From Pseudomonas sp. MTM4 (GTDB lineage Bacteria > Pseudomonadota > Gammaproteobacteria > Pseudomonadales > Pseudomonadaceae): a stretch of DNA of 64,000 bases. The stretch covers positions 4,325,001 through 4,389,000 of the forward strand of contig NZ_CP048411.1 in the NCBI RefSeq assembly GCF_019355055.1, in the 5' to 3' direction. Both the position numbers and the translations under genes were made by a program. Position 1 is the first letter of the stretch; every line of letters begins with the position of its first letter. This document shows positions 1-64,000 of this stretch, one piece after another. Below the pieces are notes generated by a model, which had not been told where the DNA came from, ran no database searches, and worked only from the letters and a program-made list of their open reading frames with translations.

Positions 1-1
1 A

Positions 2-349
<348 letters not shown>

Positions 350-380
350 TCCAGCCTCGATTAACAGGCGCTGGGAGCTG

Positions 381-428
381 GAAGCTGGAAACTTGAAGTC
401 GCGACTTCGGGCCTCTGCTTCCAGCTTC
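381..428. repeat. Nested palindrome in the guaB-guaA spacer
   Basis: Outer arms GAAGCTGGAA (381-390) and TTCCAGCTTC (419-428) are exact inverted copies. Inside them GAAGTCGCGACTTC (395-408) is itself a perfect palindrome. Flanking sequence repeats the same motifs in degenerate form (GCTGGAAGCTGGAAACTTGAAG before, CTTTCAGCTTCAAGC after). It can form a hairpin in the guaBA mRNA. It resembles a low-complexity intergenic repeat and not a defined regulatory site. Confidence 0.7.
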
Positions 429-466
429 TGGCTTTCAGCTTCAAGCTTTTTCCGAAGGAAAGCCCC

Positions 467-2047
467 ATGTCTCATCCCGACATTCACGCCCACCGCATCC
501 TGATCCTCGACTTCGGTTCCCAGTACACCCAACTGATCGCCCGCCGCGTGCGCGAGCTCGGGGTCTATTGCGAGCTGCATCCCTGGGACATGAGCGACGA
601 GGACATCCGTGCCTTCGCCCCGCGCGGCATCATCCTCGCCGGCGGCCCCGAGTCGGTGCACGAGGAGGGCAGCCCTCGGGCGCGGCAGGCGGTGTTCGAT
701 CTGGGCGTGCCGCTGTTCGGCATCTGCTATGGCATGCAGACCATGTCCGAGCAGTTGGGCGGCAAGGTGCAGGGTTCGGATGTGCGTGAATTCGGCTATG
801 CGCGGGTCGACCTGGTCGGCAAGTCGAAGCTGTTCGACGGCATCGAGGACCACATGGACGACGACGGCGTCTTCGGCCTCGACGTCTGGATGAGCCACGG
901 CGACAAGGTCACCGATATCCCGGAAGGCTTCCATATCATCGCTAGCACGCCGAGCTGCCCGATCGCCGCGATCGGTGACGAGGCCCGCCGCTACTACGGC
1001 GTGCAGTTCCACCCGGAAGTGACCCATACCAAGCAGGGCGGCCGCATCCTGTCGCGCTTCCTGCTGGAAATTTGCGGTTGCGAGGCGCTGTGGACGCCGT
1101 CGAACATCGTCGAAGACCTGGTCGAGCAGGTCCGCGCCCAAGTGGGCAGCGCCAACGTACTGCTGGGCCTGTCCGGCGGCGTCGATTCCTCGGTGGTCGC
1201 CGCACTGCTGCACAAGGCCATCGGCGACCAGCTGACCTGCGTCTTCGTCGACAACGGCCTGCTGCGCCTGCACGAAGGCGACCAGGTGATGGCCATGTTC
1301 GCCCAGAACATGGGCGTCAAGGTGATCCGCGCCGATGCCGAAGCGCAGTTCCTGGAGAACCTCGCTGGCGAAGCCGACCCGGAGAAGAAGCGCAAGATCA
1401 TCGGTCGCACCTTCATCGACGTCTTCGATGCCCAGGCCAGCAAGCTCGACAACATCCAGTTCCTCGCTCAGGGCACCATCTACCCGGACGTGATCGAGTC
1501 GGCTGGCGCCAAGAGCGGCAAGGCCCACGTGATCAAATCGCACCACAACGTCGGCGGCCTGCCCGAGGAAATGAACCTCAAGCTGGTCGAGCCGCTGCGC
1601 GAGCTGTTCAAGGACGAAGTGCGCAAGATCGGCCTCGAACTGGGCCTGCCTTACGACATGGTCTACCGCCATCCCTTCCCGGGCCCGGGCCTGGGCGTGC
1701 GCATCCTCGGCGAGGTGAAGAAGGAATACGCCGACCTGCTGCGCCGCGCCGACCATATCTTTATCGAAGAGCTGCGCAACTTCGACTGGTACCACAAAAC
1801 CAGCCAGGCCTTCGTGGTGTTCCAGCCGGTCAAATCGGTCGGTGTAGTCGGTGATGGCCGCCGCTACGCCTGGGTCGTTGCATTGCGCGCCGTGGAAACC
1901 ATCGACTTCATGACCGCACGCTGGGCGCACCTGCCCTACGAGCTGCTGGAGAAGGTCTCCAACCGCATCATCAACGAAATCGAAGGCATCTCCCGCGTCA
2001 CCTACGACGTATCGAGCAAGCCGCCGGCGACGATTGAGTGGGAGTGA
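467..2047 (+). CDS. guaA: GMP synthase (glutamine-hydrolysing)
   Basis: Converts XMP, ATP and glutamine to GMP. The 526-residue protein has the usual bacterial GuaA length and architecture. The N-terminal class I glutamine amidotransferase has its nucleophile in GICYGMQ (Cys87) and the His/Glu pair in FHPEVTH (His182, Glu184). The central ATP pyrophosphatase domain has the PP-loop [10 protein letters not shown] (about 234-243). The C-terminal dimerisation domain ends in the family-typical KPPATIEWE. The start is chosen for the AAGGA ribosome binding site at 455-459. It forms a guaBA unit with the upstream gene and is closed by an intrinsic terminator at 2094. Confidence 0.98.
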
Positions 2048-2093
2048 TCGGCACTTGGCAAATACTAGCTGCCGAGTAGCATGAAATAACACT

Positions 2094-2118
2094 AAGCCCG
2101 CGTAAGCGGGCTTTTTTT
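2094..2118 (+). terminator. Rho-independent terminator after guaA
   Basis: The stem AAGCCCGC/GCGGGCTT with a short TAA loop is followed by a run of T. It ends the guaBA transcript 47 bp after the guaA stop codon. Confidence 0.92.
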
Positions 2119-2162
2119 ATGCTTGGGCTCGGTGCTGATCGCTCTGTGAGCGTTATCCGGAC

Positions 2163-2700
2163 TTGCCAGCGGCTACCCGGGAATGGTGGAGTCGCGCGCC
2201 GGCCACGTGGAGGGCGCTTGCTCGGCAACTGCCTCCAACGTCGCGGCTGAACCCAGCCTTTGATGGTGAAAACTACAACCGGCAATGGCAGGTCAATGTC
2301 ATGGGGCCGGTCGTCATCTCCCGTGCGGCGGCGCCCGAACTGACTGATGGTGGTCGAATCATCTTCATCGGCTCTCGGCTCGGGACCAATGTGCCTTTCC
2401 CGGGGGCCGCCGACTATGCCGGGACCAAGGCAGCGCTCGTTGGATACGCGAAAGGGGCTGCATGGGATCTCGGTCCTCGCAATATCACGTGAACGTCGTT
2501 CAGCCGAGCATCATGCCCACGGATATGGCTGCGCAAGTCGTCGGTAACCCGACAATCCGGGACGCCCTCCTGGACATGCACCCGATCCGGCGCATTGCCA
2601 CGCTGGAAGAGGTCGCTTAGACCGTCTGCTTCCTTGCCGGCCCATCTGGGGCTACATCACTGGTGAGACGATCAATGTCGCCGGTGGTGTGGCGATCTGA
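2163..2700 (+). pseudogene. Decayed short-chain dehydrogenase/reductase
   Basis: The translation of 2250-2490 reads as the central and catalytic part of a classical SDR: QVNVMGPVVISRA, then GGRIIFIGS, then the active-site stretch DYAGTKAALVGYAKG (YxxxK), then DLGPRNIT. Here the frame breaks. The continuation VNVVQPSIMPTDMAAQVV lies in the next frame from about 2488, an in-frame TAG occurs at 2617-2619, and a further shift is needed to reach the SDR C-terminus YITGETINVAGGVAI ending at 2700. The N-terminal Rossmann TGxxxGIG motif is missing or unrecognisable, so 5' truncation is likely too. No function is expected. It marks the start of an accessory stretch downstream of guaA. Boundaries are approximate. 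Confidence 0.85.
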
Positions 2701-2849
2701 ACAGTGGAATAAAACGAAAAGCCAATCGGGTAAAAATACTCCTGATCAAGTTTCATGGACTTCTCATCACCAATAGTTTCTGGTGGCGTGCAGAATTCAT
2801 CTCACCGGACAACACCAGCCGGCCACCCAACTGAACAGGAACTACCACC

Positions 2850-3278
2850 ATGTCCATCGATAAAATCCTTTACACCGCCACTGCTACTGCCACAGGTGGC
2901 CGCGAAGGCCGCGCCACTTCCTCCGACAGCGTGCTCGACGTGCAGCTGTCTACGCCGCGCGAGCTGGGCGGCGCAGGCGGCGCCGGAACTAACCCCGAGC
3001 AACTGTTCGCCGCCGGCTATTCGGCCTGCTTCCTCGGCGCGCTGAAGTTCGTCGCCAGCAAGCAGAAAGTCGCACTGCCCGCGAGCACTAACGTTACCGG
3101 CAAAGTCGGCATCGGCCAGATCCCCACTGGTTTCGGCATCGAGGCCGAACTGACCATCGCCGCATCCGGCATCGACCGCGAGGTGCTGCAAGCGCTGGTC
3201 GACCAGGCCCACATCGTCTGCCCGTACTCCAACGCGACGCGCGGAAACATCGACGTGACGCTGCTCATCGCCGACTGA
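2850..3278 (+). CDS. ohr: Organic hydroperoxide resistance protein (Ohr/OsmC family)
   Basis: A thiol peroxidase that reduces organic hydroperoxides using lipoylated protein partners, acting in the cytoplasm. The 142-residue length is normal for Ohr. The two redox cysteines are visible: Cys60 in [10 protein letters not shown] and Cys124 in [13 protein letters not shown], the Ohr (not OsmC) form of the C-terminal motif. The start has an AGGA box (2837-2840). No ohrR repressor is adjacent; the nearest regulator is the AraC-type gene at 4314. The next gene, a secreted alpha/beta hydrolase, starts 47 bp downstream, so co-transcription is possible. Confidence 0.93.
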
Positions 3279-3325
3279 TTGCACAACCACTTCCATCCTT
3301 TCGATCGAACACTGGAGATATCGTC

Positions 3326-4279
3326 ATGAACACCACCACCCGCACCTTTGCTGCCAGCATGCTCGCAATCACCTTGCAGGCCGGTGTCACCGCCAATGCC
3401 GCGCAGCCAGAAACACCGGCGCAGATCGCCGCCAGCGCCACCGTGGACGGCAACTACATCGTCACCGCCGACGGCGTGCGCCTGTACTACAAGGACTGGG
3501 GCCCGAAAGACGGCCCGGTCGTCACCTTCAGCCACGGCTGGCCGCTGAGCTCGGACAGCTGGGAATCGCAGATGATCTTCCTCGCCGACCAGGGCTACCG
3601 AGTGGTTGCTCACGACCGCCGCGGTCATGGCCGCTCCAGTCAGCCGTGGGACGGCAATGACATGGATCACTACGCCGACGACCTGGCGGCTGTGATCAAC
3701 GCCCTTGACCTCAGGGACATCACCGCAGTCGGCTTCTCCACCGGCGGCGGCGAAGTGGCGCGCTACATCGGCCGCCATGGCACCGGCAAGGTCAAGAAGG
3801 CCGCGCTGATCAGTGCCGTACCGCCGCTGATGCTGCAGACTGCCGACAATCCGGGTGGCCTGCCGCTGGAAGTCTTCGACGGCATCCGCAAGGGCTCGCT
3901 GGAAAACCGCTCGCAGCTCTACCTCGACATCGCATCCGGCCCGTTCTACGGCTTCAATCGACCGGACGCCAAGGTTTCGCAAGGGCTGATCGACAGCTGG
4001 TGGGCGCAGGGCATGCAGGCTGGCCACAAGAATACCTACGACTCCATCGCCGCGTTCTCGGCCACGGACTTCCGCGAGGATCTGAAGAAATTCGACGTAC
4101 CGACGTTGGTGATCCATGGTGACGACGACCAGATCGTGCCGCTCGATATCTCCGGAAAGGCGTCAGCCGCGCAGATCGAAGGAGCGAAGCTGATCGTCTA
4201 TCCTGGCGCTCCCCATGGTCTGACCGATACCCACAAGGATCGCTTCAACCAGGATCTGCTGAGCTTTCTCAAAGATTGA
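3326..4279 (+). CDS. Exported alpha/beta hydrolase, chloroperoxidase-like
   Basis: The 317-residue protein has an N-terminal Sec signal peptide (about residues 1-26, cleavage near ANA-AQP). An alpha/beta-hydrolase fold of the cofactor-free haloperoxidase/arylesterase type follows. The oxyanion region is [10 protein letters not shown], and the family motif [13 protein letters not shown] is present. The nucleophile elbow is GFSTGGGE (Ser138), with an acid in HGDDDQIVP (about Asp267) and the catalytic His in GAPHGL (His297). Such proteins are esterases with side perhydrolase activity; the natural substrate is unknown. GGAG at 3314-3317 supports the start. The signal peptide is less usual, since most close relatives are cytoplasmic. 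It follows ohr and precedes an AraC-type regulator, so the three may form an oxidant- or antimicrobial-response group (inference). Confidence 0.88.
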
Positions 4280-4313
4280 ATGAACGGCCTTACTGCGCCG
4301 ACGGTGGACGAAT

Positions 4314-5138
4314 ATGGTTGATCGACTTGCAGCACTGATTACGCATTTTCCGGTGAGCGCGCAGGTGTTCAATGCGGGTGCACTGTGCGGCATCAACACG
4401 CTGCAAAGCGATGGCGTACATGGACAGTTGCACCTGGTGCGCAGCGGTGCGGTGGAAGTGTGGTACGGCAGGGAACAGCTGCAGGTCGAACGACCGAGCC
4501 TGTTGCTGTTCCCGCGGCCGTTGACGCATCGCTTCGTCACCGACCCCGAGCGCGGTGCGGACATGGTTTGCGCCAACCTGTCATTCGATAGCGGCGCAGG
4601 CAATCCCATTGCATTAGCACTGCCGGATGTCGTCTGCCTGCCGCTGGCAGCCATTGACGGCGCCGAACCGGTGCTGGGGTTACTGTTCGAAGAGGCCTTC
4701 CAGCAGCGCTGCGGGCGCGTCGCGTTGGTCGAGCGTCTGTTCGAGGTGGTGATGATTCAGGTGTTGCGCCAGCTGATGGAAAGCGGCGAAGTGCACGGAG
4801 GGCTGCTGTCCGGGTTGTCGCATCCGCGCTTGCGCAACGCGCTGGTGGCGATGCACGAAGCGCCGGCGCAGGAGTGGACGCTGGACGAGCTGGCGAACGT
4901 TGCCGGCATGTCGCGCAGCGTGTTCGCCACGGCGTTCCGCGAGACGGTCGGCACTACGCCTGGGCAGTATCTGCAAGGTTGGCGCGTGCGACTGGCCCAG
5001 AAGGCCTTGCGGCGCGGACGTTCCTTGAAGGTGATCGCGACCGAAGTTGGCTATGGCAGCGAAGCCGCACTCTCACGCGCGTTCAAGGCGCAATCGGGGC
5101 AATCACCCCGGCAGTGGAAAGCCAGTCATCCGCAGTGA
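4314..5138 (+). CDS. AraC-family transcriptional regulator with N-terminal cupin domain
   Basis: 274 residues. Residues about 10-160 match the AraC-binding cupin (Cupin_6 type; HLVRSGAVEVWYG, LLLFPRPLTHRF). The C-terminal 100 residues form the double helix-turn-helix: WTLDELANVAGMSRSVFATAFRE is helix pair one and SLKVIATEVGYGSEAALSRAFK is pair two, ending in SPRQWK. Regulators of this subfamily usually control an adjacent oxidoreductase or hydrolase, so the hydrolase 34 bp upstream and ohr are the natural candidates. The ribosome binding site is weak. Ligand unknown. Confidence 0.9.
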   Translation: MVDRLAALITHFPVSAQVFNAGALCGINTLQSDGVHGQLHLVRSGAVEVWYGREQLQVERPSLLLFPRPLTHRFVTDPERGADMVCANLSFDSGAGNPIALALPDVVCLPLAAIDGAEPVLGLLFEEAFQQRCGRVALVERLFEVVMIQVLRQLMESGEVHGGLLSGLSHPRLRNALVAMHEAPAQEWTLDELANVAGMSRSVFATAFRETVGTTPGQYLQGWRVRLAQKALRRGRSLKVIATEVGYGSEAALSRAFKAQSGQSPRQWKASHPQ

Positions 5139-5230
5139 CCAAGGCCTGGAGGTACCAGCATCGGACGTGCCTCGCGTGCCTTTATCTGGCCTGCTCCGTC
5201 AGCGGGCCGTAATAACAAAGGAAGACTTCA

Positions 5231-6166
5231 ATGCCAATGCATGTAGTGACGCCAACCATCTACTCAACCGCGCTCTCCCGAATGGCAGGGCTGGAGGTAA
5301 TGCTCAAGATTGAAAGTGTGCAGCCAAGTGGCTCCTTCAAACTACGGGGTGTCGGGCACGCCTGCGAAACCTTGCTGCGCAGCGGCGCTACGCACTTTAT
5401 TTCCTCTTCCGGCGGTAATGCAGGTTACGCAGTCGCCTATGCGGGGCGACAGCTGGGGGTAGGGGTCACGGTGGTGGTCCCCGAAACCACCACGCTGAAA
5501 GCCAAGGAGCTGATCCAAAGCGAGGACGCCAGGGTTATCGTTCACGGCAGCTCCTGGCAGGAGGCAAACGCCCATGCCCAGTCACTCCTTGGTACGGGCG
5601 CGGTGTTCATCCATCCGTTCGATCATCCACTTTTGTGGGAAGGGCATGCCTCGATGATCGATGAGCTCACGAAGCAGTGCGCCAAACCCGACGTGATCAT
5701 TTGCTCTGTCGGGGGCGGCGGACTGCTGGCTGGAGTGGGCGAAGGGTTGCTGCGAGCGGGCTGGGATGACGTCAGCATCCTGGCAGCCGAGACCGAGGGT
5801 GCAGCCTCGTATGCGGCTGCGCTGAAGCATCGCTACCCGGTTGAGATTCCGGCCATTCACAGTCGTGCAACTTCCCTGGGCGCGAGAATGGTGTGTAAGC
5901 GCTCCGTTGAGTTGACCAGTGAACTATCCATCAAAAGCCTGGTTTTATCGGATAGCGAAGCGTTTCAAGGCAGCGCAGACCTGCTGGACGCACATCGCCT
6001 GCTGACGGAGCCCGCCTGTGGCGTGTCGATCGCCAGCTTGTCCAGGGTGAAGGATTGCTTTCCGCAGGCGCGCCGCGTCGTGGTGATTGTGTGTGGAGGT
6101 ATCGGTACAAGCGCAGAGCAGTTGCGAGATAAGTTGCAAGTGAATCGCGAGGCCAGCGCTGGCTGA
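5231..6166 (+). CDS. PLP-dependent serine/threonine dehydratase-like enzyme
   Basis: A fold-type II pyridoxal-phosphate enzyme of 311 residues. The Schiff-base lysine is in GSFKLRG (Lys38). The substrate loop SSGGNAG (about 59-65) and the phosphate-binding glycine loop SVGGGGLLAGVG (about 158-169) are present. The compact length without an ACT domain fits L-serine dehydratases of the SDS type, which deaminate L-serine or threonine to the 2-oxoacid and ammonia. Threonine synthase-like or diaminopropionate-type activities cannot be excluded. The start has AAAGGAAG at 5217-5224. Third-position GC is lower than in neighbouring genes, which may indicate recent acquisition. It converges on the LysR gene. 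Confidence 0.85.
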   Translation: MPMHVVTPTIYSTALSRMAGLEVMLKIESVQPSGSFKLRGVGHACETLLRSGATHFISSSGGNAGYAVAYAGRQLGVGVTVVVPETTTLKAKELIQSEDARVIVHGSSWQEANAHAQSLLGTGAVFIHPFDHPLLWEGHASMIDELTKQCAKPDVIICSVGGGGLLAGVGEGLLRAGWDDVSILAAETEGAASYAAALKHRYPVEIPAIHSRATSLGARMVCKRSVELTSELSIKSLVLSDSEAFQGSADLLDAHRLLTEPACGVSIASLSRVKDCFPQARRVVVIVCGGIGTSAEQLRDKLQVNREASAG

Positions 6167-6313
6167 GCCCATCCCAAGCCGGAGTTCTTCGTTTTGTAGC
6201 TGGTCCATTCACGGGTTGAGTAAGTGTCTGCTCGCGCTGCGCTGGGCGAGTGAGCTTCGGGTACGCGGCCTATCGCCTGCCAGCGAACCTCAGCGGCGCT
6301 TCGATTCCGCAGC

Positions 6314-7204
6314 TCAGGTGATGCGCAACGCATCGACAACCAAGGAAAAAGCCGGCGATGGTTGCCTACGGCTTGGGTAGTAGAGGTAGTAGCCGTCGAA
6401 CGGTTCGCACCAGTCTTCCAGTACCCGTATGAGCCGGCCCTCTTCGAGGTGTGGGATGAACTCCTCCTCCGGCAGAAAGGCAATGCCCAGCCCCGCCAGG
6501 GCGGCATCCACCATAATGGGTGAGGTGTTGAAAACCAGTTGTCCACCCACGCGCACATTCAGTTGTTGGCCGCGCCGCTCGAATTCCCAGACATACAGCC
6601 CGCCCGAAGACTGCCTGCGCATGTTGATGCAATTGTGATTCACCAGATCACGCGGGCTCTTGGGCCTGGGATGACTGGCGAGATAAGCCGGTGAAGCCAC
6701 GGCAGCCATACGCAGCTTGGGTCCGATGGGGACGGCGATCATGTCCTTGTCGATGGCCTCACCCAGGCGCACGCCGGCATCGAAACGATCCGCCGCGATG
6801 TCACGGAAGCCATAGCTCACATCGAACTCCACCTTGATATCCGGATAGTCGAGCAGCAGGGGCGTGAGCTTGGGTAGCAGCGTGGTGCGCAGGACGTGAT
6901 CGCCACAGGTGATGCGCACCGTGCCGGCGGGCTTGTCGCGCAGTTCCGTCAGGTCATCCAATTCCGCCTCGATCTCATCGAAACGATGACCGATGGCCTG
7001 CAGCAGGCGCTCGCCCGCCACCGTCGGTGAGACGCTGCGTGTGGTGCGGGTGAGCAGCCGTATCTCCAGTCGGGTTTCAAGACCGCTGATGGCCTGGCTC
7101 AGCGCTGACTGGGTGACGCCGAGCACCGCGGCGGCACGGGTGAAACTGCCTTCACGGGCCACGGTCACGAATGACAGCAGATCATTGAGGTTTCGTTTCA
7201 TCAT
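6314..7204 (-). CDS. LysR-family transcriptional regulator
   Basis: 296 residues. The N-terminal winged helix-turn-helix is clear (LLSFVTVAREGSFTRAAAVLGVTQSALSQAISGLE, about 8-42). A LysR_substrate domain from residue 90 contains the family features GTVRITCGDHVLR and PRDLVNHNCINMR. It belongs to the common CrgA/DmlR-like group. It is divergent from the MFS exporter at 7369 across a 164-bp, relatively AT-rich spacer (7205-7368), the classical arrangement for autoregulation plus control of the divergent gene. Two consecutive ATG codons (7204 and 7201) are possible starts. Confidence 0.93.
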   Translation of the reverse strand: MMKRNLNDLLSFVTVAREGSFTRAAAVLGVTQSALSQAISGLETRLEIRLLTRTTRSVSPTVAGERLLQAIGHRFDEIEAELDDLTELRDKPAGTVRITCGDHVLRTTLLPKLTPLLLDYPDIKVEFDVSYGFRDIAADRFDAGVRLGEAIDKDMIAVPIGPKLRMAAVASPAYLASHPRPKSPRDLVNHNCINMRRQSSGGLYVWEFERRGQQLNVRVGGQLVFNTSPIMVDAALAGLGIAFLPEEEFIPHLEEGRLIRVLEDWCEPFDGYYLYYPSRRQPSPAFSLVVDALRIT

Positions 7205-7368
7205 GGCGGCAGTACTCGCGGGGCATTGATTAGTGGCGCTTATATGCTCATTAAGAATCCATTAGATAGTAAGGGTGACTCATTTAGGTAAGAATTTGAC
7301 ACCTGAATCCTTCCAAACCTTCTGTACCTGACGCGTTCCCATACGCAGCAGGACAGCAAGAGAACTTC

Positions 7369-8583
7369 ATGGCTTCCAATACATCCGACGCCTCTGCAGG
7401 CAACACGCAGCATCAGGGCGACTCAGAAAATCAACCGGCTTCCTGGGGTGGCGTATTCGCCATGACCTTGTGCGTGTTCGCGCTGATCGCCTCGGAGTTC
7501 ATGCCCGTCAGCCTGCTGACGCCCATTGCCAGCGAGCTGCACATAACCGAGGGCATGGCCGGGCAGGGCATCGCGATTTCCGGTGCCTTCGCCGTGGTGA
7601 CCAGCCTGTTCATTTCCGTGCTGGCCGGCAGCATGAACCGCAAGGCGTTGCTGCTGGTGCTGACTGGGGTGATGGGGCTATCCGGTGCGATCATCGGGCT
7701 GGCACCGAACTATTTCACCTATATGGTGGGCCGTGCGTTGATCGGCATCGTCGTCGGCGGGTTCTGGTCGATGTCGGCAGCCACCGCCATGCGGTTGGTG
7801 CCAGCCAGTGAGGTACCTCGTGCACTGGCTATATTCAACAGCGGTAACGCGCTGGCGATGGTCCTAGCCGCGCCGCTGGGTGCCTACCTGGGGTCGATCA
7901 TCGGCTGGCGTGGCGCTTTTTTCTGCCTGGTGCCGGTGGCGCTGATTGCCCTGGTCTGGCAATGGTTCAGCCTGCCCTCCATGTCGGTCGAGGCGCGCCC
8001 AGCCGGTTCGACCCATGCTTTCAGCGCGCTTGCTCTGCTGCGCAGGCGGGTCGTGGTCATCGGCATGTTGGCGGTCGGCTGCTTCTTTATGGGGCAGTTC
8101 ACCCTGTTCACCTATGTGAGACCGTTTCTGGAAACAGTGACGCAAGTGGACGTGGGTACGCTGTCGTTGATTCTGCTGGTGATGGGCATCGCGGGCTTTA
8201 TCGGTACCACTCTCATCAGTGCGGTACTCAGGCGCGGTTTTTACCCGACGTTAATCGGCATACCGCTGTTGATGGCCGCCATTGCTATAGCCTTGGTCGT
8301 CTTTGGCAACTGGACAGCTGCCGCCGTGGCGCTGTTGGGGTTCTGGGGGCTGATCGCCACGGCAGCGCCGGTGGGTTGGTGGGCCTGGGTCCCCATGACC
8401 TTTCCCAAGGACGCCGAAGCCGGCGGTGGCCTCATGGTTGCGGTGATTCAACTGTCCATCGCGCTGGGTTCGACCGTGGGCGGCCTGCTGTTCGACATGA
8501 GCGGCTACCAGAGTACCTTCGTGGCGAGCGCCGTGCTGCTGTTGATCGCAGCGTTCCTGACGTTGCTGATTTCGCGTTCGTGA
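7369..8583 (+). CDS. MFS exporter, NepI-like (DHA1 family)
   Basis: 404 residues with about 12 hydrophobic segments beginning near residue 28. Similarity to E. coli NepI (purine ribonucleoside efflux) is evident in EFMPVSLLTPIASELHITEG, in GGFWSMSAATAMRLVP, and in the conserved GWWAW and AVIQLSIALGSTVGG stretches. NepI exports inosine and guanosine; the substrate here is uncertain, since related DHA1 members export sugars or drugs. The N-terminal 25 residues are polar and unstructured. AAGAGAA precedes the ATG. It is divergent from, and probably controlled by, the LysR gene at 6314. Confidence 0.88.
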   Translation: MASNTSDASAGNTQHQGDSENQPASWGGVFAMTLCVFALIASEFMPVSLLTPIASELHITEGMAGQGIAISGAFAVVTSLFISVLAGSMNRKALLLVLTGVMGLSGAIIGLAPNYFTYMVGRALIGIVVGGFWSMSAATAMRLVPASEVPRALAIFNSGNALAMVLAAPLGAYLGSIIGWRGAFFCLVPVALIALVWQWFSLPSMSVEARPAGSTHAFSALALLRRRVVVIGMLAVGCFFMGQFTLFTYVRPFLETVTQVDVGTLSLILLVMGIAGFIGTTLISAVLRRGFYPTLIGIPLLMAAIAIALVVFGNWTAAAVALLGFWGLIATAAPVGWWAWVPMTFPKDAEAGGGLMVAVIQLSIALGSTVGGLLFDMSGYQSTFVASAVLLLIAAFLTLLISRS

Positions 8584-8732
8584 GCGGTGAGTAGGATGCG
8601 GCGATCACTCATAAACAAAGATGCAGGCCTGGGTTCAGTTTTGCACGTGAGGCTTGGCCATGAGAGTGCGTCAGCTGGGAGCATTGCGTGCATAACGATG
8701 AGTCTGCGTTCGGCGGAGTAGGGAATGTGCTT

Positions 8733-9302
8733 ATGCAACAGCTACCCACCGTGATCGTATTGGCCGCCGGGCGAGGCGAGCGTTTTGTGCAATCCGGCGG
8801 GACGACGCACAAGCTCGATGCGCCGCTGGGGGGCGTGCCGGTGTTGCAGCGGGTGCTGTGTACCGTTGCATTGTCGGGTCTGCCCTGGCATCTGGTGCGA
8901 CCTGAAGAGGGCGAAGCCTCAGAGGTTGCGGGAATGGGCGACTCCATCGCGCGCGGGGTTCGGGCGACAGCCGATGCCGCTGGCTGGCTTATCCTGCCTG
9001 GCGACCTGCCGTTGCTTGATGTGAACAGCCTGCTGCAGGTGGCTCGGGAACTGGCGACGCATGCTGTGGTATTGCCGCTGTATCAGCAGCAACAGGGGCA
9101 TCCGGTCGGGTTCGACCAAGAATGCTTTGCTGCGTTGAGCACGCTCTGTGGCGATAGGGGCGCCGCTGCCGTGGTACGTGCGCATCGGCAGGCCGGAACG
9201 GCGCAGATACTGCACCTGGATGATCCGGGCATCGTCACCGATATCGACACACTGGACGATCTGGCGTGGGCCGAAAAACTGCTCGCCACAGGCAATCATT
9301 GA
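8733..9302 (+). CDS. MobA/MocA-like nucleotidyltransferase (molybdenum cofactor maturation)
   Basis: 189 residues starting from the ATG at 8733; an upstream ATG at 8688 is in frame but less likely. The N-terminal nucleotide-binding signature VIVLAAGRGERF (about residues 7-18) and LPGDLPLLD are those of the MocA/CoxG-type cytidylyl- or guanylyl-transferases that attach CMP or GMP to molybdopterin. The gene is followed at 12 bp by an XdhC-like chaperone and then by both subunits of a molybdenum hydroxylase. It therefore very probably supplies the cytosine dinucleotide form of the cofactor to that enzyme. Confidence 0.85.
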   Translation: MQQLPTVIVLAAGRGERFVQSGGTTHKLDAPLGGVPVLQRVLCTVALSGLPWHLVRPEEGEASEVAGMGDSIARGVRATADAAGWLILPGDLPLLDVNSLLQVARELATHAVVLPLYQQQQGHPVGFDQECFAALSTLCGDRGAAAVVRAHRQAGTAQILHLDDPGIVTDIDTLDDLAWAEKLLATGNH

Positions 9303-9314
9303 TGGGAAATCTGT

Positions 9315-10334
9315 ATGGAAAGTATTGATGTCCAAGTGCTGCGCACCGCACGCGACTGGTGCGCCGCCGGGCAGCGGCTGATGCTTGTGACGGTGGTCCG
9401 AACCTGGGGCTCGTCGCCGCGCCCGGTGGGCTCGATGATGGCGATGCGAGAGGATGGTCGCTGCGTAGGCTCGGTTTCCGGCGGCTGTATCGAGGACGAT
9501 CTGATTCACCGCTATACGCGCGCTTTCGGTGAGGGCGAAATTCCATGGAGCACACCCAGGCTGGAGCGCTACGGCGTCACGGCGGACGAGGCGCATCGCT
9601 TCGGATTGCCCTGTGGCGGTACGCTGGAATTGTTGCTGGAAAGTGTTCCCGATCTGGCCAGGCTCGATGCGCTGGTACGGCAGCTGGAGGCTGGAACCCT
9701 CGTCCAACGCAAGGTCGATTGTGCGACCGGCGCGGTGACGTTGACACCGGTGACGGCGCCCGAGGCGCTGCATTTCGATGGCACTAGCCTGATCTGCACC
9801 CTGGGGCCGCAATACCGCATGCTGCTGATCGGTGCCGGCGCGCTGGCCGAATACCTGGCCACGATGGCGTTGTTCAATGATTTCGCGGTGACGGTTTGCG
9901 ATCCGCGTGAGGAATACCTGGGCAGTTGGTCCGTGCCAGGAGTACAGCTCGACAGGCAAATGCCCGACGATGCGGTGCGGGCGCTGCAGCCGGATACGCG
10001 TACCTGCATCGTGGCACTGAGTCACGACCCCAAACTCGACGACCTGGCCCTGCTGGCGGCGCTGCACAGCCCGGCCTTCTATGTCGGGGCCATTGGCTCG
10101 CGGCGCAATACCGACAGCCGCAGGCAGCGCTTCATCGAGCACTTCGGCGAGACCGAGCAATCCCTGGCGCATCTGCATGCACCCGTCGGCATCTACATCG
10201 GCAGCAAGACGCCCGCCGAGATCGCGGTGAGCGTGATGGCCGAGGTACTGGCGGTGAAGAATGGCGTCGAGCTGCCACGGACCCTCTCCGTGGCCAATGC
10301 AAAATTGCGGATTGATGCCCAGTTAGAGACATAA
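9315..10334 (+). CDS. XdhC/CoxI-family molybdenum hydroxylase maturation factor
   Basis: 339 residues. The N-terminal XdhC_CoxI domain (about 15-90) has VTVVRTWGSSPRPVGSMM and the conserved SVSGGCIEDDL. The C-terminal Rossmann-type XdhC_C domain (about 175-320) has LLIGAGALAEYLA and FYVGAIGSRRNT. Such proteins bind the Mo cofactor, promote its sulfuration and insert it into xanthine-dehydrogenase-family enzymes. GGGAAA at 9303-9308 serves as ribosome binding site. It lies between the MocA-like gene and the hydroxylase subunit genes. Confidence 0.93.
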   Translation: MESIDVQVLRTARDWCAAGQRLMLVTVVRTWGSSPRPVGSMMAMREDGRCVGSVSGGCIEDDLIHRYTRAFGEGEIPWSTPRLERYGVTADEAHRFGLPCGGTLELLLESVPDLARLDALVRQLEAGTLVQRKVDCATGAVTLTPVTAPEALHFDGTSLICTLGPQYRMLLIGAGALAEYLATMALFNDFAVTVCDPREEYLGSWSVPGVQLDRQMPDDAVRALQPDTRTCIVALSHDPKLDDLALLAALHSPAFYVGAIGSRRNTDSRRQRFIEHFGETEQSLAHLHAPVGIYIGSKTPAEIAVSVMAEVLAVKNGVELPRTLSVANAKLRIDAQLET

Positions 10335-10388
10335 AGGTGCATGGCGGCAGCCGGCCTTGATTCGACTTTCATTTTGTAGGGACAAACC

Positions 10389-10868
10389 ATGAGCTTCACT
10401 CTCACGATCAACGGAAAGCAGCATAGTGCCGACGTCGACAGCGATACGCCCTTGTTGTGGGTGCTGCGTGACGTGCTGGGCCTGACAGGGACCAAATATG
10501 GCTGCGGCGCGGCGCTGTGCGGGGCTTGTACCGTGCATGTGGACGGCGCGGCCATTCGCTCCTGCGTCACGCCGGTCGAAGACGCTGTTGGCAAAACCAT
10601 CACGACGATCGAGGGCGTGACCGCATCGGAGGAGGGGCAGGCGCTCCAGCAAGCCTGGCTGGACGTGGACGTGGTGCAGTGTGGCTATTGCCAGCCTGGG
10701 CAGATAATGTCGGCAGCGGCGTTACTGGCGCAGACCCCTTCGCCAACTGATGAGCAGATTCGCAACGGCATGGCCGGCAATATCTGTCGCTGTGGAACCT
10801 ACGAGCGGATCCATACGGCGGTCAAGCAGGCGTCACGCCTCGTTCAAGTCAATGCAAAGGAGGCGTGA
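10389..10868 (+). CDS. [2Fe-2S] subunit of a molybdenum hydroxylase (IorA-like)
   Basis: 159 residues, the standard size of the small electron-transfer subunit. The plant-type [2Fe-2S] site is [16 protein letters not shown] (about 38-53). The second cluster uses CGYCQPGQI and [12 protein letters not shown] near residues 97-140. It resembles the alpha subunit of isoquinoline 1-oxidoreductase and related aldehyde/N-heterocycle hydroxylases. It carries no signal peptide and would be exported as a passenger with the Tat-tagged large subunit. Its 3' end contains the AAGGAGG ribosome binding site of the next gene. Confidence 0.93.
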
Positions 10869-10869
10869 G

Positions 10870-13056
10870 ATGCGCAAGGACACTTCTCTTCCCGGTCCGG
10901 CGGGCCTGTCGCGGCGTACTTTTCTCAAGGCGGCGGGCGTGGGCGGCGCGTTGCTGCTGAGCGTCGAAGTGCCGTTGGCGATTGCCAAGGCTCTGGAGAC
11001 AACCAGCCCGGCCAACGCCACCTTCAACGCCTTTGTGCGCATCGACACCGATAACACCGTGACCCTGGTGATGCCCCGTGTCGAGATGGGCCAGGGCACC
11101 TACACATCGCTGTCGATGCTGATTGCCGAAGAACTGGAAGTCGACCCAGCCAATGTGCACCTAGAGCATGCGGCGGCTGACGATCTGCTCTACGCCCCCG
11201 CTCCAGGCGGGCAGCAGATCACCGGCGGCTCCGATTCGGTACGCACGGCCTGGTTGCCGATGCGTGAGGCCGGCGCCGCCGCCCGCATGATGCTGGTGGC
11301 CGCTGCGGCAAACGCCTGGGGCGTGCCGGTGGAGGCCTGCATTGCCCGAGACGGCAGCGTCGTGCATGAACCCACCGGCAGGCAATTGCGTTACGGCGCG
11401 CTGGCCGCAGAAGCAGCCAAGTTGCCGGTGCCCGAGCAGATAGCCCTTAAAGACCCAAAACAGTTCCGCCTGATCGGCAGCGACCTGAAGCGACTGGACG
11501 GCCCGGCAAAGGTCGATGGCAGTGCGCAATTCGGGATAGACGTCAAACTGCCGGGGCTGCGCGTGGTCACGGTAGCCTCTAGCCCATTCTTCGGCGGGCG
11601 GGTGAAAAGTCTGGAACAGGACAAGGCGCTGGTCGTGCGCGGCGTGCGCCAAGTAGTACGGCTCGATGATGTGGTGGCCATCGTGGCCGATCACATGGCC
11701 GCTGCCCAAAAAGGCTTGGCCGCGGCCCAGGTGCAGTGGGAAGAGGGGCCAGCCGGTGATTATTCGACCCAGACCATGCTGGACGAGCTGGCGGCGGCAT
11801 CGCGGCAGGAAGGGGTGACGGCTCGTCAGGAGGGCGATGTGGCGCAGGTACGTGCTGCCGCCGAGGCCAAGGGGCACCGCTCCTTCGAGGCGGTCTACCA
11901 GCAGCCATTGCTGGCTCATGCCACGATGGAGCCGATGAACTGCACCGTGCGTTTAGGCCCTCAAAATTGTGAAATCTGGCTGGGCACCCAGGTGCCGACA
12001 CGCGCGCAGGCGGCGGCTGCGCAAGTGGCGGGCCTGCCCGTGGAGAAGGTGCAAGTACATAACCAGTATCTGGGTGGTGGTTTCGGGCGGCGGCTTGAGG
12101 TCGACTATGTGATCCAGGCGGTGCGTATCGCCCGTGAAGTCGACGGCCCGATCAAGGTGATCTGGAGCCGCGAGGAAGATATGCAGCACAGCGCCTATCG
12201 GCCCTACCACTACAACCGCCTGAGCGCCACGCTCGACGAGCAGGGGCGTCCGCTGGCCTGGCATCACCGCGTTACCGGCTCATCGATCATGGCCCGCTTC
12301 GCGCCTGGTGCCTTTACCGATGGCATTGATGTCGACGCTATCCGTGATGCGGCAGGCCCTTATGAATTTCCCAACCTGCTGGTTCAGTTCGTACGCCAAG
12401 AGCCACCCGAGGGGCTGCTGACCAGTTGGTGGCGCGGCGTGGGGCATATGCAGAACGCCATTCCGGTGGAGTGCTTTATCGACGAGCTGGCGCAGGCGGC
12501 GGGTGAGGATGCGATTGCCTACCGCAAGCCGTTGCTCCAGGCCCATCCCCGTGCGTTGCGGGTGCTGGAAGCGGTGGCTGAAAAGGCCGGCTGGGACAGC
12601 CCTCTGCCGGATGGGCGTGGACGCGGCATAGCGCTGACCTTCGCGTTCCAGACTTATGCCGCGCAGGTCGTGGAAGTCAGTCTCGATTCCGAAGGCAAGG
12701 TGCGCACCGAGCGCGTGGTCACGGTGGTCGATTGCGGTCGAGTGGTATCGCCAGCGACCGTGGAAGCACAGGTGCAGGGTGGAACCCTGTTCGGCCTGTC
12801 TGCAGCGCTGTTCGGCAACATCACGATCAAGGGCGGGCGCATCGAGCAATCCAACTTCCATGATTACCGCGTGCTGCGCATGAACGAAACCCCGGTGATG
12901 GAGACGCATATCCTGCCCAGTACCGAAGCGCCTACCGGTATCGGCGAGATTTCCACGGTGCTCATCACCCCTGCGTTGCTCAATGCCGTTCACAACGCTA
13001 CAGGCCAGCGCGTCCGCAAGCTGCCTCTCTCCTCAAGCGGTATCGGATTGGCATAA
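10870..13056 (+). CDS. Molybdopterin-binding large subunit (IorB-like), Tat-exported
   Basis: 728 residues from the ATG at 10870. An open frame extends upstream to 10750, but the AAGGAGG at 10857-10863 and the twin-arginine signal SRRTFLKAAGVGGALLL (from residue 14) fix this start. The protein lacks its own FAD and Fe-S domains, as in the IorB/single-subunit xanthine-dehydrogenase branch. Mo-cofactor contacts are visible in GGGFGRR, in WWRGVGHMQNAIP and in the C-terminal APTGIGEIS. The pair should hydroxylate an aldehyde or N-heteroaromatic compound at the outer face of the membrane. No cytochrome partner is encoded next to it, so the electron acceptor is unclear. Confidence 0.92.
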   Translation: MRKDTSLPGPAGLSRRTFLKAAGVGGALLLSVEVPLAIAKALETTSPANATFNAFVRIDTDNTVTLVMPRVEMGQGTYTSLSMLIAEELEVDPANVHLEHAAADDLLYAPAPGGQQITGGSDSVRTAWLPMREAGAAARMMLVAAAANAWGVPVEACIARDGSVVHEPTGRQLRYGALAAEAAKLPVPEQIALKDPKQFRLIGSDLKRLDGPAKVDGSAQFGIDVKLPGLRVVTVASSPFFGGRVKSLEQDKALVVRGVRQVVRLDDVVAIVADHMAAAQKGLAAAQVQWEEGPAGDYSTQTMLDELAAASRQEGVTARQEGDVAQVRAAAEAKGHRSFEAVYQQPLLAHATMEPMNCTVRLGPQNCEIWLGTQVPTRAQAAAAQVAGLPVEKVQVHNQYLGGGFGRRLEVDYVIQAVRIAREVDGPIKVIWSREEDMQHSAYRPYHYNRLSATLDEQGRPLAWHHRVTGSSIMARFAPGAFTDGIDVDAIRDAAGPYEFPNLLVQFVRQEPPEGLLTSWWRGVGHMQNAIPVECFIDELAQAAGEDAIAYRKPLLQAHPRALRVLEAVAEKAGWDSPLPDGRGRGIALTFAFQTYAAQVVEVSLDSEGKVRTERVVTVVDCGRVVSPATVEAQVQGGTLFGLSAALFGNITIKGGRIEQSNFHDYRVLRMNETPVMETHILPSTEAPTGIGEISTVLITPALLNAVHNATGQRVRKLPLSSSGIGLA

Positions 13057-13137
13057 AAGGCTGTTCCTCCGCATTGAGATCGCCGCAGATTGAGCCTCGA
13101 GGAGCCGGTACGGCAAGGGTGACGGACGACCAGGGTA

Positions 13138-13635
13138 TTACTGAACGCTAATGCTCCCTTTCATCCCCGCTTCGAGGTGGCCGGCAATCAGGCAGGCGAA
13201 GTCCAGCGTAGCGGGCTGGCTGAAATGCCACAGCAGGTCGCCCTGCTGACCGGCTTCTAGCGCGACGGCGTTGGGTTCGTCGTGGGGCATGTCCGGCATG
13301 GTGCGCATCTGTTCGGCATGCGCCTGCAGTTCGGCGAGCGTGCCGATGACCATCTCATGCGGCAGCTGACCATTGTTTTTTACCCGAAAGCGCACAGTCT
13401 CGCCGGCCTCGACCGCCAGGTGCGCGGGCTCGAAACGCATCCGGTCATCCATGCTGACATCTACCGTACGGCTGATGCGTGCCGGATCGCCGGCATGCCC
13501 GGTCGATGTGTGTTCGGGCCGGTCAGGTGTCGAGTGATCGTGGCCGTGAGCATGGCTGCCGTCGGCCTGGGATAGGGCAGGCAGGCTGCCGAGCAGGAGA
13601 GAAAACAGCAGTCCACTCAAAGATCGGTAACGCAT
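13138..13635 (-). CDS. Periplasmic cupredoxin-like copper protein
   Basis: 165 residues from the ATG at 13635 (GAGG ribosome binding site just upstream); the frame stays open to 13740 but without a good start there. The Sec signal peptide spans residues 1-24 (LSQADG). A His-rich segment HAHGHDH follows, then a cupredoxin domain with type 1 copper ligands in LPHEM and in the C-terminal FACLIAGHLEAGMKG (Cys, His and Met). A Met/His-rich insert MRTMPDMPH lies between. This resembles CopI-type or blue-copper proteins linked to copper tolerance. It lies divergent from the multicopper oxidase at 13824, fitting a shared copper role. Confidence 0.88.
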   Translation of the reverse strand: MRYRSLSGLLFSLLLGSLPALSQADGSHAHGHDHSTPDRPEHTSTGHAGDPARISRTVDVSMDDRMRFEPAHLAVEAGETVRFRVKNNGQLPHEMVIGTLAELQAHAEQMRTMPDMPHDEPNAVALEAGQQGDLLWHFSQPATLDFACLIAGHLEAGMKGSISVQ

Positions 13636-13823
13636 GAAAACGCCTCGTAGGAATGTTGGTCGATCAAGCGCGACAGCATAGCGCCCCAGGGCTCGCAATG
13701 AATCCCCAAGCGCTGGACGGGACATCATGTCGCGCCGCAAGCGACGGCCGTATGGAAACTCGGCTCGCGGATTCGGCTAGCAAGTGAGAAAATCTCTCAT
13801 CTTTTTTGCAGACGTGGCAACTC

Positions 13824-15194
13824 ATGTCCTTCACCCGCAGACAAATCCTTGCCGGCTTGGCCGGTCTCGGCGTGGTCGGCCTCGGTGCCGGTGGTGCCCG
13901 CTATTGGCTGGGGCGACCTGCCGAGGTCACCACGCACGATTACGAACTGATCGCCGCGCCGCTGGATGTCGAACTGGTACCTGGCCATACCACGCCCGCC
14001 TGGGCTTACGGCGGGCAGGCGCCGGGCTTTGAGTTGCGCGCGCGACAGGGTGATTGGCTGCGAGTGCGCTTCATCAATCAGTTGCCGGAGCCGACTACTA
14101 TCCATTGGCACGGCATCCGTCTGCCTTTGAACATGGATGGGGTTCCCTATGTGTCGCAGTTGCCCGTTCTACCGGGCGAGTCGTTCGACTATCTGTTTCA
14201 GGTGCATGATGCAGGCAGCTTTTGGTACCACCCTCATACCACCAGCGCCGAGCAGCTGGGGCGCGGGCTGGTTGGGCCGCTGATCGTCGAGGAGCGCGAA
14301 CCGAGTGGTTTTCGCCATGAGCGCACCTTGAGCCTGAAGAGCTGGCATGTGGACAAGCAGGGCGCCTTCACTGATTTCAGCGTACCGCGCGAAGCCGCCC
14401 GCGGCGGCACACCGGGCGTACTCTCGAGCGTCAATGGCGAGCATGCGCCGACGCTTGAACTACCCGCCGGGCAGGTGGTGCGCTTGCGCATTCTCAACCT
14501 CGATAACACCCTGACCTATCGACTGAATCTCTCCGGTGGCGAGGCACGTATCTATGCGCTCGATGGCAATCCGATCAAGCCGCGTCCGTTCGGCAAGGAT
14601 TATTGGCTGGGGCCGGGCATGCGCGTCGACCTGGCGTTGAAGGTACCGCCTGCAGGAGAGCAGCTTTCGCTGCGCAACGGGCCTCTGCGGCTGGCGACTC
14701 TCGCATCAATCAGTACTGGCGAGATCGAGGGAGAGTGGCCCGCTCCGCTTCCGCCCAACCCGATTGCCGAGCCGGACCTGCAACAGGCCGAAACCCTGCG
14801 CTTCAATTTCGAGTGGGCCGGTACGCTATCCAGCGATGCAGGACAGGGCGATGCGTTCACCTTCTGGCAGGTCAACGGCCAGGCCTGGGACATCAATGAC
14901 AAGACATGTGCGGATCGGCCCATTGCGAGCCTGAAACGCAACGGCCATTACATCCTCGAATTACGCAATCTCAGCCAATATCAGCACCCGATCCATCTGC
15001 ACGGCATGACCTTCAAGGTCATCTCATCCAATCGTAAGAAGATCGAACCCTGGTTCACCGACACCTACCTGTTGGGCAAGAACGAAACCGCCCGCGTCGC
15101 GCTGGTGGCCGATAATCCGGGCGTCTGGATGTTCCACTGCCATGTGATTGACCATATGGAGACGGGGCTGATGGCGGCAATCGAGGTGGTATAG
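13824..15194 (+). CDS. Multicopper oxidase, Tat-exported
   Basis: 456 residues starting from the ATG at 13824. The twin-arginine signal FTRRQILAGLAGLGVVGLG begins at residue 3. All four copper-ligand motifs are present: HWHG, WYHPHT, HPIHLHGM and the C-terminal HCHVIDHMETGLM with the type 1 Cys and Met. This makes it a complete three-cupredoxin laccase/cuprous-oxidase-like enzyme of the periplasm. The gene stands next to tadA as I remember for the homologous P. aeruginosa locus. The spacer to the cupredoxin gene (13636-13823) contains the small palindrome GTGAGAAAATCTCTCA near 13783. Confidence 0.92.
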   Translation: MSFTRRQILAGLAGLGVVGLGAGGARYWLGRPAEVTTHDYELIAAPLDVELVPGHTTPAWAYGGQAPGFELRARQGDWLRVRFINQLPEPTTIHWHGIRLPLNMDGVPYVSQLPVLPGESFDYLFQVHDAGSFWYHPHTTSAEQLGRGLVGPLIVEEREPSGFRHERTLSLKSWHVDKQGAFTDFSVPREAARGGTPGVLSSVNGEHAPTLELPAGQVVRLRILNLDNTLTYRLNLSGGEARIYALDGNPIKPRPFGKDYWLGPGMRVDLALKVPPAGEQLSLRNGPLRLATLASISTGEIEGEWPAPLPPNPIAEPDLQQAETLRFNFEWAGTLSSDAGQGDAFTFWQVNGQAWDINDKTCADRPIASLKRNGHYILELRNLSQYQHPIHLHGMTFKVISSNRKKIEPWFTDTYLLGKNETARVALVADNPGVWMFHCHVIDHMETGLMAAIEVV

Positions 15195-15264
15195 GCGCAG
15201 GATATAGGCGACAGCCAGGTGCTAAATGTTTGACTGTCATCTGACGCTGGCCGCACGCTGATCA

Positions 15265-15334
15265 GCCTGAAGCCTGAAGCCTGAAGCCTGAAGCCTGAAG
15301 CCTGAAGCCTGAAGCCTGAAGCCTGAAGCCTGAA
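15265..15334. repeat. Tandem heptanucleotide repeat, 10 copies of GCCTGAA
   Basis: Ten uninterrupted exact copies of GCCTGAA run from 15265 to 15334 and stop two bases before the tadA ATG at 15337. A perfect 70-bp array is prone to slipped-strand copy-number change. It occupies the place of the tadA ribosome binding site, and no Shine-Dalgarno sequence is visible between it and the start codon. The same low-complexity AAGCTTGAAG-like vocabulary appears in the guaB-guaA spacer. Confidence 0.97.
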
Positions 15335-15336
15335 CT

Positions 15337-15852
15337 ATGAAAAAACCACAAATCATTGACCGCTCACGCGACGAGCTTTTCATGCGCGAGGCGCTTGCGC
15401 TGGCAGCACAGGGCGCTGCTCTGGGCGAGGTGCCGGTGGGCGCGGTGCTGGTGCAGGACGGGCAGGTCATCGGGCGGGGTTTCAACTGTCCGATATCCCG
15501 GCACGATCCCAGTGCTCACGCCGAGATGGTGGCGATCCGCGACGCGGCGTTACAGGTACAGAACTATCGTCTGTCAGGCAGTACGCTGTACGTGACGCTG
15601 GAGCCCTGCAGCATGTGCGCCGGACTGATCGTGCATTCGCGCATTCAGCGCGTGGTGTATGGCGCCACGGAGCCCAAGGCTGGCGTAGCGATCAGTCGCG
15701 GCCAGTTCTTTTCTCAGGATTTTCTCAACCATCGAGTGCTGGTCGAAGGTGGCGTGATGGCGGAGCAGTGCAGTGAAGCGCTGAGCGACTTCTTCCGGAT
15801 GCGCCGCCTCAAGACGCGTGGTGGAGAGGCTGTGAAGTCGCTGGACGGTTGA
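15337..15852 (+). CDS. tadA: tRNA-specific adenosine deaminase
   Basis: Deaminates A34 to inosine in tRNA-Arg(ACG), an essential wobble modification. The 171 residues contain the cytidine-deaminase zinc site: His61 and catalytic Glu63 in SAHAEM, and Cys91 and Cys94 in PCSMC. The first 15 residues (MKKPQIIDRSRDELF) precede the core FMREALALAAQGAA; an internal ATG at 15382 is a possible alternative start, interesting because the region before the first ATG is a tandem repeat without a ribosome binding site. It converges on the ABC ATPase gene, 16 bp away. Confidence 0.95.
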   Translation: MKKPQIIDRSRDELFMREALALAAQGAALGEVPVGAVLVQDGQVIGRGFNCPISRHDPSAHAEMVAIRDAALQVQNYRLSGSTLYVTLEPCSMCAGLIVHSRIQRVVYGATEPKAGVAISRGQFFSQDFLNHRVLVEGGVMAEQCSEALSDFFRMRRLKTRGGEAVKSLDG

Positions 15853-15868
15853 TCGGCGCGCCTGAGGG

Positions 15869-16978
15869 TCAAATGCCGCTGCTGTACCGGCGCACGCCTG
15901 CTTCCGGCAGCTTTTCATGAGCAGCGATACTGCCCTGCGCGGGAAACACCACCAAGTGATCGGCAGCGATGCCGATACCGACTTCCTGCCCGGTCGAGTA
16001 ATCGGCATGGCTGGGAAAGATGCCTTCGAGCTGATTGCCGGTCGGCAATTGCAGGCGATACAGGGTCGAGGCGCCGAGGAAGGTCTTACCGACGATGAGT
16101 GCCTTGAGCGCACTTTGTGGCGAATAAACGATGTCATCCGGGCGCAGCAGGACATCCACGGAGCTGCCGGCCGGCATGGTGTAGGCGCGGTTGCCGCGAA
16201 TGACGCCGAGTTCGGTCTGTACCGTTTCGGGATCGATCAGTTGACCACGAATGAAATAACCCTGGCCGATAAAGCTCGCAACGAAGGGCGTCAGCGGCTC
16301 GTGATAAAGGTTGTACGGTGTGTCCCACTGTTCCAGGCGACCATCCTTGAATACCCCGACCTGGTCGCTGACCGCGAAGGCTTCTTCCTGGTCGTGCGTG
16401 ACGAGGATGGCGCTGGTGCCGCGAGCTTTGAGGATCTCTCGCACCTCATGACTCAGACGACGCCGCAGGTCGCCGTCGAGGTTGGAAAAGGGTTCGTCGA
16501 GTAGCAACAGCTCCGGCTCGGGTGCGAGTGCGCGGGCCAAGGCGACGCGCTGCTGCTGGCCACCGGACAGCTCATGCGGATAGCGCTGGCCGAGCGGTGC
16601 CAGATGCACCAGATCGAGCATTTCGCGAACGATACGTGTGTGGTGTGGATGCTTGCGGATGCCGAACGCGATGTTCTCGGCAACGGTCAGGTGCGGGAAC
16701 AGAGCGTAATCCTGGAACACCATGCCGATCCGGCGTTTTTCCGGCGCGAGCGTGAAGCCTTGCCGCGAAATGACGGCGTCGCCCAGCTGGATCTCGCCTT
16801 CGTTGACGTGCTCGAAGCCGGCGATAGCGCGTAGTGTCGTGGTCTTGCCGCAGCCGGATGGCCCGAGCAGGCAACCGATATCACCGCGATTGAGATGCAG
16901 GTTGAGGCTCTGCACGACGCTCTGGCCGCCATAGCCGCAGTCAAGATTGCGAAGGTGCAGGAGCGGTTGTGAACTCAT
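15869..16978 (-). CDS. ABC transporter ATP-binding protein, FbpC/PotA-like, without adjacent partners
   Basis: 369 residues. Walker A is GPSGCGKTT (about 39-47), the Q-loop is in [10 protein letters not shown], the signature is [15 protein letters not shown], Walker B is [12 protein letters not shown] and the switch is [11 protein letters not shown]-terminal TOBE-like regulatory domain (about 260-350) puts it with ferric-iron, polyamine or thiosulfate importers. No permease or binding protein lies nearby, so partners must be encoded elsewhere. Its ATG overlaps the argF stop (bases 16975-16978), so it is translationally coupled to ornithine carbamoyltransferase. I remember the same pairing in P. 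aeruginosa. Confidence 0.9.
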
Positions 16979-17895
16979 GCGTGGTGAAAGGCCGGCTCGA
17001 CAAGGAATTCAAGCAGCGCCTTCTGGGCGTGCAAGCGATTCTCGGCCTGGTTCCAAGCTACCGAGCGAGGGTCGTCGAGCAGGTCGTGGCTGATTTCTTC
17101 GCCACGATGGGCGGGCAGGCAGTGCATGAACAGTACGTCGTCGGCGGCGACGTCGAGCAAGGCACGGTTGACCTGATAGGGGCGGAAGGTGGCGATACGG
17201 GCGGCCACTTCGTCTTCCTGTCCCATCGAAGCCCAGACATCGGTACTGATCAGATGAGCGCCTGCGGCGGCCTCACGTGGATCGCGGACCAGCTGGACGC
17301 GATCACCGGCCCGTGCCAGCAGCTCGGCTTCAGGCTCGTAGCCTTCCGGGCAGGCGATACGCAGTTGGAAATCGAACTGGATGGCCGCTTCCATATAAGA
17401 GTTGCACATATTATTGCCGTCGCCGATCCAGGCTACCGTCTTGCCGGCGATGCTGCCGCGGTGTTCGTGGAAGGTCTGCATATCGGCCAGTAACTGGCAG
17501 GGATGCAGATCGTCGGACAGCCCGTTGATGACCGGTACCGATGAGTGAGCGGCGAACTCGGTGAGCGTGGCATGGGCGAAGGTGCGAATCATCACAGCAT
17601 CGAGCATGCTGGACATGACGATGGCCGAATCGCTGACCGGTTCGCCGCGACCCAGCTGCGTATCGCGCGGTGAAAGAAAGATCGCCTGGCCGCCGAGTTG
17701 AATCATGCCGGCCTCGAAGGACAATCGGGTCCGTGTCGAGGCCTTCTCGAAGATCATCCCCAAGACGCGGTTTTTCAGCGGCTCGAACAGAATGCCGCGC
17801 TGGCGCAGATCCTTCAGCTCGATGCCGCGACGGACCAGGCCGAGTAGCTCCTGGGGCGTGCAGTCCATCAGTGAGAGAAAGTGTCTTGCGCTCAT
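16975..17895 (-). CDS. argF: Ornithine carbamoyltransferase, anabolic
   Basis: Makes citrulline from ornithine and carbamoyl phosphate in arginine biosynthesis. The 306 residues include the carbamoyl-phosphate site STRTR (Ser53-Arg57), DLHPCQ, and the ornithine-binding Cys in [11 protein letters not shown] near the C-terminus. The start has AAGGTAG upstream. The gene overlaps the following ABC ATPase by four bases. The anabolic form is inferred from the absence of arcA/arcC neighbours. Confidence 0.95.
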
Positions 17896-18087
17896 ATCAA
17901 CTACCTTTATTGCCGCAGTCGAGGCCGGAGAGTTTTCTACGGAAAAGAGAAGGCCTACGACAGGGGTCGCACGGGAAGCGACGAAACGGGAAAGGCGCGA
18001 TCTTATCCAGAAAGCCTTCGCGGGCGCAAATCGGCCTGGGCGCGCCAGAAATACGGGCTACAAGCGAGCGGTCGCAAGCGATTGGGG

Positions 18088-18118
18088 ATAAAAGCCGAGC
18101 CCGCGACTCGGCTTTTAT
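18088..18118. terminator. Bidirectional terminator-like hairpin between divergent argF and grxD
   Basis: A perfect 12-bp stem (ATAAAAGCCGAG/CTCGGCTTTTAT) with a 7-base loop has A/T tails on both sides. It therefore looks like an intrinsic terminator on either strand. It is oddly placed, between two divergently transcribed genes where no transcript should end. It may be a leftover from lost genes, a leader structure, or an insulator. Confidence 0.7.
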
Positions 18119-18130
18119 GGCGCTGTTCTG

Positions 18131-18136
18131 TACAAT
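18131..18136 (+). promoter_or_regulatory. Probable -10 element of grxD
   Basis: TACAAT lies 31 bp before the grxD ATG, a good sigma-70 -10 hexamer. No strong -35 is seen because the expected position overlaps the 3' arm of the hairpin at 18088-18118. Confidence 0.45.
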
Positions 18137-18167
18137 GCGCGCCAACCGTGACTAGCCGAGGTGCCCC

Positions 18168-18494
18168 ATGGATATCATCGAAACCATCAAAGAGCAGATC
18201 GAAAAGAACCCGGTGCTGCTGTACATGAAAGGCTCGCCCAACGCGCCGCAGTGCGGCTTTTCCGCCCGCGCGACACAGGCCGTTATGGGCTGCGGCGAGA
18301 AGTTCGCTTACGTCGACATCCTGCAGAATCCAGAGATTCGCGCTAACTTGCCGAAGTACGCCAACTGGCCGACCTTCCCGCAGCTGTGGGTCGATGGCGA
18401 GCTGGTCGGTGGTAGCGACATCATTCTGGAAATGTTCGAGAAAGGTGAGCTGCAGCCGCTGATCAAGCAGGCTGTGGAAAAAGCCGGCGCCTGA
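18168..18494 (+). CDS. grxD: Monothiol glutaredoxin
   Basis: 108 residues with the CGFS active site (Cys29 in QCGFSARA) and the glutathione-binding features WPTFPQLWVDG and GGSDI. CGFS glutaredoxins coordinate a bridging [2Fe-2S] cluster with glutathione and deliver it to target proteins. Its location next to bfr and bfd is consistent with iron-sulfur and iron homeostasis. GAGGTG precedes the start. Confidence 0.96.
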   Translation: MDIIETIKEQIEKNPVLLYMKGSPNAPQCGFSARATQAVMGCGEKFAYVDILQNPEIRANLPKYANWPTFPQLWVDGELVGGSDIILEMFEKGELQPLIKQAVEKAGA

Positions 18495-18512
18495 TCGCGA
18501 CGCGTTGTCAAA

Positions 18513-18536
18513 ACCCGCCAAACGGCGGGTTTTTTG
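18513..18536 (+). terminator. Terminator after grxD
   Basis: The stem AACCCGCC/GGCGGGTT with an AAAC loop is followed by TTTT, 19 bp past the stop codon. Confidence 0.9.
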
Positions 18537-18618
18537 TGGCTGCTACTCTGTATTTCGAGGCGCTGGAAGCTTCGGTATCCGCCACCGGACGCGCTCATCG
18601 TGGCTCGCACCAAAAACG

Positions 18619-18646
18619 AAAACGGGAGCCGATGGCTCCCGTTTTT
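18619..18646 (-). terminator. Terminator after bfr
   Basis: The stem AAAACGGGAGCC/GGCTCCCGTTTT carries T tracts on both strands. On the minus strand it follows the bfr stop codon by 15 bp. Confidence 0.88.
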
Positions 18647-18661
18647 ACAGCAGAAGGATGG

Positions 18662-19132
18662 TTACTTGTCCATTTGAGACTGCAGGTAATTTTCCATACC
18701 GACCTTGTCGATCAGGCTCAGCTGGGTTTCCAGCCAGTCGATGTGCTCTTCCTCTGACTCAAGGATGTCTTCAAGCAATTCGCGGCTACCGTAGTCTCCG
18801 ACACTTTCGCAGTAAGCGATGGCGACCTTGAGATCTTGCACGCCGCCCTGTTCCAGCTTGAGGTCGCAATCGAGCATTTCACGGGTATTTTCGCCGATCA
18901 GCAGCTTGCCCAGGTCCTGCAGGTTGGGCAGGCCTTCTAGAAAGAGGATGCGCTTGATCAGCTTGTCCGCATGCTTCATCTCGTCGATGGATTCTTCGTA
19001 CTCGTGCTTGCCGAGCTTGCCCAGACCCCAGTCTTCGTACATGCGGGCATGCAAAAAATACTGGTTGATAGCGACCAGTTCGTTGCCGAGAATTTTGTTC
19101 AGGTGCTGGATGACTAGCTTGTCGCCTTTCAT
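18662..19132 (-). CDS. bfr: Bacterioferritin
   Basis: Iron-storage protein of 156 residues, forming a haem-containing 24-mer. All ferroxidase ligands are present: Glu18, Glu51, His54, Glu94, Glu127 and His130. The haem-ligand methionine Met52 ([12 protein letters not shown]) is also present, so this is a haem-binding and catalytic BfrB-type subunit. It is followed by its own terminator and preceded, in the same direction, by bfd, whose product releases iron from Bfr. Confidence 0.97.
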
Positions 19133-19285
19133 GTCGGTGTCCTGCGTCGAATCATGTGCGTATTGCGCGCAGTCTGGCCACGAAGATAGGTCCTGTCAAA
19201 CCTAAGTCATTGAATGTTAAAGGGTAAACCGGAATAAGAATAAGTCTGTTCCGCGACTCGATGGCAACGTCTTGATTTGCAGGCA

Positions 19286-19310
19286 GAAAAAAGCCGGGCA
19301 TGTGCCCGGC
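19286..19310 (-). terminator. Terminator after bfd
   Basis: The stem GCCGGGCA/TGTGCCCGGC is followed on the minus strand by a T run, 20 bp past the bfd stop. It separates bfd from bfr, which therefore needs its own promoter. Confidence 0.87.
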
Positions 19311-19329
19311 TCGGGAAAACTATTTTGTA

Positions 19330-19548
19330 TCAGGCGGGTGCGAAGCCGACCGGATAGGCGAGGGGGGCGTTGGCGCTCTGGATATCGCTCAAGGTCTCGC
19401 GGACGACCTGCTTGGCGACGCAGGCGCATTTCCCGCATTGAGTCGCTACGCCCGTAGCTTCACGCACTTCACGATAGCTGCAGCAACCTTCATAGATAGC
19501 GTCACGGATCTGACCGTCGGTTACACCTTGGCAAAGACAGACGTACAT
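19330..19548 (-). CDS. bfd: Bacterioferritin-associated ferredoxin
   Basis: 72 residues. The [2Fe-2S] ligands Cys4, Cys6, Cys38 and Cys41 follow the Bfd pattern CxC-x31-CxxC, with further cysteines 22, 23 and 43. Bfd docks on bacterioferritin and passes electrons to the haem so that stored ferric iron is mobilised under iron starvation. A good Fur box lies 44 bp upstream of the start, fitting that role. The C-terminal dozen residues after SDIQSAN are variable in the family. Confidence 0.96.
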   Translation of the reverse strand: MYVCLCQGVTDGQIRDAIYEGCCSYREVREATGVATQCGKCACVAKQVVRETLSDIQSANAPLAYPVGFAPA

Positions 19549-19591
19549 AAAAATACCCGTTGAGCCTGTTTGATGTCGGCGATGCTAAACA

Positions 19592-19608
19592 GAATGAGAA
19601 TGATTGTC
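19592..19608 (-). promoter_or_regulatory. Putative Fur box upstream of bfd
   Basis: GAATGAGAATGATTGTC matches 13 of 17 positions of the TAATGATAATCATTATC core of the Fur consensus. It lies 44-60 bp before the bfd start, so it should repress bfd when iron is plentiful. Confidence 0.75.
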
Positions 19609-19761
19609 AAAGCATCTCGGCCGAGCGGTTTTTCACCCAAACGGTCAGCTTTCGCCTCCCCGATTGCAGGACATTGGCATGGCGAGTCGCTAAAATTGCG
19701 AAGTTCTTCGCGCTTTAGAATCCGGGTCGATCGACCGGGTGGGCGCTAGGCCGGTGCCAGC

Positions 19762-20901
19762 ATGCAGTTAAGCGTCCCAACCCTCATCGTCGCCGACATC
19801 TATGTGATGCTGCTGGTGGCGCTTTTGATGTTCCTGGCCTGGCGTAGCGGCCGTCGCGAGCCGACGCTCGGTTATCTCTGCCTGACGCTTTTTCTCGGTG
19901 TCGTCTCCACGGCGCTGGGCGCGCTGCGCAACATGGGCATCGACTGGATGCCTATCGTCTTGGGTAACTCGCTGCTGGTGTTGGCGCTGGCCTTCAACTG
20001 GACGGCAATGCGCGTGTTCGCCGGTCGCGAGCCGCACTGGCAAGGGATCGTTGCTGCTCCACTGATCTGGGCGGGTCTCTGTCTGTTTCCGGCCTTCTTC
20101 GATGCGGATGCGCTGCGGTTGCGGATCGCTACGCTGTCGCTGTTCACCATCATTTATATAGGCCTGGCCATGGCGGAACTGTGGCGTAGCCGGCAGGTGA
20201 TCCAGGTTTCCCTGCACCCGGCCCTGGTGCTGATGGCGATGCATATCGCGGTCTATACCTTGCGCATCCCATTCGATCATGGCCGTCCCTTCGAGGCGTC
20301 CGGGCAGTTCAACTTCTTCGCTCTGGTGATCTTCGAAACCATGCTCTACGCAGTGGGCATCGCCTTCGTGACCTTGGCTATGGTGCGCGAGCGAGCCGAG
20401 TTGGAGTACCGCCAGGCGTCGCTCAGCGATCCGTTGACTGGAGTCGGCAATCGGCGGGCCTTCGTCGAGCATGGCGAGCGGCTGTTGCTGCGTTGTCGCG
20501 ACTCTGGACAGCAGGTGATGTTGCTGCTCTGCGACCTGGATCAGTTCAAGCGCCTCAATGACACCTTTGGCCACAAGGCCGGCGACCATGCGCTGATCAG
20601 CTTTTGTCAGGTGATGAAGTCGCGCATGCGCCGGCAGGATGTCTTCGGACGAATAGGCGGTGAAGAATTCGCCTGCCTGCTGGCGGATGCCGATGCCCGG
20701 GTCGCCCGCGACGTGGCCGAGCGCATCCGCAGCGAGTTCGCCAACCTGCCATTCAGTCAGTCCGGCATCCTTAGTGTCAGCATTGGCGTGAGTGATACGG
20801 CGCGTGCCGGCTACAGCCTGGACCGCCTAATGGGCGAAGCAGATCGGGCCCTTTATGAGGCCAAGGCGGCGGGGCGTAATTGTGTCCGGGTGGCCATTTA
20901 A
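19762..20901 (+). CDS. Membrane-anchored diguanylate cyclase (GGDEF)
   Basis: 379 residues. Six to seven hydrophobic segments fill residues 5-210 and form a membrane sensory region without a recognised named domain. The catalytic domain (about 220-378) has the active site RIGGEEF and, five residues before it, the intact inhibitory I-site RRQD, so product inhibition by c-di-GMP is expected. It synthesises c-di-GMP from two GTP. The start has only a weak ribosome binding site (AGGCCGG). The stop codon TAA lies exactly at the border of a 258-bp inverted-repeat element, which may have trimmed or replaced the original end of the gene. Confidence 0.93.
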   Translation: MQLSVPTLIVADIYVMLLVALLMFLAWRSGRREPTLGYLCLTLFLGVVSTALGALRNMGIDWMPIVLGNSLLVLALAFNWTAMRVFAGREPHWQGIVAAPLIWAGLCLFPAFFDADALRLRIATLSLFTIIYIGLAMAELWRSRQVIQVSLHPALVLMAMHIAVYTLRIPFDHGRPFEASGQFNFFALVIFETMLYAVGIAFVTLAMVRERAELEYRQASLSDPLTGVGNRRAFVEHGERLLLRCRDSGQQVMLLLCDLDQFKRLNDTFGHKAGDHALISFCQVMKSRMRRQDVFGRIGGEEFACLLADADARVARDVAERIRSEFANLPFSQSGILSVSIGVSDTARAGYSLDRLMGEADRALYEAKAAGRNCVRVAI

Positions 20902-21156
20902 CAGGCCGCTGAAAAACTACCTGCGTTGGCAGTACTGCGTTAAAAACAGGCTCGGCGAGCCGCTTGCGGCTAACGCGCTTTAGCGCGGCCCGGAGGGCGA
21001 ACGAAGTGGGTATTGCTCACCTAGACCACTAGACTCCGTGTCTCTCGCCTGTCTGATTCGCTACGCTCACCCTTCGGGCCAGCCTGCGGCTGTTACTCCC
21101 GTTGGTCGTTGCGCCTTGTCTTGCCTGCCTCGCCTACGTTTTCAACGGCCTGTTAA
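20899..21156. mobile_element. 258-bp non-autonomous element with terminal inverted repeats (MITE-like)
   Basis: Left end TAACAGGCCGCTGAAAAAC (from 20899) and right end GTTTTCAACGGCCTGTTA (to 21155/21156) are near-perfect inverted repeats. The interior is rich in secondary structure (GCTTGCGGC, GCGCTTTAGCGC, CGCTACGCTCACCCTTCGGG) and has no coding frame of note. Size, ends and lack of a transposase gene fit a miniature inverted-repeat element or a large palindromic intergenic repeat. The left end coincides with the stop codon of the GGDEF gene. Confidence 0.75.
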
Positions 21157-21215
21157 GCCAGCAGCCTGCCGCCGCGGTTTGCTAGACTGCGCCCCTTTTT
21201 CCAGGTGACGCTCCC

Positions 21216-21755
21216 ATGGCCCTGCAAGCGACTCCCTATAAGGTCGAACTCAACCTGACCGATCTCGATCGCGGCGTTTACGAAAACCTGCGCTTCACCG
21301 TGGCGCGCCATCCGTCCGAAACCGAGGAGCGCCTGGGTATCCGGCTGATCGCCTATGCGCTGTGGTACGGCGAGCAGCTGGCCTTCGGCCGAGGGCTTTC
21401 CGATGTGGACGAGCCGGCGCTATGGGAAAAGAGCCTGGATGGCCGCGTGTTGCACTGGATTGAAGTCGGCCAGCCGGATGCCGAACGCCTGACCTGGTGC
21501 TCCCGGCGTGCCGAGCGTGTCAGCCTGGTGGCCTACGGCAACCTGCGAGTCTGGCAGGGCAAGGTGGTCGATGCGGTGAAAGGGTTGAAGAACCTGTCCA
21601 TCGCCGCCATCGAGTCGGACAGTCTCGCCGAGCTGGTCAAGGATCTGCCGCGCAGTATTCAGTGGGGCGTGATGATCAGTGACGGCACGCTGTTCATCAC
21701 CGACGAGCGCGGCCAGTTCGAAGTTTCCCTGCAATGGCTGCTCGGCGAGCGTTGA
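21216..21755 (+). CDS. YaeQ-family protein
   Basis: 179 residues matching the YaeQ family throughout: YKVELNLTDLDRGVYE, TVARHPSETEERLGIRLIAYAL, HWIEVGQP and the C-terminal FITDERGQFEVSLQWL. YaeQ has a PD-(D/E)XK nuclease-like fold; its cellular role is unsettled (overproduction suppresses loss of RfaH). AGGTGA precedes the start. recJ begins 33 bp downstream, so the two may be co-transcribed. Confidence 0.92.
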   Translation: MALQATPYKVELNLTDLDRGVYENLRFTVARHPSETEERLGIRLIAYALWYGEQLAFGRGLSDVDEPALWEKSLDGRVLHWIEVGQPDAERLTWCSRRAERVSLVAYGNLRVWQGKVVDAVKGLKNLSIAAIESDSLAELVKDLPRSIQWGVMISDGTLFITDERGQFEVSLQWLLGER

Positions 21756-21788
21756 GTTCTCCTGTCCCTTCGATTTGTTGACCGAAAA

Positions 21789-23504
21789 ATGCGTATAGAA
21801 CACCGTTCATTGCCTGCGACCCTGCCTGACCTGGGCGACCTGCCTCCGCTACTGACGCGCCTGTACGCGGCGCGCGGCGTTCAGTCGGTAGCCGAACTGG
21901 ATAAGGGTCTGGCGCGGCTGATTCCCTATGGCCAACTGAAGGGCATCGATGCGGCCGTGTCGCTATTGGCCGAGGCGCTTGAGCAGCGTCAGCGTATTCT
22001 GTTCGTCGGCGATTTCGATGCGGACGGCGCCACCGCCAGTACGGTTGGCGTGCTCGGCTTGCGCCAGTTGGGTGCGGCGCATGTGGATTATCTCGTCCCC
22101 AATCGCTTCGAATATGGCTACGGCCTGACGCCTGAAATCGTTGCCGTGGCGCTCGAGCGTCAGCCCGACCTGCTGGTGACGGTGGACAACGGCATTTCCA
22201 GCGTGGACGGCGTGGCTGCGGCCAAGGCGGCGGGGCTCAAGGTGCTGGTGACCGACCATCACCTGCCGGGGCACGAGCTACCGACGGCTGATGCCATCGT
22301 CAATCCCAACCAGCCGGAATGCGCGTTCCCCAGCAAGTGCATCGCTGGCGTCGGGGTGATCTTTTACGTGCTGTTGGCTCTACGCGCGGCGCTGCGTGAA
22401 AAGGGCTGGTTCAACCGTAATGGTTGGGCCGAGCCGAACCTGGCCGAGCTGCTGGATCTGGTGGCGCTGGGCAGCGTCGCCGACGTGGTCCCTTTGGATG
22501 CGAACAACCGCATCCTGGTGCATCAAGGTTTGGCACGGATTCGCGCGGGGCGGGCGCGCCCCGGCTTGCGTGCGATCCTCGAAGTCGCCGGACGTGACCA
22601 CAAGCGCATCACTTCAACCGATCTTGGTTTCATCCTCGGCCCACGGCTGAACGCGGCGGGGCGCCTGGACGACATGGCGCTGGGCATCGAATGCCTGCTC
22701 TGTGAAGACGAAGCACTGGCGCGCGACATGGCCGTACAGCTCGACCAGCTCAACCAGGACCGCAAGGGTATCGAGCAGGGCATGCAGCGCGAGGCACTGG
22801 AGCAGCTCAAGGATTTGCCGCACGACGATATGCCGTTCGGCCTTTGTCTGTTCGAGTCGGATTGGCACCAAGGCGTCATTGGCATCCTCGCTTCGCGTCT
22901 GAAGGAGCGCTATTACCGGCCAACGATTGCCTTCGCCGATGCGGGGGACGGGATTCTAAAAGGCTCGGCGCGCTCGGTGCCGGGCTTCCATATTCGCGAT
23001 GCGCTGGATGCAGTCGCAGCGCGCCATCCCGGTCTGATCAGCAAATTCGGCGGCCATGCAATGGCGGCCGGTCTGTCGTTGCCGCAAGCCAACTTCGACA
23101 CCTTTGCGGCGGCGTTCGATGCCGAGGTTCGGCGCCAGTTGTGCGAGGACGACCTCACCGGTCGATTGCTGACCGATGGTCAGCTCAGCATCGAAGAATT
23201 TCATCTGGAGCTGGCCAAGGCGCTACGCAATGCGGGACCCTGGGGGCAGCATTTCCCCGAGCCGGTATTCCATGGGGTGTTTCAGTTGGTGCAACAGCGC
23301 CTGGTCGGCGAAAAGCACCTGAAGTTGGTGCTCAAGAGCGAATGCGGCTCTCTGAGCCTAGATGGCATCGCCTTTAATATCGACCGGGACATCTGGCCCA
23401 ACCCAAATGTGCGTTGGGCCGATCTGGCCTACAAGCTGGACGTCAACGAATTTCGCGGGCGCGAAAGCGTGCAGTTGTTGGTCGCGCATATCGCGGCGCG
23501 TTGA
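21789..23504 (+). CDS. recJ: Single-stranded-DNA-specific 5'-3' exonuclease RecJ
   Basis: 571 residues, normal length. DHH phosphoesterase motifs: motif I GDFDADGATAST (from Gly74), motif II VTVDNGISS, motif III VTDHHLPG (His157-His158) and the DHHA1-domain KFGGHAMAAGLSL further on. The C-terminal OB-fold region ends at QLLVAHIAAR. RecJ degrades 5' single strands in RecF-pathway recombination and in mismatch and base excision repair. The ribosome binding site is weak. Confidence 0.97.
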   Translation: MRIEHRSLPATLPDLGDLPPLLTRLYAARGVQSVAELDKGLARLIPYGQLKGIDAAVSLLAEALEQRQRILFVGDFDADGATASTVGVLGLRQLGAAHVDYLVPNRFEYGYGLTPEIVAVALERQPDLLVTVDNGISSVDGVAAAKAAGLKVLVTDHHLPGHELPTADAIVNPNQPECAFPSKCIAGVGVIFYVLLALRAALREKGWFNRNGWAEPNLAELLDLVALGSVADVVPLDANNRILVHQGLARIRAGRARPGLRAILEVAGRDHKRITSTDLGFILGPRLNAAGRLDDMALGIECLLCEDEALARDMAVQLDQLNQDRKGIEQGMQREALEQLKDLPHDDMPFGLCLFESDWHQGVIGILASRLKERYYRPTIAFADAGDGILKGSARSVPGFHIRDALDAVAARHPGLISKFGGHAMAAGLSLPQANFDTFAAAFDAEVRRQLCEDDLTGRLLTDGQLSIEEFHLELAKALRNAGPWGQHFPEPVFHGVFQLVQQRLVGEKHLKLVLKSECGSLSLDGIAFNIDRDIWPNPNVRWADLAYKLDVNEFRGRESVQLLVAHIAAR

Positions 23505-23560
23505 GTATTGCGTTTTGATGCGTGGGCATCCGCCGCCTGGGTGTCGTGACGACCTTTTCC

Positions 23561-23759
23561 CCTCACCCTAGCCCTCTCCCTCAGGGGACTGGTCCGAGTT
23601 CGCATGGCCTATAGCGTTGGACCGAACGAGGGCAGTAAGGCAGCCGCATAAATTGCCCTCACGCGAAACGATCACTCCAGCATAATCAGGCTAGGCACGC
23701 AGCCGTTCGAAACAACACCGATCTAACTCTCGCCCCACCGGGGAGAGGGCTGGGGCGAT
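23561..23759. repeat. Inverted-repeat element in a 453-bp gene-free stretch
   Basis: CCTCACCCTAGCCCTCTCCC (23561-23580) and GGGAGAGGGCTGGGGCGA (from 23741) are inverted copies about 160 bp apart. This is the CCCTAGCCCTCTCCC family of dispersed palindromic repeats common in pseudomonads and other high-GC bacteria. The rest of 23505-23957 shows no convincing open frame; the last 100 bp should hold the promoter of the flavin oxidoreductase gene. Confidence 0.65.
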
Positions 23760-23957
23760 GGAGCGTGGCAACCCACTACGCAGAGCCCACGCCAAACACG
23801 CATGCGCTTCTAGCCCGCAGCCACATCCAGTCCACCATCAACCCCGCAACACGCCGTCACCGATTCATTCACCAAGCGCAGCCGTGACCAGGCAAGATCG
23901 TCGAAACAGTCTGTACTGAGGGATGTCCAACCCGCATCCAACGCAGTCGAGGTTTCC

Positions 23958-25067
23958 ATGACACAGCTTTTCCAACCACTCACTCTGCGCCAGTTGACGT
24001 TGCCCAACCGCATTGCTGTTTCGCCCATGTGCCAGTACTCGGCCAAGGCCGGTATGGCTAACGACTGGCATCTGGTGCATCTGGGCAGCCGCGCGGTAGG
24101 CGGTGCGGGCCTGGTCATCATCGAGGCGACCGCCGTTACCGCCGACGGGCGTATTTCTCCAGAAGATCTCGGCATCTGGTCTGACGACCATGTCGAGCCG
24201 CTGCGCCGAATCACGCGCTTCCTACATGCTCAAGGCTCGGTTGCCGGGATTCAGTTGGCCCATGCCGGGCGCAAGGCGAGCACCTGGCAGCCTTGGCTTG
24301 GGCGGCACGGCAGCGTTCCGATCGCTGCTGGCGGCTGGACGCCGGTCGGCCCGTCCACCATTGCCTTCGATCCGGAGCATGCTGTGCCTACTGCGCTGGA
24401 CGAGGCGGGGATCAAGGAGGTCATTCAGGCCTTCGTGCGCGCCGCCGAACGCGCGCTGGCGGCGGGCTTCAAGATCGCCGAAGTGCATGCTGCCCACGGC
24501 TATCTGCTGCATCAGTTCCTGTCGCCTTTGTCCAACCAGCGCCAGGATGGCTACGGCGGCTCGTTCGACAACCGCATTCGACTGCTACTGGAAGTGACTC
24601 AGGCGGTGAGGGGCGTGTGGCCGGAAGAGTTGCCATTGTTCGTCCGGCTGTCGGCGACCGACTGGGTTCAGGACGGCTGGAACGCCGAAGAAACCGTCGA
24701 ACTGGCCCGTCGCCTCAAAGCCATAGGCGTGGATCTGATCGACGTGTCTTCTGGCGGCACCGCCGTCAATGCCGAGATTCCAGTTGGGCCCGGTTACCAG
24801 ACGCAGTTCGCCGAACAGGTCCGGCGCGAGGCGGGTATCGCCACCGGTACCGTCGGGATGATCACCGAGGCGGTCCAGGCCGAACACATTCTGCGCACTG
24901 GGCAGGCCGATTTGATCCTGCTGGCCCGCGAGCTGTTACGCGATCCGTATTGGCCGCTGCATGCCGCCGAAGATCTGCGTGATAACTCAGTGCCCTGGCC
25001 TGCGCAATACGTGCGCGCCGCCCATCGAAATACGCCGATTCGGCAGGTTCCCGATTCGCTCGATTGA
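23958..25067 (+). CDS. NADH:flavin oxidoreductase, Old Yellow Enzyme family (YqjM/XenA-like)
   Basis: 369 residues forming an FMN TIM barrel. Motifs: LPNRIAVSPMCQYSA (with the Cys that tunes FMN in the thermophilic-like/YqjM class), the substrate-binding HAGRKAS, EVHAAHGYLLHQFLSP, and the phosphate-binding end of the barrel near GMITEAVQAEHI. Such enzymes reduce activated C=C bonds of enones, nitro compounds and xenobiotics with NAD(P)H. GAGG lies before the start. Downstream is a DUF533 gene, 32 bp away. Confidence 0.92.
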   Translation: MTQLFQPLTLRQLTLPNRIAVSPMCQYSAKAGMANDWHLVHLGSRAVGGAGLVIIEATAVTADGRISPEDLGIWSDDHVEPLRRITRFLHAQGSVAGIQLAHAGRKASTWQPWLGRHGSVPIAAGGWTPVGPSTIAFDPEHAVPTALDEAGIKEVIQAFVRAAERALAAGFKIAEVHAAHGYLLHQFLSPLSNQRQDGYGGSFDNRIRLLLEVTQAVRGVWPEELPLFVRLSATDWVQDGWNAEETVELARRLKAIGVDLIDVSSGGTAVNAEIPVGPGYQTQFAEQVRREAGIATGTVGMITEAVQAEHILRTGQADLILLARELLRDPYWPLHAAEDLRDNSVPWPAQYVRAAHRNTPIRQVPDSLD

Positions 25068-25099
25068 ATCCGGTTCATTCTTTTTTGCAGGAGACACTC

Positions 25100-25846
25100 A
25101 TGAAAACCAGCGGTTTGCTCGATCAGTTGCTTAAGTCCGGTCAGGATCTACTGCAGAAACAGCAGGGGTCGGTTTCGCGGCAATCGAATCCCCCGGGCGG
25201 CGGTTCGCTCGGCGGCATTCTCTCGGGAGCGGGTGGTTCCCTCGGTGGGATTCTAGGTGGCGGCGGTGGCGGGCGTGGCGCGATGGCGGCCGGAGCGCTC
25301 GGGATGTTGCTGGGAAGCAAGAGTGGGCGCCGCATGGGCGGTAAGGCTGTCACCTATGGCGGCTTGGCCGCACTCGGCATGCTGGCCTACAAGGCCTATG
25401 GCAACTGGCAGGCGCAGCAGGCCGGCGCGGCGCGAACGAGCACTATGCAGGCCGAACCGAAGACGGTCGATCGGCTGCCGCCCGAACAGGTGGAAGAGCA
25501 CAGTCGGGGCATCCTCCGAGCACTGGTCGCGGCGGCCAAGGCTGACGGTCATGTCGACGATCAGGAGCGCAAGATGATCGAGGCAGAGTTCGCACAGCTG
25601 ACCGGCGACCCCGAGCTGCAGCACTGGCTCGAAGCGGAGCTGAACAAGCCGCTGGATCCGGTCGAAGTCGCCGCTGCCGCCACCACGCCGGAAATGGCCT
25701 CGGAAATGTATCTGGCCAGTGTGCTGATGGTCGACGAAGAGCACTTCATGGAACGCGCCTACCTGGACGAACTGGCCCGTCAGCTCAAGCTCGACGCAGG
25801 GTTGAAAGCCGAACTGGAAAGCCAGGTGCGCGGCGTCTCGGCCTAA
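25100..25846 (+). CDS. DUF533/TerB-like protein (YebE family), membrane-associated
   Basis: 248 residues from the ATG at 25100, supported by GGAG at 25091-25094; the frame opens at 25064 but lacks a ribosome binding site there. Residues 30-75 are extremely glycine-rich (repeated GGSLGGILSG/GGGGG). A short hydrophobic segment follows (AMAAGALGMLLG...GGLAALGMLAYKAYG). The C-terminal 120 residues form a TerB-like helical domain (AAKADGHVDDQERKMI). E. coli YebE is an inner-membrane envelope-stress protein; function otherwise unknown. Confidence 0.85.
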   Translation: MKTSGLLDQLLKSGQDLLQKQQGSVSRQSNPPGGGSLGGILSGAGGSLGGILGGGGGGRGAMAAGALGMLLGSKSGRRMGGKAVTYGGLAALGMLAYKAYGNWQAQQAGAARTSTMQAEPKTVDRLPPEQVEEHSRGILRALVAAAKADGHVDDQERKMIEAEFAQLTGDPELQHWLEAELNKPLDPVEVAAAATTPEMASEMYLASVLMVDEEHFMERAYLDELARQLKLDAGLKAELESQVRGVSA

Positions 25847-26003
25847 TGTCGGTCAGGGGGCCTGATTATGGCCCCCACCATTTTTGGCTTTTCAACCGAG
25901 CTTGACATTCATCGCGCCAGCGATCCCGCACGGGCTGTCAGCCGCAGTCTGCTGCGCTATAATCGTCGGCTTTTCAAAACGTCCGCTTGAGAGCTGCCTA
26001 TCT

Positions 26004-27099
26004 ATGGAAATCAACCCGATCCTCAACAGCATCAAGGACCTGTCCGACCGCACCCAGTCAATTCGGGGGTATCTTTGACTACGATCAAAAGCATGATCGT
26101 CTCGTCGAAGTAAACCGCGAACTCGAAGACCCTAACGTCTGGAACAACCCTGAGTACGCCCAGAATCTGGGCCGTGAGCGCGCCACCCTGGCACTGATCG
26201 TCGAAACCATCGACGACCTCACAAGCAGTCTGGCCGACTCCCGTGACCTGCTCGACATGGCCGTCGAAGAAGACGACCAGGGTGCGGTAGACGACGTCGC
26301 CGCCGAGCTGGACCGTCTGCGCGGCATCCTCGAAGGGCTGGAATTCCGCCGCATGTTCAGCGGCGACATGGACCCCAACAACGCCTACCTCGATATCCAG
26401 GCCGGCTCCGGCGGTACCGAGGCTCAGGACTGGGCCAACATGCTGCTGCGCATGTACCTGCGCTGGGCCGACAAGCACGGCTTCGACGCGACCATCATGG
26501 AGCTGTCCGAGGGCGAAGTTGCCGGCATCAAGGGCGCCACGCTGCATATCAAGGGCGAATATGCCTTCGGTTGGCTACGCACCGAGATCGGCGTGCACCG
26601 CCTGGTGCGCAAGAGCCCGTTCGACTCCGGTAATCGCCGTCACACCTCGTTCACGGCTGTGTTCGTTTCGCCGGAAATCGATGACAACATCGAGATCGAG
26701 ATCAACCCGGCGGACCTGCGCATCGACACCTACCGTTCATCCGGTGCCGGCGGTCAGCACGTCAACACCACCGACTCGGCAGTGCGCATCACCCACGTGC
26801 CGACCAACACTGTGGTCAGCTGCCAGAACGAACGTTCCCAGCACGCCAACAAGGACACCGCCATGAAAATGCTGCGGGCCAAGCTGTACGAGCAGGAGAT
26901 GCAGAAGCGCAACGCCGCCTCCCAGGCGCTGGAAGACACCAAGTCGGACATCGGCTGGGGCCACCAGATTCGTTCTTACGTGCTCGATGCTTCGCGGATC
27001 AAGGACCTGCGTACCGGAATAGAACGCAGCGACTGCGACAAGGTGCTGGACGGGGATATTGACGAGTACCTCGAAGCCAGCCTGAAACAAGGGCTGTAA
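26004..27099 (+). CDS. prfB: Peptide chain release factor 2, with programmed +1 frameshift
   Basis: Translation starts at ATG 26004 and meets an in-frame TGA at 26076-26078 after 24 codons. The site CGG GGG TAT CTT TGA C is the classical RF2 autoregulatory frameshift: an internal Shine-Dalgarno (GGGGG), then a slippery CTT before TGA followed by C. Skipping T26076 puts the ribosome in the frame 26077-27099, giving a 364-residue product. RF2 recognises UGA and UAA: the SPF tripeptide is in RKSPFDSGN and the peptidyl-hydrolysis GGQ motif in [13 protein letters not shown]. When RF2 is scarce the TGA is read slowly and frameshifting rises. This is not a sequencing error. Confidence 0.98.
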
Positions 27100-27164
27100 G
27101 GCAGAACATTCGATGGCCACGGACCTTCCCGACGCGGGAGCGTCTGGCCGAAGCGATTCCGGAG

Positions 27165-27240
27165 CGTAGGGTGGGCTTCAGCCCACCGGAACGGGCAATA
27201 CTGGTGGGCTGAAGCGGAACGCCGCTCGGCCCACCCTACG
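27165..27240. repeat. Palindromic GTAGGGTGGGCTTCAGCCCACC repeat, copy 1
   Basis: CGTAGGGTGGGCTTCAGCC (from 27165) is mirrored by GGCCCACCCTACG at 27228-27240, with an inner GGTGGGCTGAAGC unit. The same family occurs at 60924-61052. It is a dispersed intergenic palindromic repeat between prfB and lysS and can fold into a stable hairpin. Confidence 0.85.
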
Positions 27241-27305
27241 TCCTCCAGCCCCACCTACGAGATCACCCATTTCGATTCACCATTACGCGCCAGGCATTTG
27301 AAACT

Positions 27306-28808
27306 ATGAGCGAACAACCGCTGAACCAGCACGCCATCCAAGAGGAAGAAAACAGCCTGATCCTTCAGCGCAAGGAAAAACTGGCCGCCGAGCGCGCCAA
27401 GGGCAATGTCTTCCCCAACGACTTCCGTCGCGACAGCTATTGCAACGACTTGCAGCTGAAGTACGCGGATAAGACCAAGGAAGAGCTGGCAGAAGCGGCG
27501 ATCCCGGTAAAAGTCGCTGGGCGCATCATGCTCAACCGCGGCGCTTTCATGGTGTTGCAGGACATGACCGGTCGCATCCAGGTCTACGTCAATCGCAAGA
27601 CTCTGCCAGCCGAGACGCTAGAAGCCATTAAACACTGGGACCTGGGCGACATCATCGCCGCCGAGGGCACGCTGGCGCGTTCCGGCAAGGGTGACCTCTA
27701 TGTCGAGATGACCGACGTGCGGTTGCTGACCAAGTCGCTGCGTCCGCTACCGGACAAACACCACGGCTTGACCGACACCGAGCAGCGCTACCGCCAGCGC
27801 TACGTCGACCTGATCGTCAACGAGGAAACCCGCCACACCTTCCGCGTGCGTTCGCAAGTGATCGGCCACGTCCGCAAGTTTCTCAACGAGCGCGACTTCC
27901 TCGAAGTCGAGACGCCGATGCTGCAGACCATTCCAGGCGGCGCTGCGGCCAAGCCGTTCGAGACTCATCACAACGCGCTGGACCTGCCGATGTTCCTGCG
28001 CATCGCGCCGGAGCTCTACCTCAAGCGTTTGGTGGTGGGCGGCTTCGAGCGCGTGTTCGAGATCAACCGTAACTTCCGTAACGAAGGCGTTTCGACCCGG
28101 CACAATCCCGAGTTCACCATGCTCGAGTTCTACCAAGCCTACGCCGACTACGAAGACAACATGGATCTCACCGAAGAGCTGTTCCGCGAACTGGCGCAGC
28201 TGGTTCTGGGCACCACCGACGTCCCTTACGGCGACAAGGTGTTCCACTTCGGCGAGCCCTTTGCGCGGTTGTCGGTGTTCGATTCGATCCTCAAATACAA
28301 CCCGGACATCAGCGCCGCCGACCTGCAGGACGTCGATACCGCACGCGCCATCGCCAAGAAGGCCGGCGCCAAGGTGTTGGGCTTCGAGGGGCTGGGCAAG
28401 CTGCAGGTGATGATTTTCGAGGAACTGGTCGAGCACAAGCTGGAGCAGCCACACTTCATCACTCGCTATCCGTTCGAAGTCTCGCCACTGGCCCGGCGCA
28501 GCGACGACGATCCGAGCGTCACCGACCGCTTTGAGCTGTTCATCGGCGGCCGCGAGATTGCCAACGCCTATTCCGAGCTGAATGACGCCGAGGACCAGGC
28601 CGAGCGCTTCCATGCGCAGGTGCGTGATAAGGACGCCGGCGACGACGAAGCCATGCATTTCGACGCTGACTTCGTCCGCGCGCTGGAATACGGCATGCCG
28701 CCGACCGCCGGCGAGGGCATCGGCATTGACCGCCTGGTGATGCTGCTGACCAACTCGCCGTCGATCCGCGACGTGATCCTGTTCCCGCACATGCGTCCCG
28801 AGGTCTGA
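27306..28808 (+). CDS. lysS: Lysyl-tRNA synthetase, class II
   Basis: 500 residues, the usual length. The N-terminal OB-fold anticodon-binding domain (about 60-170) contains [20 protein letters not shown]. The class II catalytic core has motif 2 [20 protein letters not shown] and motif 3 [14 protein letters not shown] near the C-terminus. It charges tRNA-Lys. prfB-lysS is a conserved bacterial neighbour pair; here they are separated by a palindromic repeat. The ribosome binding site is weak (TTTGAAA). Confidence 0.97.
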
Positions 28809-28819
28809 CCTCGGCTGTT

Positions 28820-28846
28820 CCCGCTCGGTGAGATTCGCCGAGCGGG
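28820..28846 (+). terminator. Hairpin after lysS, possible terminator
   Basis: CCCGCTCGG (28820-28828) and CCGAGCGGG (28838-28846) form a 9-bp GC-rich stem with no long T run after it. It probably ends or processes the lysS mRNA. Confidence 0.55.
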
Positions 28847-28890
28847 TGCTGTTCCGCTGTATGTATCTGGCGGTCGCACCGGAACCGGAA

Positions 28891-29085
28891 ATGCACCGCA
28901 CCGAACGCCAACCCTCCGCATCACTGCAGTTGCCGCATGGCGTCTGCATCTATCGCCACCGGCTCGATGGCTTCAGATCGGTCACCGCCTGCCGACAGCT
29001 TTATATCGCTGGCGAGGCTGTTCGCGAACCGGACACGGATCGCGAGGGTCCGCTGATGTATAAGTTGAAGGCTACGGATCACTGA
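28891..29085 (+). CDS. Small hypothetical protein between lysS and the DUF1704 gene
   Basis: 64 residues from the ATG at 28891, preceded by GGAACCGGAA. The open frame extends to a GTG at 28828, but that start falls inside the lysS hairpin. Third codon positions are moderately G/C rich, as in real genes. The stop lies 10 bp before the next start, which has its own GAGG, so the two could be translated from one mRNA. No family is recognised, and no signal peptide or membrane segment is seen. It may be non-coding leader. Confidence 0.4.
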   Translation: MHRTERQPSASLQLPHGVCIYRHRLDGFRSVTACRQLYIAGEAVREPDTDREGPLMYKLKATDH

Positions 29086-29095
29086 CGAGGTACGG

Positions 29096-30391
29096 ATGAA
29101 TACCCGTAACAATCTCGATGAGTACCAGAGCACGGTTCGTGCGTTGTCCGACCGCATCGTCGAGGCACAAACCCCTGTGCGGGTGCTCGATGCGGTGAAG
29201 TGGGACGAGAATGTCCGTCAGGGCTTTTTCGCCGCAGGGGGGCGCGAGCTGCCCAAGGTCGATCGCGCCTATTACGAAGGCCGACCACTGGCCTTTGATT
29301 CCAGCGCCAAGAAGGAAGAGTTCCAGAACATCGAGCGTGACATCACCCGTCAGCTGGGTCAGTTCAACCCAGTCGGGCAGATCATGCGCCGCATGTGCAA
29401 GGAATACCGCATGGTGATCCGCATGCTCGAAGCGCGCGGTACTGCCGACTTCGGTCTGATCTCCCAGGAACTCTACGGCGCCGCTTCGGATGCCTTCCAT
29501 GCCGGCGACCCGACCTTATCCGACCTCGGCCTGATGCTTTCCGATTACCTGAATAACATCGCCGACCGGGGTGATCTCAAGGACGAAGCCAAGACGCTGG
29601 ACGCCCCGCAGGCGGTGGAGATGCTACAGCGGCGGTTGGACCTGGTATTCGGCGAAGGCGAGGGCGTGATCCGCGTGTTCGAGTCCGACGGCATCCTCGC
29701 CGATGCCGCAGCCGGCGCCGACTACATCAAGATCCGCAGCGATGCGATGTTCAACGAGCGCGACGTGCGTGCGCTGGAGGTGCACGAAGGCCTTGTGCAT
29801 GTGGGCACCACGCTCAACGGGCAGAACCAGCCGATCTGCACCTTCCTTGCGAAGGGCCCGCCGTCTTCTACCGTGACGCAGGAAGGCCTGGCGATTCTGA
29901 TGGAAGTCATCGCCTTCGCCTCCTACCCGACGCGTCTGCGTAAGCTGACCAACCGCACCCGCGCCATCCACATGGCCGAGGAGGGCGCGGACTTCCTCGA
30001 CGTGTTCGCCTTCTTCCGCGACCAGGGCTACGCCGAGGACGAGTGCTACAGCAACGCCAGCCGGGTTTTCCGCGGCTCGCTCCCGAATGGTTTGCCCTTT
30101 ACCAAGGACCTGTCCTATCTGAAGGGTTTCATCATGATCTACAACTACATTCAGCTTGCGGTGCGCAAAGGTCGGTTGGAGCAGATTCCGCTGTTGTTCT
30201 GCGGCAAGACCACCCTGGAAGACATGCGCACCCTGCGCCAGTTGGTGGACGAGGGCATGGTGGTACCGCCCAAGTACCTGCCTCAGCAGTTCCAAGACTT
30301 GAACGCGCTGTCGGCCTGGATGTGCTTTTCCAACTTCCTCAACCACCTGAGCCTGGACCGGATCGAAGCGGATTACGCCAACATCATCTGA
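29096..30391 (+). CDS. QEGLA-motif protein (DUF1704), putative zinc metallopeptidase
   Basis: 431 residues. Annotated in databases as flavohemoglobin expression-modulating QEGLA motif protein; the name motif is at residues 262-266 (VTQEGLA). Just before it is HEGLVH (His230, Glu231, His235), an HExxxH zinc-protease signature as in the eukaryotic MATCAP tyrosine carboxypeptidases of the same DUF1704 family. The third ligand would be a downstream Glu, perhaps Glu270 in LAILMEV. The family relation suggests a C-terminal-residue carboxypeptidase; the bacterial substrate is unknown. GAGG precedes the start and a strong terminator follows. Confidence 0.88.
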   Translation: MNTRNNLDEYQSTVRALSDRIVEAQTPVRVLDAVKWDENVRQGFFAAGGRELPKVDRAYYEGRPLAFDSSAKKEEFQNIERDITRQLGQFNPVGQIMRRMCKEYRMVIRMLEARGTADFGLISQELYGAASDAFHAGDPTLSDLGLMLSDYLNNIADRGDLKDEAKTLDAPQAVEMLQRRLDLVFGEGEGVIRVFESDGILADAAAGADYIKIRSDAMFNERDVRALEVHEGLVHVGTTLNGQNQPICTFLAKGPPSSTVTQEGLAILMEVIAFASYPTRLRKLTNRTRAIHMAEEGADFLDVFAFFRDQGYAEDECYSNASRVFRGSLPNGLPFTKDLSYLKGFIMIYNYIQLAVRKGRLEQIPLLFCGKTTLEDMRTLRQLVDEGMVVPPKYLPQQFQDLNALSAWMCFSNFLNHLSLDRIEADYANII

Positions 30392-30403
30392 GCGACGCGC
30401 ATG

Positions 30404-30436
30404 AAAAAGCCGGAGCATCTGCTCCGGCTTTTTTGT
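30404..30436 (+). terminator. Terminator after the DUF1704 gene
   Basis: AAAAAGCCGGAGC/GCTCCGGCTTTTTT forms a 12-bp stem with an ATCT loop and T tracts on both strands. It can also stop the convergent dctM transcript at 30451. Confidence 0.93.
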
Positions 30437-30450
30437 TCATCGGCCCTGTA

Positions 30451-31761
30451 TCAAAACAGCGTGTTCGGCAGATAAGTCGCGATCTGGGGAAAAGCCATGA
30501 TCAGGCCCATGCCAATGATGTTGACGATCACGAAAGGTATCACCGACCAGTAGATGTCCTTCATGGTGATGCCGGGCGGGACGATACCTTTGAGGTAGAA
30601 CAGGTTGAACCCGAACGGCGGCGTCATGTAGCCGATTTCCATATTGATCACGAACAGCACGCCGAACCAGATCGGATCGAAGCCGAGCGACGCGATGATC
30701 GGTAGGAACACCGGCAGGGTGATCAGCATGATCCCCACCGGATCGAGCAGCATGCCCATGACGAAGACGATGGCCATCATGAAGATGACGATCGCCCAGC
30801 GCCCGCCCGGCAGATCCATCATCAAGCCTTCGATCAACGACTGCGCACCCATGCCCTGATAGGCCGAGCTGAAGGCGTGGGCCGCGAACAGAATCCACGC
30901 GATCATACCTGTCAGCTTGAAGGTGCGGATGGCCGCTTCCTGGAGCACTGGCCAGTCGAGCTTGCGATACAGCGCCGCGGAGATCAGCGCACCGAGCACG
31001 CCCATCGCCGCCGCCTCGGTCGGTGTGGTCACGCCGCCGATGATCGATCCGAGCACCATTACCACGATCCCGATCGGCAGCAGCACGGCGCGTACGGCAC
31101 GGAATTTTTCCGGCCAGCTGCCGCGTTCTTCCTTTGGCAAGGCGGGTGCGAGGTGGGGTTGCAGGAATGAACGTACCAGCACGTAGGTTACCGTCAGAGC
31201 GACTAGCAGCAGCCCCGGCAGCACGCCGGCAGCGAACATCTTGCCGACCGATTGGCCGCTGATCATGGCGTAGAGGATCATCATGATGCTCGGCGGAATT
31301 AAGATGCCCCAGCCGCCGCCGGTGTTGATGCAACCCAACACCATGCGCTTGTCGTAGCCGCGCTCGAGCATTGCCGGCAGTGCAATGGTGCCCATCGCCA
31401 CCACCGCGGCGCCGCTGATGCCAACCATGGCACCGAACACCGCGCAGATGCCCAGCGTGCCGATCGCCAGCCCGCCGCGCATGCCACCGCACCACAGGTG
31501 CATCATGCGGTAGAGGTCGCGCGCCACGCCTGTTCGTTCCAGCAGCATGGCCATGAAGACGAACAACGGGATGGCCACCAGGGTGAAGCTTTCCATCGTG
31601 CCCCACATCTGCGAGGCGACCATATAGAAGGCGTCTGCGCCCCAGGTGAAGTACAGAAACAGCACCGAGACGCCACCCAGCACGAAGGCCAGCGGCAGAC
31701 CGAGCACGAGGAAAAATATCAGGGTGAGAAAGAACAGCAGCGTCGTGACTTCGATGCTCAT
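30451..31761 (-). CDS. TRAP transporter large membrane permease (DctM family)
   Basis: 436 residues from the ATG at 31761. A longer open frame runs upstream, but the start at 31761 has GGAGGATGCCCA before it and overlaps the dctQ stop as ATGA. About 12 membrane segments are present, with DctM landmarks LVAIPLFVFMAMLLERTG, GGGWGILIPPSIMMILYA, GVTTPTEAAAMGV and MGMLLDPVGIMLI. It is the sodium-driven transport subunit working with DctQ and DctP to import an organic acid. It is the last gene of a minus-strand dctPQM unit. Confidence 0.95.
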   Translation of the reverse strand: MSIEVTTLLFFLTLIFFLVLGLPLAFVLGGVSVLFLYFTWGADAFYMVASQMWGTMESFTLVAIPLFVFMAMLLERTGVARDLYRMMHLWCGGMRGGLAIGTLGICAVFGAMVGISGAAVVAMGTIALPAMLERGYDKRMVLGCINTGGGWGILIPPSIMMILYAMISGQSVGKMFAAGVLPGLLLVALTVTYVLVRSFLQPHLAPALPKEERGSWPEKFRAVRAVLLPIGIVVMVLGSIIGGVTTPTEAAAMGVLGALISAALYRKLDWPVLQEAAIRTFKLTGMIAWILFAAHAFSSAYQGMGAQSLIEGLMMDLPGGRWAIVIFMMAIVFVMGMLLDPVGIMLITLPVFLPIIASLGFDPIWFGVLFVINMEIGYMTPPFGFNLFYLKGIVPPGITMKDIYWSVIPFVIVNIIGMGLIMAFPQIATYLPNTLF

Positions 31762-32297
31762 TGGGCATCCTCCGCGTGCTTGGTGTCGCTGGCCGGTTCG
31801 CGGCCCAGGGCGATGAGGATGTCTTGCAACAGCTTGGCGATGCCCTGCAACAACAGCAGCAACGTACCGAGGGGAATCATGGCCTTGATCGGCCAGATCG
31901 GCGGGTTCCACGCCGAGTAGGAGGTCTCCATGCTCTGGATCGACTCCCATGCCATGGAGCTGCCGAAATACAACAGCGCGGCCATGAACAGGAAGAACAT
32001 GCTGGAGGTGAAAATGTCGATCCAAGCGCGAGTGCGTGGGCCGAACGATGAATACAACAGGTCCACGTTTACGTGGTCACGGTGCACCATCACGTAGCCG
32101 CCCGATAACACCACATAAGCACCGAAGAGCATCTGCCCCAATTCGTTGGTCCAGGAAGTCGGACTCGTGAATAGATAGCGCATGAACACTTCGAGCAGCA
32201 GTAGCGCGAAGATGAGGAAAATCAGGTAGGCCACCCGGCGGCCGATGAATTCGTTGAGCCAGGTGATGCCGTTGATGTAGGCATGGATCAGGCGCAT
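31758..32297 (-). CDS. TRAP transporter small membrane permease (DctQ family)
   Basis: 179 residues from the ATG at 32297 (a TTG at 32315 is an in-frame alternative). Four transmembrane helices are visible; the conserved RYLFTSPTSWTNELGQMLFGAYVVLSGGY marks the DctQ family and is followed by HRDHVNVDLLYS. It forms the integral membrane complex with DctM, whose start codon overlaps its stop. Confidence 0.93.
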   Translation of the reverse strand: MRLIHAYINGITWLNEFIGRRVAYLIFLIFALLLLEVFMRYLFTSPTSWTNELGQMLFGAYVVLSGGYVMVHRDHVNVDLLYSSFGPRTRAWIDIFTSSMFFLFMAALLYFGSSMAWESIQSMETSYSAWNPPIWPIKAMIPLGTLLLLLQGIAKLLQDILIALGREPASDTKHAEDAQ

Positions 32298-32329
32298 GAC
32301 GAGCCCCACGAGCAAGGATTAAGCAAATC

Positions 32330-32362
32330 ATTCGCCCGGCGTGGAAGGCCGCGTCGGGCGAA
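32330..32362 (-). other. Stem-loop in the dctP-dctQ spacer
   Basis: ATTCGCCCGGCG and CGCGTCGGGCGAAT form a long, slightly imperfect stem. No T run follows on the minus strand, so it is more likely an mRNA-stabilising or partial-termination structure. Such a structure would allow more binding protein than permease to be made. Confidence 0.55.
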
Positions 32363-32378
32363 TAATCAGACGAGGGGT

Positions 32379-33416
32379 TTACAGATAACCGAGATCACCA
32401 AGGAAAGACTTGAGCATTTGCAGGGCTTCTGCGGCCTTGTCGCTGCGCTTGCCTTCTTCTTCCCAAGACTTCTGTGCCACCTCTCTCAGGCGCTTCTGCA
32501 CATCGTCAGGCAGCGTGTTGACCTGAACACCCTGTTCGCTGATCGCTTTTCTCAGTGCGATCTGCTCTTGATACAAATACTCGTTGGTGCGGTACCAGAA
32601 CTGCTCGTCTAGGACCTGCTTAACCACTTCCTGATCGCGCGCGGACAGCTTGTCCAGCGCCTTCTGGCTGACGATGATCACATCGGTGCCAGCGATGTTG
32701 AGGGCGGGCTTGACGTGATGTTTCGCCACCTCGTAGAAGCTCATGCTCGCCGCACCTTGCACCGCGCCCCAGTGGGCACCGTCGACCACGCCGGTATCAA
32801 GGGCCGGATACAGCTCGCCGCCTGGCAGGTAAGTTGTCGAAGCGCCGGCATCGTCGAGGAATTTCTGCAACGCGCCGGAGGAGCGAATCTTCAGTTTGGT
32901 GAAATCCTCCCAGCTGTTGATCGGCTTCTTTACCACCATCTCTGTCGGGTAGACCTTGTCGGTCGACCAGTAAACGCCATGCTGAGCCGCTTCTTCACGA
33001 AGCATGTCCTCGAAGCCCATGTGCTTATGGAAGTAGGCGGTTTCCCAGACATTCTGGAAGGCGAAGGGCAGGCCCGAGGCGATGCCGGCGAGGCTGATTT
33101 TGTCTTGCGCGTAGCCCGGCGAAATGGTGCCCATCTGCAGGATGCCGCGGCTGACCGCGTTGAAGGTCTCCTGCGGCTTGAACAGAGCGCCGGACTCGAA
33201 CAGCTGCAACTGCAGACGGCCTTCGGTGCGTCTTTCAATTTCATTTTTCAGACGCACTAGGCTGTCTTCGAAAGAGCTACTGGCGCTCGGCCAATGTGAT
33301 TGAACGCGCCACTTCGTCACGTCTTGCGCCGCAGCCATTTGCGGGAGAGCGATGGCGGCGGCTAACGCCACCAAGCTGGCCTGAAGGAGTTTTCTGAGCA
33401 GGGGCATGGATGTCAT
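32379..33416 (-). CDS. TRAP transporter substrate-binding protein (DctP family)
   Basis: 345 residues with a Sec signal peptide (residues 1-29, MAAAQD). The mature part is a DctP/TAXI-unrelated TRAP receptor of the mannitol/chloroaromatic or 2-oxoacid-related group (KWRVQSHWPSASSSFEDSL, LRSSGALQKFL-like KIRSSGALQKFLDDAG). The conserved arginine that grips the substrate carboxylate should be in KLKIRSSG. The ribosome binding site AGAGGA lies upstream. It is the first gene of dctPQM and divergent from the acyl-CoA dehydrogenase operon, so it may import that pathway's substrate. Confidence 0.92.
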   Translation of the reverse strand: MTSMPLLRKLLQASLVALAAAIALPQMAAAQDVTKWRVQSHWPSASSSFEDSLVRLKNEIERRTEGRLQLQLFESGALFKPQETFNAVSRGILQMGTISPGYAQDKISLAGIASGLPFAFQNVWETAYFHKHMGFEDMLREEAAQHGVYWSTDKVYPTEMVVKKPINSWEDFTKLKIRSSGALQKFLDDAGASTTYLPGGELYPALDTGVVDGAHWGAVQGAASMSFYEVAKHHVKPALNIAGTDVIIVSQKALDKLSARDQEVVKQVLDEQFWYRTNEYLYQEQIALRKAISEQGVQVNTLPDDVQKRLREVAQKSWEEEGKRSDKAAEALQMLKSFLGDLGYL

Positions 33417-33821
33417 AACGCGTCCTCTTGTTGTAATTGGCTGACGGCCATTTGTATTGCGCTTATGTCTTTATGTTCCGCAGAGCAAAACTTGTTTTTA
33501 CAAAAGTAATCGGAAAACTAGCATAGCGCACGGCATTTTCAACCGCTGGCAGAACGCTATCCGTGCACTTTTTGTTTCTGATGATCACCGACCCTGTCGG
33601 CTATCAAGTCTCATGGCACTTCGATATTGACTTTAGACGCCTGTGGTTGTGATTCATCATAATTTTGCTCAATGGAACTAGATTTCGAATTGACGCGTTG
33701 TTTCTGGCATGCCAGCTTCAAAAAGAGACAGGCTGTTGAAAATCAGTCGACAGGATTCGCTATGCGATTCAGTGCGGGAGGCTTTGTCGATCGCAGGCAC
33801 AACAACAAGAAGGAAACGGCG
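33417..33821. other. AT-rich divergent control region between dctP and the ACAD operon
   Basis: 405 bp without a convincing gene. An in-frame extension of the dehydrogenase frame up to 33672 exists but lacks a ribosome binding site. The stretch around 33485-33510 (ACTTGTTTTTACAAAAGT) is a near-palindrome and much more AT-rich than its surroundings. It is a reasonable place for divergent promoters or an operator. No regulator gene is adjacent. Confidence 0.5.
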
Positions 33822-35033
33822 ATGTATGAACTGACCGGTAAAGCGCTACAGCTCCATGAACAGCTCACGGCTTTCATGGACGAACATGTCTATCCCAACG
33901 AGCATCTATTCCACGAGCAGACGGCTTCCGCCGAAAATCGTTGGGCGCCACCGCCGATCCTTGAAGAACTCAAAGCCAAGGCTCGCGCAGAGGGGCTGTG
34001 GAACCTGTTCCTGCCGGAGAGCGAATTCGGTGCCGGGCTGACCAATTTCGAGTACGCCCACCTGTGCGAAATTATGGGTCGCTCGCACGGCGCCGCCGAG
34101 ATATTCAACTGCTCGGCCCCTGACACCGGGAATATGGAGGTGCTGACGCGCTATGGCACGCCGGAGCAGCAGGAACAGTGGCTGAAGCCGCTGCTCAATG
34201 GCGAGATACGTTCCTGCTTCTCCATGACCGAACCTGACGTGGCATCGTCCGATGCCACCAACATCGCGTGCGAGATTCGCCGCGAAGGCGACGAGTACGT
34301 GATCAACGGACACAAGTGGTGGTCGTCCGGCGCGATGGCAACCACCTGCAAGATCGCTATCGTCATGGGCAAGACCGATCCCACTGCCGAGCGCCATCGC
34401 CAGCAGTCGATGATTCTTGTGCCGCTGGACACGCCCGGCGTTGAAATCACGCGGGCGCTCCACGTATTCGGCTACGACCACGCGCCTCATGGGCATGCCG
34501 AAATTCATTACAACAACGTTCGCGTTCCGGCCAGCAACATCCTGCTTGGCGAGGGCCGTGGTTTCGAAATCGCCCAGGGACGTCTCGGCCCAGGCCGCAT
34601 CCACCACTGCATGCGCACCATCGGAGTGGCCGAGCGCGCGCTGCAGGCTATGTGCGAGCGCGTGCATTCCCGCGTGGCCTTCGGCAAGCGGCTGGCCGAC
34701 TTCGACTCGATTCGAAAGGATATCGCCCGTTCTCGCATCGAGATCGAACAGACCCGCCTGCTGACGCTCAAGGCGGCGCGCATGATGGACACCGTCGGCA
34801 ACAAGGTGGCGCGGCAGGAGATCGCCATGATCAAGGCGGCCGCACCGAGCATGGCGCTGCGCGTGCTGGATCGCGCGATTCAGGTACATGGGGCCAAAGG
34901 TGTTTGTCAGGACAGCTTCTTGGCGGCGGCCTGGGCTCACCAACGTACCCTGCGGCTGGCCGACGGCCCGGACGAGGTGCATCTGGACACCATCGCCAAA
35001 CTGGAACTGCAGAACTACTCCAAAAAGCGCTGA
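33822..35033 (+). CDS. Acyl-CoA dehydrogenase, ACAD10/ACAD11-like
   Basis: 403 residues from the ATG at 33822 with AAGGAA upstream. FAD-dependent fold: N-terminal helical domain, a beta-domain with [16 protein letters not shown], and a C-terminal helical domain with [15 protein letters not shown] and [13 protein letters not shown]. Instead of the usual catalytic YEGT the corresponding loop is [14 protein letters not shown], as in the ACAD10/11 branch. In animals ACAD10/11 carries a kinase domain in the same polypeptide and handles 4-hydroxyacyl-CoAs via a phosphorylated intermediate. Here the kinase is a separate gene two positions downstream. It heads a seven-gene operon. Confidence 0.9.
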
Positions 35034-35066
35034 GCCTCCTACAAAACCTACAAGAAGGATGCAGTC

Positions 35067-35834
35067 ATGACCAATCCGTTATTCGATTTGTCCGGAAAGG
35101 TGGCGTTGATCACCGGTTCCACCCGTGGCATTGGTCGCTCCATTGCCGAAGAGGTGGCCCGTTGCGGCGCGAAAGTCGTCATTTCCAGCCGCAAGGCCGA
35201 TGCCTGCGAGGCGGTGGCCGCCGAGCTGAATACCGCGGGCTTCGAAGCCATTGCGGTGCCTTGCCACGTGGGCCGCAAGGAAGACCTGCAGCGGTTGGTC
35301 GACACCACCTTGCAAACCTGGGGGCGCATCGATGTGCTGGTCTGCAACGCCGCGACCAACCCGGTCTATGGTCCGACCAGCGAGCTGACCGATGATGCGT
35401 GGGACAAGATCATGGACACCAACGTCAAGGGCACCTTCTGGTTATCCAATATGGTGCTGCCGCAAATGGCCGAACGTGGCGAGGGCGCGGTAATCATGCT
35501 CTCCAGCATCGCCGGACTGCGAGGCAATACGGTGATCGGCACCTACGGTGTATCCAAGGCGGCCGAAGCGGCGCTGGCGCGCAATCTGGCTGCCGAGTGG
35601 GGTCCGAAGGGCATCCGCGTCAACGCCATCGCGCCGGGGCTGGTGCGTACCGATTTCGCCAAGGCATTGCTCGACGATCCGGAGCGGGTTCGTCGGGCGG
35701 CCGAGAAAACCCCGCTGCGCCGTATCGGCGAGCCGGTGGATATCGCCGGGCTCGCGGTCTTTCTCGCGGCGCCTGCCAGTGCCTATATCACCGGTCAGGT
35801 AATCGTCGCGGATGGCGGCGAAACCGCATGTTGA
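35067..35834 (+). CDS. SDR-family oxidoreductase
   Basis: 255 residues. Classical NAD(P)-binding TGSTRGIG (about 17-24), NAG-equivalent CNAATNP, catalytic Ser in LSSIAG, and YGVSK. The C-terminus ITGQVIVADGGETAC is complete. AAGGA lies 9 bp before the start. Within the operon it should reduce or oxidise a keto/hydroxy group on an acyl-CoA, for example ketoacyl-CoA to hydroxyacyl-CoA before phosphorylation (inference from context). Confidence 0.92.
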   Translation: MTNPLFDLSGKVALITGSTRGIGRSIAEEVARCGAKVVISSRKADACEAVAAELNTAGFEAIAVPCHVGRKEDLQRLVDTTLQTWGRIDVLVCNAATNPVYGPTSELTDDAWDKIMDTNVKGTFWLSNMVLPQMAERGEGAVIMLSSIAGLRGNTVIGTYGVSKAAEAALARNLAAEWGPKGIRVNAIAPGLVRTDFAKALLDDPERVRRAAEKTPLRRIGEPVDIAGLAVFLAAPASAYITGQVIVADGGETAC

Positions 35835-35844
35835 GGAACCGTCG

Positions 35845-36918
35845 ATGAATGCCCCCGAGTTGATCGACGTACTCCCGGCGCATCGTTTCGATGAGGCCGC
35901 GCTAGCTCGGTATCTGCGCCTGCATCTGCCGCAGCTGGGTGATGACGGTCTGAGCATCAAGCAATTCCAGGGCGGCCAGTCCAACCCCACTTACCTGCTG
36001 GAGACGGCGGGGCGCAGATATGTGCTGCGCAAGAAACCACCGGGCCAGGTGCTGCCCTCGGCGCACATGGTTGAACGCGAATACAAGGTGATTCGCGCGT
36101 TGTCCGAACACACCCGCGTGCCTGTGCCGCATGTGCATCTGCTGTGTGAGGATGAAAGCGTCATCGGCACGGCCTTCTATCTGATGGATCACGTCGAGGG
36201 GCGAATCTTCAGTCATCCGGCGCTGGAGGAGCTGGCGGTCCAGGAGCGTCAGGCGATCCACCTGGCGGCTATCGACACCCTGGCCGAGCTGCATCAGGTC
36301 GACGTCGAGGCGGTGGGGCTTGGCGACTTCGGCAAGGCCCAAGGCTATTTCGCCCGTCAGGTGAAGCGTTGGTCCGGCCAGTATCAGGCCTCCCGCACGG
36401 GCGACATGCCGGCGATGGAGCGGTTGATGCAGTGGCTTCCCGAACAGGTGCTGCAGCGCGACGAGTGCGCCATCGCCCATGGCGACTACCGTCTCGGTAA
36501 CCTGATCTTCGAACCTGGAGCACCAAAAGTCGCAGCGATTCTCGACTGGGAACTGTCCACCATCGGCCATCCGCTCGCGGATCTCGCTTATTTCTGCTTG
36601 CCCTATCACCTGCCAGCCGGTGTGGATGGCTTGCGTGGACTGGTCGGCACCGACCTACAGGCGCAAGGTATTCCGTCTGAGCAGCAAGTACTGGAACGTT
36701 ATTGCCAACAAAGCGGACGCGCCGATGTCGCGCAGTGGCATGTCTTCGTGGCGTTTTCGCTGTTCCGTCTCGCGGCGATTCTGCAAGGCGTTTACGCCCG
36801 TGCGCTGCAGGGCAATGCCAGCAATGCCGATGCGCTGCAGGTCGGCCAGCGCGCCGGTTTGCTTGCAGAAGCTGGCTGGCGCATCGCCCAGCGCGGCGAC
36901 AGGGGAGAATCGGTATGA
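35845..36918 (+). CDS. Aminoglycoside-phosphotransferase-like kinase (ACAD10/11 kinase type)
   Basis: 357 residues from the ATG at 35845 (GAGGAA upstream). The APH fold has the Brenner motif HGDYRLGN (His212, Asp214, Asn219) and the metal-binding ILDWELSTIGHP (Asp234, Glu236). The N-terminal nucleotide-binding part FQGGQSNPTYLL and YVLRKKPPGQVLPSAH is typical of the ACAD10/11 kinase branch and of LvaA, which phosphorylate hydroxyacyl-CoA. An antibiotic-resistance role is unlikely given the setting. Its stop overlaps the surE start (ATGA, 36915-36918). Confidence 0.92.
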   Translation: MNAPELIDVLPAHRFDEAALARYLRLHLPQLGDDGLSIKQFQGGQSNPTYLLETAGRRYVLRKKPPGQVLPSAHMVEREYKVIRALSEHTRVPVPHVHLLCEDESVIGTAFYLMDHVEGRIFSHPALEELAVQERQAIHLAAIDTLAELHQVDVEAVGLGDFGKAQGYFARQVKRWSGQYQASRTGDMPAMERLMQWLPEQVLQRDECAIAHGDYRLGNLIFEPGAPKVAAILDWELSTIGHPLADLAYFCLPYHLPAGVDGLRGLVGTDLQAQGIPSEQQVLERYCQQSGRADVAQWHVFVAFSLFRLAAILQGVYARALQGNASNADALQVGQRAGLLAEAGWRIAQRGDRGESV

Positions 36919-37718
36919 GCGGTCCATTGCTGCGCCGCGTCCTGCTGACCAACGACGACGGCATCGCTGCGCCGGGGCTGGCCTTGCTCGAACGGATCGC
37001 TGCGCAACTGGCTGAGGAAGTCTGGGTGGTGGCCCCCGAGCACGACCAGAGCGGCACCGGCCAAGGCATCTCTGTGCATTCGCCGCTGCGGGTGTATCGC
37101 CACGGCGAGCGGCGCTTCGCCGTTTCCGGTACGCCGTCCGACTGCGTGATGTTCGCCATGGCCGAGTGGCTGCAGGATTCGCCGCCCGATCTGGTGCTCT
37201 CTGGCGTCAACAGCGGGGCGAATATTGGCGACTCGGTGCCTTACTCAGGAACCATCGGTGCGGTGCTTAGCGCTGATCTGCTGGGGTTGCCGGCCATCGG
37301 CCTGAGCCAGGCCTTTCTTGATCGCACAGATATCGATTGGTCCTGTGTCAAAACCTACGCTGAAACCACGATCCGCGAACTCTGGATGCGCCGCGCGGAA
37401 GGCGGCTGTTGCTGGAACGTGAATTTTCCCGCCTGCTCGGCCGACGCGGTCAGCCATATGCGGATGACCCAACAGTCGCGCGGCTCAATTACCAAGCCGC
37501 GCCTGCAGGCCGGCCGGGACGGTCGAGGTCTGCCGTATTGGTGGCTTGGCTTCGAGCATTCCTCCTCGCACATCGTTGCGCCTGAGGCGGACGTCACGGC
37601 GCTGCGCGAGAAACGCATCGCCATCACACCCTTGCGCGACACCCAGGGCTGGCTCGACTGGGGCGAAGAACGGGCCATGGCCGAACTGGCCTCTAATATG
37701 GATTCAGGAGTTCTGTAA
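36915..37718 (+). CDS. surE: SurE-family phosphatase/nucleotidase in a catabolic operon
   Basis: 267 residues from the ATG at 36915, which overlaps the kinase stop. SurE motifs: metal-binding LTNDDGIAAPGL (Asp14, Asp15), APEHDQSGTG, and LSGVNSGANIGDSVPYSGTIGA. SurE enzymes hydrolyse nucleoside monophosphates and other phosphate esters with Mn2+. The usual surE sits beside pcm/nlpD/rpoS; this copy lies between a kinase and a CoA ligase, with both junctions overlapping, so it is probably a paralogue dedicated to this pathway. A phosphatase beside the kinase recalls the HAD domain fused in ACAD10. Confidence 0.9.
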   Translation: MSGPLLRRVLLTNDDGIAAPGLALLERIAAQLAEEVWVVAPEHDQSGTGQGISVHSPLRVYRHGERRFAVSGTPSDCVMFAMAEWLQDSPPDLVLSGVNSGANIGDSVPYSGTIGAVLSADLLGLPAIGLSQAFLDRTDIDWSCVKTYAETTIRELWMRRAEGGCCWNVNFPACSADAVSHMRMTQQSRGSITKPRLQAGRDGRGLPYWWLGFEHSSSHIVAPEADVTALREKRIAITPLRDTQGWLDWGEERAMAELASNMDSGVL

Positions 37719-39397
37719 TGTTCACTCGTCATCACGCAGTCTGGCCCGAGGATCTGCCCAAACACCTGACGGTGCCGGAGACCAGCCTGTTCGCCAATCT
37801 GGAGATCTCCGCCCGGCGCTTCCCGGACAAGACGGCCATCGTCTATTACGACACCCTGATTACCTACACCGAACTGCTGCGTGAAGTAGAGGCGCTGGCC
37901 GGCTACCTGCAGAACCTGGGTGTCGCCAAGGGTAATCGTGTCCTGCTGTATATGCAGAACTCGCCGCAGTTCACCATCGCCTACTACGCGATTCTTCGTG
38001 CGGACGCGGTGGTGGTGCCGGTCAATCCGATGAACCACACCGCCGAGCTTGAACACTACCTGCACGATACCGGCGCGGCGGTCTGCCTTTGCGGACAGGA
38101 GCTGACCGGTTTCATTTCATCACTGGTTGGCACTGCACAGCTGCGCCAGGTGATCGTCGCTGCCTATTCGGACTATATCCGGCAGCCCACCGACCTCGCG
38201 CTGCCGGCCGAGGTCCAGGCCGCGGCGATCGCACCGGATTTCGCCGGCGGCATCGGCTGGCGCGATGCCTTGGATGCGGGCCATACGCCCGGTCCGCACA
38301 CCGCCGGCCCGGACGATCTGTGCGTGTTCCCCTACAGCTCCGGCACTACCGGCGCGCCGAAGGGCTGCATGCACACCCATCGCTCGGCGATGGCGACCAT
38401 CATTCATCGCGTGGTCTGGACCAACAGCACCAGCGAATCGGTGATTCTCGCGACGTTGCCGTATTTTCACGTCACCGGTATGCAGGGCGCCATGAGCGGG
38501 CCGATCTACAACGGCGGCACCGCGGTTATCATGACCCGCTGGGATCGCAAGGTGGCGGCGAAACTGATCGAGCGCCACGCGGTAACCGGCTGGGTCAATA
38601 TCGCCACCATGGCCATCGACTTTCTCGCCGATCCGGATCTCGAACAGTACGACCTGTCCAGCCTGGTCAGCGTCGGCGGCGGCGGGGCGGCGATGCCCAA
38701 GGCGGTAGAGGAGAAGCTGCACCGGCTCACCGGCCTACGCTATATCGAGGGCTATGGTCTGTCCGAAACCATTGCCGCCACCCATATCAACCCGGTGGCG
38801 AAACCCAAGGCGCAGTGCCTCGGCATTCCGGTATTCGACGTGGATAGCCGGGTTATCGACCTGACTACGCAACGTGAACTCGGCCCCAACGAGGTAGGTG
38901 AGATCGTCAGTCACGGTCCGCAGGTGTTCGTCGGTTACTGGAACCGGCCAGAAGAGACCGAACGTGCCTTCATCGAGCTGGACGGTAAGCGTTTCTTCCG
39001 TACCGGGGACATGGGCTACTACGACGAGGACGGCTATTTTTTTATGGTCGATCGCGTTAAGCGCATGATCAACGCGTCGGGTTTCAAGGTCTGGCCGTCA
39101 GAGGTCGAAAGCTTGATGTACCGTCATCCGGCGATCCAGGAATGTTGCGTCATCTCGCGCCCCGACCCGAAGCGCGGCGAGACGGTGAAGGCCTGCGTTG
39201 TGCTGCGTGACGGTCAGGCCGGGCTGGTCAGCGAACAGGACGTCATCGACTGGTGCAAGGCGGAGATGGCGGCCTACAAGGCACCGGTATATGTCGAGTT
39301 CGTCGCGTCGCTGCCTCGCTCGTCCACCGGCAAGCTGATGTGGCGCGCCTTGCAGGAAGAAGAAAATCGCAAGCACGCCAGTGCCCAGGAGGCCTGA
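37718..39397 (+). CDS. AMP-binding acyl-CoA ligase
   Basis: 559 residues, an ANL-family adenylating enzyme. ATP-binding P-loop YSSGTTGAPKGCMHTH, A5 motif EGYGLSET, A7 YRTGDMGYYDEDGYFFMVDR-like FRTGDMGYYDEDGYF, A8 hinge RVKRMINASGFKVWPSEVE, and the catalytic Lys in SSTGKLMWR. It activates a carboxylic acid, of medium or long chain or hydroxylated, to its CoA thioester. The start codon overlaps the surE stop (TAATG), indicating translational coupling. It would be the entry reaction for the acid brought in by the TRAP transporter. Confidence 0.93.
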   Translation: MFTRHHAVWPEDLPKHLTVPETSLFANLEISARRFPDKTAIVYYDTLITYTELLREVEALAGYLQNLGVAKGNRVLLYMQNSPQFTIAYYAILRADAVVVPVNPMNHTAELEHYLHDTGAAVCLCGQELTGFISSLVGTAQLRQVIVAAYSDYIRQPTDLALPAEVQAAAIAPDFAGGIGWRDALDAGHTPGPHTAGPDDLCVFPYSSGTTGAPKGCMHTHRSAMATIIHRVVWTNSTSESVILATLPYFHVTGMQGAMSGPIYNGGTAVIMTRWDRKVAAKLIERHAVTGWVNIATMAIDFLADPDLEQYDLSSLVSVGGGGAAMPKAVEEKLHRLTGLRYIEGYGLSETIAATHINPVAKPKAQCLGIPVFDVDSRVIDLTTQRELGPNEVGEIVSHGPQVFVGYWNRPEETERAFIELDGKRFFRTGDMGYYDEDGYFFMVDRVKRMINASGFKVWPSEVESLMYRHPAIQECCVISRPDPKRGETVKACVVLRDGQAGLVSEQDVIDWCKAEMAAYKAPVYVEFVASLPRSSTGKLMWRALQEEENRKHASAQEA

Positions 39398-39455
39398 CCA
39401 AACAGCCCCGGCTGCGAGTCATGCCTATGCGCTTTCGAATCCAATGGAGAAGACT

Positions 39456-40202
39456 ATGCAAGATCCAACTTCGACGAATCGGGACGCGGAATGGCAGGTT
39501 CGCAAGGACCTTGCCGCGGCCTATCGGCTGGTGGCGCACTTCGGCTGGGACGATCTCGTTTTCACTCATCTGTCTGCGCGCGTGCCGGGGCCAGAACATC
39601 ATTTCCTGATCAACCCGTACGGCCTGCTGTTTCAGGAAATCACCGCCTCGTCGCTGGTGAAGGTCGACAGCGACGGACAGATCGTCCAGAGCGGCAGCCT
39701 GCACCGGGTCAATCCGGCTGGCTTCACCATCCACAGCGCTATCCATATGGGCCGTGAGGATGCCAGCGCGGTTATGCATTTGCATGCAGCCGACGGCACG
39801 GCGGTCTCGGCGCACCGCGATGGCCTACTGCCGCTGAGCCAGACTGCGATGCTTTGCGTAGATCACATCAGCTACCACGACTACGAGGGTGTGGCACTGG
39901 ACCTGAGCGAGCGCGAACGGCTGATCCGCGATCTTGGCGACAAGCAGATGATGATCCTGCGCAACCATGGCGTGCTTACGGCGGGGAGCACCGTCGCCGA
40001 AGCCTTCACTTACCTGTATTTCCTGATGAAGGCTTGCGAGATTCAGGTGCGTGCACAATCTTGCGGGCCGACCTATCAGCCATCCGCCGCTGCCATCGAG
40101 ACCACTCGCCAGCAATCGGCCGAACTGGGCAAAGCAGCCAAGCTGACCTGGCCGGCGCTGTTGCGCCTGCTTGAAGCCAACGGTCACGTCTACGCGATAT
40201 AG
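39456..40202 (+). CDS. Class II aldolase/adducin-domain protein
   Basis: 248 residues from the ATG at 39456, chosen because GGAGA lies five bases before it; an in-frame ATG at 39444 overlaps that box. The class II aldolase fold has zinc-ligand histidines in MHLHAADG and in LRNHGVLTAG, with FTHLSARVPGPEHHFLINPYG near the N-terminus. Members include fuculose-phosphate aldolase and many of unknown substrate. Within the operon it may cleave or rearrange a hydroxyacid intermediate. Confidence 0.9.
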   Translation: MQDPTSTNRDAEWQVRKDLAAAYRLVAHFGWDDLVFTHLSARVPGPEHHFLINPYGLLFQEITASSLVKVDSDGQIVQSGSLHRVNPAGFTIHSAIHMGREDASAVMHLHAADGTAVSAHRDGLLPLSQTAMLCVDHISYHDYEGVALDLSERERLIRDLGDKQMMILRNHGVLTAGSTVAEAFTYLYFLMKACEIQVRAQSCGPTYQPSAAAIETTRQQSAELGKAAKLTWPALLRLLEANGHVYAI

Positions 40203-40251
40203 CATCTGCGGCAGATGGCACCCTTTCCAATAATTTTGAGGCAGAGCGTCC

Positions 40252-41181
40252 GTGAAAATCCTCTTCGTTGCCGCAGATCCCAAGCCCGAGCGCTGGACCA
40301 ACCTGATTAAGCAGCATCTTCCAGACGCTGAGATTCAGGTTTGGCATCCGGATAGCCCGGGTTACGGTGCCGACTACGCCATCGTTTGGCATCCGCCGAC
40401 GGCGTTGTTCGACAAGGAACCGCAGCTCAAGGCCGTCTTCAATCTCGGCGCCGGGGTGGATGCGCTGGTGCGCGTGCCGAACCTGCCGCGCGACATTCCC
40501 GTGGTGCGCCTGGAAGACGCCGGCATGTCGGTGCAGATGGCCGAATACGTTGCGTATCACGTCATTGGCATCAGCCGCGACATGGACGCCTACCGCCAGC
40601 AGCAAGCCGCAGGGCAGTGGAAACTGCGCCGGCCGATCGAGCGCAGCGAATGGCCGGTTGGCGTGCTCGGGCTCGGCCATATCGGCCAGCGCGTCGCCCG
40701 CACCTTGGCCGGGCTGGACTATCCCGTGTGCGGCTGGGCGCGCTCCAAGTACGACATCGAGGGCGTGCGCAGCTTCGCCGGCGAGGCCGAACTGGACAGC
40801 TTTCTCGGTGAAACCCGTGTGATGATCAATACGCTGCCGCTGACCGACAGTACCCGCGACTTAATCGACTACTCGCTGCTCGCGAAGCTGAGGCCTGATG
40901 CGGTGGTGATCAACGTCGGTCGCGGCGAGCATCTGGTGGATCAGGATCTTTGCCGCGCCATCGAAGAAGGCCGCGTTGCCCGCGCGGTGCTCGACGTGTT
41001 CCGTGAAGAACCGCTACCGACGACACATCCGTTCTGGCACATGCCGCAGGTGACCATCACCCCGCATGTCTCGGCGCGGACCCTGCGCGAAGCGACCATT
41101 GCGCAGATCGCCAGCAAAATCGCTGCGCTGGAGCAGGGGCAGGCCATCAGCGGTGTCATCGATATTCAGCGCGGTTACTGA
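40252..41181 (+). CDS. ghrA: Glyoxylate/hydroxypyruvate reductase A-like 2-hydroxyacid dehydrogenase
   Basis: 309 residues from a GTG start. D-2-hydroxyacid dehydrogenase fold: nucleotide-binding GVLGLGHIGQRVAR (from about residue 140), INVGRGEHLVD, DVFREEPLP and the catalytic His in ITPHVSART. It closely follows GhrA in length and motifs. It reduces glyoxylate or hydroxypyruvate with NADPH. It is the last gene of the operon, 49 bp after the aldolase. A 2-oxoacid reductase beside an aldolase suggests that a small 2-oxoacid or glyoxylate is a pathway product (inference). Confidence 0.9.
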   Translation: MKILFVAADPKPERWTNLIKQHLPDAEIQVWHPDSPGYGADYAIVWHPPTALFDKEPQLKAVFNLGAGVDALVRVPNLPRDIPVVRLEDAGMSVQMAEYVAYHVIGISRDMDAYRQQQAAGQWKLRRPIERSEWPVGVLGLGHIGQRVARTLAGLDYPVCGWARSKYDIEGVRSFAGEAELDSFLGETRVMINTLPLTDSTRDLIDYSLLAKLRPDAVVINVGRGEHLVDQDLCRAIEEGRVARAVLDVFREEPLPTTHPFWHMPQVTITPHVSARTLREATIAQIASKIAALEQGQAISGVIDIQRGY

Positions 41182-41291
41182 GCGAGCGGCAGACGGACCT
41201 GCCAAGACAGCGCTCTGCGCCCGATCGGTGCTTTCACCCAAGGCTGGGAATTTTGCGACAATGCCGCCTCTTTGATCAGGCGAACCCGTCC

Positions 41292-41630
41292 ATGTCCGAA
41301 CGTAACCCCATCCCGCTGATCCTCACCGCGATCGGCAGCGTCATTGGTACCGTCGCGGTGCTGTCTTACTATGGCTACGTGCATATGGCCAAGCCGGAGG
41401 ACGCCCTGCTGCTGGCCGACTACACCATGCTCAAGACTATTCCCGGCGAAGACTATCGCGTCTCGCTGAAGCCGGCGGCTCAGGTGGCCGAATGCATCGA
41501 CGGCGTTCTGGTGCTTTTCGACACCGAGCAGAAGGGGCTGACCGGTGTGCTGGTAGACAACCGCAAGCGTGCGATCCGCTGCATGGGGCAGCAGGTGCCG
41601 ATGAGCGAGGCACCGGCAGCCCAGCAGTGA
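41292..41630 (+). CDS. Conserved hypothetical protein with one membrane segment
   Basis: 112 residues from the ATG at 41292; the frame opens at 41253 without a ribosome binding site. One transmembrane helix (ILTAIGSVIGTVAVLSYYGYV, about 9-30) is followed by a soluble domain of about 80 residues (MAKPEDALLLADYTML, AECIDGVLVLFD). I do not recognise a named family. The helix near the N-terminus suggests an inner-membrane protein with its C-terminal part in the periplasm. Confidence 0.75.
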   Translation: MSERNPIPLILTAIGSVIGTVAVLSYYGYVHMAKPEDALLLADYTMLKTIPGEDYRVSLKPAAQVAECIDGVLVLFDTEQKGLTGVLVDNRKRAIRCMGQQVPMSEAPAAQQ

Positions 41631-41819
41631 TGCTTGGCGATGCGTTCGGTAACGTCTTGAGCGAACAGTGCCAGCTTCGAAACAGGTGACGAGTCGCTTG
41701 AGCCCGGCTACATATATGTATGAGCGGCACACTTGGAAGGCAATCTGGGCGCATTGGCCGCACACGGCTTAGCGCTTGATGGGGAGTGGGGCGAAGCTAA
41801 GACGTATCAGCAGCCTGAA

Positions 41820-41838
41820 GCCCGCCACGAGGGCGGGC
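41820..41838 (-). terminator. GC-rich hairpin after the OmpA-like lipoprotein gene
   Basis: GCCCGCC/GGCGGGC with an ACGAG loop lies 22 bp beyond the stop of the minus-strand gene. On that strand only a weak CTTCAGG tail follows, so termination strength is uncertain. Confidence 0.5.
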
Positions 41839-41859
41839 GTACAGTCAGGCAAAAGGGGA

Positions 41860-42663
41860 TCATTCCATGGACGAACGTGGCGCGACGCGCTGGTTGTCAT
41901 TGGAAATCGTCACCTCTACGCGGCGATTCATCGCCCGGCCAGAAGTCGAGCCATTGCTTGCCACCGGATACTCTTCACCATAACCAACCGTCTGGATGCG
42001 CTGTGGATCGACGCCCGCACGGGTCAGGGCGCGTTGAACGGCTTGGGCACGGCGCTCGGAGAGCTGCTGGTTGTAGCTGGCCGCGCCGGTGCTGTCGGTG
42101 TAGCCCTCGACCACGACCTTGCGCTCCGGGTTGTCGTTGAGGAATTCGGCGAGCTTCTGCACGCCGCGCATGCCGGACTGCTTGAGTTCCGCCTTGTCGA
42201 GGTCGAACAGTACGTCACCGAAGGTCACCAGGGTGCCGCGTTCGGTCTGCTTGGCTTGTAGATCCTGCTGCAGTTTGCGGATTTCGTCCTGCTGGCGCTT
42301 GAGCTGCTGCTCGCGCGATTCGAGGCGGGCTTCGGCGCGCTTGGCAGAGGCTTTCTCGATTTCCTGCTCGGCGGTACGCAGAGCGATGGTCTGCTCGGCG
42401 AGCTCGATTCGACGCTGGGTCAGATAGGCGAGCTGATCCACCTTTTCTTCGTCCGCATCGTTCAGGTAGGCCTGGTTGGCCTTCTCCAGCATTTTGCCGG
42501 CGTCTTCGGTTTCCAGCGCTGCCAGAGTGGCGGAGCGGGCGTCCGCCTGTAGCTGCGAATACTGTCCGCGCGCCTGTTCGAGGTTCTGGTTGGGTTGCGA
42601 GGAGCAGGCGGCCAAGCCGATGGTCATGGCCAGCACGGTAGGGAGCGTCAGTAGTTTATTCAT
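41860..42663 (-). CDS. OmpA-family lipoprotein (LptF-like)
   Basis: 267 residues. Lipoprotein signal with the lipobox cysteine at residue 20 (IGLAAC). Residues 25-135 form a DUF4398-like, strongly charged coiled coil (ELAEQTIALRTAEQEIEKASAKRAEARLESREQQLKR region). The C-terminal OmpA domain (about 145-255) has VTFGDVLFDLDKAELK, VEGYTDSTGAASYNQQLSERRAQ and NRRVEVTI, which bind peptidoglycan diaminopimelate. It should tether the outer membrane to the wall. In P. aeruginosa a similar lipoprotein (LptF) is linked to envelope stress. It is downstream of a DUF4398 lipoprotein in the same operon. Confidence 0.92.
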   Translation of the reverse strand: MNKLLTLPTVLAMTIGLAACSSQPNQNLEQARGQYSQLQADARSATLAALETEDAGKMLEKANQAYLNDADEEKVDQLAYLTQRRIELAEQTIALRTAEQEIEKASAKRAEARLESREQQLKRQQDEIRKLQQDLQAKQTERGTLVTFGDVLFDLDKAELKQSGMRGVQKLAEFLNDNPERKVVVEGYTDSTGAASYNQQLSERRAQAVQRALTRAGVDPQRIQTVGYGEEYPVASNGSTSGRAMNRRVEVTISNDNQRVAPRSSME

Positions 42664-42704
42664 AACGAATCATCCTGTCTTGAAGGCGTGGGAATGAAGG
42701 GTGA

Positions 42705-43100
42705 TCACTGGGTGCCGCGCATGCTTTCTTCGCGCAGCTCCTGGATACCCCGATTGGCGTCCTCCACAGCCTTCTGCGCCTTGGCGGCCTGGGCCTTGCG
42801 CTCGGCGACGCGTGCATCCCACTCGGCTTGCTGGGCCAGCTTGCGCGCCTGGTCGTAGTTTTCCTTCTGCATGGCCAGTTCGGCCTGCTTCCATTTTTCC
42901 TGCGCGTTGCGCATTTCAACGGCGGCGTATTCGGTGCCACCTGCGCTCACGGCGCTACGCACCGCGGATTCGGTCACGGCAAACTGCTCGTTCGGTGGAT
43001 TGCCTGCACAACCAACCAGCAGCAGACCGCCTAATGCAACGGCTGCCAGCTTGGGTAACTGAGATCGCAATAGAGGGCTTTCGATAGTGTTCATTTTCAT
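42705..43100 (-). CDS. DUF4398 lipoprotein
   Basis: 131 residues from the ATG at 43100 (GGAG upstream); the frame opens at 43178 but lacks a start signal. The lipoprotein signal ends at LLLVGC (Cys31). The mature protein is a single DUF4398 helical hairpin: FAVTESAVRSAVSAGG, then a charged coil of about 60 residues (AQEKWKQAELAMQKENYDQA). It is paired with the OmpA-like lipoprotein that contains the same kind of domain, 41 bp downstream, suggesting the two helical parts interact. Confidence 0.88.
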   Translation of the reverse strand: MKMNTIESPLLRSQLPKLAAVALGGLLLVGCAGNPPNEQFAVTESAVRSAVSAGGTEYAAVEMRNAQEKWKQAELAMQKENYDQARKLAQQAEWDARVAERKAQAAKAQKAVEDANRGIQELREESMRGTQ

Positions 43101-43272
43101 GGCCAGTCTCCAGTTGAAGATCAGGGAACAGTGCCCGCAGCGGCCCTTAGTCAAGGGTCCGCCAATCACGACGGGCATGTTTTTGTGAGGCCAGCGGCGC
43201 TTAATCGTTCCAGCGCATATGCAAACGAAACCTCTGGATAGGGCTTTTCAGCAGCTTTTCAGTGCGGTCGAC

Positions 43273-43305
43273 AAAGGGCGACGCGCAGGTGAGCGTCGCC
43301 TCTTT
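43273..43305 (-). terminator. Hairpin after the 43357-43698 gene
   Basis: AAAGGGCGACGC and GCGTCGCCTCTTT are inverted copies with a 9-base loop. It lies just past the stop of the minus-strand gene; the poly-T tail is short. Confidence 0.6.
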
Positions 43306-43356
43306 GCAGGCTTGTGAACGGGTTTGCCGCTGAGTAACGGTGCCATCTGAGCAGCG

Positions 43357-43698
43357 TTAGGAATGCTCCGGTTGCTCGGCGAGCAAGCGCTCGAGATGCT
43401 TGCGCGACAGGGCAAGGAAACGCGGTGTCGGGCCAATGTCCTCGTAGATCGGATCACCTTGCTCATCGGTGGCAATGACCTTGGCGCCCTGTTGATAGGG
43501 AAGGGTCGTCTCGATGGCTTCGAGCGCGGCGCCGACCAATTCGCCAAGCAGCTCTTCGGTACTGCGCTTGGGGTACATCTCCGCCAAGGCCGCCAGCCGT
43601 GCGGCACTCTCGACGTCCAGGGGAATGCTGTACTGCGTGCTGCTCATGCGGCCAGTGGCACTGCTTTCCCACTCACGGACCAGTTCTGAGATTTTCAT
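43357..43698 (-). CDS. Conserved hypothetical protein
   Basis: 113 residues from the ATG at 43698; an ATG at 43707 is in frame. An acidic, helical protein without signal peptide or membrane segment. MKISELVREWE looks like a conserved N-terminus and is followed by a Ser/Thr-rich linker and a helical part (SAARLAALAEMYPKRSTEELLGELVGAALEAIE). The C-terminus IYEDIGPTPRFLALSRKHLERLL has a family-like conserved feel, but I do not recognise it. It is a single-gene unit divergent from ppc. Confidence 0.75.
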   Translation of the reverse strand: MKISELVREWESSATGRMSSTQYSIPLDVESAARLAALAEMYPKRSTEELLGELVGAALEAIETTLPYQQGAKVIATDEQGDPIYEDIGPTPRFLALSRKHLERLLAEQPEHS

Positions 43699-43895
43699 TG
43701 ACTCCATCCTTAGCCCGCCGTGGCGAGCGATATCTGGGTGAAATGCGAGCGGCCGTCGAACTGGCAGTTTTCGCTACGCCTTGTCTTCGACGGATACGCT
43801 GGGCACTCTGTTTGGAGGGTTCTAACAGGTAGCCGTTCAGCAATCGGTCGCATATCGAAAGGCGCTTTCGGTGATGCGACCCGGGAGACAGGAAC

Positions 43896-46523
43896 ATGGC
43901 GAAGATCGACGCGCGACTGCGCGAAAACGTTCATCTGCTCGGCGAGCTGCTGGGCAATACCATTCGCGAGCAGCACGGCGATGCCTTCTTCGACAAGATC
44001 GAACGCATCCGCAAAGGTGCCAAAGGTGCGCGCCGTGGGTCGATCGACGATGCTCGGTTGCTGCAGGAAACCCTTGACGGGCTGGCTGACGATGAATTGC
44101 TGCCGATGACCCGAGCCTTCAACCAGTTCCTCAATCTGGCCAACATCGCCGAGCAGTATCACCAGATCCGGCGTCGCCGACCCGGCGAGCCGGCGCCTTT
44201 CGAGGCCGGTGTGCTGAGCGGGCTGCTCGAGCGGCTCAAGGGCGAAGGCTTCGCTCAGGAATTCGTGGCGCGGCAAGTGGGCCGGCTGGATATCGAACTG
44301 GTGCTGACCGCCCACCCGACCGAGGTGTCGCGGCGCACCCTGATCCAGAAATACGACGCCATCGCAGAACAGCTGGCGGCGCGTGACCACACCGACCTCG
44401 GCGCGGCGGAGCTGGCGCAGATCGAGCTGCGTCTGCAGCGATTGATCGCCGAGGCCTGGCATACCGAGGAAATCCGCCGCAGCCGACCGACTCCAGTGGA
44501 GGAGGCGAAGTGGGGCTTCGCTGTTATCGAAAACTCGCTCTGGCAGGCGCTGCCCAATGTGTTGCGACAAACCGATCAGGCGCTGTGCCACAGCACCGGC
44601 TTGCACCTGCCGTTGGACGCCGCGCCGATCCGTTTCGCCTCCTGGATGGGCGGCGATCGCGACGGCAATCCCAACGTGACGGCGAAGGTGACCCGCGAGG
44701 TGCTGGTGCTGGCGCGCTGGGTGGCGGCTGATCTGTTCCTGCGCGATATCGAGGGGTTGATCACCGCGCTGTCGATGCAGACCGCCAGTGAAGAGCTGCT
44801 GCGTCACAGCGGCGAGTCGGCCGAGCCCTATCGTGCACTGCTCAAGCGGCTACGCGGACGGCTGCAGGCGACGCGCGACTGGGCCGGTGGCGCTCAGCAG
44901 CCGGCGTCGCCTGCGGTACTGCAGGACAATCGCGAGCTGCGCGAGCCGCTGGAACTCTGCTACCACTCGTTGCATGCGTGCGGCATGGGTGTGATCGCTG
45001 ACGGCGCTTTGCTCGATACGCTACGTCGGGTTGCCGCGTTCGGGTTGTTTCTGGTGCGCCTCGACATCCGTCAGGACTCGGCTCGGCACGTCGCCGCCTT
45101 GGCGGAAATTACCGATTATCTGGGCATAGGTCATTACGACCAGTGGGACGAGCAGCAGCGCCTGGATTTCCTCCAGCGCGAGTTGACCAACCGCCGTCCG
45201 TTGCTGCCTCCACATTTTCAGCCTTCGGAGGAGACCGCCGAAGTGCTGGCGACCTGTCGCGTGGTAGCGCAGGCGCCAGGTGCGTCGCTCGGCTCCTATG
45301 TCATCTCCATGGCTCGCGGCGCGTCGGATGTGCTGGCGGTTCAGTTGTTGTTGAAAGAGGCCGGCCTACAACGGCCGATGCGCGTCGTACCGCTGTTCGA
45401 GACGCTCGATGACCTGAACAATGCCGGCCCTACCATTGATCAGCTGTTGGGTCTGCCAGGTTATCGCCAGCGCTTGCATGGCCCGCAGGAAGTGATGATC
45501 GGCTATTCGGATTCGGCCAAGGATGCCGGAACCACAGCGGCGGCCTGGGCGCAGTACCGCGCGCAGGAACGCCTCGTCGACATCTGCCGCGAGCATCAGG
45601 TCGAGTTGCTGCTGTTCCATGGCCGTGGAGGCACGGTTGGCCGTGGCGGCGGGCCGGCTCATGCGGCGATCCTGTCCCAGCCGCCCGGGTCGGTGGCGGG
45701 GCGCTTCCGCACTACCGAGCAGGGCGAGATGATCCGTTTCAAGTTCGGGCTACCGGATATCGCCGAGCAAAATCTCAGCCTGTATCTGGCTGCGGTCGTG
45801 GAAGCGACCCTGCTGCCACCGCCGATGCCCGAGCCGGATTGGCGCGAAACCATGGATCAGCTGGCTGCTGCAGGCGTCGAGGCCTATCGCGGCGTGGTAC
45901 GCGATCATGCGCAATTCGTCGACTACTTCCGCCAGGCCACGCCCGAGCAGGAATTGGGTCGGCTACCACTGGGCAGCCGACCGTCGAAGCGTCGAGAAGG
46001 CGGAATCGAGAGCTTGCGTGCGATTCCGTGGATATTCGCCTGGACCCAGACGCGCCTGATGTTGCCCGCCTGGTTGGGCTGGGAGCACGCGCTAGAGACC
46101 GCGCTGGAGCGTGACGAAGGCGATCGGCTGAGGCTGATGCGCCAGCGTTGGCCGTTTTTCAGCACGCGCATCGATATGCTTGAGATGGTCTTGGCCAAGA
46201 CAGATGCGGAAATCGCCAGTCGCTACGACGAGCGGTTGGTCGAGGCGCAGTTACAGTCGCTGGGTCGCGATTTGCGTGACAGATTGTCGCAGGCTGTGGC
46301 GGCCATACAGCGTGTGACTGGCCAGTCCGAGCTACTTGCGCACAGTCCTACGACCCTCGAAGCCTTCAGTCTGCGCAACACTTATCTCGATCCTCTGCAT
46401 CTGATGCAGATCGAATTGCTGGCCCGTGCGCGACAGCAACAGACCCCGGCGGAAAGCCCGCTGGAGCAAGCTCTGTTGGTTAGCGTCGCAGGCATTGCAG
46501 CGGGATTGCGCAACACCGGATAG
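43896..46523 (+). CDS. ppc: Phosphoenolpyruvate carboxylase
   Basis: 875 residues, normal for bacterial PEPC. Catalytic His140 in [11 protein letters not shown], substrate region [10 protein letters not shown], and the mobile Gly-rich loop [16 protein letters not shown]. The C-terminus LRNTG carries the conserved terminal glycine. It fixes bicarbonate on PEP to form oxaloacetate and replenishes the TCA cycle. AGGAA lies before the start. Confidence 0.97.
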
Positions 46524-46698
46524 GTTCATTCGGGACGGTCGGTCCGATGTCGTTTCGTGCCGATGGCGACGGTTTTCCGTCTCCATTGGCCGGAGCGAAG
46601 GTCGCCAGGGGCAGGCCATGGGCGCCGCTTGTCTGCGTTCTGTGCGCTGTGTATCGTGTTCAACCTTTTGTCGCATGGCGACAGACCAGAATCTTTGA

Positions 46699-47415
<717 letters not shown>

Positions 47416-47432
47416 TCTAGCCAGGCAAACCG

Positions 47433-47456
47433 AACGGCCCGCTTGCGGGCCGTTTT
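47433..47456 (+). terminator. Terminator after adk
   Basis: AACGGCCCGC/GCGGGCCGTT forms a 10-bp stem with a TT loop and then TTTCGTT. Confidence 0.88.
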
Positions 47457-47556
47457 CGTTCGTATCGCATTCACGCCGAGCCGAGTTGTCCATAAGGAAT
47501 CTGGCATGGCGCAGCTGCTACAATCGCCGCCTTTTTTCGACTGACCGGAACTGCCG

Positions 47557-48234
47557 ATGACCACGCTGTTGGCCCTGGATACCGCCACTGAAGCCTGCTC
47601 CGTTGCGCTGCTGCATGACGGCCGCGTGCTGAGCCATTACGAGGTGATTCCGCGGCTGCATGCGCAACGGCTGCTGCCCATGATCCAGACGCTGCTGGCT
47701 GAGGCGGGGATTGCCTTGTCGGCCGTCGATGCGCTGGCGTTCGGTCGTGGCCCCGGTGCCTTTACCGGCGTGCGGATCGCGGTTGGCGTGGTACAGGGGC
47801 TGGCGTTCGCGCTGGAGCGTCCAGTATTGCCGATTTCGACACTCGCTACGATCGCTCAGCGTGCGTATCGCGAGCATGGCGCCGAGCAGGTGGCGGTCGC
47901 CATCGATGCGCGCATGGATGAAGTTTATTGGGGCTGTTATCGCGCCCATGAAGGCGAGATGCAGCTGGCCGGGATTGAAGCCGTACTGCCTCCGGAACAA
48001 GTCGGTTTGCCGCGTGATGGCTCCGGCAACTGGTTCGGCGCTGGCACGGGCTGGCGCTATGCCGAGCGCCTTGCCGTACAACCCGCGGCGGTCGATACCA
48101 CGCTGCTGCCGCATGCAGAAGATTTGCTGCACCTGGCCAGTTTCGGCTGGCAGCGCGGGGAAGCGGTGGAGGCCGATCAGGCCCAGCCGATCTACTTGCG
48201 TGACAACGTCGCGACGCCAAAGGCTGCGCGGTGA
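47557..48234 (+). CDS. tsaB: tRNA threonylcarbamoyladenosine biosynthesis protein TsaB
   Basis: 225 residues, an inactive ASKHA homologue that scaffolds TsaD and TsaE in t6A37 synthesis. It begins LALDTATEACSVALL, with the conserved GRGPGAFTGVRIAVGVVQGLAFAL (about 64-87) and STLATIAQRA. GGAA lies before the ATG. The gene order adk-tsaB is conserved in Pseudomonas. A 120-residue hypothetical follows at 60 bp. Confidence 0.95.
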   Translation: MTTLLALDTATEACSVALLHDGRVLSHYEVIPRLHAQRLLPMIQTLLAEAGIALSAVDALAFGRGPGAFTGVRIAVGVVQGLAFALERPVLPISTLATIAQRAYREHGAEQVAVAIDARMDEVYWGCYRAHEGEMQLAGIEAVLPPEQVGLPRDGSGNWFGAGTGWRYAERLAVQPAAVDTTLLPHAEDLLHLASFGWQRGEAVEADQAQPIYLRDNVATPKAAR

Positions 48235-48293
48235 CGGACGGCGTTGCCAATCCCGAGGCGGCTCGCTAGAGTCGACTCACTTCGTACAGGTGA

Positions 48294-48656
48294 ATGATGC
48301 GCCTCAACGGTCTCGCCCCTTCTGCTTATCCCATCGAGTACGTTCCCCAGCGGGAAAACGTGCCGGTGCCTTATCGCGAGAGCGAAAAGGCGGTTGAGCA
48401 GGCGCGTCGATCCAGCATTTCCCCGGCTGAGCAGGCCGACAGCACCTACGAACACCTCGCACGCCGCCCGCAAAACGAGCCTACCGACTACATTTCGGCC
48501 GTCCCCGGCGATTTCATGCCGTCGCGCTTCGAAGCCATGATGGAGCGTCCGTTGACCAGCCGTGCCACCCAAGCGTTGCAGAGCTATGGCACCACTGCGA
48601 GCTTCAGTGCCGATCTCGACGCGCACGAAGTACTCGGCCTGGATATCTACGCCTAA
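48294..48656 (+). CDS. Conserved hypothetical protein downstream of tsaB
   Basis: 120 residues, or 119 if the second of two adjacent ATG codons is used. Polar and probably largely unstructured (YPIEYVPQRENVPVPYRESEKAVEQARR, then SRATQALQSYGTTASFS). No signal peptide or membrane segment. The tail DLDAHEVLGLDIYA resembles small pseudomonad proteins that often follow tsaB, but no function is known to me. Confidence 0.75.
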   Translation: MMRLNGLAPSAYPIEYVPQRENVPVPYRESEKAVEQARRSSISPAEQADSTYEHLARRPQNEPTDYISAVPGDFMPSRFEAMMERPLTSRATQALQSYGTTASFSADLDAHEVLGLDIYA

Positions 48657-48671
48657 GGCGTCGCGCATCGC

Positions 48672-49535
48672 GTGGATCTTCCCTATTTTCTCGGCTGCCC
48701 TTCCTGGAACGAGCCTCCCTGGCGTGGATCGCTTTATTCCCTGGGATTGCCTGCGACCGAATTCCTCGCGCGTTATTGCTCGGTGTTCAACACCGTGGAA
48801 GGCAACACGACGCTTTATGCCTGGCCGTCGGAGCAAAAGATCAAGCGCTGGGCGGCGCTGATGCCTGAAGGCTTTCGCTTCTGCGCCAAGCTGCCGCGCG
48901 AGATCAGTCAAGCGTCGGATCTTCGTGACGTACTGGACCTGGTTTTGTCGTTCCGTTCGCTGCTGGCGCCGTTGGGCCAAAGAGTCAGCCCGTTCTGGTT
49001 GCAGTTGCCGGCCACGTTCGGCCCGGCTCGCCTGGGTGAGCTGACGCAGGTGATCGAGACCCTGAATCGACCGCTTGCTGTGGAAGTGCGCCACACCGCC
49101 TTCTTCGCCAAGGGCGAGGAGGAACGCGCGCTGAATCGGTTGCTGCACGGGCGGGGCGTGGAGCGTATCTGCATGGACACCCGTGCGCTGTTCAGCTGCC
49201 GGTCACGCGATCCAGCATTGCTGCATGCGCAAAGCAAGAAGCCACGGCTGCCGGTGCGGCCCGCGGCGTTCAGCCAGTTCCCGCAGGTACGCTTTGTCGG
49301 ACATCCGGAGCTGGAGGCGAACGATCCCTTTCTCACGCCTTGGCTGGACAAGGTGGCGGGTTGGATCGAGGCGGGCAAGCAGCCCCATGTCTATCTGCAT
49401 ACTCCGGATAACCGTCTGGCGCCGGATCTGGCCATGCGCTTCCATGATCAGCTCGCGCGGCGCTTGCCAGGTCTGCCGCCGCTGGCAGTGCCTGCGATGC
49501 AGAGCGAGTCGCAGCTGTCGCTGCTTGGCGACTGA
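48672..49535 (+). CDS. DUF72 family protein
   Basis: 287 residues from a GTG start. DUF72 TIM-barrel features: N-terminal GCPSWNEPPWRGSLY, FNTVEGNTTLYAWPSEQKIKRW, FRFCAKLPREISQ, and the C-terminal HVYLHTPDNRLAPDLAMRFHDQL. The family is widespread (E. coli YecE) and of uncertain enzymatic role. The gene sits 15 bp after the preceding hypothetical, probably in the same transcript. Confidence 0.9.
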   Translation: MDLPYFLGCPSWNEPPWRGSLYSLGLPATEFLARYCSVFNTVEGNTTLYAWPSEQKIKRWAALMPEGFRFCAKLPREISQASDLRDVLDLVLSFRSLLAPLGQRVSPFWLQLPATFGPARLGELTQVIETLNRPLAVEVRHTAFFAKGEEERALNRLLHGRGVERICMDTRALFSCRSRDPALLHAQSKKPRLPVRPAAFSQFPQVRFVGHPELEANDPFLTPWLDKVAGWIEAGKQPHVYLHTPDNRLAPDLAMRFHDQLARRLPGLPPLAVPAMQSESQLSLLGD

Positions 49536-49596
49536 GGCGGCGCTGCGTGACGAAGCCGCCCTGCAACCTTGAATCGCTCGCGTTGCCAAAGCCAGC

Positions 49597-50289
49597 ATGA
49601 CGTTTGGCCGCTTCTTCCTATTGCTTCTGCTCGCGCTCGCCGGGTTCGTTTACGCGGTGTGGCGCGGTCACGTCGACGTTCCGTCGAAGTGGAATCCCTG
49701 GGCACCGCTGGATATTCGCGAGACGCCGAACCTGTTGACGCCCTACAAGCTGCAGCGCCTGCAGAGCGACCGCGCGCTTTGCGAACAGGCGCTGACCACC
49801 TCCGATCTGGATTACGTGGCAGTTCCTGACAGCACGCCGCAACCTGGCTGTCCGGTGGAAAACGCCGTGCGCGTTACCGGCTCGGCGGTGCGCTTCAATG
49901 GCGCGTTTCTCGCGACCTGCCCGCTGGCCGCGGCCTATGCGCTGTTCGAGCGGCATGGACTGCAGCCAGCGGCGCAGCAGGTATTTGGCCAGCCGGTGGT
50001 GCGTGTCGACCACTTCGGCAGCTTTGCCTGCCGCAATATCGCGCGTAGCAACAGGCGCAGCCAGCACGCGTCCGCCAACGCGCTGGATCTGGCCGGGTTC
50101 AGATTGCAGGACGGCACACGCATAACCGTCGCGCGCGACTGGAACGGCGACGACGACAAGGCGCGCTTCCTTCGCCAGGTAAAGGCAGCTGCCTGCGATG
50201 CGTTCAAGATCACCCTGAGCCCCGAATACAACGCAGCGCATCACGATCATTTTCATGTCGATATGGGCGGTTTCGGCATGTGCCGCTGA
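49597..50289 (+). CDS. Extensin-like family protein, putative periplasmic peptidase
   Basis: 230 residues. The N-terminal signal anchor ([17 protein letters not shown]) suggests a periplasmic domain. The C-terminal extensin-like domain (about 65-230) contains [14 protein letters not shown] and [11 protein letters not shown], giving a His-Asp-His zinc set as in LAS/M15 peptidases. It probably cleaves peptidoglycan peptides; this is by fold analogy only. Cysteine pairs ([28 protein letters not shown]) could form disulfides. Confidence 0.85.
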
Positions 50290-50344
50290 GGCGTGTCGGC
50301 ATCGCCTCTGGCAAAATGCGGCGTTTCTGTCTTCCGAGCTCCGT

Positions 50345-51127
50345 ATGACTGCCTCATCCCCGTTGGTCCGTGTCGAAGCCCTTGCCCCCGAGTTCGTCGA
50401 GCAGGCGCACGCTTGGGCGTCGCGGTTGGACTTGCCGACGCAAGCGGACGAGGCGGAATTCGCCCTGCAGCTAGGCGAGGACGGTTTGCAATTGCAGCTG
50501 CTCGGCTCGCAGGCGCCGGGGCCGGTGCGAGTGGATTTCGTCGAAGGCGGCGCCGCGCATCGTCGGCAATTCGGTGGTGGCAGCGGACAGATGATTGCCA
50601 AGGCGGTCGGGATTCAGCCCGGCATTCGGCCCAGCGTGTTGGATGCGACCGCCGGGCTCGGGCGCGACGCCTTCGTGTTGGCGACGCTGGGCTGCGAAAT
50701 GGTGCTGTTCGAGCGTCAACCATTGATCGCCGCACTGCTGGAGGATGGTCTGGCGCGAGCGCGAGACGATGCCGAGGTGCGTCCGATCGTCACGCGCATG
50801 CGCCTGCTTCGTGGCAACGCCATCGATTTGATGAAGCAGTGGAAGGATGAGCCACCCCAGGTCATTTATCTTGACCCGATGTTTCCGCACCGGGAAAAGA
50901 GCGCGCTGGTGAAAAAGGAAATGCGTCTGTTTCGGCCCTTCGTCGGTGACGACTTGGACGCCGGTACGCTGCTGGAACAGGCGTTGGCGCTGGCCAGCCA
51001 CCGCGTGGTGGTGAAGCGGCCGCGCAAGGCGCCCGCAATAGACGGCCCCAAGCCGGGCTACAGCCTGGAAGGTAAGTCCAGCCGTTACGACATCTACCCG
51101 AAGAAGAAGCTGTCCGCCGGTCAGTGA
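50345..51127 (+). CDS. rsmJ: 16S rRNA (guanine1516-N2)-methyltransferase
   Basis: 260 residues from the ATG at 50345; the frame opens at 50255 but that part overlaps the end of the previous gene. SAM-binding motif [18 protein letters not shown], motif [21 protein letters not shown] and the C-terminal [13 protein letters not shown] match RsmJ (YhiQ). It methylates G1516 of 16S rRNA. Confidence 0.93.
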
Positions 51128-51354
51128 TCGCTCAACGAGCACGCTGACTGTACGTACTTCAGCACTCCGCTACGACCCTCTCCCTTGAGCCTACGCGCTT
51201 CGCTGGCAACGTGTCGCCGTGCCGAAAACGCATCGGTCGAGTTTCCGATGCCGTTGCGTTGGCCTTGCTTAATATCGCCAACGGTGGCATTGCTAGTCCT
51301 GACCGTTGCAGCTGAACGGTGGTTTACCAGATCGCGTTGAAGGGAGAGCAATAT

Positions 51355-51774
51355 ATGCAAATCCAGGTACATAGCGATAAACACATCGAAGGAAGCGCTC
51401 GTCTCGTAGGCTGGGTCAGTGGCGCTGTTGCCGACAAGCTGGATCGATTCGACGACGACGTCACCCGCGTCGTGGTGCACCTGAACGACGAAAACGGCGC
51501 CAAGGCCGGCGCGCAGGACAAGCGCTGCCAGATGGAGGCCCGGCCGAAAGGTCAGCAGCCGATTTCCGTCACGCACAAGGCGGCTTCGCTGGAATTGGCC
51601 GTCGATGGCGCCGTCGACAAGCTCAACAACGCCCTCAAGCATCAATTCGGCAAACTGCGCAGCAAACGCGCAACGGCGCCGACGCCTATCGAAGGCGAAA
51701 CCCTCGAAGTACAGGACAGGGATGCGTTGCTGGAGGCGGACTTTCTTGCCGATGAGCAACTGCGTACCTCCTGA
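51355..51774 (+). CDS. HPF/RaiA (S30AE-like) family protein
   Basis: 139 residues from the ATG at 51355 with GGGAGAG upstream. The fold region QIQVHSDKHIEGSARLVGWVSGAVADKL and EARPKGQQPISVTHKAASLELAVDGAVDKL follows the ribosome hibernation factor pattern, with an acidic C-terminal tail after QFGKLRSKR. It may bind 30S subunits or act on another RNA-protein surface. It is distinct from the rpoN-linked hpf. Confidence 0.82.
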   Translation: MQIQVHSDKHIEGSARLVGWVSGAVADKLDRFDDDVTRVVVHLNDENGAKAGAQDKRCQMEARPKGQQPISVTHKAASLELAVDGAVDKLNNALKHQFGKLRSKRATAPTPIEGETLEVQDRDALLEADFLADEQLRTS

Positions 51775-51830
51775 AACCAGCCGTGCCATGTGAATTTGGC
51801 ATAGCCCGATCGCATGGCCGCCATCGAAAC

Positions 51831-51857
51831 AGCAGGCATCGCTCCGCGATGCCTGCT
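51831..51857. other. Strong hairpin in the 51775-52082 spacer
   Basis: AGCAGGCATCGC and GCGATGCCTGCT form a perfect 12-bp stem with a TCC loop. There is no T run, so it may be a REP-like repeat as much as a terminator. The rest of this 308-bp spacer has no recognisable gene. Confidence 0.6.
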
Positions 51858-52082
51858 CCTTGCCTCAGTTACCGCTCGGTCCACCTGATCCTATTCGGCA
51901 ATAGCGCGACCACCGGGCCTATCGATCTCCTGTGCCTGTGCTATACCCATTGAAGGTATCGCACGAGGACCGCCGACGACCGGCGCGCTAAGCTCGTGGC
52001 GGACCTTGACGAGAGGGGGGGCAATTGGCGCGTGGCGGCATCGCTTAGGAATTGCCACGGCCATCAGTCAGGAGGTGGCACC

Positions 52083-52343
52083 ATGACCATGATGCAATGC
52101 GAATACCGCGATCACATCATTACCGCCGAGGTAATGGAGCACCCCGGCACGCCGACGCCCTGGGCGGGCGGTTGCCGAATCACAAACCCGCAAGGACAGA
52201 CCAGCCGGCGCATGGCGCTCCCGGTCGGGCACGCCTTCATGGCGGAACTCGATAAAGCGCAGCGGGCGTCCATTGCCCATGGCAAGTGGCTTGTGGATCA
52301 ATCCCTGAACCAAGGCAGACAGTTGTTCGATAAGGTGGCTTGA
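52083..52343 (+). CDS. Small hypothetical protein
   Basis: 86 residues; a strong AGGAGGTG (52070-52077) precedes the start, and an intrinsic terminator follows, so this is a well-defined single-gene unit. The fold appears soluble: MTMMQCEYRDHIITAEVMEH, then GGCRITNPQGQTSRRMALPV and a helical end (FMAELDKAQRASIAHGKWLVDQ). I do not recognise a family. Confidence 0.8.
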   Translation: MTMMQCEYRDHIITAEVMEHPGTPTPWAGGCRITNPQGQTSRRMALPVGHAFMAELDKAQRASIAHGKWLVDQSLNQGRQLFDKVA

Positions 52344-52350
52344 ATTCGTG

Positions 52351-52378
52351 ACGGGCCTCGCTTTCGGCTAGGCCCGTT
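52351..52378 (+). terminator. Terminator after the 86-residue gene
   Basis: ACGGGCCT and AGGCCCGT with a CGCTTTCGGCT loop are followed by TCTTTTTCTT. Confidence 0.88.
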
Positions 52379-52499
52379 CTTTTTCTTCCTGCTTGTTCCC
52401 GACGTTTCATCTGTTGAACTGTTGCTTGCTCGAATGCCTCTACTGAAAGCATCGCCTGCCCCGATAGGCAGCAAAACGATCAGGCAGAGGAGCCGTTTG

Positions 52500-52748
52500 A
52501 TGGAACTTCCCAACAAAGACATGCGCACCTTGTTCGAGCAGCTGGGCCTGCCGTCAGACCCGGCCAGCATCGATGATTTCATCGCCAGCCACGCCCCGCT
52601 ACCCAACCACATGAAATTGACCGAAGCGCCATTTTGGAGCGACGCGCAGCGTGCATTCCTGACGGAAGAATGGATAGACGATGCTGAGTGGGTACCGATC
52701 GTCGATGAACTCAACGCTCGACTGCACGAAGAGCAGAAGCAGCCCTGA
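52500..52748 (+). CDS. DUF2789 family protein
   Basis: 82 residues from the ATG at 52500 with GAGGAG about 10 bases upstream; the frame opens at 52422 without a start signal. The sequence fits DUF2789: MELPNKDMRTLFEQLGLPSD, then IDDFIASHAPLP, then EAPFWSDAQRAFLTEEWIDD. Small acidic cytoplasmic protein of unknown role, common in Pseudomonas. Confidence 0.85.
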   Translation: MELPNKDMRTLFEQLGLPSDPASIDDFIASHAPLPNHMKLTEAPFWSDAQRAFLTEEWIDDAEWVPIVDELNARLHEEQKQP

Positions 52749-52845
52749 GGGGCTTGCGGACGGCGGCGTAAACAGCCTCACGGTTTTGTTGCAGCACCCC
52801 GTTTACCTAAAGAAGCGCCCATCCTAGACTTGTCCAGGAGCCGTT

Positions 52846-54408
52846 ATGACTGATCAACGCAACACACTCACGACCCGTCAGGGCCATCCCATCAGCGATA
52901 ACCAGAGCCTGCGCAGCGTCGGCGAGCGTGGCCCGGCGACGCTGGAAAATTATCAATTCATCGAGAAGATCACCCACTTCGACCGCGAGCGAATCCCCGA
53001 GCGCGTCGTGCACGCGCGCGGTACCGCGGCGCATGGATGGTTCGAGCCCTATGGCAAGATCGGTGACGAGCCGGCCAGCAAATATACGCGCGCCAAGGTG
53101 CTGACCAAGGCGGGCGGGCGTACTCCGGTCTTCCTGCGTTTTTCCACCGTGATTGGTGGAAAGGAGTCACCGGAAACCGCTCGTGACCCGCGCGGCTTCG
53201 CCATCAAGTTCTACACCGAGGACGGCAACTGGGACTTGGTGGGCAACAACCTCAAGGTGTTCTTCATCCGCGATGCGATCAAGTTTCCGGACATGATCCA
53301 TGCCTTCAAGCCCGATCCCGTGTCCAACCGCCAGGAAGCCTGGCGCTTCTACGATTTCGTTCAGCACCATCCCGAAGCGCTGCACATGGTGACCTGGGTC
53401 AAAAGTCCCTGGGGCATCCCTGCCGACTACCGGCACATGCAGGGCTCGAGTGTGAATACCTACAAAATGGTCAACGATAAGGGTGAGGCGGTGCTCTGCA
53501 AGTTCTCCTTCGAGCCCAAGCTCGGCGTGAAGAACCTCACCTCCCAGCAGGCTGCTGAAATCCAGATGAAAGACGTCGGCCACGCCACCCGCGACCTCTA
53601 CGACGCCATCGAGCGCGGCGATTATCCCGAGTGGGAAATGGCCGTGCAGATCATGTCCGACGATCCGCACGATGAGCTCGACTTCGACCCGCTGGACGAC
53701 ACCAAGCGCTGGCCCGAGGACCAGTTCCCGCTGCTCCCGGTAGGACGACTGGTGCTTGATCGCAACCCGTCGAACGTCTTCGCCGAAACCGAGCAGGCCG
53801 CCTTCGGTACCGGCGTCCTGGTGGACGGCATCGATTTTTCGGATGACAAGATGCTGCAAGGTCGGACCCTGTCCTATTCCGATACCCAGCGCTACCGCGT
53901 CGGCGCGAATTATCTGCAGCTGCCGATCAACGCGCCCAAATGCCCGTACGCCACCAACCAGCGCGACGGGCAGATGGCGCATTTCGTCGATGGCGGCGGT
54001 AATCCCCACATCAATTACGAACCCAGCTCTGTCGGTGGACTCAAGGAAGCGCCCAAGGCTACACAGGATTATCACCAATGGGTCGAAGGGCATCTGGGGC
54101 GCTATCAGACGACCAAGGCTGCCGCGGATTATCACCAGGCCGGCGAGCGTTACCGCAGTTTCGAGGGCTGGGAGCGCGATGACCTGATCGCCAACATAAC
54201 CGCCGACCTCAAGGAATGCCCTGAGGAAATCTGTCTGCGCATGATCTGGCACTTCTGGCATTGCGACCCGGATTACGGCCAGCGCTTGGCGGAGGGCGTC
54301 GGCGTGGACATCGAAAAGGTCAAGGCGCTGCCGCCATTGGAAGGGCGTGCCGCGCCGGGCGAAAACCTGGCGGGGCCGACCTACAGCAGCGGCGAACACG
54401 AAAGCTGA
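52846..54408 (+). CDS. Monofunctional haem catalase
   Basis: 520 residues without signal peptide. Active-site His in [16 protein letters not shown], distal Asn in VGNNLKVFF, and the proximal haem-ligand Tyr in [12 protein letters not shown]. The length and the C-terminal part of about 30 residues after VKALPPLEG fit small-subunit catalases of about 480-520 residues. It dismutates hydrogen peroxide. AGGAG precedes the start. No OxyR gene is adjacent. I could not decide between KatA- and KatB-type. Confidence 0.95.
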
Positions 54409-54421
54409 GCCGCCTCCAGGC

Positions 54422-54451
54422 TTCCGTCTGGCGCAATTGCGCCAGACGGAA
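54422..54451 (+). terminator. Perfect 30-bp palindrome after the catalase gene
   Basis: TTCCGTCTGGCGCAA and its exact reverse complement lie back to back with no loop. It would form a 15-bp stem downstream of the catalase stop. No T run follows, so its role in termination is open. Confidence 0.6.
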
Positions 54452-54558
54452 TGGCGCCGCTGTGACTGAGAAGGGCTGCGGCGTGGTATGCCCGTATAGC
54501 GTGATTCATTAAAATCCTGCTCCCCGCGCGATTGTGCGCAACCGTTCATAGGACAGCC

Positions 54559-55371
54559 ATGAGTTCCGAGCAACCACTCGATATCGACGCGCGTTATGCC
54601 TGCGCCAAAGCCCTTGCTCTCGAGGCGGCACAGCTGGGAATGGAGTACTACCGCAAGCGCGACGCGCTAACGGTCGAGCACAAGGGCGACGACTTGCAGG
54701 ATGTCGTGAGCGTCGCCGACAAAGAGATCGAACGCTTCATTCGCGGTCGGTTGACCGAGCGCTTTCCCGAGGATGGTTTTCTCGGCGAGGAGAGCGGTTC
54801 CGCTGGACTCGGCGCCCGCTGCGTGTGGGTGATTGATCCCATCGACGGCACGGCCTGTTTCGTCAACGGCCTGCACAACTGGTGCGTGTCGATCGGTCTG
54901 CTGATCGACGGCGAACCGCACCTGGGCGCTATCGCCGATCCCAATCATGACGAGCTGTTCCATGGCTGTCTGGGCCGGGGCGCGTTCGTCAACGACAGGC
55001 CCTTGAAGGCGAGCGATGCCACTCATGTAGGCCAAGGCGTGACTGCCACCGGGACCTTTCACCCGCGCGGCAAGGAACACTTCATTCCTTTCCTCGAAAA
55101 GCTGCTGGCTGCGGGCGGCATGTTCTTTCGCAACGGCTCTGGTGCGCTGATGACCGCCTATGTGGCGGCGGGTCGCTTGCTCGGCTATTACGAGACCGAG
55201 CTCAAGAGCTGGGATTGCGTGGCCGGGCTGGTGATGGTCAAGGAAGCGGGTGGACGAGGGAACGACTTCTTCCGCAACGACGGACTGCTGCTTGGCAATC
55301 CTTACCTCGTCGCCTGCCCCGGCGTCTATCCGCAATTGGCCGAGATGATCGGGCCGTCATTGGACGGTTGA
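54559..55371 (+). CDS. Inositol monophosphatase family protein
   Basis: 270 residues from the ATG at 54559 (AGGA upstream). Metal-binding motifs: EESGS (about 83), DPIDGTACFVNG and the C-terminal SWDCVAGLVMVKEAGG. Family members dephosphorylate inositol phosphate, fructose-1,6-bisphosphate, histidinol phosphate or PAP. Which of these applies is not clear from sequence. Its length matches histidinol-phosphatase-like and SuhB-like members alike. Confidence 0.9.
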   Translation: MSSEQPLDIDARYACAKALALEAAQLGMEYYRKRDALTVEHKGDDLQDVVSVADKEIERFIRGRLTERFPEDGFLGEESGSAGLGARCVWVIDPIDGTACFVNGLHNWCVSIGLLIDGEPHLGAIADPNHDELFHGCLGRGAFVNDRPLKASDATHVGQGVTATGTFHPRGKEHFIPFLEKLLAAGGMFFRNGSGALMTAYVAAGRLLGYYETELKSWDCVAGLVMVKEAGGRGNDFFRNDGLLLGNPYLVACPGVYPQLAEMIGPSLDG

Positions 55372-55377
55372 GGTTTC

Positions 55378-55424
55378 GGACGCAGGAGCGTCCGGGTTGC
55401 GTTCCCACGCTGGCGCGTGGGAAC
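55378..55424. repeat. Double hairpin repeat (GGACGC...GCGTCC and GTTCCCACGC...GCGTGGGAAC)
   Basis: Two palindromes lie side by side: GGACGCAGGAGCGTCC (55378-55393) and GTTCCCACGCTGGCGCGTGGGAAC (55401-55424). The second is a frequent pseudomonad dispersed repeat. It lies between two convergent genes and may help terminate both. Confidence 0.75.
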
Positions 55425-55434
55425 GAACTCTTCA

Positions 55435-55923
55435 TCAGGTGCGCAATTCGGGCGGTACGGTGCCGCCGTGTTCCGCGAGCTTGTGCATCACGGCGCGATG
55501 CAGCCACATGTTCATCTGCGCCGAGTCGGCCATCTTGTCCGGCGGGCAACCCAGCTCGGTAGCGAGTTCCTTGCGCGACTCCAGGCTGCTGTCCAGGCCT
55601 AGCAACTTGAGCAGGTCGACAATGGAGGTGCGCCAGTTCAGCTGCTCCGGAAAATTCGCCGCCATGCCGTCGAGCTTCGCCGGGACATCCACAACGCTGT
55701 TAGGTCCGCCGACCGTACCGGCGGTGCCAGCCATACCCGTTGCCGATGCGCTGGCCCCGGGCGGTGTGGTGGTTGCGTTGTTGGCTGTCGTCGGGCGGTT
55801 GGAGTCGACAACCGTGTCAGTGGCATGCTGGTTGACGCCAGAATTCGGCGCGGCAGGCTTGTGCGCTTCGTTGCTGACGCCGCCCAAGCCCAGTTTGTCT
55901 TTGATCTTGTCGAACAGACCCAT
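55435..55923 (-). CDS. DUF3597 domain protein
   Basis: 162 residues from the ATG at 55923 (GAGGA upstream); the frame extends to 55974 without a start signal. The N-terminus MGLFDKIKDKLGLG is typical of DUF3597/LysM-like small stress proteins. A low-complexity Thr/Pro/Ala/Gly linker follows (about 25-75, with TTPPGASASATGMAGTAG). The C-terminal DUF3597 domain runs from about VDVPAKLDGMAANFPEQLNWRTSIVDLLKLL. Function unknown. Confidence 0.88.
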   Translation of the reverse strand: MGLFDKIKDKLGLGGVSNEAHKPAAPNSGVNQHATDTVVDSNRPTTANNATTTPPGASASATGMAGTAGTVGGPNSVVDVPAKLDGMAANFPEQLNWRTSIVDLLKLLGLDSSLESRKELATELGCPPDKMADSAQMNMWLHRAVMHKLAEHGGTVPPELRT

Positions 55924-56030
55924 TTCATCATCCTCGGTTGGTGTAGGTGCTGTTTGGACCATCGTCTCGGTCAAGTCATTCGGTTCCGTAGGTCGGAAGC
56001 GATGCCCGCCGAGCTCAGTGCAAAAACGAC

Positions 56031-56057
56031 CATGCCGCCAGAAAGCCCGGCGGCATG
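56031..56057 (-). terminator. Terminator of the 28-residue membrane protein gene
   Basis: CATGCCGCC and GGCGGCATG with a 9-base loop are followed on the minus strand by GTCGTTTTT. It lies 77 bp after the stop codon of the 56134-56220 gene. Confidence 0.7.
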
Positions 56058-56133
56058 ATCGAGAACGGCTGGTGAGTTCGACACAGCGGCATTGCCGAAC
56101 TGTTTTTTGTGCGCCTGTTGGTAGCCGTTGTGG

Positions 56134-56220
56134 TTAGAACACCAACATGAACAAACCGATCACCACCAACAGACCGATCAGAAAAATGATGCCGATTGTG
56201 CTGCCCAGAAACTTCAGCAT
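56134..56220 (-). CDS. 28-residue hydrophobic membrane protein
   Basis: ATG at 56220 with AGGAG eight bases upstream, TAA at 56134-56136, and a terminator-like hairpin further on. The product starts MLKFLGSTIGIIFLIGLLVV and ends IGLFMLVF. It has one positively charged residue, Lys3, and is otherwise a single transmembrane helix. Strong start signal, uniform hydrophobicity and its own transcription unit support a real small protein. Role unknown: candidates are a membrane-stress peptide or a subunit regulator. Confidence 0.72.
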   Translation of the reverse strand: MLKFLGSTIGIIFLIGLLVVIGLFMLVF

Positions 56221-56314
56221 GAGGATGACTCCTGTTGCAGTGGGTACATTATTTCCGACTGGGGTGAGCTGTGATCGTTCAGCACTGGTGCGCCAGCGGT
56301 ATGCCGGTCCGGCT

Positions 56315-57049
56315 TCAGAGATGCTTCCAGATCAGCTGCAAACCAGCGAGCGCCATGCCGATGCGGGCGATCCGGTAGAACCAGGTGGGATCGATGCGCT
56401 TGTGCAGCCAAAGCCCGGCCCAGACGCCGAACGGCACGATGGGCGCGAGCGCCAGGCTCAGTAGCAGGTTCTCGCGGTTGAACTGGCCGAGTGCGGCGTA
56501 GGGAATCAGCTTGATCGCATTGGTCATCAGAAAGAACAGGTTGATGGTCGCGACGTAGCGTAGCTTGTCCAGTTGCTGCGGTAGCAGATGCATCAGGATC
56601 GGCGGTCCGCCCGCATGCGCGACGAAGCTGGTGAAGCCGGCAACCGACGAAAGCAGGGTGCCGCGCCCGCGTTGTAGGGGGCGGGGTTTGTCGTTGTTAG
56701 TGATCAGCCCGAGCGCCACGAAACCCACGGCGATGAACCCCATCATCAGGCCGATCATCCGCTCGTCGAGCATGCCGAAGGTGAGCGAGCCGAGGGCAAT
56801 ACCGATCAGCGCGCCGGGCAGCATGACCTTGAGATTGGGGATGTCCCATTTGCCGAAATAGGCCTTCAGACCCACCACGTCAGCCAGACAGAGAATCGGC
56901 AGCATTACAGCCGCCGCCTGTTTCGGCGAGATAGCGAGCGCCAGCAGCGGCACGGCGATCCCGCCCAGAGCGCCTCCAAAGCCACCCTTGGACAGCCCGG
57001 TGAGAAAGATCGCAGGCAGCGCGAACAGCAGAAAATCGGACAGGGTCAT
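56315..57049 (-). CDS. TauE/SafE family membrane exporter
   Basis: 244 residues with about eight membrane segments. The first TauE/SafE repeat starts FLTGLSKGGFGGALGGIAVPLLAL and the second SSVAGFTSFVAHAGGPPILMHLLPQ. Family members are thought to export sulfite, sulfoacetate or other organosulfur anions. Close homologues near catabolic genes vary, so no substrate can be assigned. Divergent from the CAP-domain gene, with the promoters in 57050-57241. Confidence 0.92.
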   Translation of the reverse strand: MTLSDFLLFALPAIFLTGLSKGGFGGALGGIAVPLLALAISPKQAAAVMLPILCLADVVGLKAYFGKWDIPNLKVMLPGALIGIALGSLTFGMLDERMIGLMMGFIAVGFVALGLITNNDKPRPLQRGRGTLLSSVAGFTSFVAHAGGPPILMHLLPQQLDKLRYVATINLFFLMTNAIKLIPYAALGQFNRENLLLSLALAPIVPFGVWAGLWLHKRIDPTWFYRIARIGMALAGLQLIWKHL

Positions 57050-57241
57050 GGCTGGGTGTGGTTCGGAATCGGTGAATGCGGTTACGTGGCGTTCGGTTTT
57101 GCCGGGCTGATGATCGCATGTCGAGGACCTGTTTCGCTTGCTCGCCTGGATCGCTCTCGGCTGGCTGTGGTCAGCAGACTAACGACCCCATGTCAGGCTC
57201 CGTGTTGTCGGGGCAAGACCAAACCGGAGCGAAGTGTTGCC

Positions 57242-58138
57242 ATGACAGCCTCCAGATCGCCATTAATCACCCCAGCTCGAAAGCATCGAGCGCTGACCCA
57301 GGTGGCCGGCCCATTGCTGCTGCTCACTGCGTTGTTCGCGGGCGAGATAAGCGCGGATGAACCGGAAGCCCTGATTGGCTTGATCAACGCTTTCCGCGAT
57401 ACCGAACAGGCATGCGACGGTGCCAAAGGCTCCGCGGTAGGGCCGCTTGCCCCCGCTGATGCCTTGGCTGTGGCTCCAGCGACCAGCGGGGCGCAGCTGC
57501 AACGTGCATTGCCGACGTCCGGCTATCGTCCGGCGAAACTACAAGCGGTCTCGATATCCGGTCCTGCGAGCGCGCAAGCCGCCATGGATGCGCTCAGGCA
57601 ACGCTATTGCAGCGCGCTGCGTAGCGAAGAGTTCGCGGAAATCGGTGTCTCCAGGCAGGGGAGTACCTGGCAGGTGCTGCTTGCCAAGCCTTTGCTATCG
57701 CCGGATCTAGGTGACTGGCGGGAAGCAGGGAAGAAGATTCTGAAACAAGTCAACGAAGCCCGCGCGCAAGCGCGAACCTGTGGCAGTCAGACATTCGAGG
57801 CGGTGCCGGCATTGCGCTGGAATGATCGGCTTGCCGAGGCTGCGCTGGCCCACAGTCGCGATATGGCCAATCAGGACTTCTTCAGCCATCGGGCGTCGAA
57901 TGGCAGCCAGGTCAGTGATCGAGCCAACCGCGCAGGCTACGCGTGGAGCCGGGTCGGTGAAAACATTGCGGCAGGCCAAGGCTCGGTGGAGCAGGCCGTG
58001 GCCGGCTGGCTGGCCAGCCCCGGGCACTGCCGCAACATAATGCGGGCGGACTTCATTGAGATGGGCGCCGCATACGCGACGAATCCGGACAGCGCTGCCA
58101 TCAGTTACTGGACCCAAGTCTTCGGCACGCCGCGTTGA
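57242..58138 (+). CDS. Secreted CAP-domain (SCP/PR1) protein
   Basis: 298 residues from the ATG at 57242. The signal peptide runs to about residue 35 (LLLLTALFAGEISADE). The central part (about 35-140) is a variable domain with paired Cys (ACDG, RYCSAL). The C-terminal CAP domain (about 165-298) has HSRDMANQDFFSHRASNG, GENIAAGQGS and SPGHCRNIMRADFIEMGAAY. CAP proteins act outside the cytoplasm; bacterial roles are largely unknown. The frame is open from 57056 but the upstream stretch lacks a ribosome binding site. Confidence 0.88.
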   Translation: MTASRSPLITPARKHRALTQVAGPLLLLTALFAGEISADEPEALIGLINAFRDTEQACDGAKGSAVGPLAPADALAVAPATSGAQLQRALPTSGYRPAKLQAVSISGPASAQAAMDALRQRYCSALRSEEFAEIGVSRQGSTWQVLLAKPLLSPDLGDWREAGKKILKQVNEARAQARTCGSQTFEAVPALRWNDRLAEAALAHSRDMANQDFFSHRASNGSQVSDRANRAGYAWSRVGENIAAGQGSVEQAVAGWLASPGHCRNIMRADFIEMGAAYATNPDSAAISYWTQVFGTPR

Positions 58139-58150
58139 GATACCGGCAGG

Positions 58151-58522
58151 CTATTGCAGGCCCTCAAGCCAGTTATGCGCCTCGGTACTCTGGTGCGCAT
58201 CGAATGCCTTGATCGTCAGGCCAGGGATCAGCGCGCCTTCGATCTCGCTGGCCTTGCGCACCCACTCTCTAGAACTGACCACGGCGCAGCGGTCGAAGCG
58301 ACGGATGAAGCGAAACAGCTGCGGAAACCGTGACAGCTCGACACCGACGGCGCCGAGCGTTGGCAGATCGAAGTCGCCGATGCGATAGAGCATCTGGCCA
58401 TGGGTGATGCCTTCTGATTTGCGCATCAGCTCATCGAGCGCGAAGCGCATTTCATTGCTGTCGAGCTTGCCGGAAAAATCGACGTCGATGCGTTTGTCGC
58501 CTATGCGCGTTACGTGGAACAT
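58151..58522 (-). CDS. SpoIIAA-like (STAS) protein
   Basis: 123 residues from the ATG at 58522 (GGGGAG upstream). The sequence MFHVTRIGDKRIDVDFSGKL, MLYRIGDFDLPTLGAVGVEL and RCAVVSSREWVRKASEIEGALIPGLTIKAF fits the SpoIIAA-like STAS domain, a lipid- or partner-binding fold without the phosphorylatable serine of anti-sigma antagonists. Function unknown. Convergent with the CAP-domain gene, 12 bp away. Confidence 0.85.
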   Translation of the reverse strand: MFHVTRIGDKRIDVDFSGKLDSNEMRFALDELMRKSEGITHGQMLYRIGDFDLPTLGAVGVELSRFPQLFRFIRRFDRCAVVSSREWVRKASEIEGALIPGLTIKAFDAHQSTEAHNWLEGLQ

Positions 58523-58865
58523 CACATCGCTCCCCTCAGGGTGGATGAAAGTAGCTCTTTCTGAGCATAGCCCGTGGCTGTAATGCCGCCATCGAAACGG
58601 TCCGCGCCGGTGATCACGGGCGTGTTTCGCGGTGGTCGCGGATCGAAACCATGCAATAAGGCGCTGAGCCAGATCGACAGTGCGGTGCAGAGCATGTGCG
58701 GCTTGAATAGCCTGACCGGACGCTTCCGCCACGAAGCTTGACGCATGTGGCAACGTCGGCACGTTGCCCGCGGGCAAGACCTGACGATCGATTGGACGTT
58801 GCAGAGAAAGGCTGTGGAGAGCTGGAGGAGGGAGCCCCCGGCGCCGTAGCGCGGGGGCGGCAGGA

Positions 58866-59147
58866 TCAATCCTGACGGCTGGTCACTTCCAGCAGGTGGT
58901 AGCCGAACTGGGTCTTCACCGGGCCCTGCACGACATTGAGCGGCGCGCTGAACACCACGGTGTCGAATTCCTTGACCATTTGGCCCGGACCGAACGAGCC
59001 CAGGTCGCCGCCCTGACGGCTGGATGGGCAAGTGGAATTGTCCTTGGCAACCTGAGCGAAATCGGCGCCGCCTTCGATGGCAGCTTTCAGTTCGTTGCAC
59101 TTGTCTTCGGTGGGAACCAGGATGTGGCGGGCAGTGGCTCGGGCCAT
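58866..59147 (-). CDS. ppiC: Peptidyl-prolyl cis-trans isomerase, parvulin
   Basis: 93 residues, a free parvulin domain as in E. coli PpiC: ATARHILVPTEDKCNELKAAI, then DFAQVAKDNSTCPSSRQGGDLG and FGPGQMVKEFDTVVF, ending FGYHLLEVTSR. It catalyses proline isomerisation in folding. GGAG lies before the start. A GC-rich hairpin (58834-58858) follows the gene. Confidence 0.95.
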   Translation of the reverse strand: MARATARHILVPTEDKCNELKAAIEGGADFAQVAKDNSTCPSSRQGGDLGSFGPGQMVKEFDTVVFSAPLNVVQGPVKTQFGYHLLEVTSRQD

Positions 59148-59217
59148 GGGGAGTTACTCCGTCTTGAGAAGGGGCTGAGCCTACCGCAATCGGCGGTGAT
59201 TCGAAATGCTGCGGCCA

Positions 59218-60753
59218 TCAGGCCGCATCCATATCCGTTGCCTTCGCTGGCGCAGGCCGGGCGTCCAGATAGTGGCGCAATCGCGCAAGCTCGTCAGTCG
59301 TGAACGACAGGCCGAGCTTGGTGCGGCGCCAGAGAATGTCGTCCGCGCAGTTTGCCCATTCCTGCTGGTGCAGATATTCAACTTCCAGCGTGTAGAGGTC
59401 CTGGCCCAGCAGTTCGCCCAGCTCAGTGACTGAGCGAGCCTCGCCAAGCATTTTCCAGACGCGACTGCCGTAAAGATTCGCCCATCGCCGAGCCAGGTCT
59501 AAGTCGATGCCTTCGATCCTGGCGACCAACTTTTCGACCAATGCTTGCGGCGAGTCCATGCCTTCGCCACCGGGAAGGCTGGCCTTCGCTGTCCAGCGCT
59601 CGCCCATTTGCGGAAAGAACGGCGCAAGGTGCTCCATCGCCGATTCGGCCAGTTTGCGGTAGGTCGTCAGCTTGCCGCCGAACACCGAAAGCAACGGCGC
59701 CTGCTTCTGCTCGGCTTCCAGCGACAGGGTGTAATCGCGGGTAACGACCGAGGGATTGTCGGACTCGTCGTCGCACAGTGGGCGAACGCCGGCAAAGGTG
59801 TGCAGGATGTCCTTGGGTTCCAATTGCTTGCGGAAGTGCGCATTGGCCACGCCCAGCAGGTAGGCGATTTCTTCTTCGCTGATGCTGACCGTGGCCGGAT
59901 CGCCGTGATACTCGCGATCGGTGGTGCCGATCATGGTGTAGCGACCCATGTATGGGATGGCGAACACGATGCGCCGATCCTCGTTCTGCATGATGTACGC
60001 CTGCTCGCCTTCGTACAGCTTGGGCACGATGACGTGGCTGCCCTGAATCAGACGAATGCCGTAAGGCGAGCGCTGCTGCAGGTTCTCGCCGATGAACTGC
60101 GCGACCCAAGGGCCCGCCGCGTTGACCAGTGCCTTGGCGCGCAGCGAGAAGCGCGTACCGTTCTGGCGCTGTAGCTCGACATGCCAGATACCGCCGGCAC
60201 GTTTGGCGCTCAGGCAGCGGGTGCGGGTATGGATGTGCGCGCCTTTTTCGCGCGCCGCCATGGCGTTGAGCACTACCAGTCGTGCATCGTCGACCCAACA
60301 ATCGGAATATTCGAAACCGCGCCGTATCGCCGGTTTCAGCGGGCTTTCATCGCCGAAGCGCAGGCCGCGCGAGGCGGGAAGTTGTTCCCGCTTGCCGAGG
60401 TTGTCATAAAGAAACAGCCCGGCTCGAATCATCCAGGCGGGCCGCAGATGCGGGCGATGGGGCAGGACGAAACGCATCGGCTTGACGATATGCGGCGCCT
60501 TGCGCAGCAGCACCTCGCGTTCGGCCAGTGCCTCGCGTACCAGGCGGAACTCATAATGTTCGAGATAACGCAGGCCGCCGTGGATCAGCTTGCTGCTGGC
60601 CGATGATGTGTGGCTGGCAAGATCGTCGCGCTCACACAGGAAAACCGACAGCCCGCGCCCAGCCGCATCGGCGGCGATCCCGACGCCGTTGATTCCTCCG
60701 CCGATAACGGCGATGTCATAGAGCTCGGAGACGGGGCGGTCGGTGTCGGTCAC
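59218..60753 (-). CDS. glpD: Aerobic glycerol-3-phosphate dehydrogenase
   Basis: 511 residues from a GTG start with AGGAG six bases upstream. N-terminal FAD-binding DIAVIGGGINGVGIAADAAGRG, ASSKLIHGGLRYLE, and a C-terminal GlpD domain ending near LDARPAPAKA. It oxidises glycerol-3-phosphate to dihydroxyacetone phosphate at the inner membrane and feeds electrons to ubiquinone. It is separated from glpR by 331 bp carrying operator-like half-sites and palindromic repeats. Confidence 0.97.
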   Translation of the reverse strand: MTDTDRPVSELYDIAVIGGGINGVGIAADAAGRGLSVFLCERDDLASHTSSASSKLIHGGLRYLEHYEFRLVREALAEREVLLRKAPHIVKPMRFVLPHRPHLRPAWMIRAGLFLYDNLGKREQLPASRGLRFGDESPLKPAIRRGFEYSDCWVDDARLVVLNAMAAREKGAHIHTRTRCLSAKRAGGIWHVELQRQNGTRFSLRAKALVNAAGPWVAQFIGENLQQRSPYGIRLIQGSHVIVPKLYEGEQAYIMQNEDRRIVFAIPYMGRYTMIGTTDREYHGDPATVSISEEEIAYLLGVANAHFRKQLEPKDILHTFAGVRPLCDDESDNPSVVTRDYTLSLEAEQKQAPLLSVFGGKLTTYRKLAESAMEHLAPFFPQMGERWTAKASLPGGEGMDSPQALVEKLVARIEGIDLDLARRWANLYGSRVWKMLGEARSVTELGELLGQDLYTLEVEYLHQQEWANCADDILWRRTKLGLSFTTDELARLRHYLDARPAPAKATDMDAA

Positions 60754-60769
60754 GGTGTTCTCCTAAAAA

Positions 60770-60868
60770 CGAATATCTATTTTTCGAATGTGAACATCGT
60801 AGCGTAGAAGAGTTCTTCTCTCCAGATAGAATGTTCACTTCTTATATCAAAAGAAAATAAACGAACAG
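60770..60868. promoter_or_regulatory. Probable GlpR operator region of glpD
   Basis: This AT-rich stretch upstream of glpD holds several copies of the GlpR half-site ATGTTC/GAACA: TTCGAATGTGAACAT (60784-60798), AATGTTCAC (60830-60838) and AAACGAACA (60859-60867). The pattern TGTTCGTTT occurs again upstream of glpR. Assignment rests on half-site resemblance and location. Confidence 0.5.
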
Positions 60869-60923
60869 AAGTGAGCTGCTTGTTGGGGCTGAGGTTGTAC
60901 GGATCGAGCTGTGTTTTTTTCTT

Positions 60924-61052
60924 GGTGGGCTGAAGCCCACCCTACGGTGGCTCGGTGCATGGCGAGGGTGAGGCCATGGCAGTTTCGCAGGGTGAGCCGG
61001 GCGACGTTCCGCTTCAGCCCACCGGCTTCGTAGGGTGGGCTTCAGCCCACCA
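60924..61052. repeat. Palindromic GTAGGGTGGGCTTCAGCCCACC repeats, copies 2 and 3
   Basis: GGTGGGCTGAAGCCCACC (60924-60941) is followed by CCTACG. A second unit, TTCCGCTTCAGCCCACCGG...TAGGGTGGGCTTCAGCCC, extends to 61052. These match the repeat at 27165-27240. It fills much of the glpR-glpD spacer and may insulate or process the mRNA. Confidence 0.85.
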
Positions 61053-61084
61053 GGCTCAGGCGTCCGGCCTTTGCTAAACGACGA

Positions 61085-61843
61085 TCACCCCGTGACTTCC
61101 AGCTTCACGTCATGGCGCGCGAGCAGGTCGACAAAGGCTTCCGGCGGCTGGGCTTCGGTGAACAGCACATCGATCTGCTCCAGCGAACCGAGGCGGGTCA
61201 TGGCGTTGCGGCCGAATTTGCTCGAATCCGCAGCGAGGAAGATCTTGCGGGCATTGTTGATGATGGCCTGGGAAACACGGACTTCCTGGTAGTCGAAGTC
61301 CAGCAAGGTGCCGTCCTCGTCGATGCCGCTGATGCCGATCAGGGCGAAGTCCACTTTAAATTGACTGATGAAGTCGGCGGTTGCCTGGCCGACCACGCCG
61401 CCGTCGCTACGCACGTTGCCGCCAGCGATCAGGACGTCGAAGTCTTCCTTGGGGCTGAGGATGCTCGCCACATGCAGGTTGTTGGTGATGACCTTGAGGT
61501 CGCGATGATTCAGAAGCGCGTGGGCGATGGCTTCGGTGGTGGTGCCGATGTTGATGAACAGCGAAGCTTGATCGGGAATGTGCGCGGCCATGGCATCGGC
61601 GATACGGCGCTTCTCGTCGCGCATCTGTCGGGCGCGCTGGGTGTAGGCGGTGTTCTGCACGCTCGAATCGTGAGCGGCGCCGCCATGGTAGCGGCGTAGC
61701 AGGCCGGCTTCGCCGAGCTGGTTGATATCGCGGCGGATGGTCTGCGGCGTCACCGCGAACTGCTGCGCCAGCTCTTCGATGCTGACGTAGCCGCGTTCGC
61801 GCACCAGTTCGAGAATGCTCTGCTGTCGTGGGGCCAGACTCAT
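61085..61843 (-). CDS. glpR: Glycerol-3-phosphate regulon repressor, DeoR family
   Basis: 252 residues from the ATG at 61843 (AAGGAAG upstream); the frame stays open to 61969 with no start signal. The DeoR helix-turn-helix is clear: [24 protein letters not shown], then LRRYHGG. The sensor domain has [15 protein letters not shown] and the sugar-phosphate loop ending [12 protein letters not shown]. It represses glp genes and is released by glycerol-3-phosphate. A GlpR-like half-site, TTGTTCGTTTGTGAA, lies upstream at 61905. Confidence 0.95.
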
Positions 61844-61904
61844 GGAGGCTTCCTTCTTATCGATATGCCGGAAGCATGCCGCAGTCTGGTCTCCGATTAA
61901 AGAA

Positions 61905-61919
61905 TTGTTCGTTTGTGAA
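61905..61919. promoter_or_regulatory. Possible GlpR half-site between glpK and glpR
   Basis: TTGTTCGTTTGTGAA resembles a degenerate GlpR operator half. It lies 62 bp upstream of the glpR start, so glpR could have its own autoregulated promoter. Confidence 0.35.
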
Positions 61920-61981
61920 TAGCGGCGCCGGCGCGGAAACGAATCCGGGCCGGCGCCTTCGAGTGGCAATGCCGGTTTGAT

Positions 61982-63505
<1,524 letters not shown>

Positions 63506-64000
63506 TTAACGAGCTTCTTGGGCAGTGGCATCGTGTTTGTTGTAACGCTTGGCTTCGTGATCTGGCTCAGGTGCAGCACAAGCGCCCGAGCCCAGATTCG
63601 GGAGATGCTTGCAGATCAGTGCCTTGTAGCCTGCGGCGCCGATGCAGGCGCCCAGCACCGGAGCGATCAGCGGGACCAGAAAGTAGGGAATGTCCCGCCC
63701 GCCAGTGAAGGCAACCTCGCCCCAGCCGGCAAAGAAAGTCATCAGCTTCGGTCCGAAATCCCGTGCCGGGTTCATAGCAAAGCCGGTTAACGGGCCCATC
63801 GCGCCGCCGATCACCGCGATCAGCAGGCCGATCAGCAGCGGAGCCAGCGGGCCGCGGGGCAGGCCATTACCGTCGTCGGTCAGCGCCATGATCATTCCCA
63901 GCAGAATAGCGGTAATCACCACTTCCACCAGAAACGCCTGGCCGATGGACAGGGACGCGTGAGGGTAGGTGGAGAACACCGAAGCGAGTTCAAGGCTGGC
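63506..64000 (-). CDS. glpF: Glycerol facilitator, C-terminal part (start lies outside the window)
   Basis: An aquaglyceroporin of the MIP family; the last 164 residues are present and the frame is still open at base 64000. Membrane segments IGQAFLVEVVITAILLGMIMAL and LAPLLIGLLIAVIGGAMGPLTG precede the second NPA box, GFAMNPARDFGPKL. Two more segments follow and end near GAAGYKALICK. The C-terminal tail after PNLGSG is hydrophilic. Glycerol enters here before GlpK. Confidence 0.95.
   Translation of the reverse strand, partial: ASLELASVFSTYPHASLSIGQAFLVEVVITAILLGMIMALTDDGNGLPRGPLAPLLIGLLIAVIGGAMGPLTGFAMNPARDFGPKLMTFFAGWGEVAFTGGRDIPYFLVPLIAPVLGACIGAAGYKALICKHLPNLGSGACAAPEPDHEAKRYNKHDATAQEAR

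Follow-up and report, generated by a model that had tools for sequence, protein, structure and literature searches.

A SurE phosphatase gene within an ACAD11-type kinase and dehydrogenase operon of Pseudomonas sp. MTM4: a candidate phosphorylation-dependent hydroxyacid pathway

Gene content of the locus

Gene calls and profile searches of the window (the whole 64,000-nucleotide stretch analysed here) confirm ten genes at this locus: a minus-strand trio for a TRAP importer and a divergent seven-gene plus-strand operon. The operon encodes, in order, an acyl-CoA dehydrogenase (ACAD), an SDR, an APH kinase, a SurE phosphatase, an acyl-CoA ligase, a class II aldolase and a GhrA-like reductase. Pfam assignments across the locus score above their gathering thresholds.

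30451..31761, minus strand: DctM, TRAP large permease (PF06808, 1.4e-87; TIGR00786 above cut-off)
31758..32315, minus strand: DctQ, TRAP small permease (PF04290, 2.6e-29; 4-base overlap with DctM)
32379..33416, minus strand: DctP, TRAP solute-binding protein (PF03480, 1.3e-44)
33417..33821, no strand: divergent intergenic region, from which a hotdog thioesterase gene seen in relatives is cleanly missing (alignment of five loci)
33822..35033, plus strand: ACAD11/LvaC-type acyl-CoA dehydrogenase family protein, proposed 4-phosphoacyl-CoA eliminase (structure matches, residues)
35067..35834, plus strand: SDR oxidoreductase, proposed 4-oxo/4-hydroxyacyl-CoA dehydrogenase (PF13561, 1.9e-66)
35845..36918, plus strand: APH-fold kinase of the ACAD10/11 type, proposed 4-hydroxyacyl-CoA kinase (PF01636, 3.4e-51; residues)
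36915..37718, plus strand: SurE-family phosphatase, proposed repair phosphatase (PF01975, 9.5e-55; TIGR00087 above cut-off)
37718..39397, plus strand: AMP-forming acyl-CoA ligase (NF006181, 883 bits against a cut-off of 705)
39444 or 39456..40202, plus strand: class II aldolase/adducin family protein (NF005451, 363 against 207 bits)
40252..41181, plus strand: GhrA-like 2-hydroxyacid dehydrogenase (PF02826, 9.7e-48)

This layout bears out the original prediction of a TRAP importer divergent from a kinase/phosphatase/ligase/ACAD operon, as well as its reading that surE overlaps both neighbours, by 4 bases with the kinase gene and 1 base with the ligase gene. DctP had been named as the probable importer; Pfam recognises DctP, DctQ and DctM, a complete importer that was merely implied before. 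Promoter and terminator scans returned counts resembling those of shuffled sequence (3 against 3.2 and 8 against 7.9).

The solved structures closest to DctP are 2zzv, 4yzz/4yic, 2hzk and 7e9y. As tabulated, only 7e9y (TTHA0766) is annotated as lactate-binding; we take the remaining relatives to be oxo-acid binders. Identity to these proteins is low and the Glu-Trp pair of 2hzk is His-Trp in the window DctP, so we claim no lactate or oxo-acid ligand. At the other end of the locus, the aldolase best matches 3ocr (1.1e-73) and adducin among solved structures, and the GhrA-like enzyme scores 275.6 bits against the GhrA glyoxylate/hydroxypyruvate reductase model NF012013, under its curated cut-off of 403. 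These matches lend no backing to the idea that cleavage of the substrate gives glyoxylate or a 2-oxoacid, and the Marinobacter aldolase, where found, is encoded on the opposite strand; glyoxylate-forming cleavage was dropped for want of support. What sequence comparison shows for the importer, the aldolase and the GhrA-like protein is that their genes stay near those of the proposed pathway. DctM is present at ≥70% identity in 28 of 42 Marinobacter loci and in all nine Stutzerimonas loci.

Active-site residues and known relatives

The best solved matches of the ACAD are ACAD11 structures (8v3u, 5.2e-147; 8v3v; 2wbi), followed by 4hr3, a putative ACAD (1e-135); the first match beyond these drops to 3.8e-39. 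Every one of the ACAD11 residues R626, R631, H634, R637 and D753 is kept, and R254, H262, R265 and D381 of the window protein correspond to the phosphate-binding R/H/R set (HCMR motif) and the catalytic Asp. According to excerpts of PMC12440821, R626, H634 and R637 of ACAD11 contact the 4-phosphate and conventional ACADs lack them; the set with its catalytic Asp is reported for ACAD10/11 and LvaC. The kinase matches 3dxp (8e-102) and ACAD11 (8v3v, 1.2e-86) among solved structures, and keeps the catalytic D220 and N225 and the substrate residue R176 of the ACAD11 type as D214, N219 and R171. A further substrate residue, R86 in the paper's numbering, found no Arg at that position of the printed chain to be matched with. 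By sequence and active-site residues, both proteins group with ACAD11, in line with the original prediction; relatedness was measured against ACAD11. Phosphorylate-then-eliminate chemistry on a 4-hydroxyacyl-CoA is a well supported prediction from this homology.

The P. putida lva operon (PMC6692424, PMC11342911 and PMC12440821) likewise has a ligase, an SDR, an APH kinase and an ACAD of these kinds, and a phosphorylated 4-acyl-CoA intermediate, as in the lva route, would be expected here. The window operon differs in adding SurE, the TRAP importer, the aldolase and the GhrA-like reductase, and no regulator, such as the adjacent LvaR of the lva operon, was recognised by eye beside it among the ORFs at 29096-41765. 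LvaB, we assume, belongs to DUF6285. No DUF6285 protein is encoded anywhere in the genome, which on that assumption fits the earlier remark that an LvaB-like subunit is missing. The levulinate cluster of P. citronellolis LA18T, in the excerpted description of PMC6692424, likewise lacks LvaB and carries a phosphatase gene in its kinase cluster, suggested in that one strain to have a putative role in removing phosphate; it is a histidine phosphatase, whereas the window phosphatase has the different SurE fold. Animal ACAD10 and ACAD11 unite a kinase and an ACAD that eliminates phosphate, and their active-site residues are those kept here; the window operon encodes the two as separate polypeptides. 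Excerpts of PMC11342911 and PMC12440821 place the assignment of these enzymes to 4-hydroxyacid breakdown via phosphorylated acyl-CoA only in 2024-2025. ACAD10 adds a phosphatase-fold HAD domain of unsettled role, with negligible phosphatase activity reported (PMC11342911, in part), whereas the window SurE keeps its catalytic residues.

It is unlikely that the kinase and ACAD instead serve something other than 4-hydroxyacid catabolism, with a hydroxyl at a different position or an acid that is branched or cyclic. The ligase does score within a long-chain-fatty-acid subfamily, which also leaves the earlier idea of a short substrate uncertain, and in one Marinobacter locus put through a family search (L042), genes for PimC/PimD-like dehydrogenases and a MaoC-like protein lie close by. 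However, the phosphate-binding residues are kept in the window ACAD, and cells with ACAD10 phosphorylate 4-hydroxyhexanoate, not the 5- or 6-hydroxy forms (PMC11342911, excerpt).

Conservation of the kinase and phosphatase pairing

SurE adjoins the kinase across a wide sample of relatives. Among 80 named genome loci sampled around relatives of the window kinase, gene calls place SurE next to the kinase in 58, and tblastn finds it elsewhere in five more; with SurE in 63 of 80 loci, the gene arrangement goes beyond chance. Of the 58, 40 have the kinase and SurE genes overlapping by 4 bases, as in the window. Stutzerimonas keeps the unit, and so does Marinobacter, where its flanks are rearranged. 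A search of 293 Pseudomonadales genomes found SurE adjoining the kinase in all 13 with a kinase of at least 64% identity (three family codes, one order); in the other 90 genomes, which have a more distant kinase, such a SurE occurs once, ∼25 kb away. Conservation of the gene set in related genomes is as the original prediction expected. SurE is nonetheless dispensable, since four of 42 Marinobacter loci (L035, L040, L050 and L051) lack it. This loss, and the commonness of the SurE family (matches in 10 of 14 control genomes), would suit a passenger gene unlinked to the pathway, a reading that we consider highly improbable given the 13/13 adjacency over three family codes, the conserved overlap and the finding that every row with SurE (16 of 16) falls within a single clade of the kinase.

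The window SurE retains the catalytic residues of its family, namely the DD motif and metal-ligand Asn (D14, D15 and N99). S46 is presumably a ligand. Roles for the DD and Asn residues in the family are described in excerpts of PMC8475336. The operon copy is not the genome's sole SurE; a second gene lies elsewhere, at 4619608 (G000). Other SurE copies, of the 5′/3′-nucleotidase family and taken as housekeeping, belong to the same family, and the catalytic residues are common to 20 operon-type and nine other SurEs with one exception at most. Yet these two sets, compared without the window genome's own second copy, differ consistently at 19 positions, and the operon type is a separate gene.

Phosphatases of more than one fold recur beside this kinase family. 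In 98 sampled kinase loci, 14 operons include a histidine phosphatase, and counts are 19 for any operonic phosphatase, 10 for a same-strand thioesterase and seven for both. Of 302 operonic genes, 13 carry the histidine-phosphatase motif, compared with two of 773 other genes nearby, and for SurE the counts in these sets are five and none, although enrichment tests overstate the effect because the loci are related. Strict HAD and Nudix motifs were found in neither set around the 98 kinases, a search that weaker HAD sequences could escape. The second kinase of the window genome also has a histidine phosphatase nearby. Among 12 loci of such second kinases, counting the one of this genome, nine carry a histidine phosphatase on the same strand and at most two genes away. 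In the open-access library searched, no paper brings SurE together with acyl-CoA dehydrogenase, phosphotransferase and Marinobacter; among the matches listed, only PMC6692424 and PMC11342911 (the HAD domain) bear on a phosphatase paired with the kinase.

Proposed role of SurE

We think it probable that the operon serves to break down a carboxylic acid of the 4-hydroxy (or 4-oxo) kind via phosphorylation and that SurE acts as a dedicated, kinase-linked repair phosphatase; we infer the repair role, all the substrates and the way in which the SDR runs. The ligase would convert the 4-hydroxy (or 4-oxo) acid to its acyl-CoA, and the SDR, by analogy with LvaD, may interconvert 4-oxo and 4-hydroxy forms. 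The kinase would then place phosphate on the 4-hydroxyl, and the ACAD11-type enzyme would eliminate it to give a 2-enoyl-CoA for β-oxidation. SurE would dephosphorylate phospho-hydroxyacids that the ACAD cannot use, or that are stranded when a phosphoacyl-CoA loses its CoA, a loss perhaps aided by the thioesterase encoded nearby in most close relatives; the ligase could re-activate the freed hydroxyacid. Several observations count against this explanation, besides the loss of SurE from four Marinobacter loci and of the thioesterase gene from this strain. Neither SurE nor a histidine phosphatase occurs in 79 of the 98 sampled kinase operons, no HCMR-type ACAD lies inside 6 kb in 36 of those 98 loci, and a related SurE (47 to 49%) is present in two same-family genomes without such a kinase at the threshold applied.

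The phosphatase might instead work on the kinase itself, as its partner or its brake, like LvaB in P. putida or the ACAD10 HAD domain, with catalysis secondary. The tight kinase-SurE gene overlap, the genome's lack of DUF6285, the LvaB-less P. citronellolis cluster with its histidine phosphatase (PMC6692424, excerpt) and the restraint of the kinase by the ACAD10 HAD domain (PMC11342911, excerpt) are all consistent with this role. We regard it as unlikely: the catalytic residues are kept, with at most one exception, across operon-type and other SurEs, whereas in ACAD10 the HAD motif is incomplete, and two unrelated folds would hardly offer a single contact surface. A nucleotidase that removes ligase-made AMP, or the 3′-phosphate of CoA species, is quite unlikely. 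SurE proteins are 5′- and 3′-nucleotidases (PMC8475336, in part) and the ligase gene lies directly 3′ of surE, but at the second-kinase loci L257-L259, L261 and L262 a histidine phosphatase is present although the neighbours shown include no homologue of this ligase, and AMP destruction would, we reason, be wasteful.

Beyond SurE as a repair enzyme, we tentatively suggest that this chemistry needs a dedicated proofreading phosphatase, for which at least three unrelated folds (SurE, histidine phosphatase and the ACAD10 HAD) may have been recruited to one kinase family, forming a rescue loop with thioesterase and ligase. A bacterial operon that pairs a kinase of the ACAD10/11 type with a residue-intact phosphatase could offer a simple, testable model of why this kinase comes with a phosphatase fold, and it suggests what an orphan paralogue of SurE may do. 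Against a rescue loop, the hotdog thioesterase gene carried by most close relatives is cleanly deleted in MTM4. In the five-locus alignment it is present in L007, L010 and L016, and absent from the window and L008 with its flanks retained; the L007 protein scores barely above the gathering score of the 4HBT Pfam family (21.1 against 20.6).

Operon layout and core chemistry

The genome that holds the window is a single contig of 4.69 Mb and lies close to Stutzerimonas, its kinase being 94% identical to that of S. stutzeri 28a22. A complete TRAP importer extends leftward from the divergence point. Rightward, the ACAD, SDR, APH kinase, SurE, ligase, class II aldolase and GhrA-like dehydrogenase genes follow in that order, overlapping or spaced by <60 bases. 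Gene calls and family searches bear out the gene limits and families of the original prediction, and its ACAD10/11-like reading of the kinase and ACAD is upheld by their top solved matches and by comparison of active-site residues with ACAD11. The top solved relatives of the ACAD are ACAD11 (8v3u, E = 5.2e-147; 8v3v; 2wbi) and the putative ACAD 4hr3 (1e-135); after this group the next solved match falls to 3.8e-39. ACAD11 residues R626, R631, H634, R637 and D753 correspond to R254, R259, H262, R265 and D381 of the window ACAD (the index of the printed ACAD11 chain is the paper's number minus one). R626, H634 and R637 are described as absent from conventional ACADs, as touching the 4-phosphate in simulations and as important for activity (PMC12440821). 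The kinase matches 3dxp (8e-102) and ACAD11 (1.2e-86) and retains ACAD11 D220, N225 and R176; the paper's R86 did not fall on an Arg in the printed ACAD11 chain. Bacterial orthologues are reported to be able to replace the ACAD10 domains (PMC11342911). Taken with the likeness of both enzymes to ACAD11 and their retained residues, this makes a phosphorylate-then-eliminate route in the window operon well supported by homology.

Conservation of the gene set

One scan for relatives of the kinase gave 80 named loci, in 58 of which the next gene is SurE by gene calls; tblastn adds five. Counts by genus rest on preset identity cut-offs per gene. The original prediction of a conserved unit of seven families plus DctP holds in Stutzerimonas, where ACAD, SDR, SurE, ligase, DctP, aldolase and GhrA-like genes each occur in 9/9 loci. 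In Marinobacter (42 loci, 36 of them full length) the unit is kept with rearranged flanks: SurE is present in 37, the ligase in 41, DctP in 32, the aldolase in 29 and the GhrA-like gene in four, and the aldolase lies on the opposite strand. No SurE turned up in L070, L073-L075, L077-L081 or L084-L086, 12 loci that are either alphaproteobacterial or unplaced. In the Marinobacter locus L042 (13528-17150), the class II aldolase forms one run with a MaoC-like protein and a PimD/PimC-like dehydrogenase pair, a setting that offers a clue to what becomes of the acyl chain. The aldolase and GhrA-like genes thus count as neighbours, not as constant parts of the operon. L007 (15436-17001) and several further Stutzerimonas loci also carry an extra acyl-CoA synthetase after the GhrA-like gene, on the opposite strand. 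The window lacks it, and many Marinobacter loci have a homologue close to their TRAP genes.

Phosphatases beside the kinase

SurE is closely tied to this kinase. We surveyed 293 Pseudomonadales genomes for kinase relatives (E 1e-70) and operon-kind SurE (E 1e-50). A kinase relative occurs in 103, at ≥64% identity in 13; the SurE occurs in 16, including all 13 of these, where it always adjoins the kinase on the same strand (13/13). In one genome (G513) SurE lies ∼25 kb from a 48%-identical kinase; the other two, both from the same family as the window, encode the SurE without a kinase at E 1e-70. In one of these two (L229, 5980-6777), the related SurE (47%) sits near genes that by eye are efflux-like and two-component-like. 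The kinase and SurE genes overlap by four bases in 8/9 Stutzerimonas and 27/36 Marinobacter loci where SurE comes next. Catalytic residues are common, with at most one exception, to 20 operon-type SurEs (14 from searched genomes, six from named loci) and nine other SurEs; 19 other positions set the two groups apart.

The own genome (G000) encodes a second kinase operon:

G000 475694-476647: second kinase, 35% identical to the window kinase
G000:C1 ∼474855-478044 (L257 5856-9045), minus strand: histidine phosphatase, SCP2-domain protein, APH kinase, SDR

Four same-family genomes (L258, L259, L261, L262) share this order, their 94-104 aa protein being named by likeness to the own-genome SCP2-domain protein. 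No ACAD or ligase homologue was seen among the neighbouring genes shown for these five loci. In 9 of 12 second-kinase loci (own plus 11 others), a histidine phosphatase is encoded on the kinase's strand no more than two genes away; counting only loci with ≥46% identity to the own one, the figure is nine of ten. The own genome thus shows kinase-phosphatase pairing twice; genome G193 likewise pairs one kinase with SurE and another with a histidine phosphatase.

Sixteen plasmid neighbourhoods of kinase relatives were inspected by annotation. A histidine phosphatase adjoins the kinase on Sulfitobacter, Azoarcus and Deinococcus plasmids, a Rhodococcus plasmid (L094, 176-961) has a SurE ∼3 kb from the kinase-ACAD pair on the opposite strand, and ten have no annotated phosphatase. 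L004 and L005 carry little or no annotation; gene calls place a histidine phosphatase beside the L005 kinase.

A wider sample drew on 398 Pseudomonadota genomes, which gave 123 kinase places; genes were called around 98 of them. Operonic genes (same-strand chain, gaps ≤150 bases; n = 302) were compared with 773 other genes within ∼6 kb. The histidine-phosphatase motif occurs in 13/302 versus 2/773 (one-sided Fisher p = 3e-6) and SurE in 5/302 versus 0/773 (p = 0.0017), with significance overstated in both because the loci are related. Strict HAD and Nudix motifs occur in none of either set. A profile finds operonic histidine phosphatases, in two sequence clusters, in 14/98 loci and four more nearby outside the chain; it was built from operonic members and is biased toward them, a bias from which the motif count is free. 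Neither phosphatase was found in 79/98 kinase operons, nor an HCMR-type ACAD (the phosphate-binding motif) within 6 kb of the kinase in 36/98 loci.

A quick-method tree of 133 kinase rows puts all 16 SurE rows inside one 23-row clade and all 17 histidine-phosphatase rows outside it, with 12 label changes versus 31.5 on shuffling. This placement suggests that SurE was recruited once, with losses, and that histidine phosphatases were recruited at least twice, their two clusters lying in separate clades; the tree does not distinguish gain from loss.

A putative rescue loop

A hotdog thioesterase gene (Pfam match barely above the gathering score) occurs in most Stutzerimonas (8/9) and Marinobacter loci (33 of 42, counting the whole locus), directly upstream of ACAD where gene order is listed. 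It is cleanly missing, with flanks intact, from the window (33417-33821; counterpart with the gene, L007 7036-7977) and from S. stutzeri 28a39 (L008). Among the 98 loci, a same-strand thioesterase is present at 10 and an operonic phosphatase at 19; seven have both, four with SurE and three with histidine phosphatase (two-sided Fisher p = 3e-4, loci related). A stranded phospho-hydroxyacid would be a dead end unless its phosphate were removed, and we infer that thioesterase, phosphatase and ligase may act as a loop giving back hydroxyacyl-CoA.

One levulinate cluster is described as having a histidine phosphatase and lacking LvaB, and the enzyme was suggested to remove phosphate from 4-phosphovaleryl-CoA (PMC6692424). 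Our literature searches found no report of SurE in a phosphorylation-dependent hydroxyacid setting, or of unrelated phosphatases recurring beside this APH kinase family. Pointers to substrate length differ: longer acids are suggested by the ligase subfamily, small ones by the DctP relatives. In L176, a DUF6285 protein (2180-2557) adjoins an ORF (1164-2180) that is APH kinase-like by eye, a candidate LvaB-like pair.
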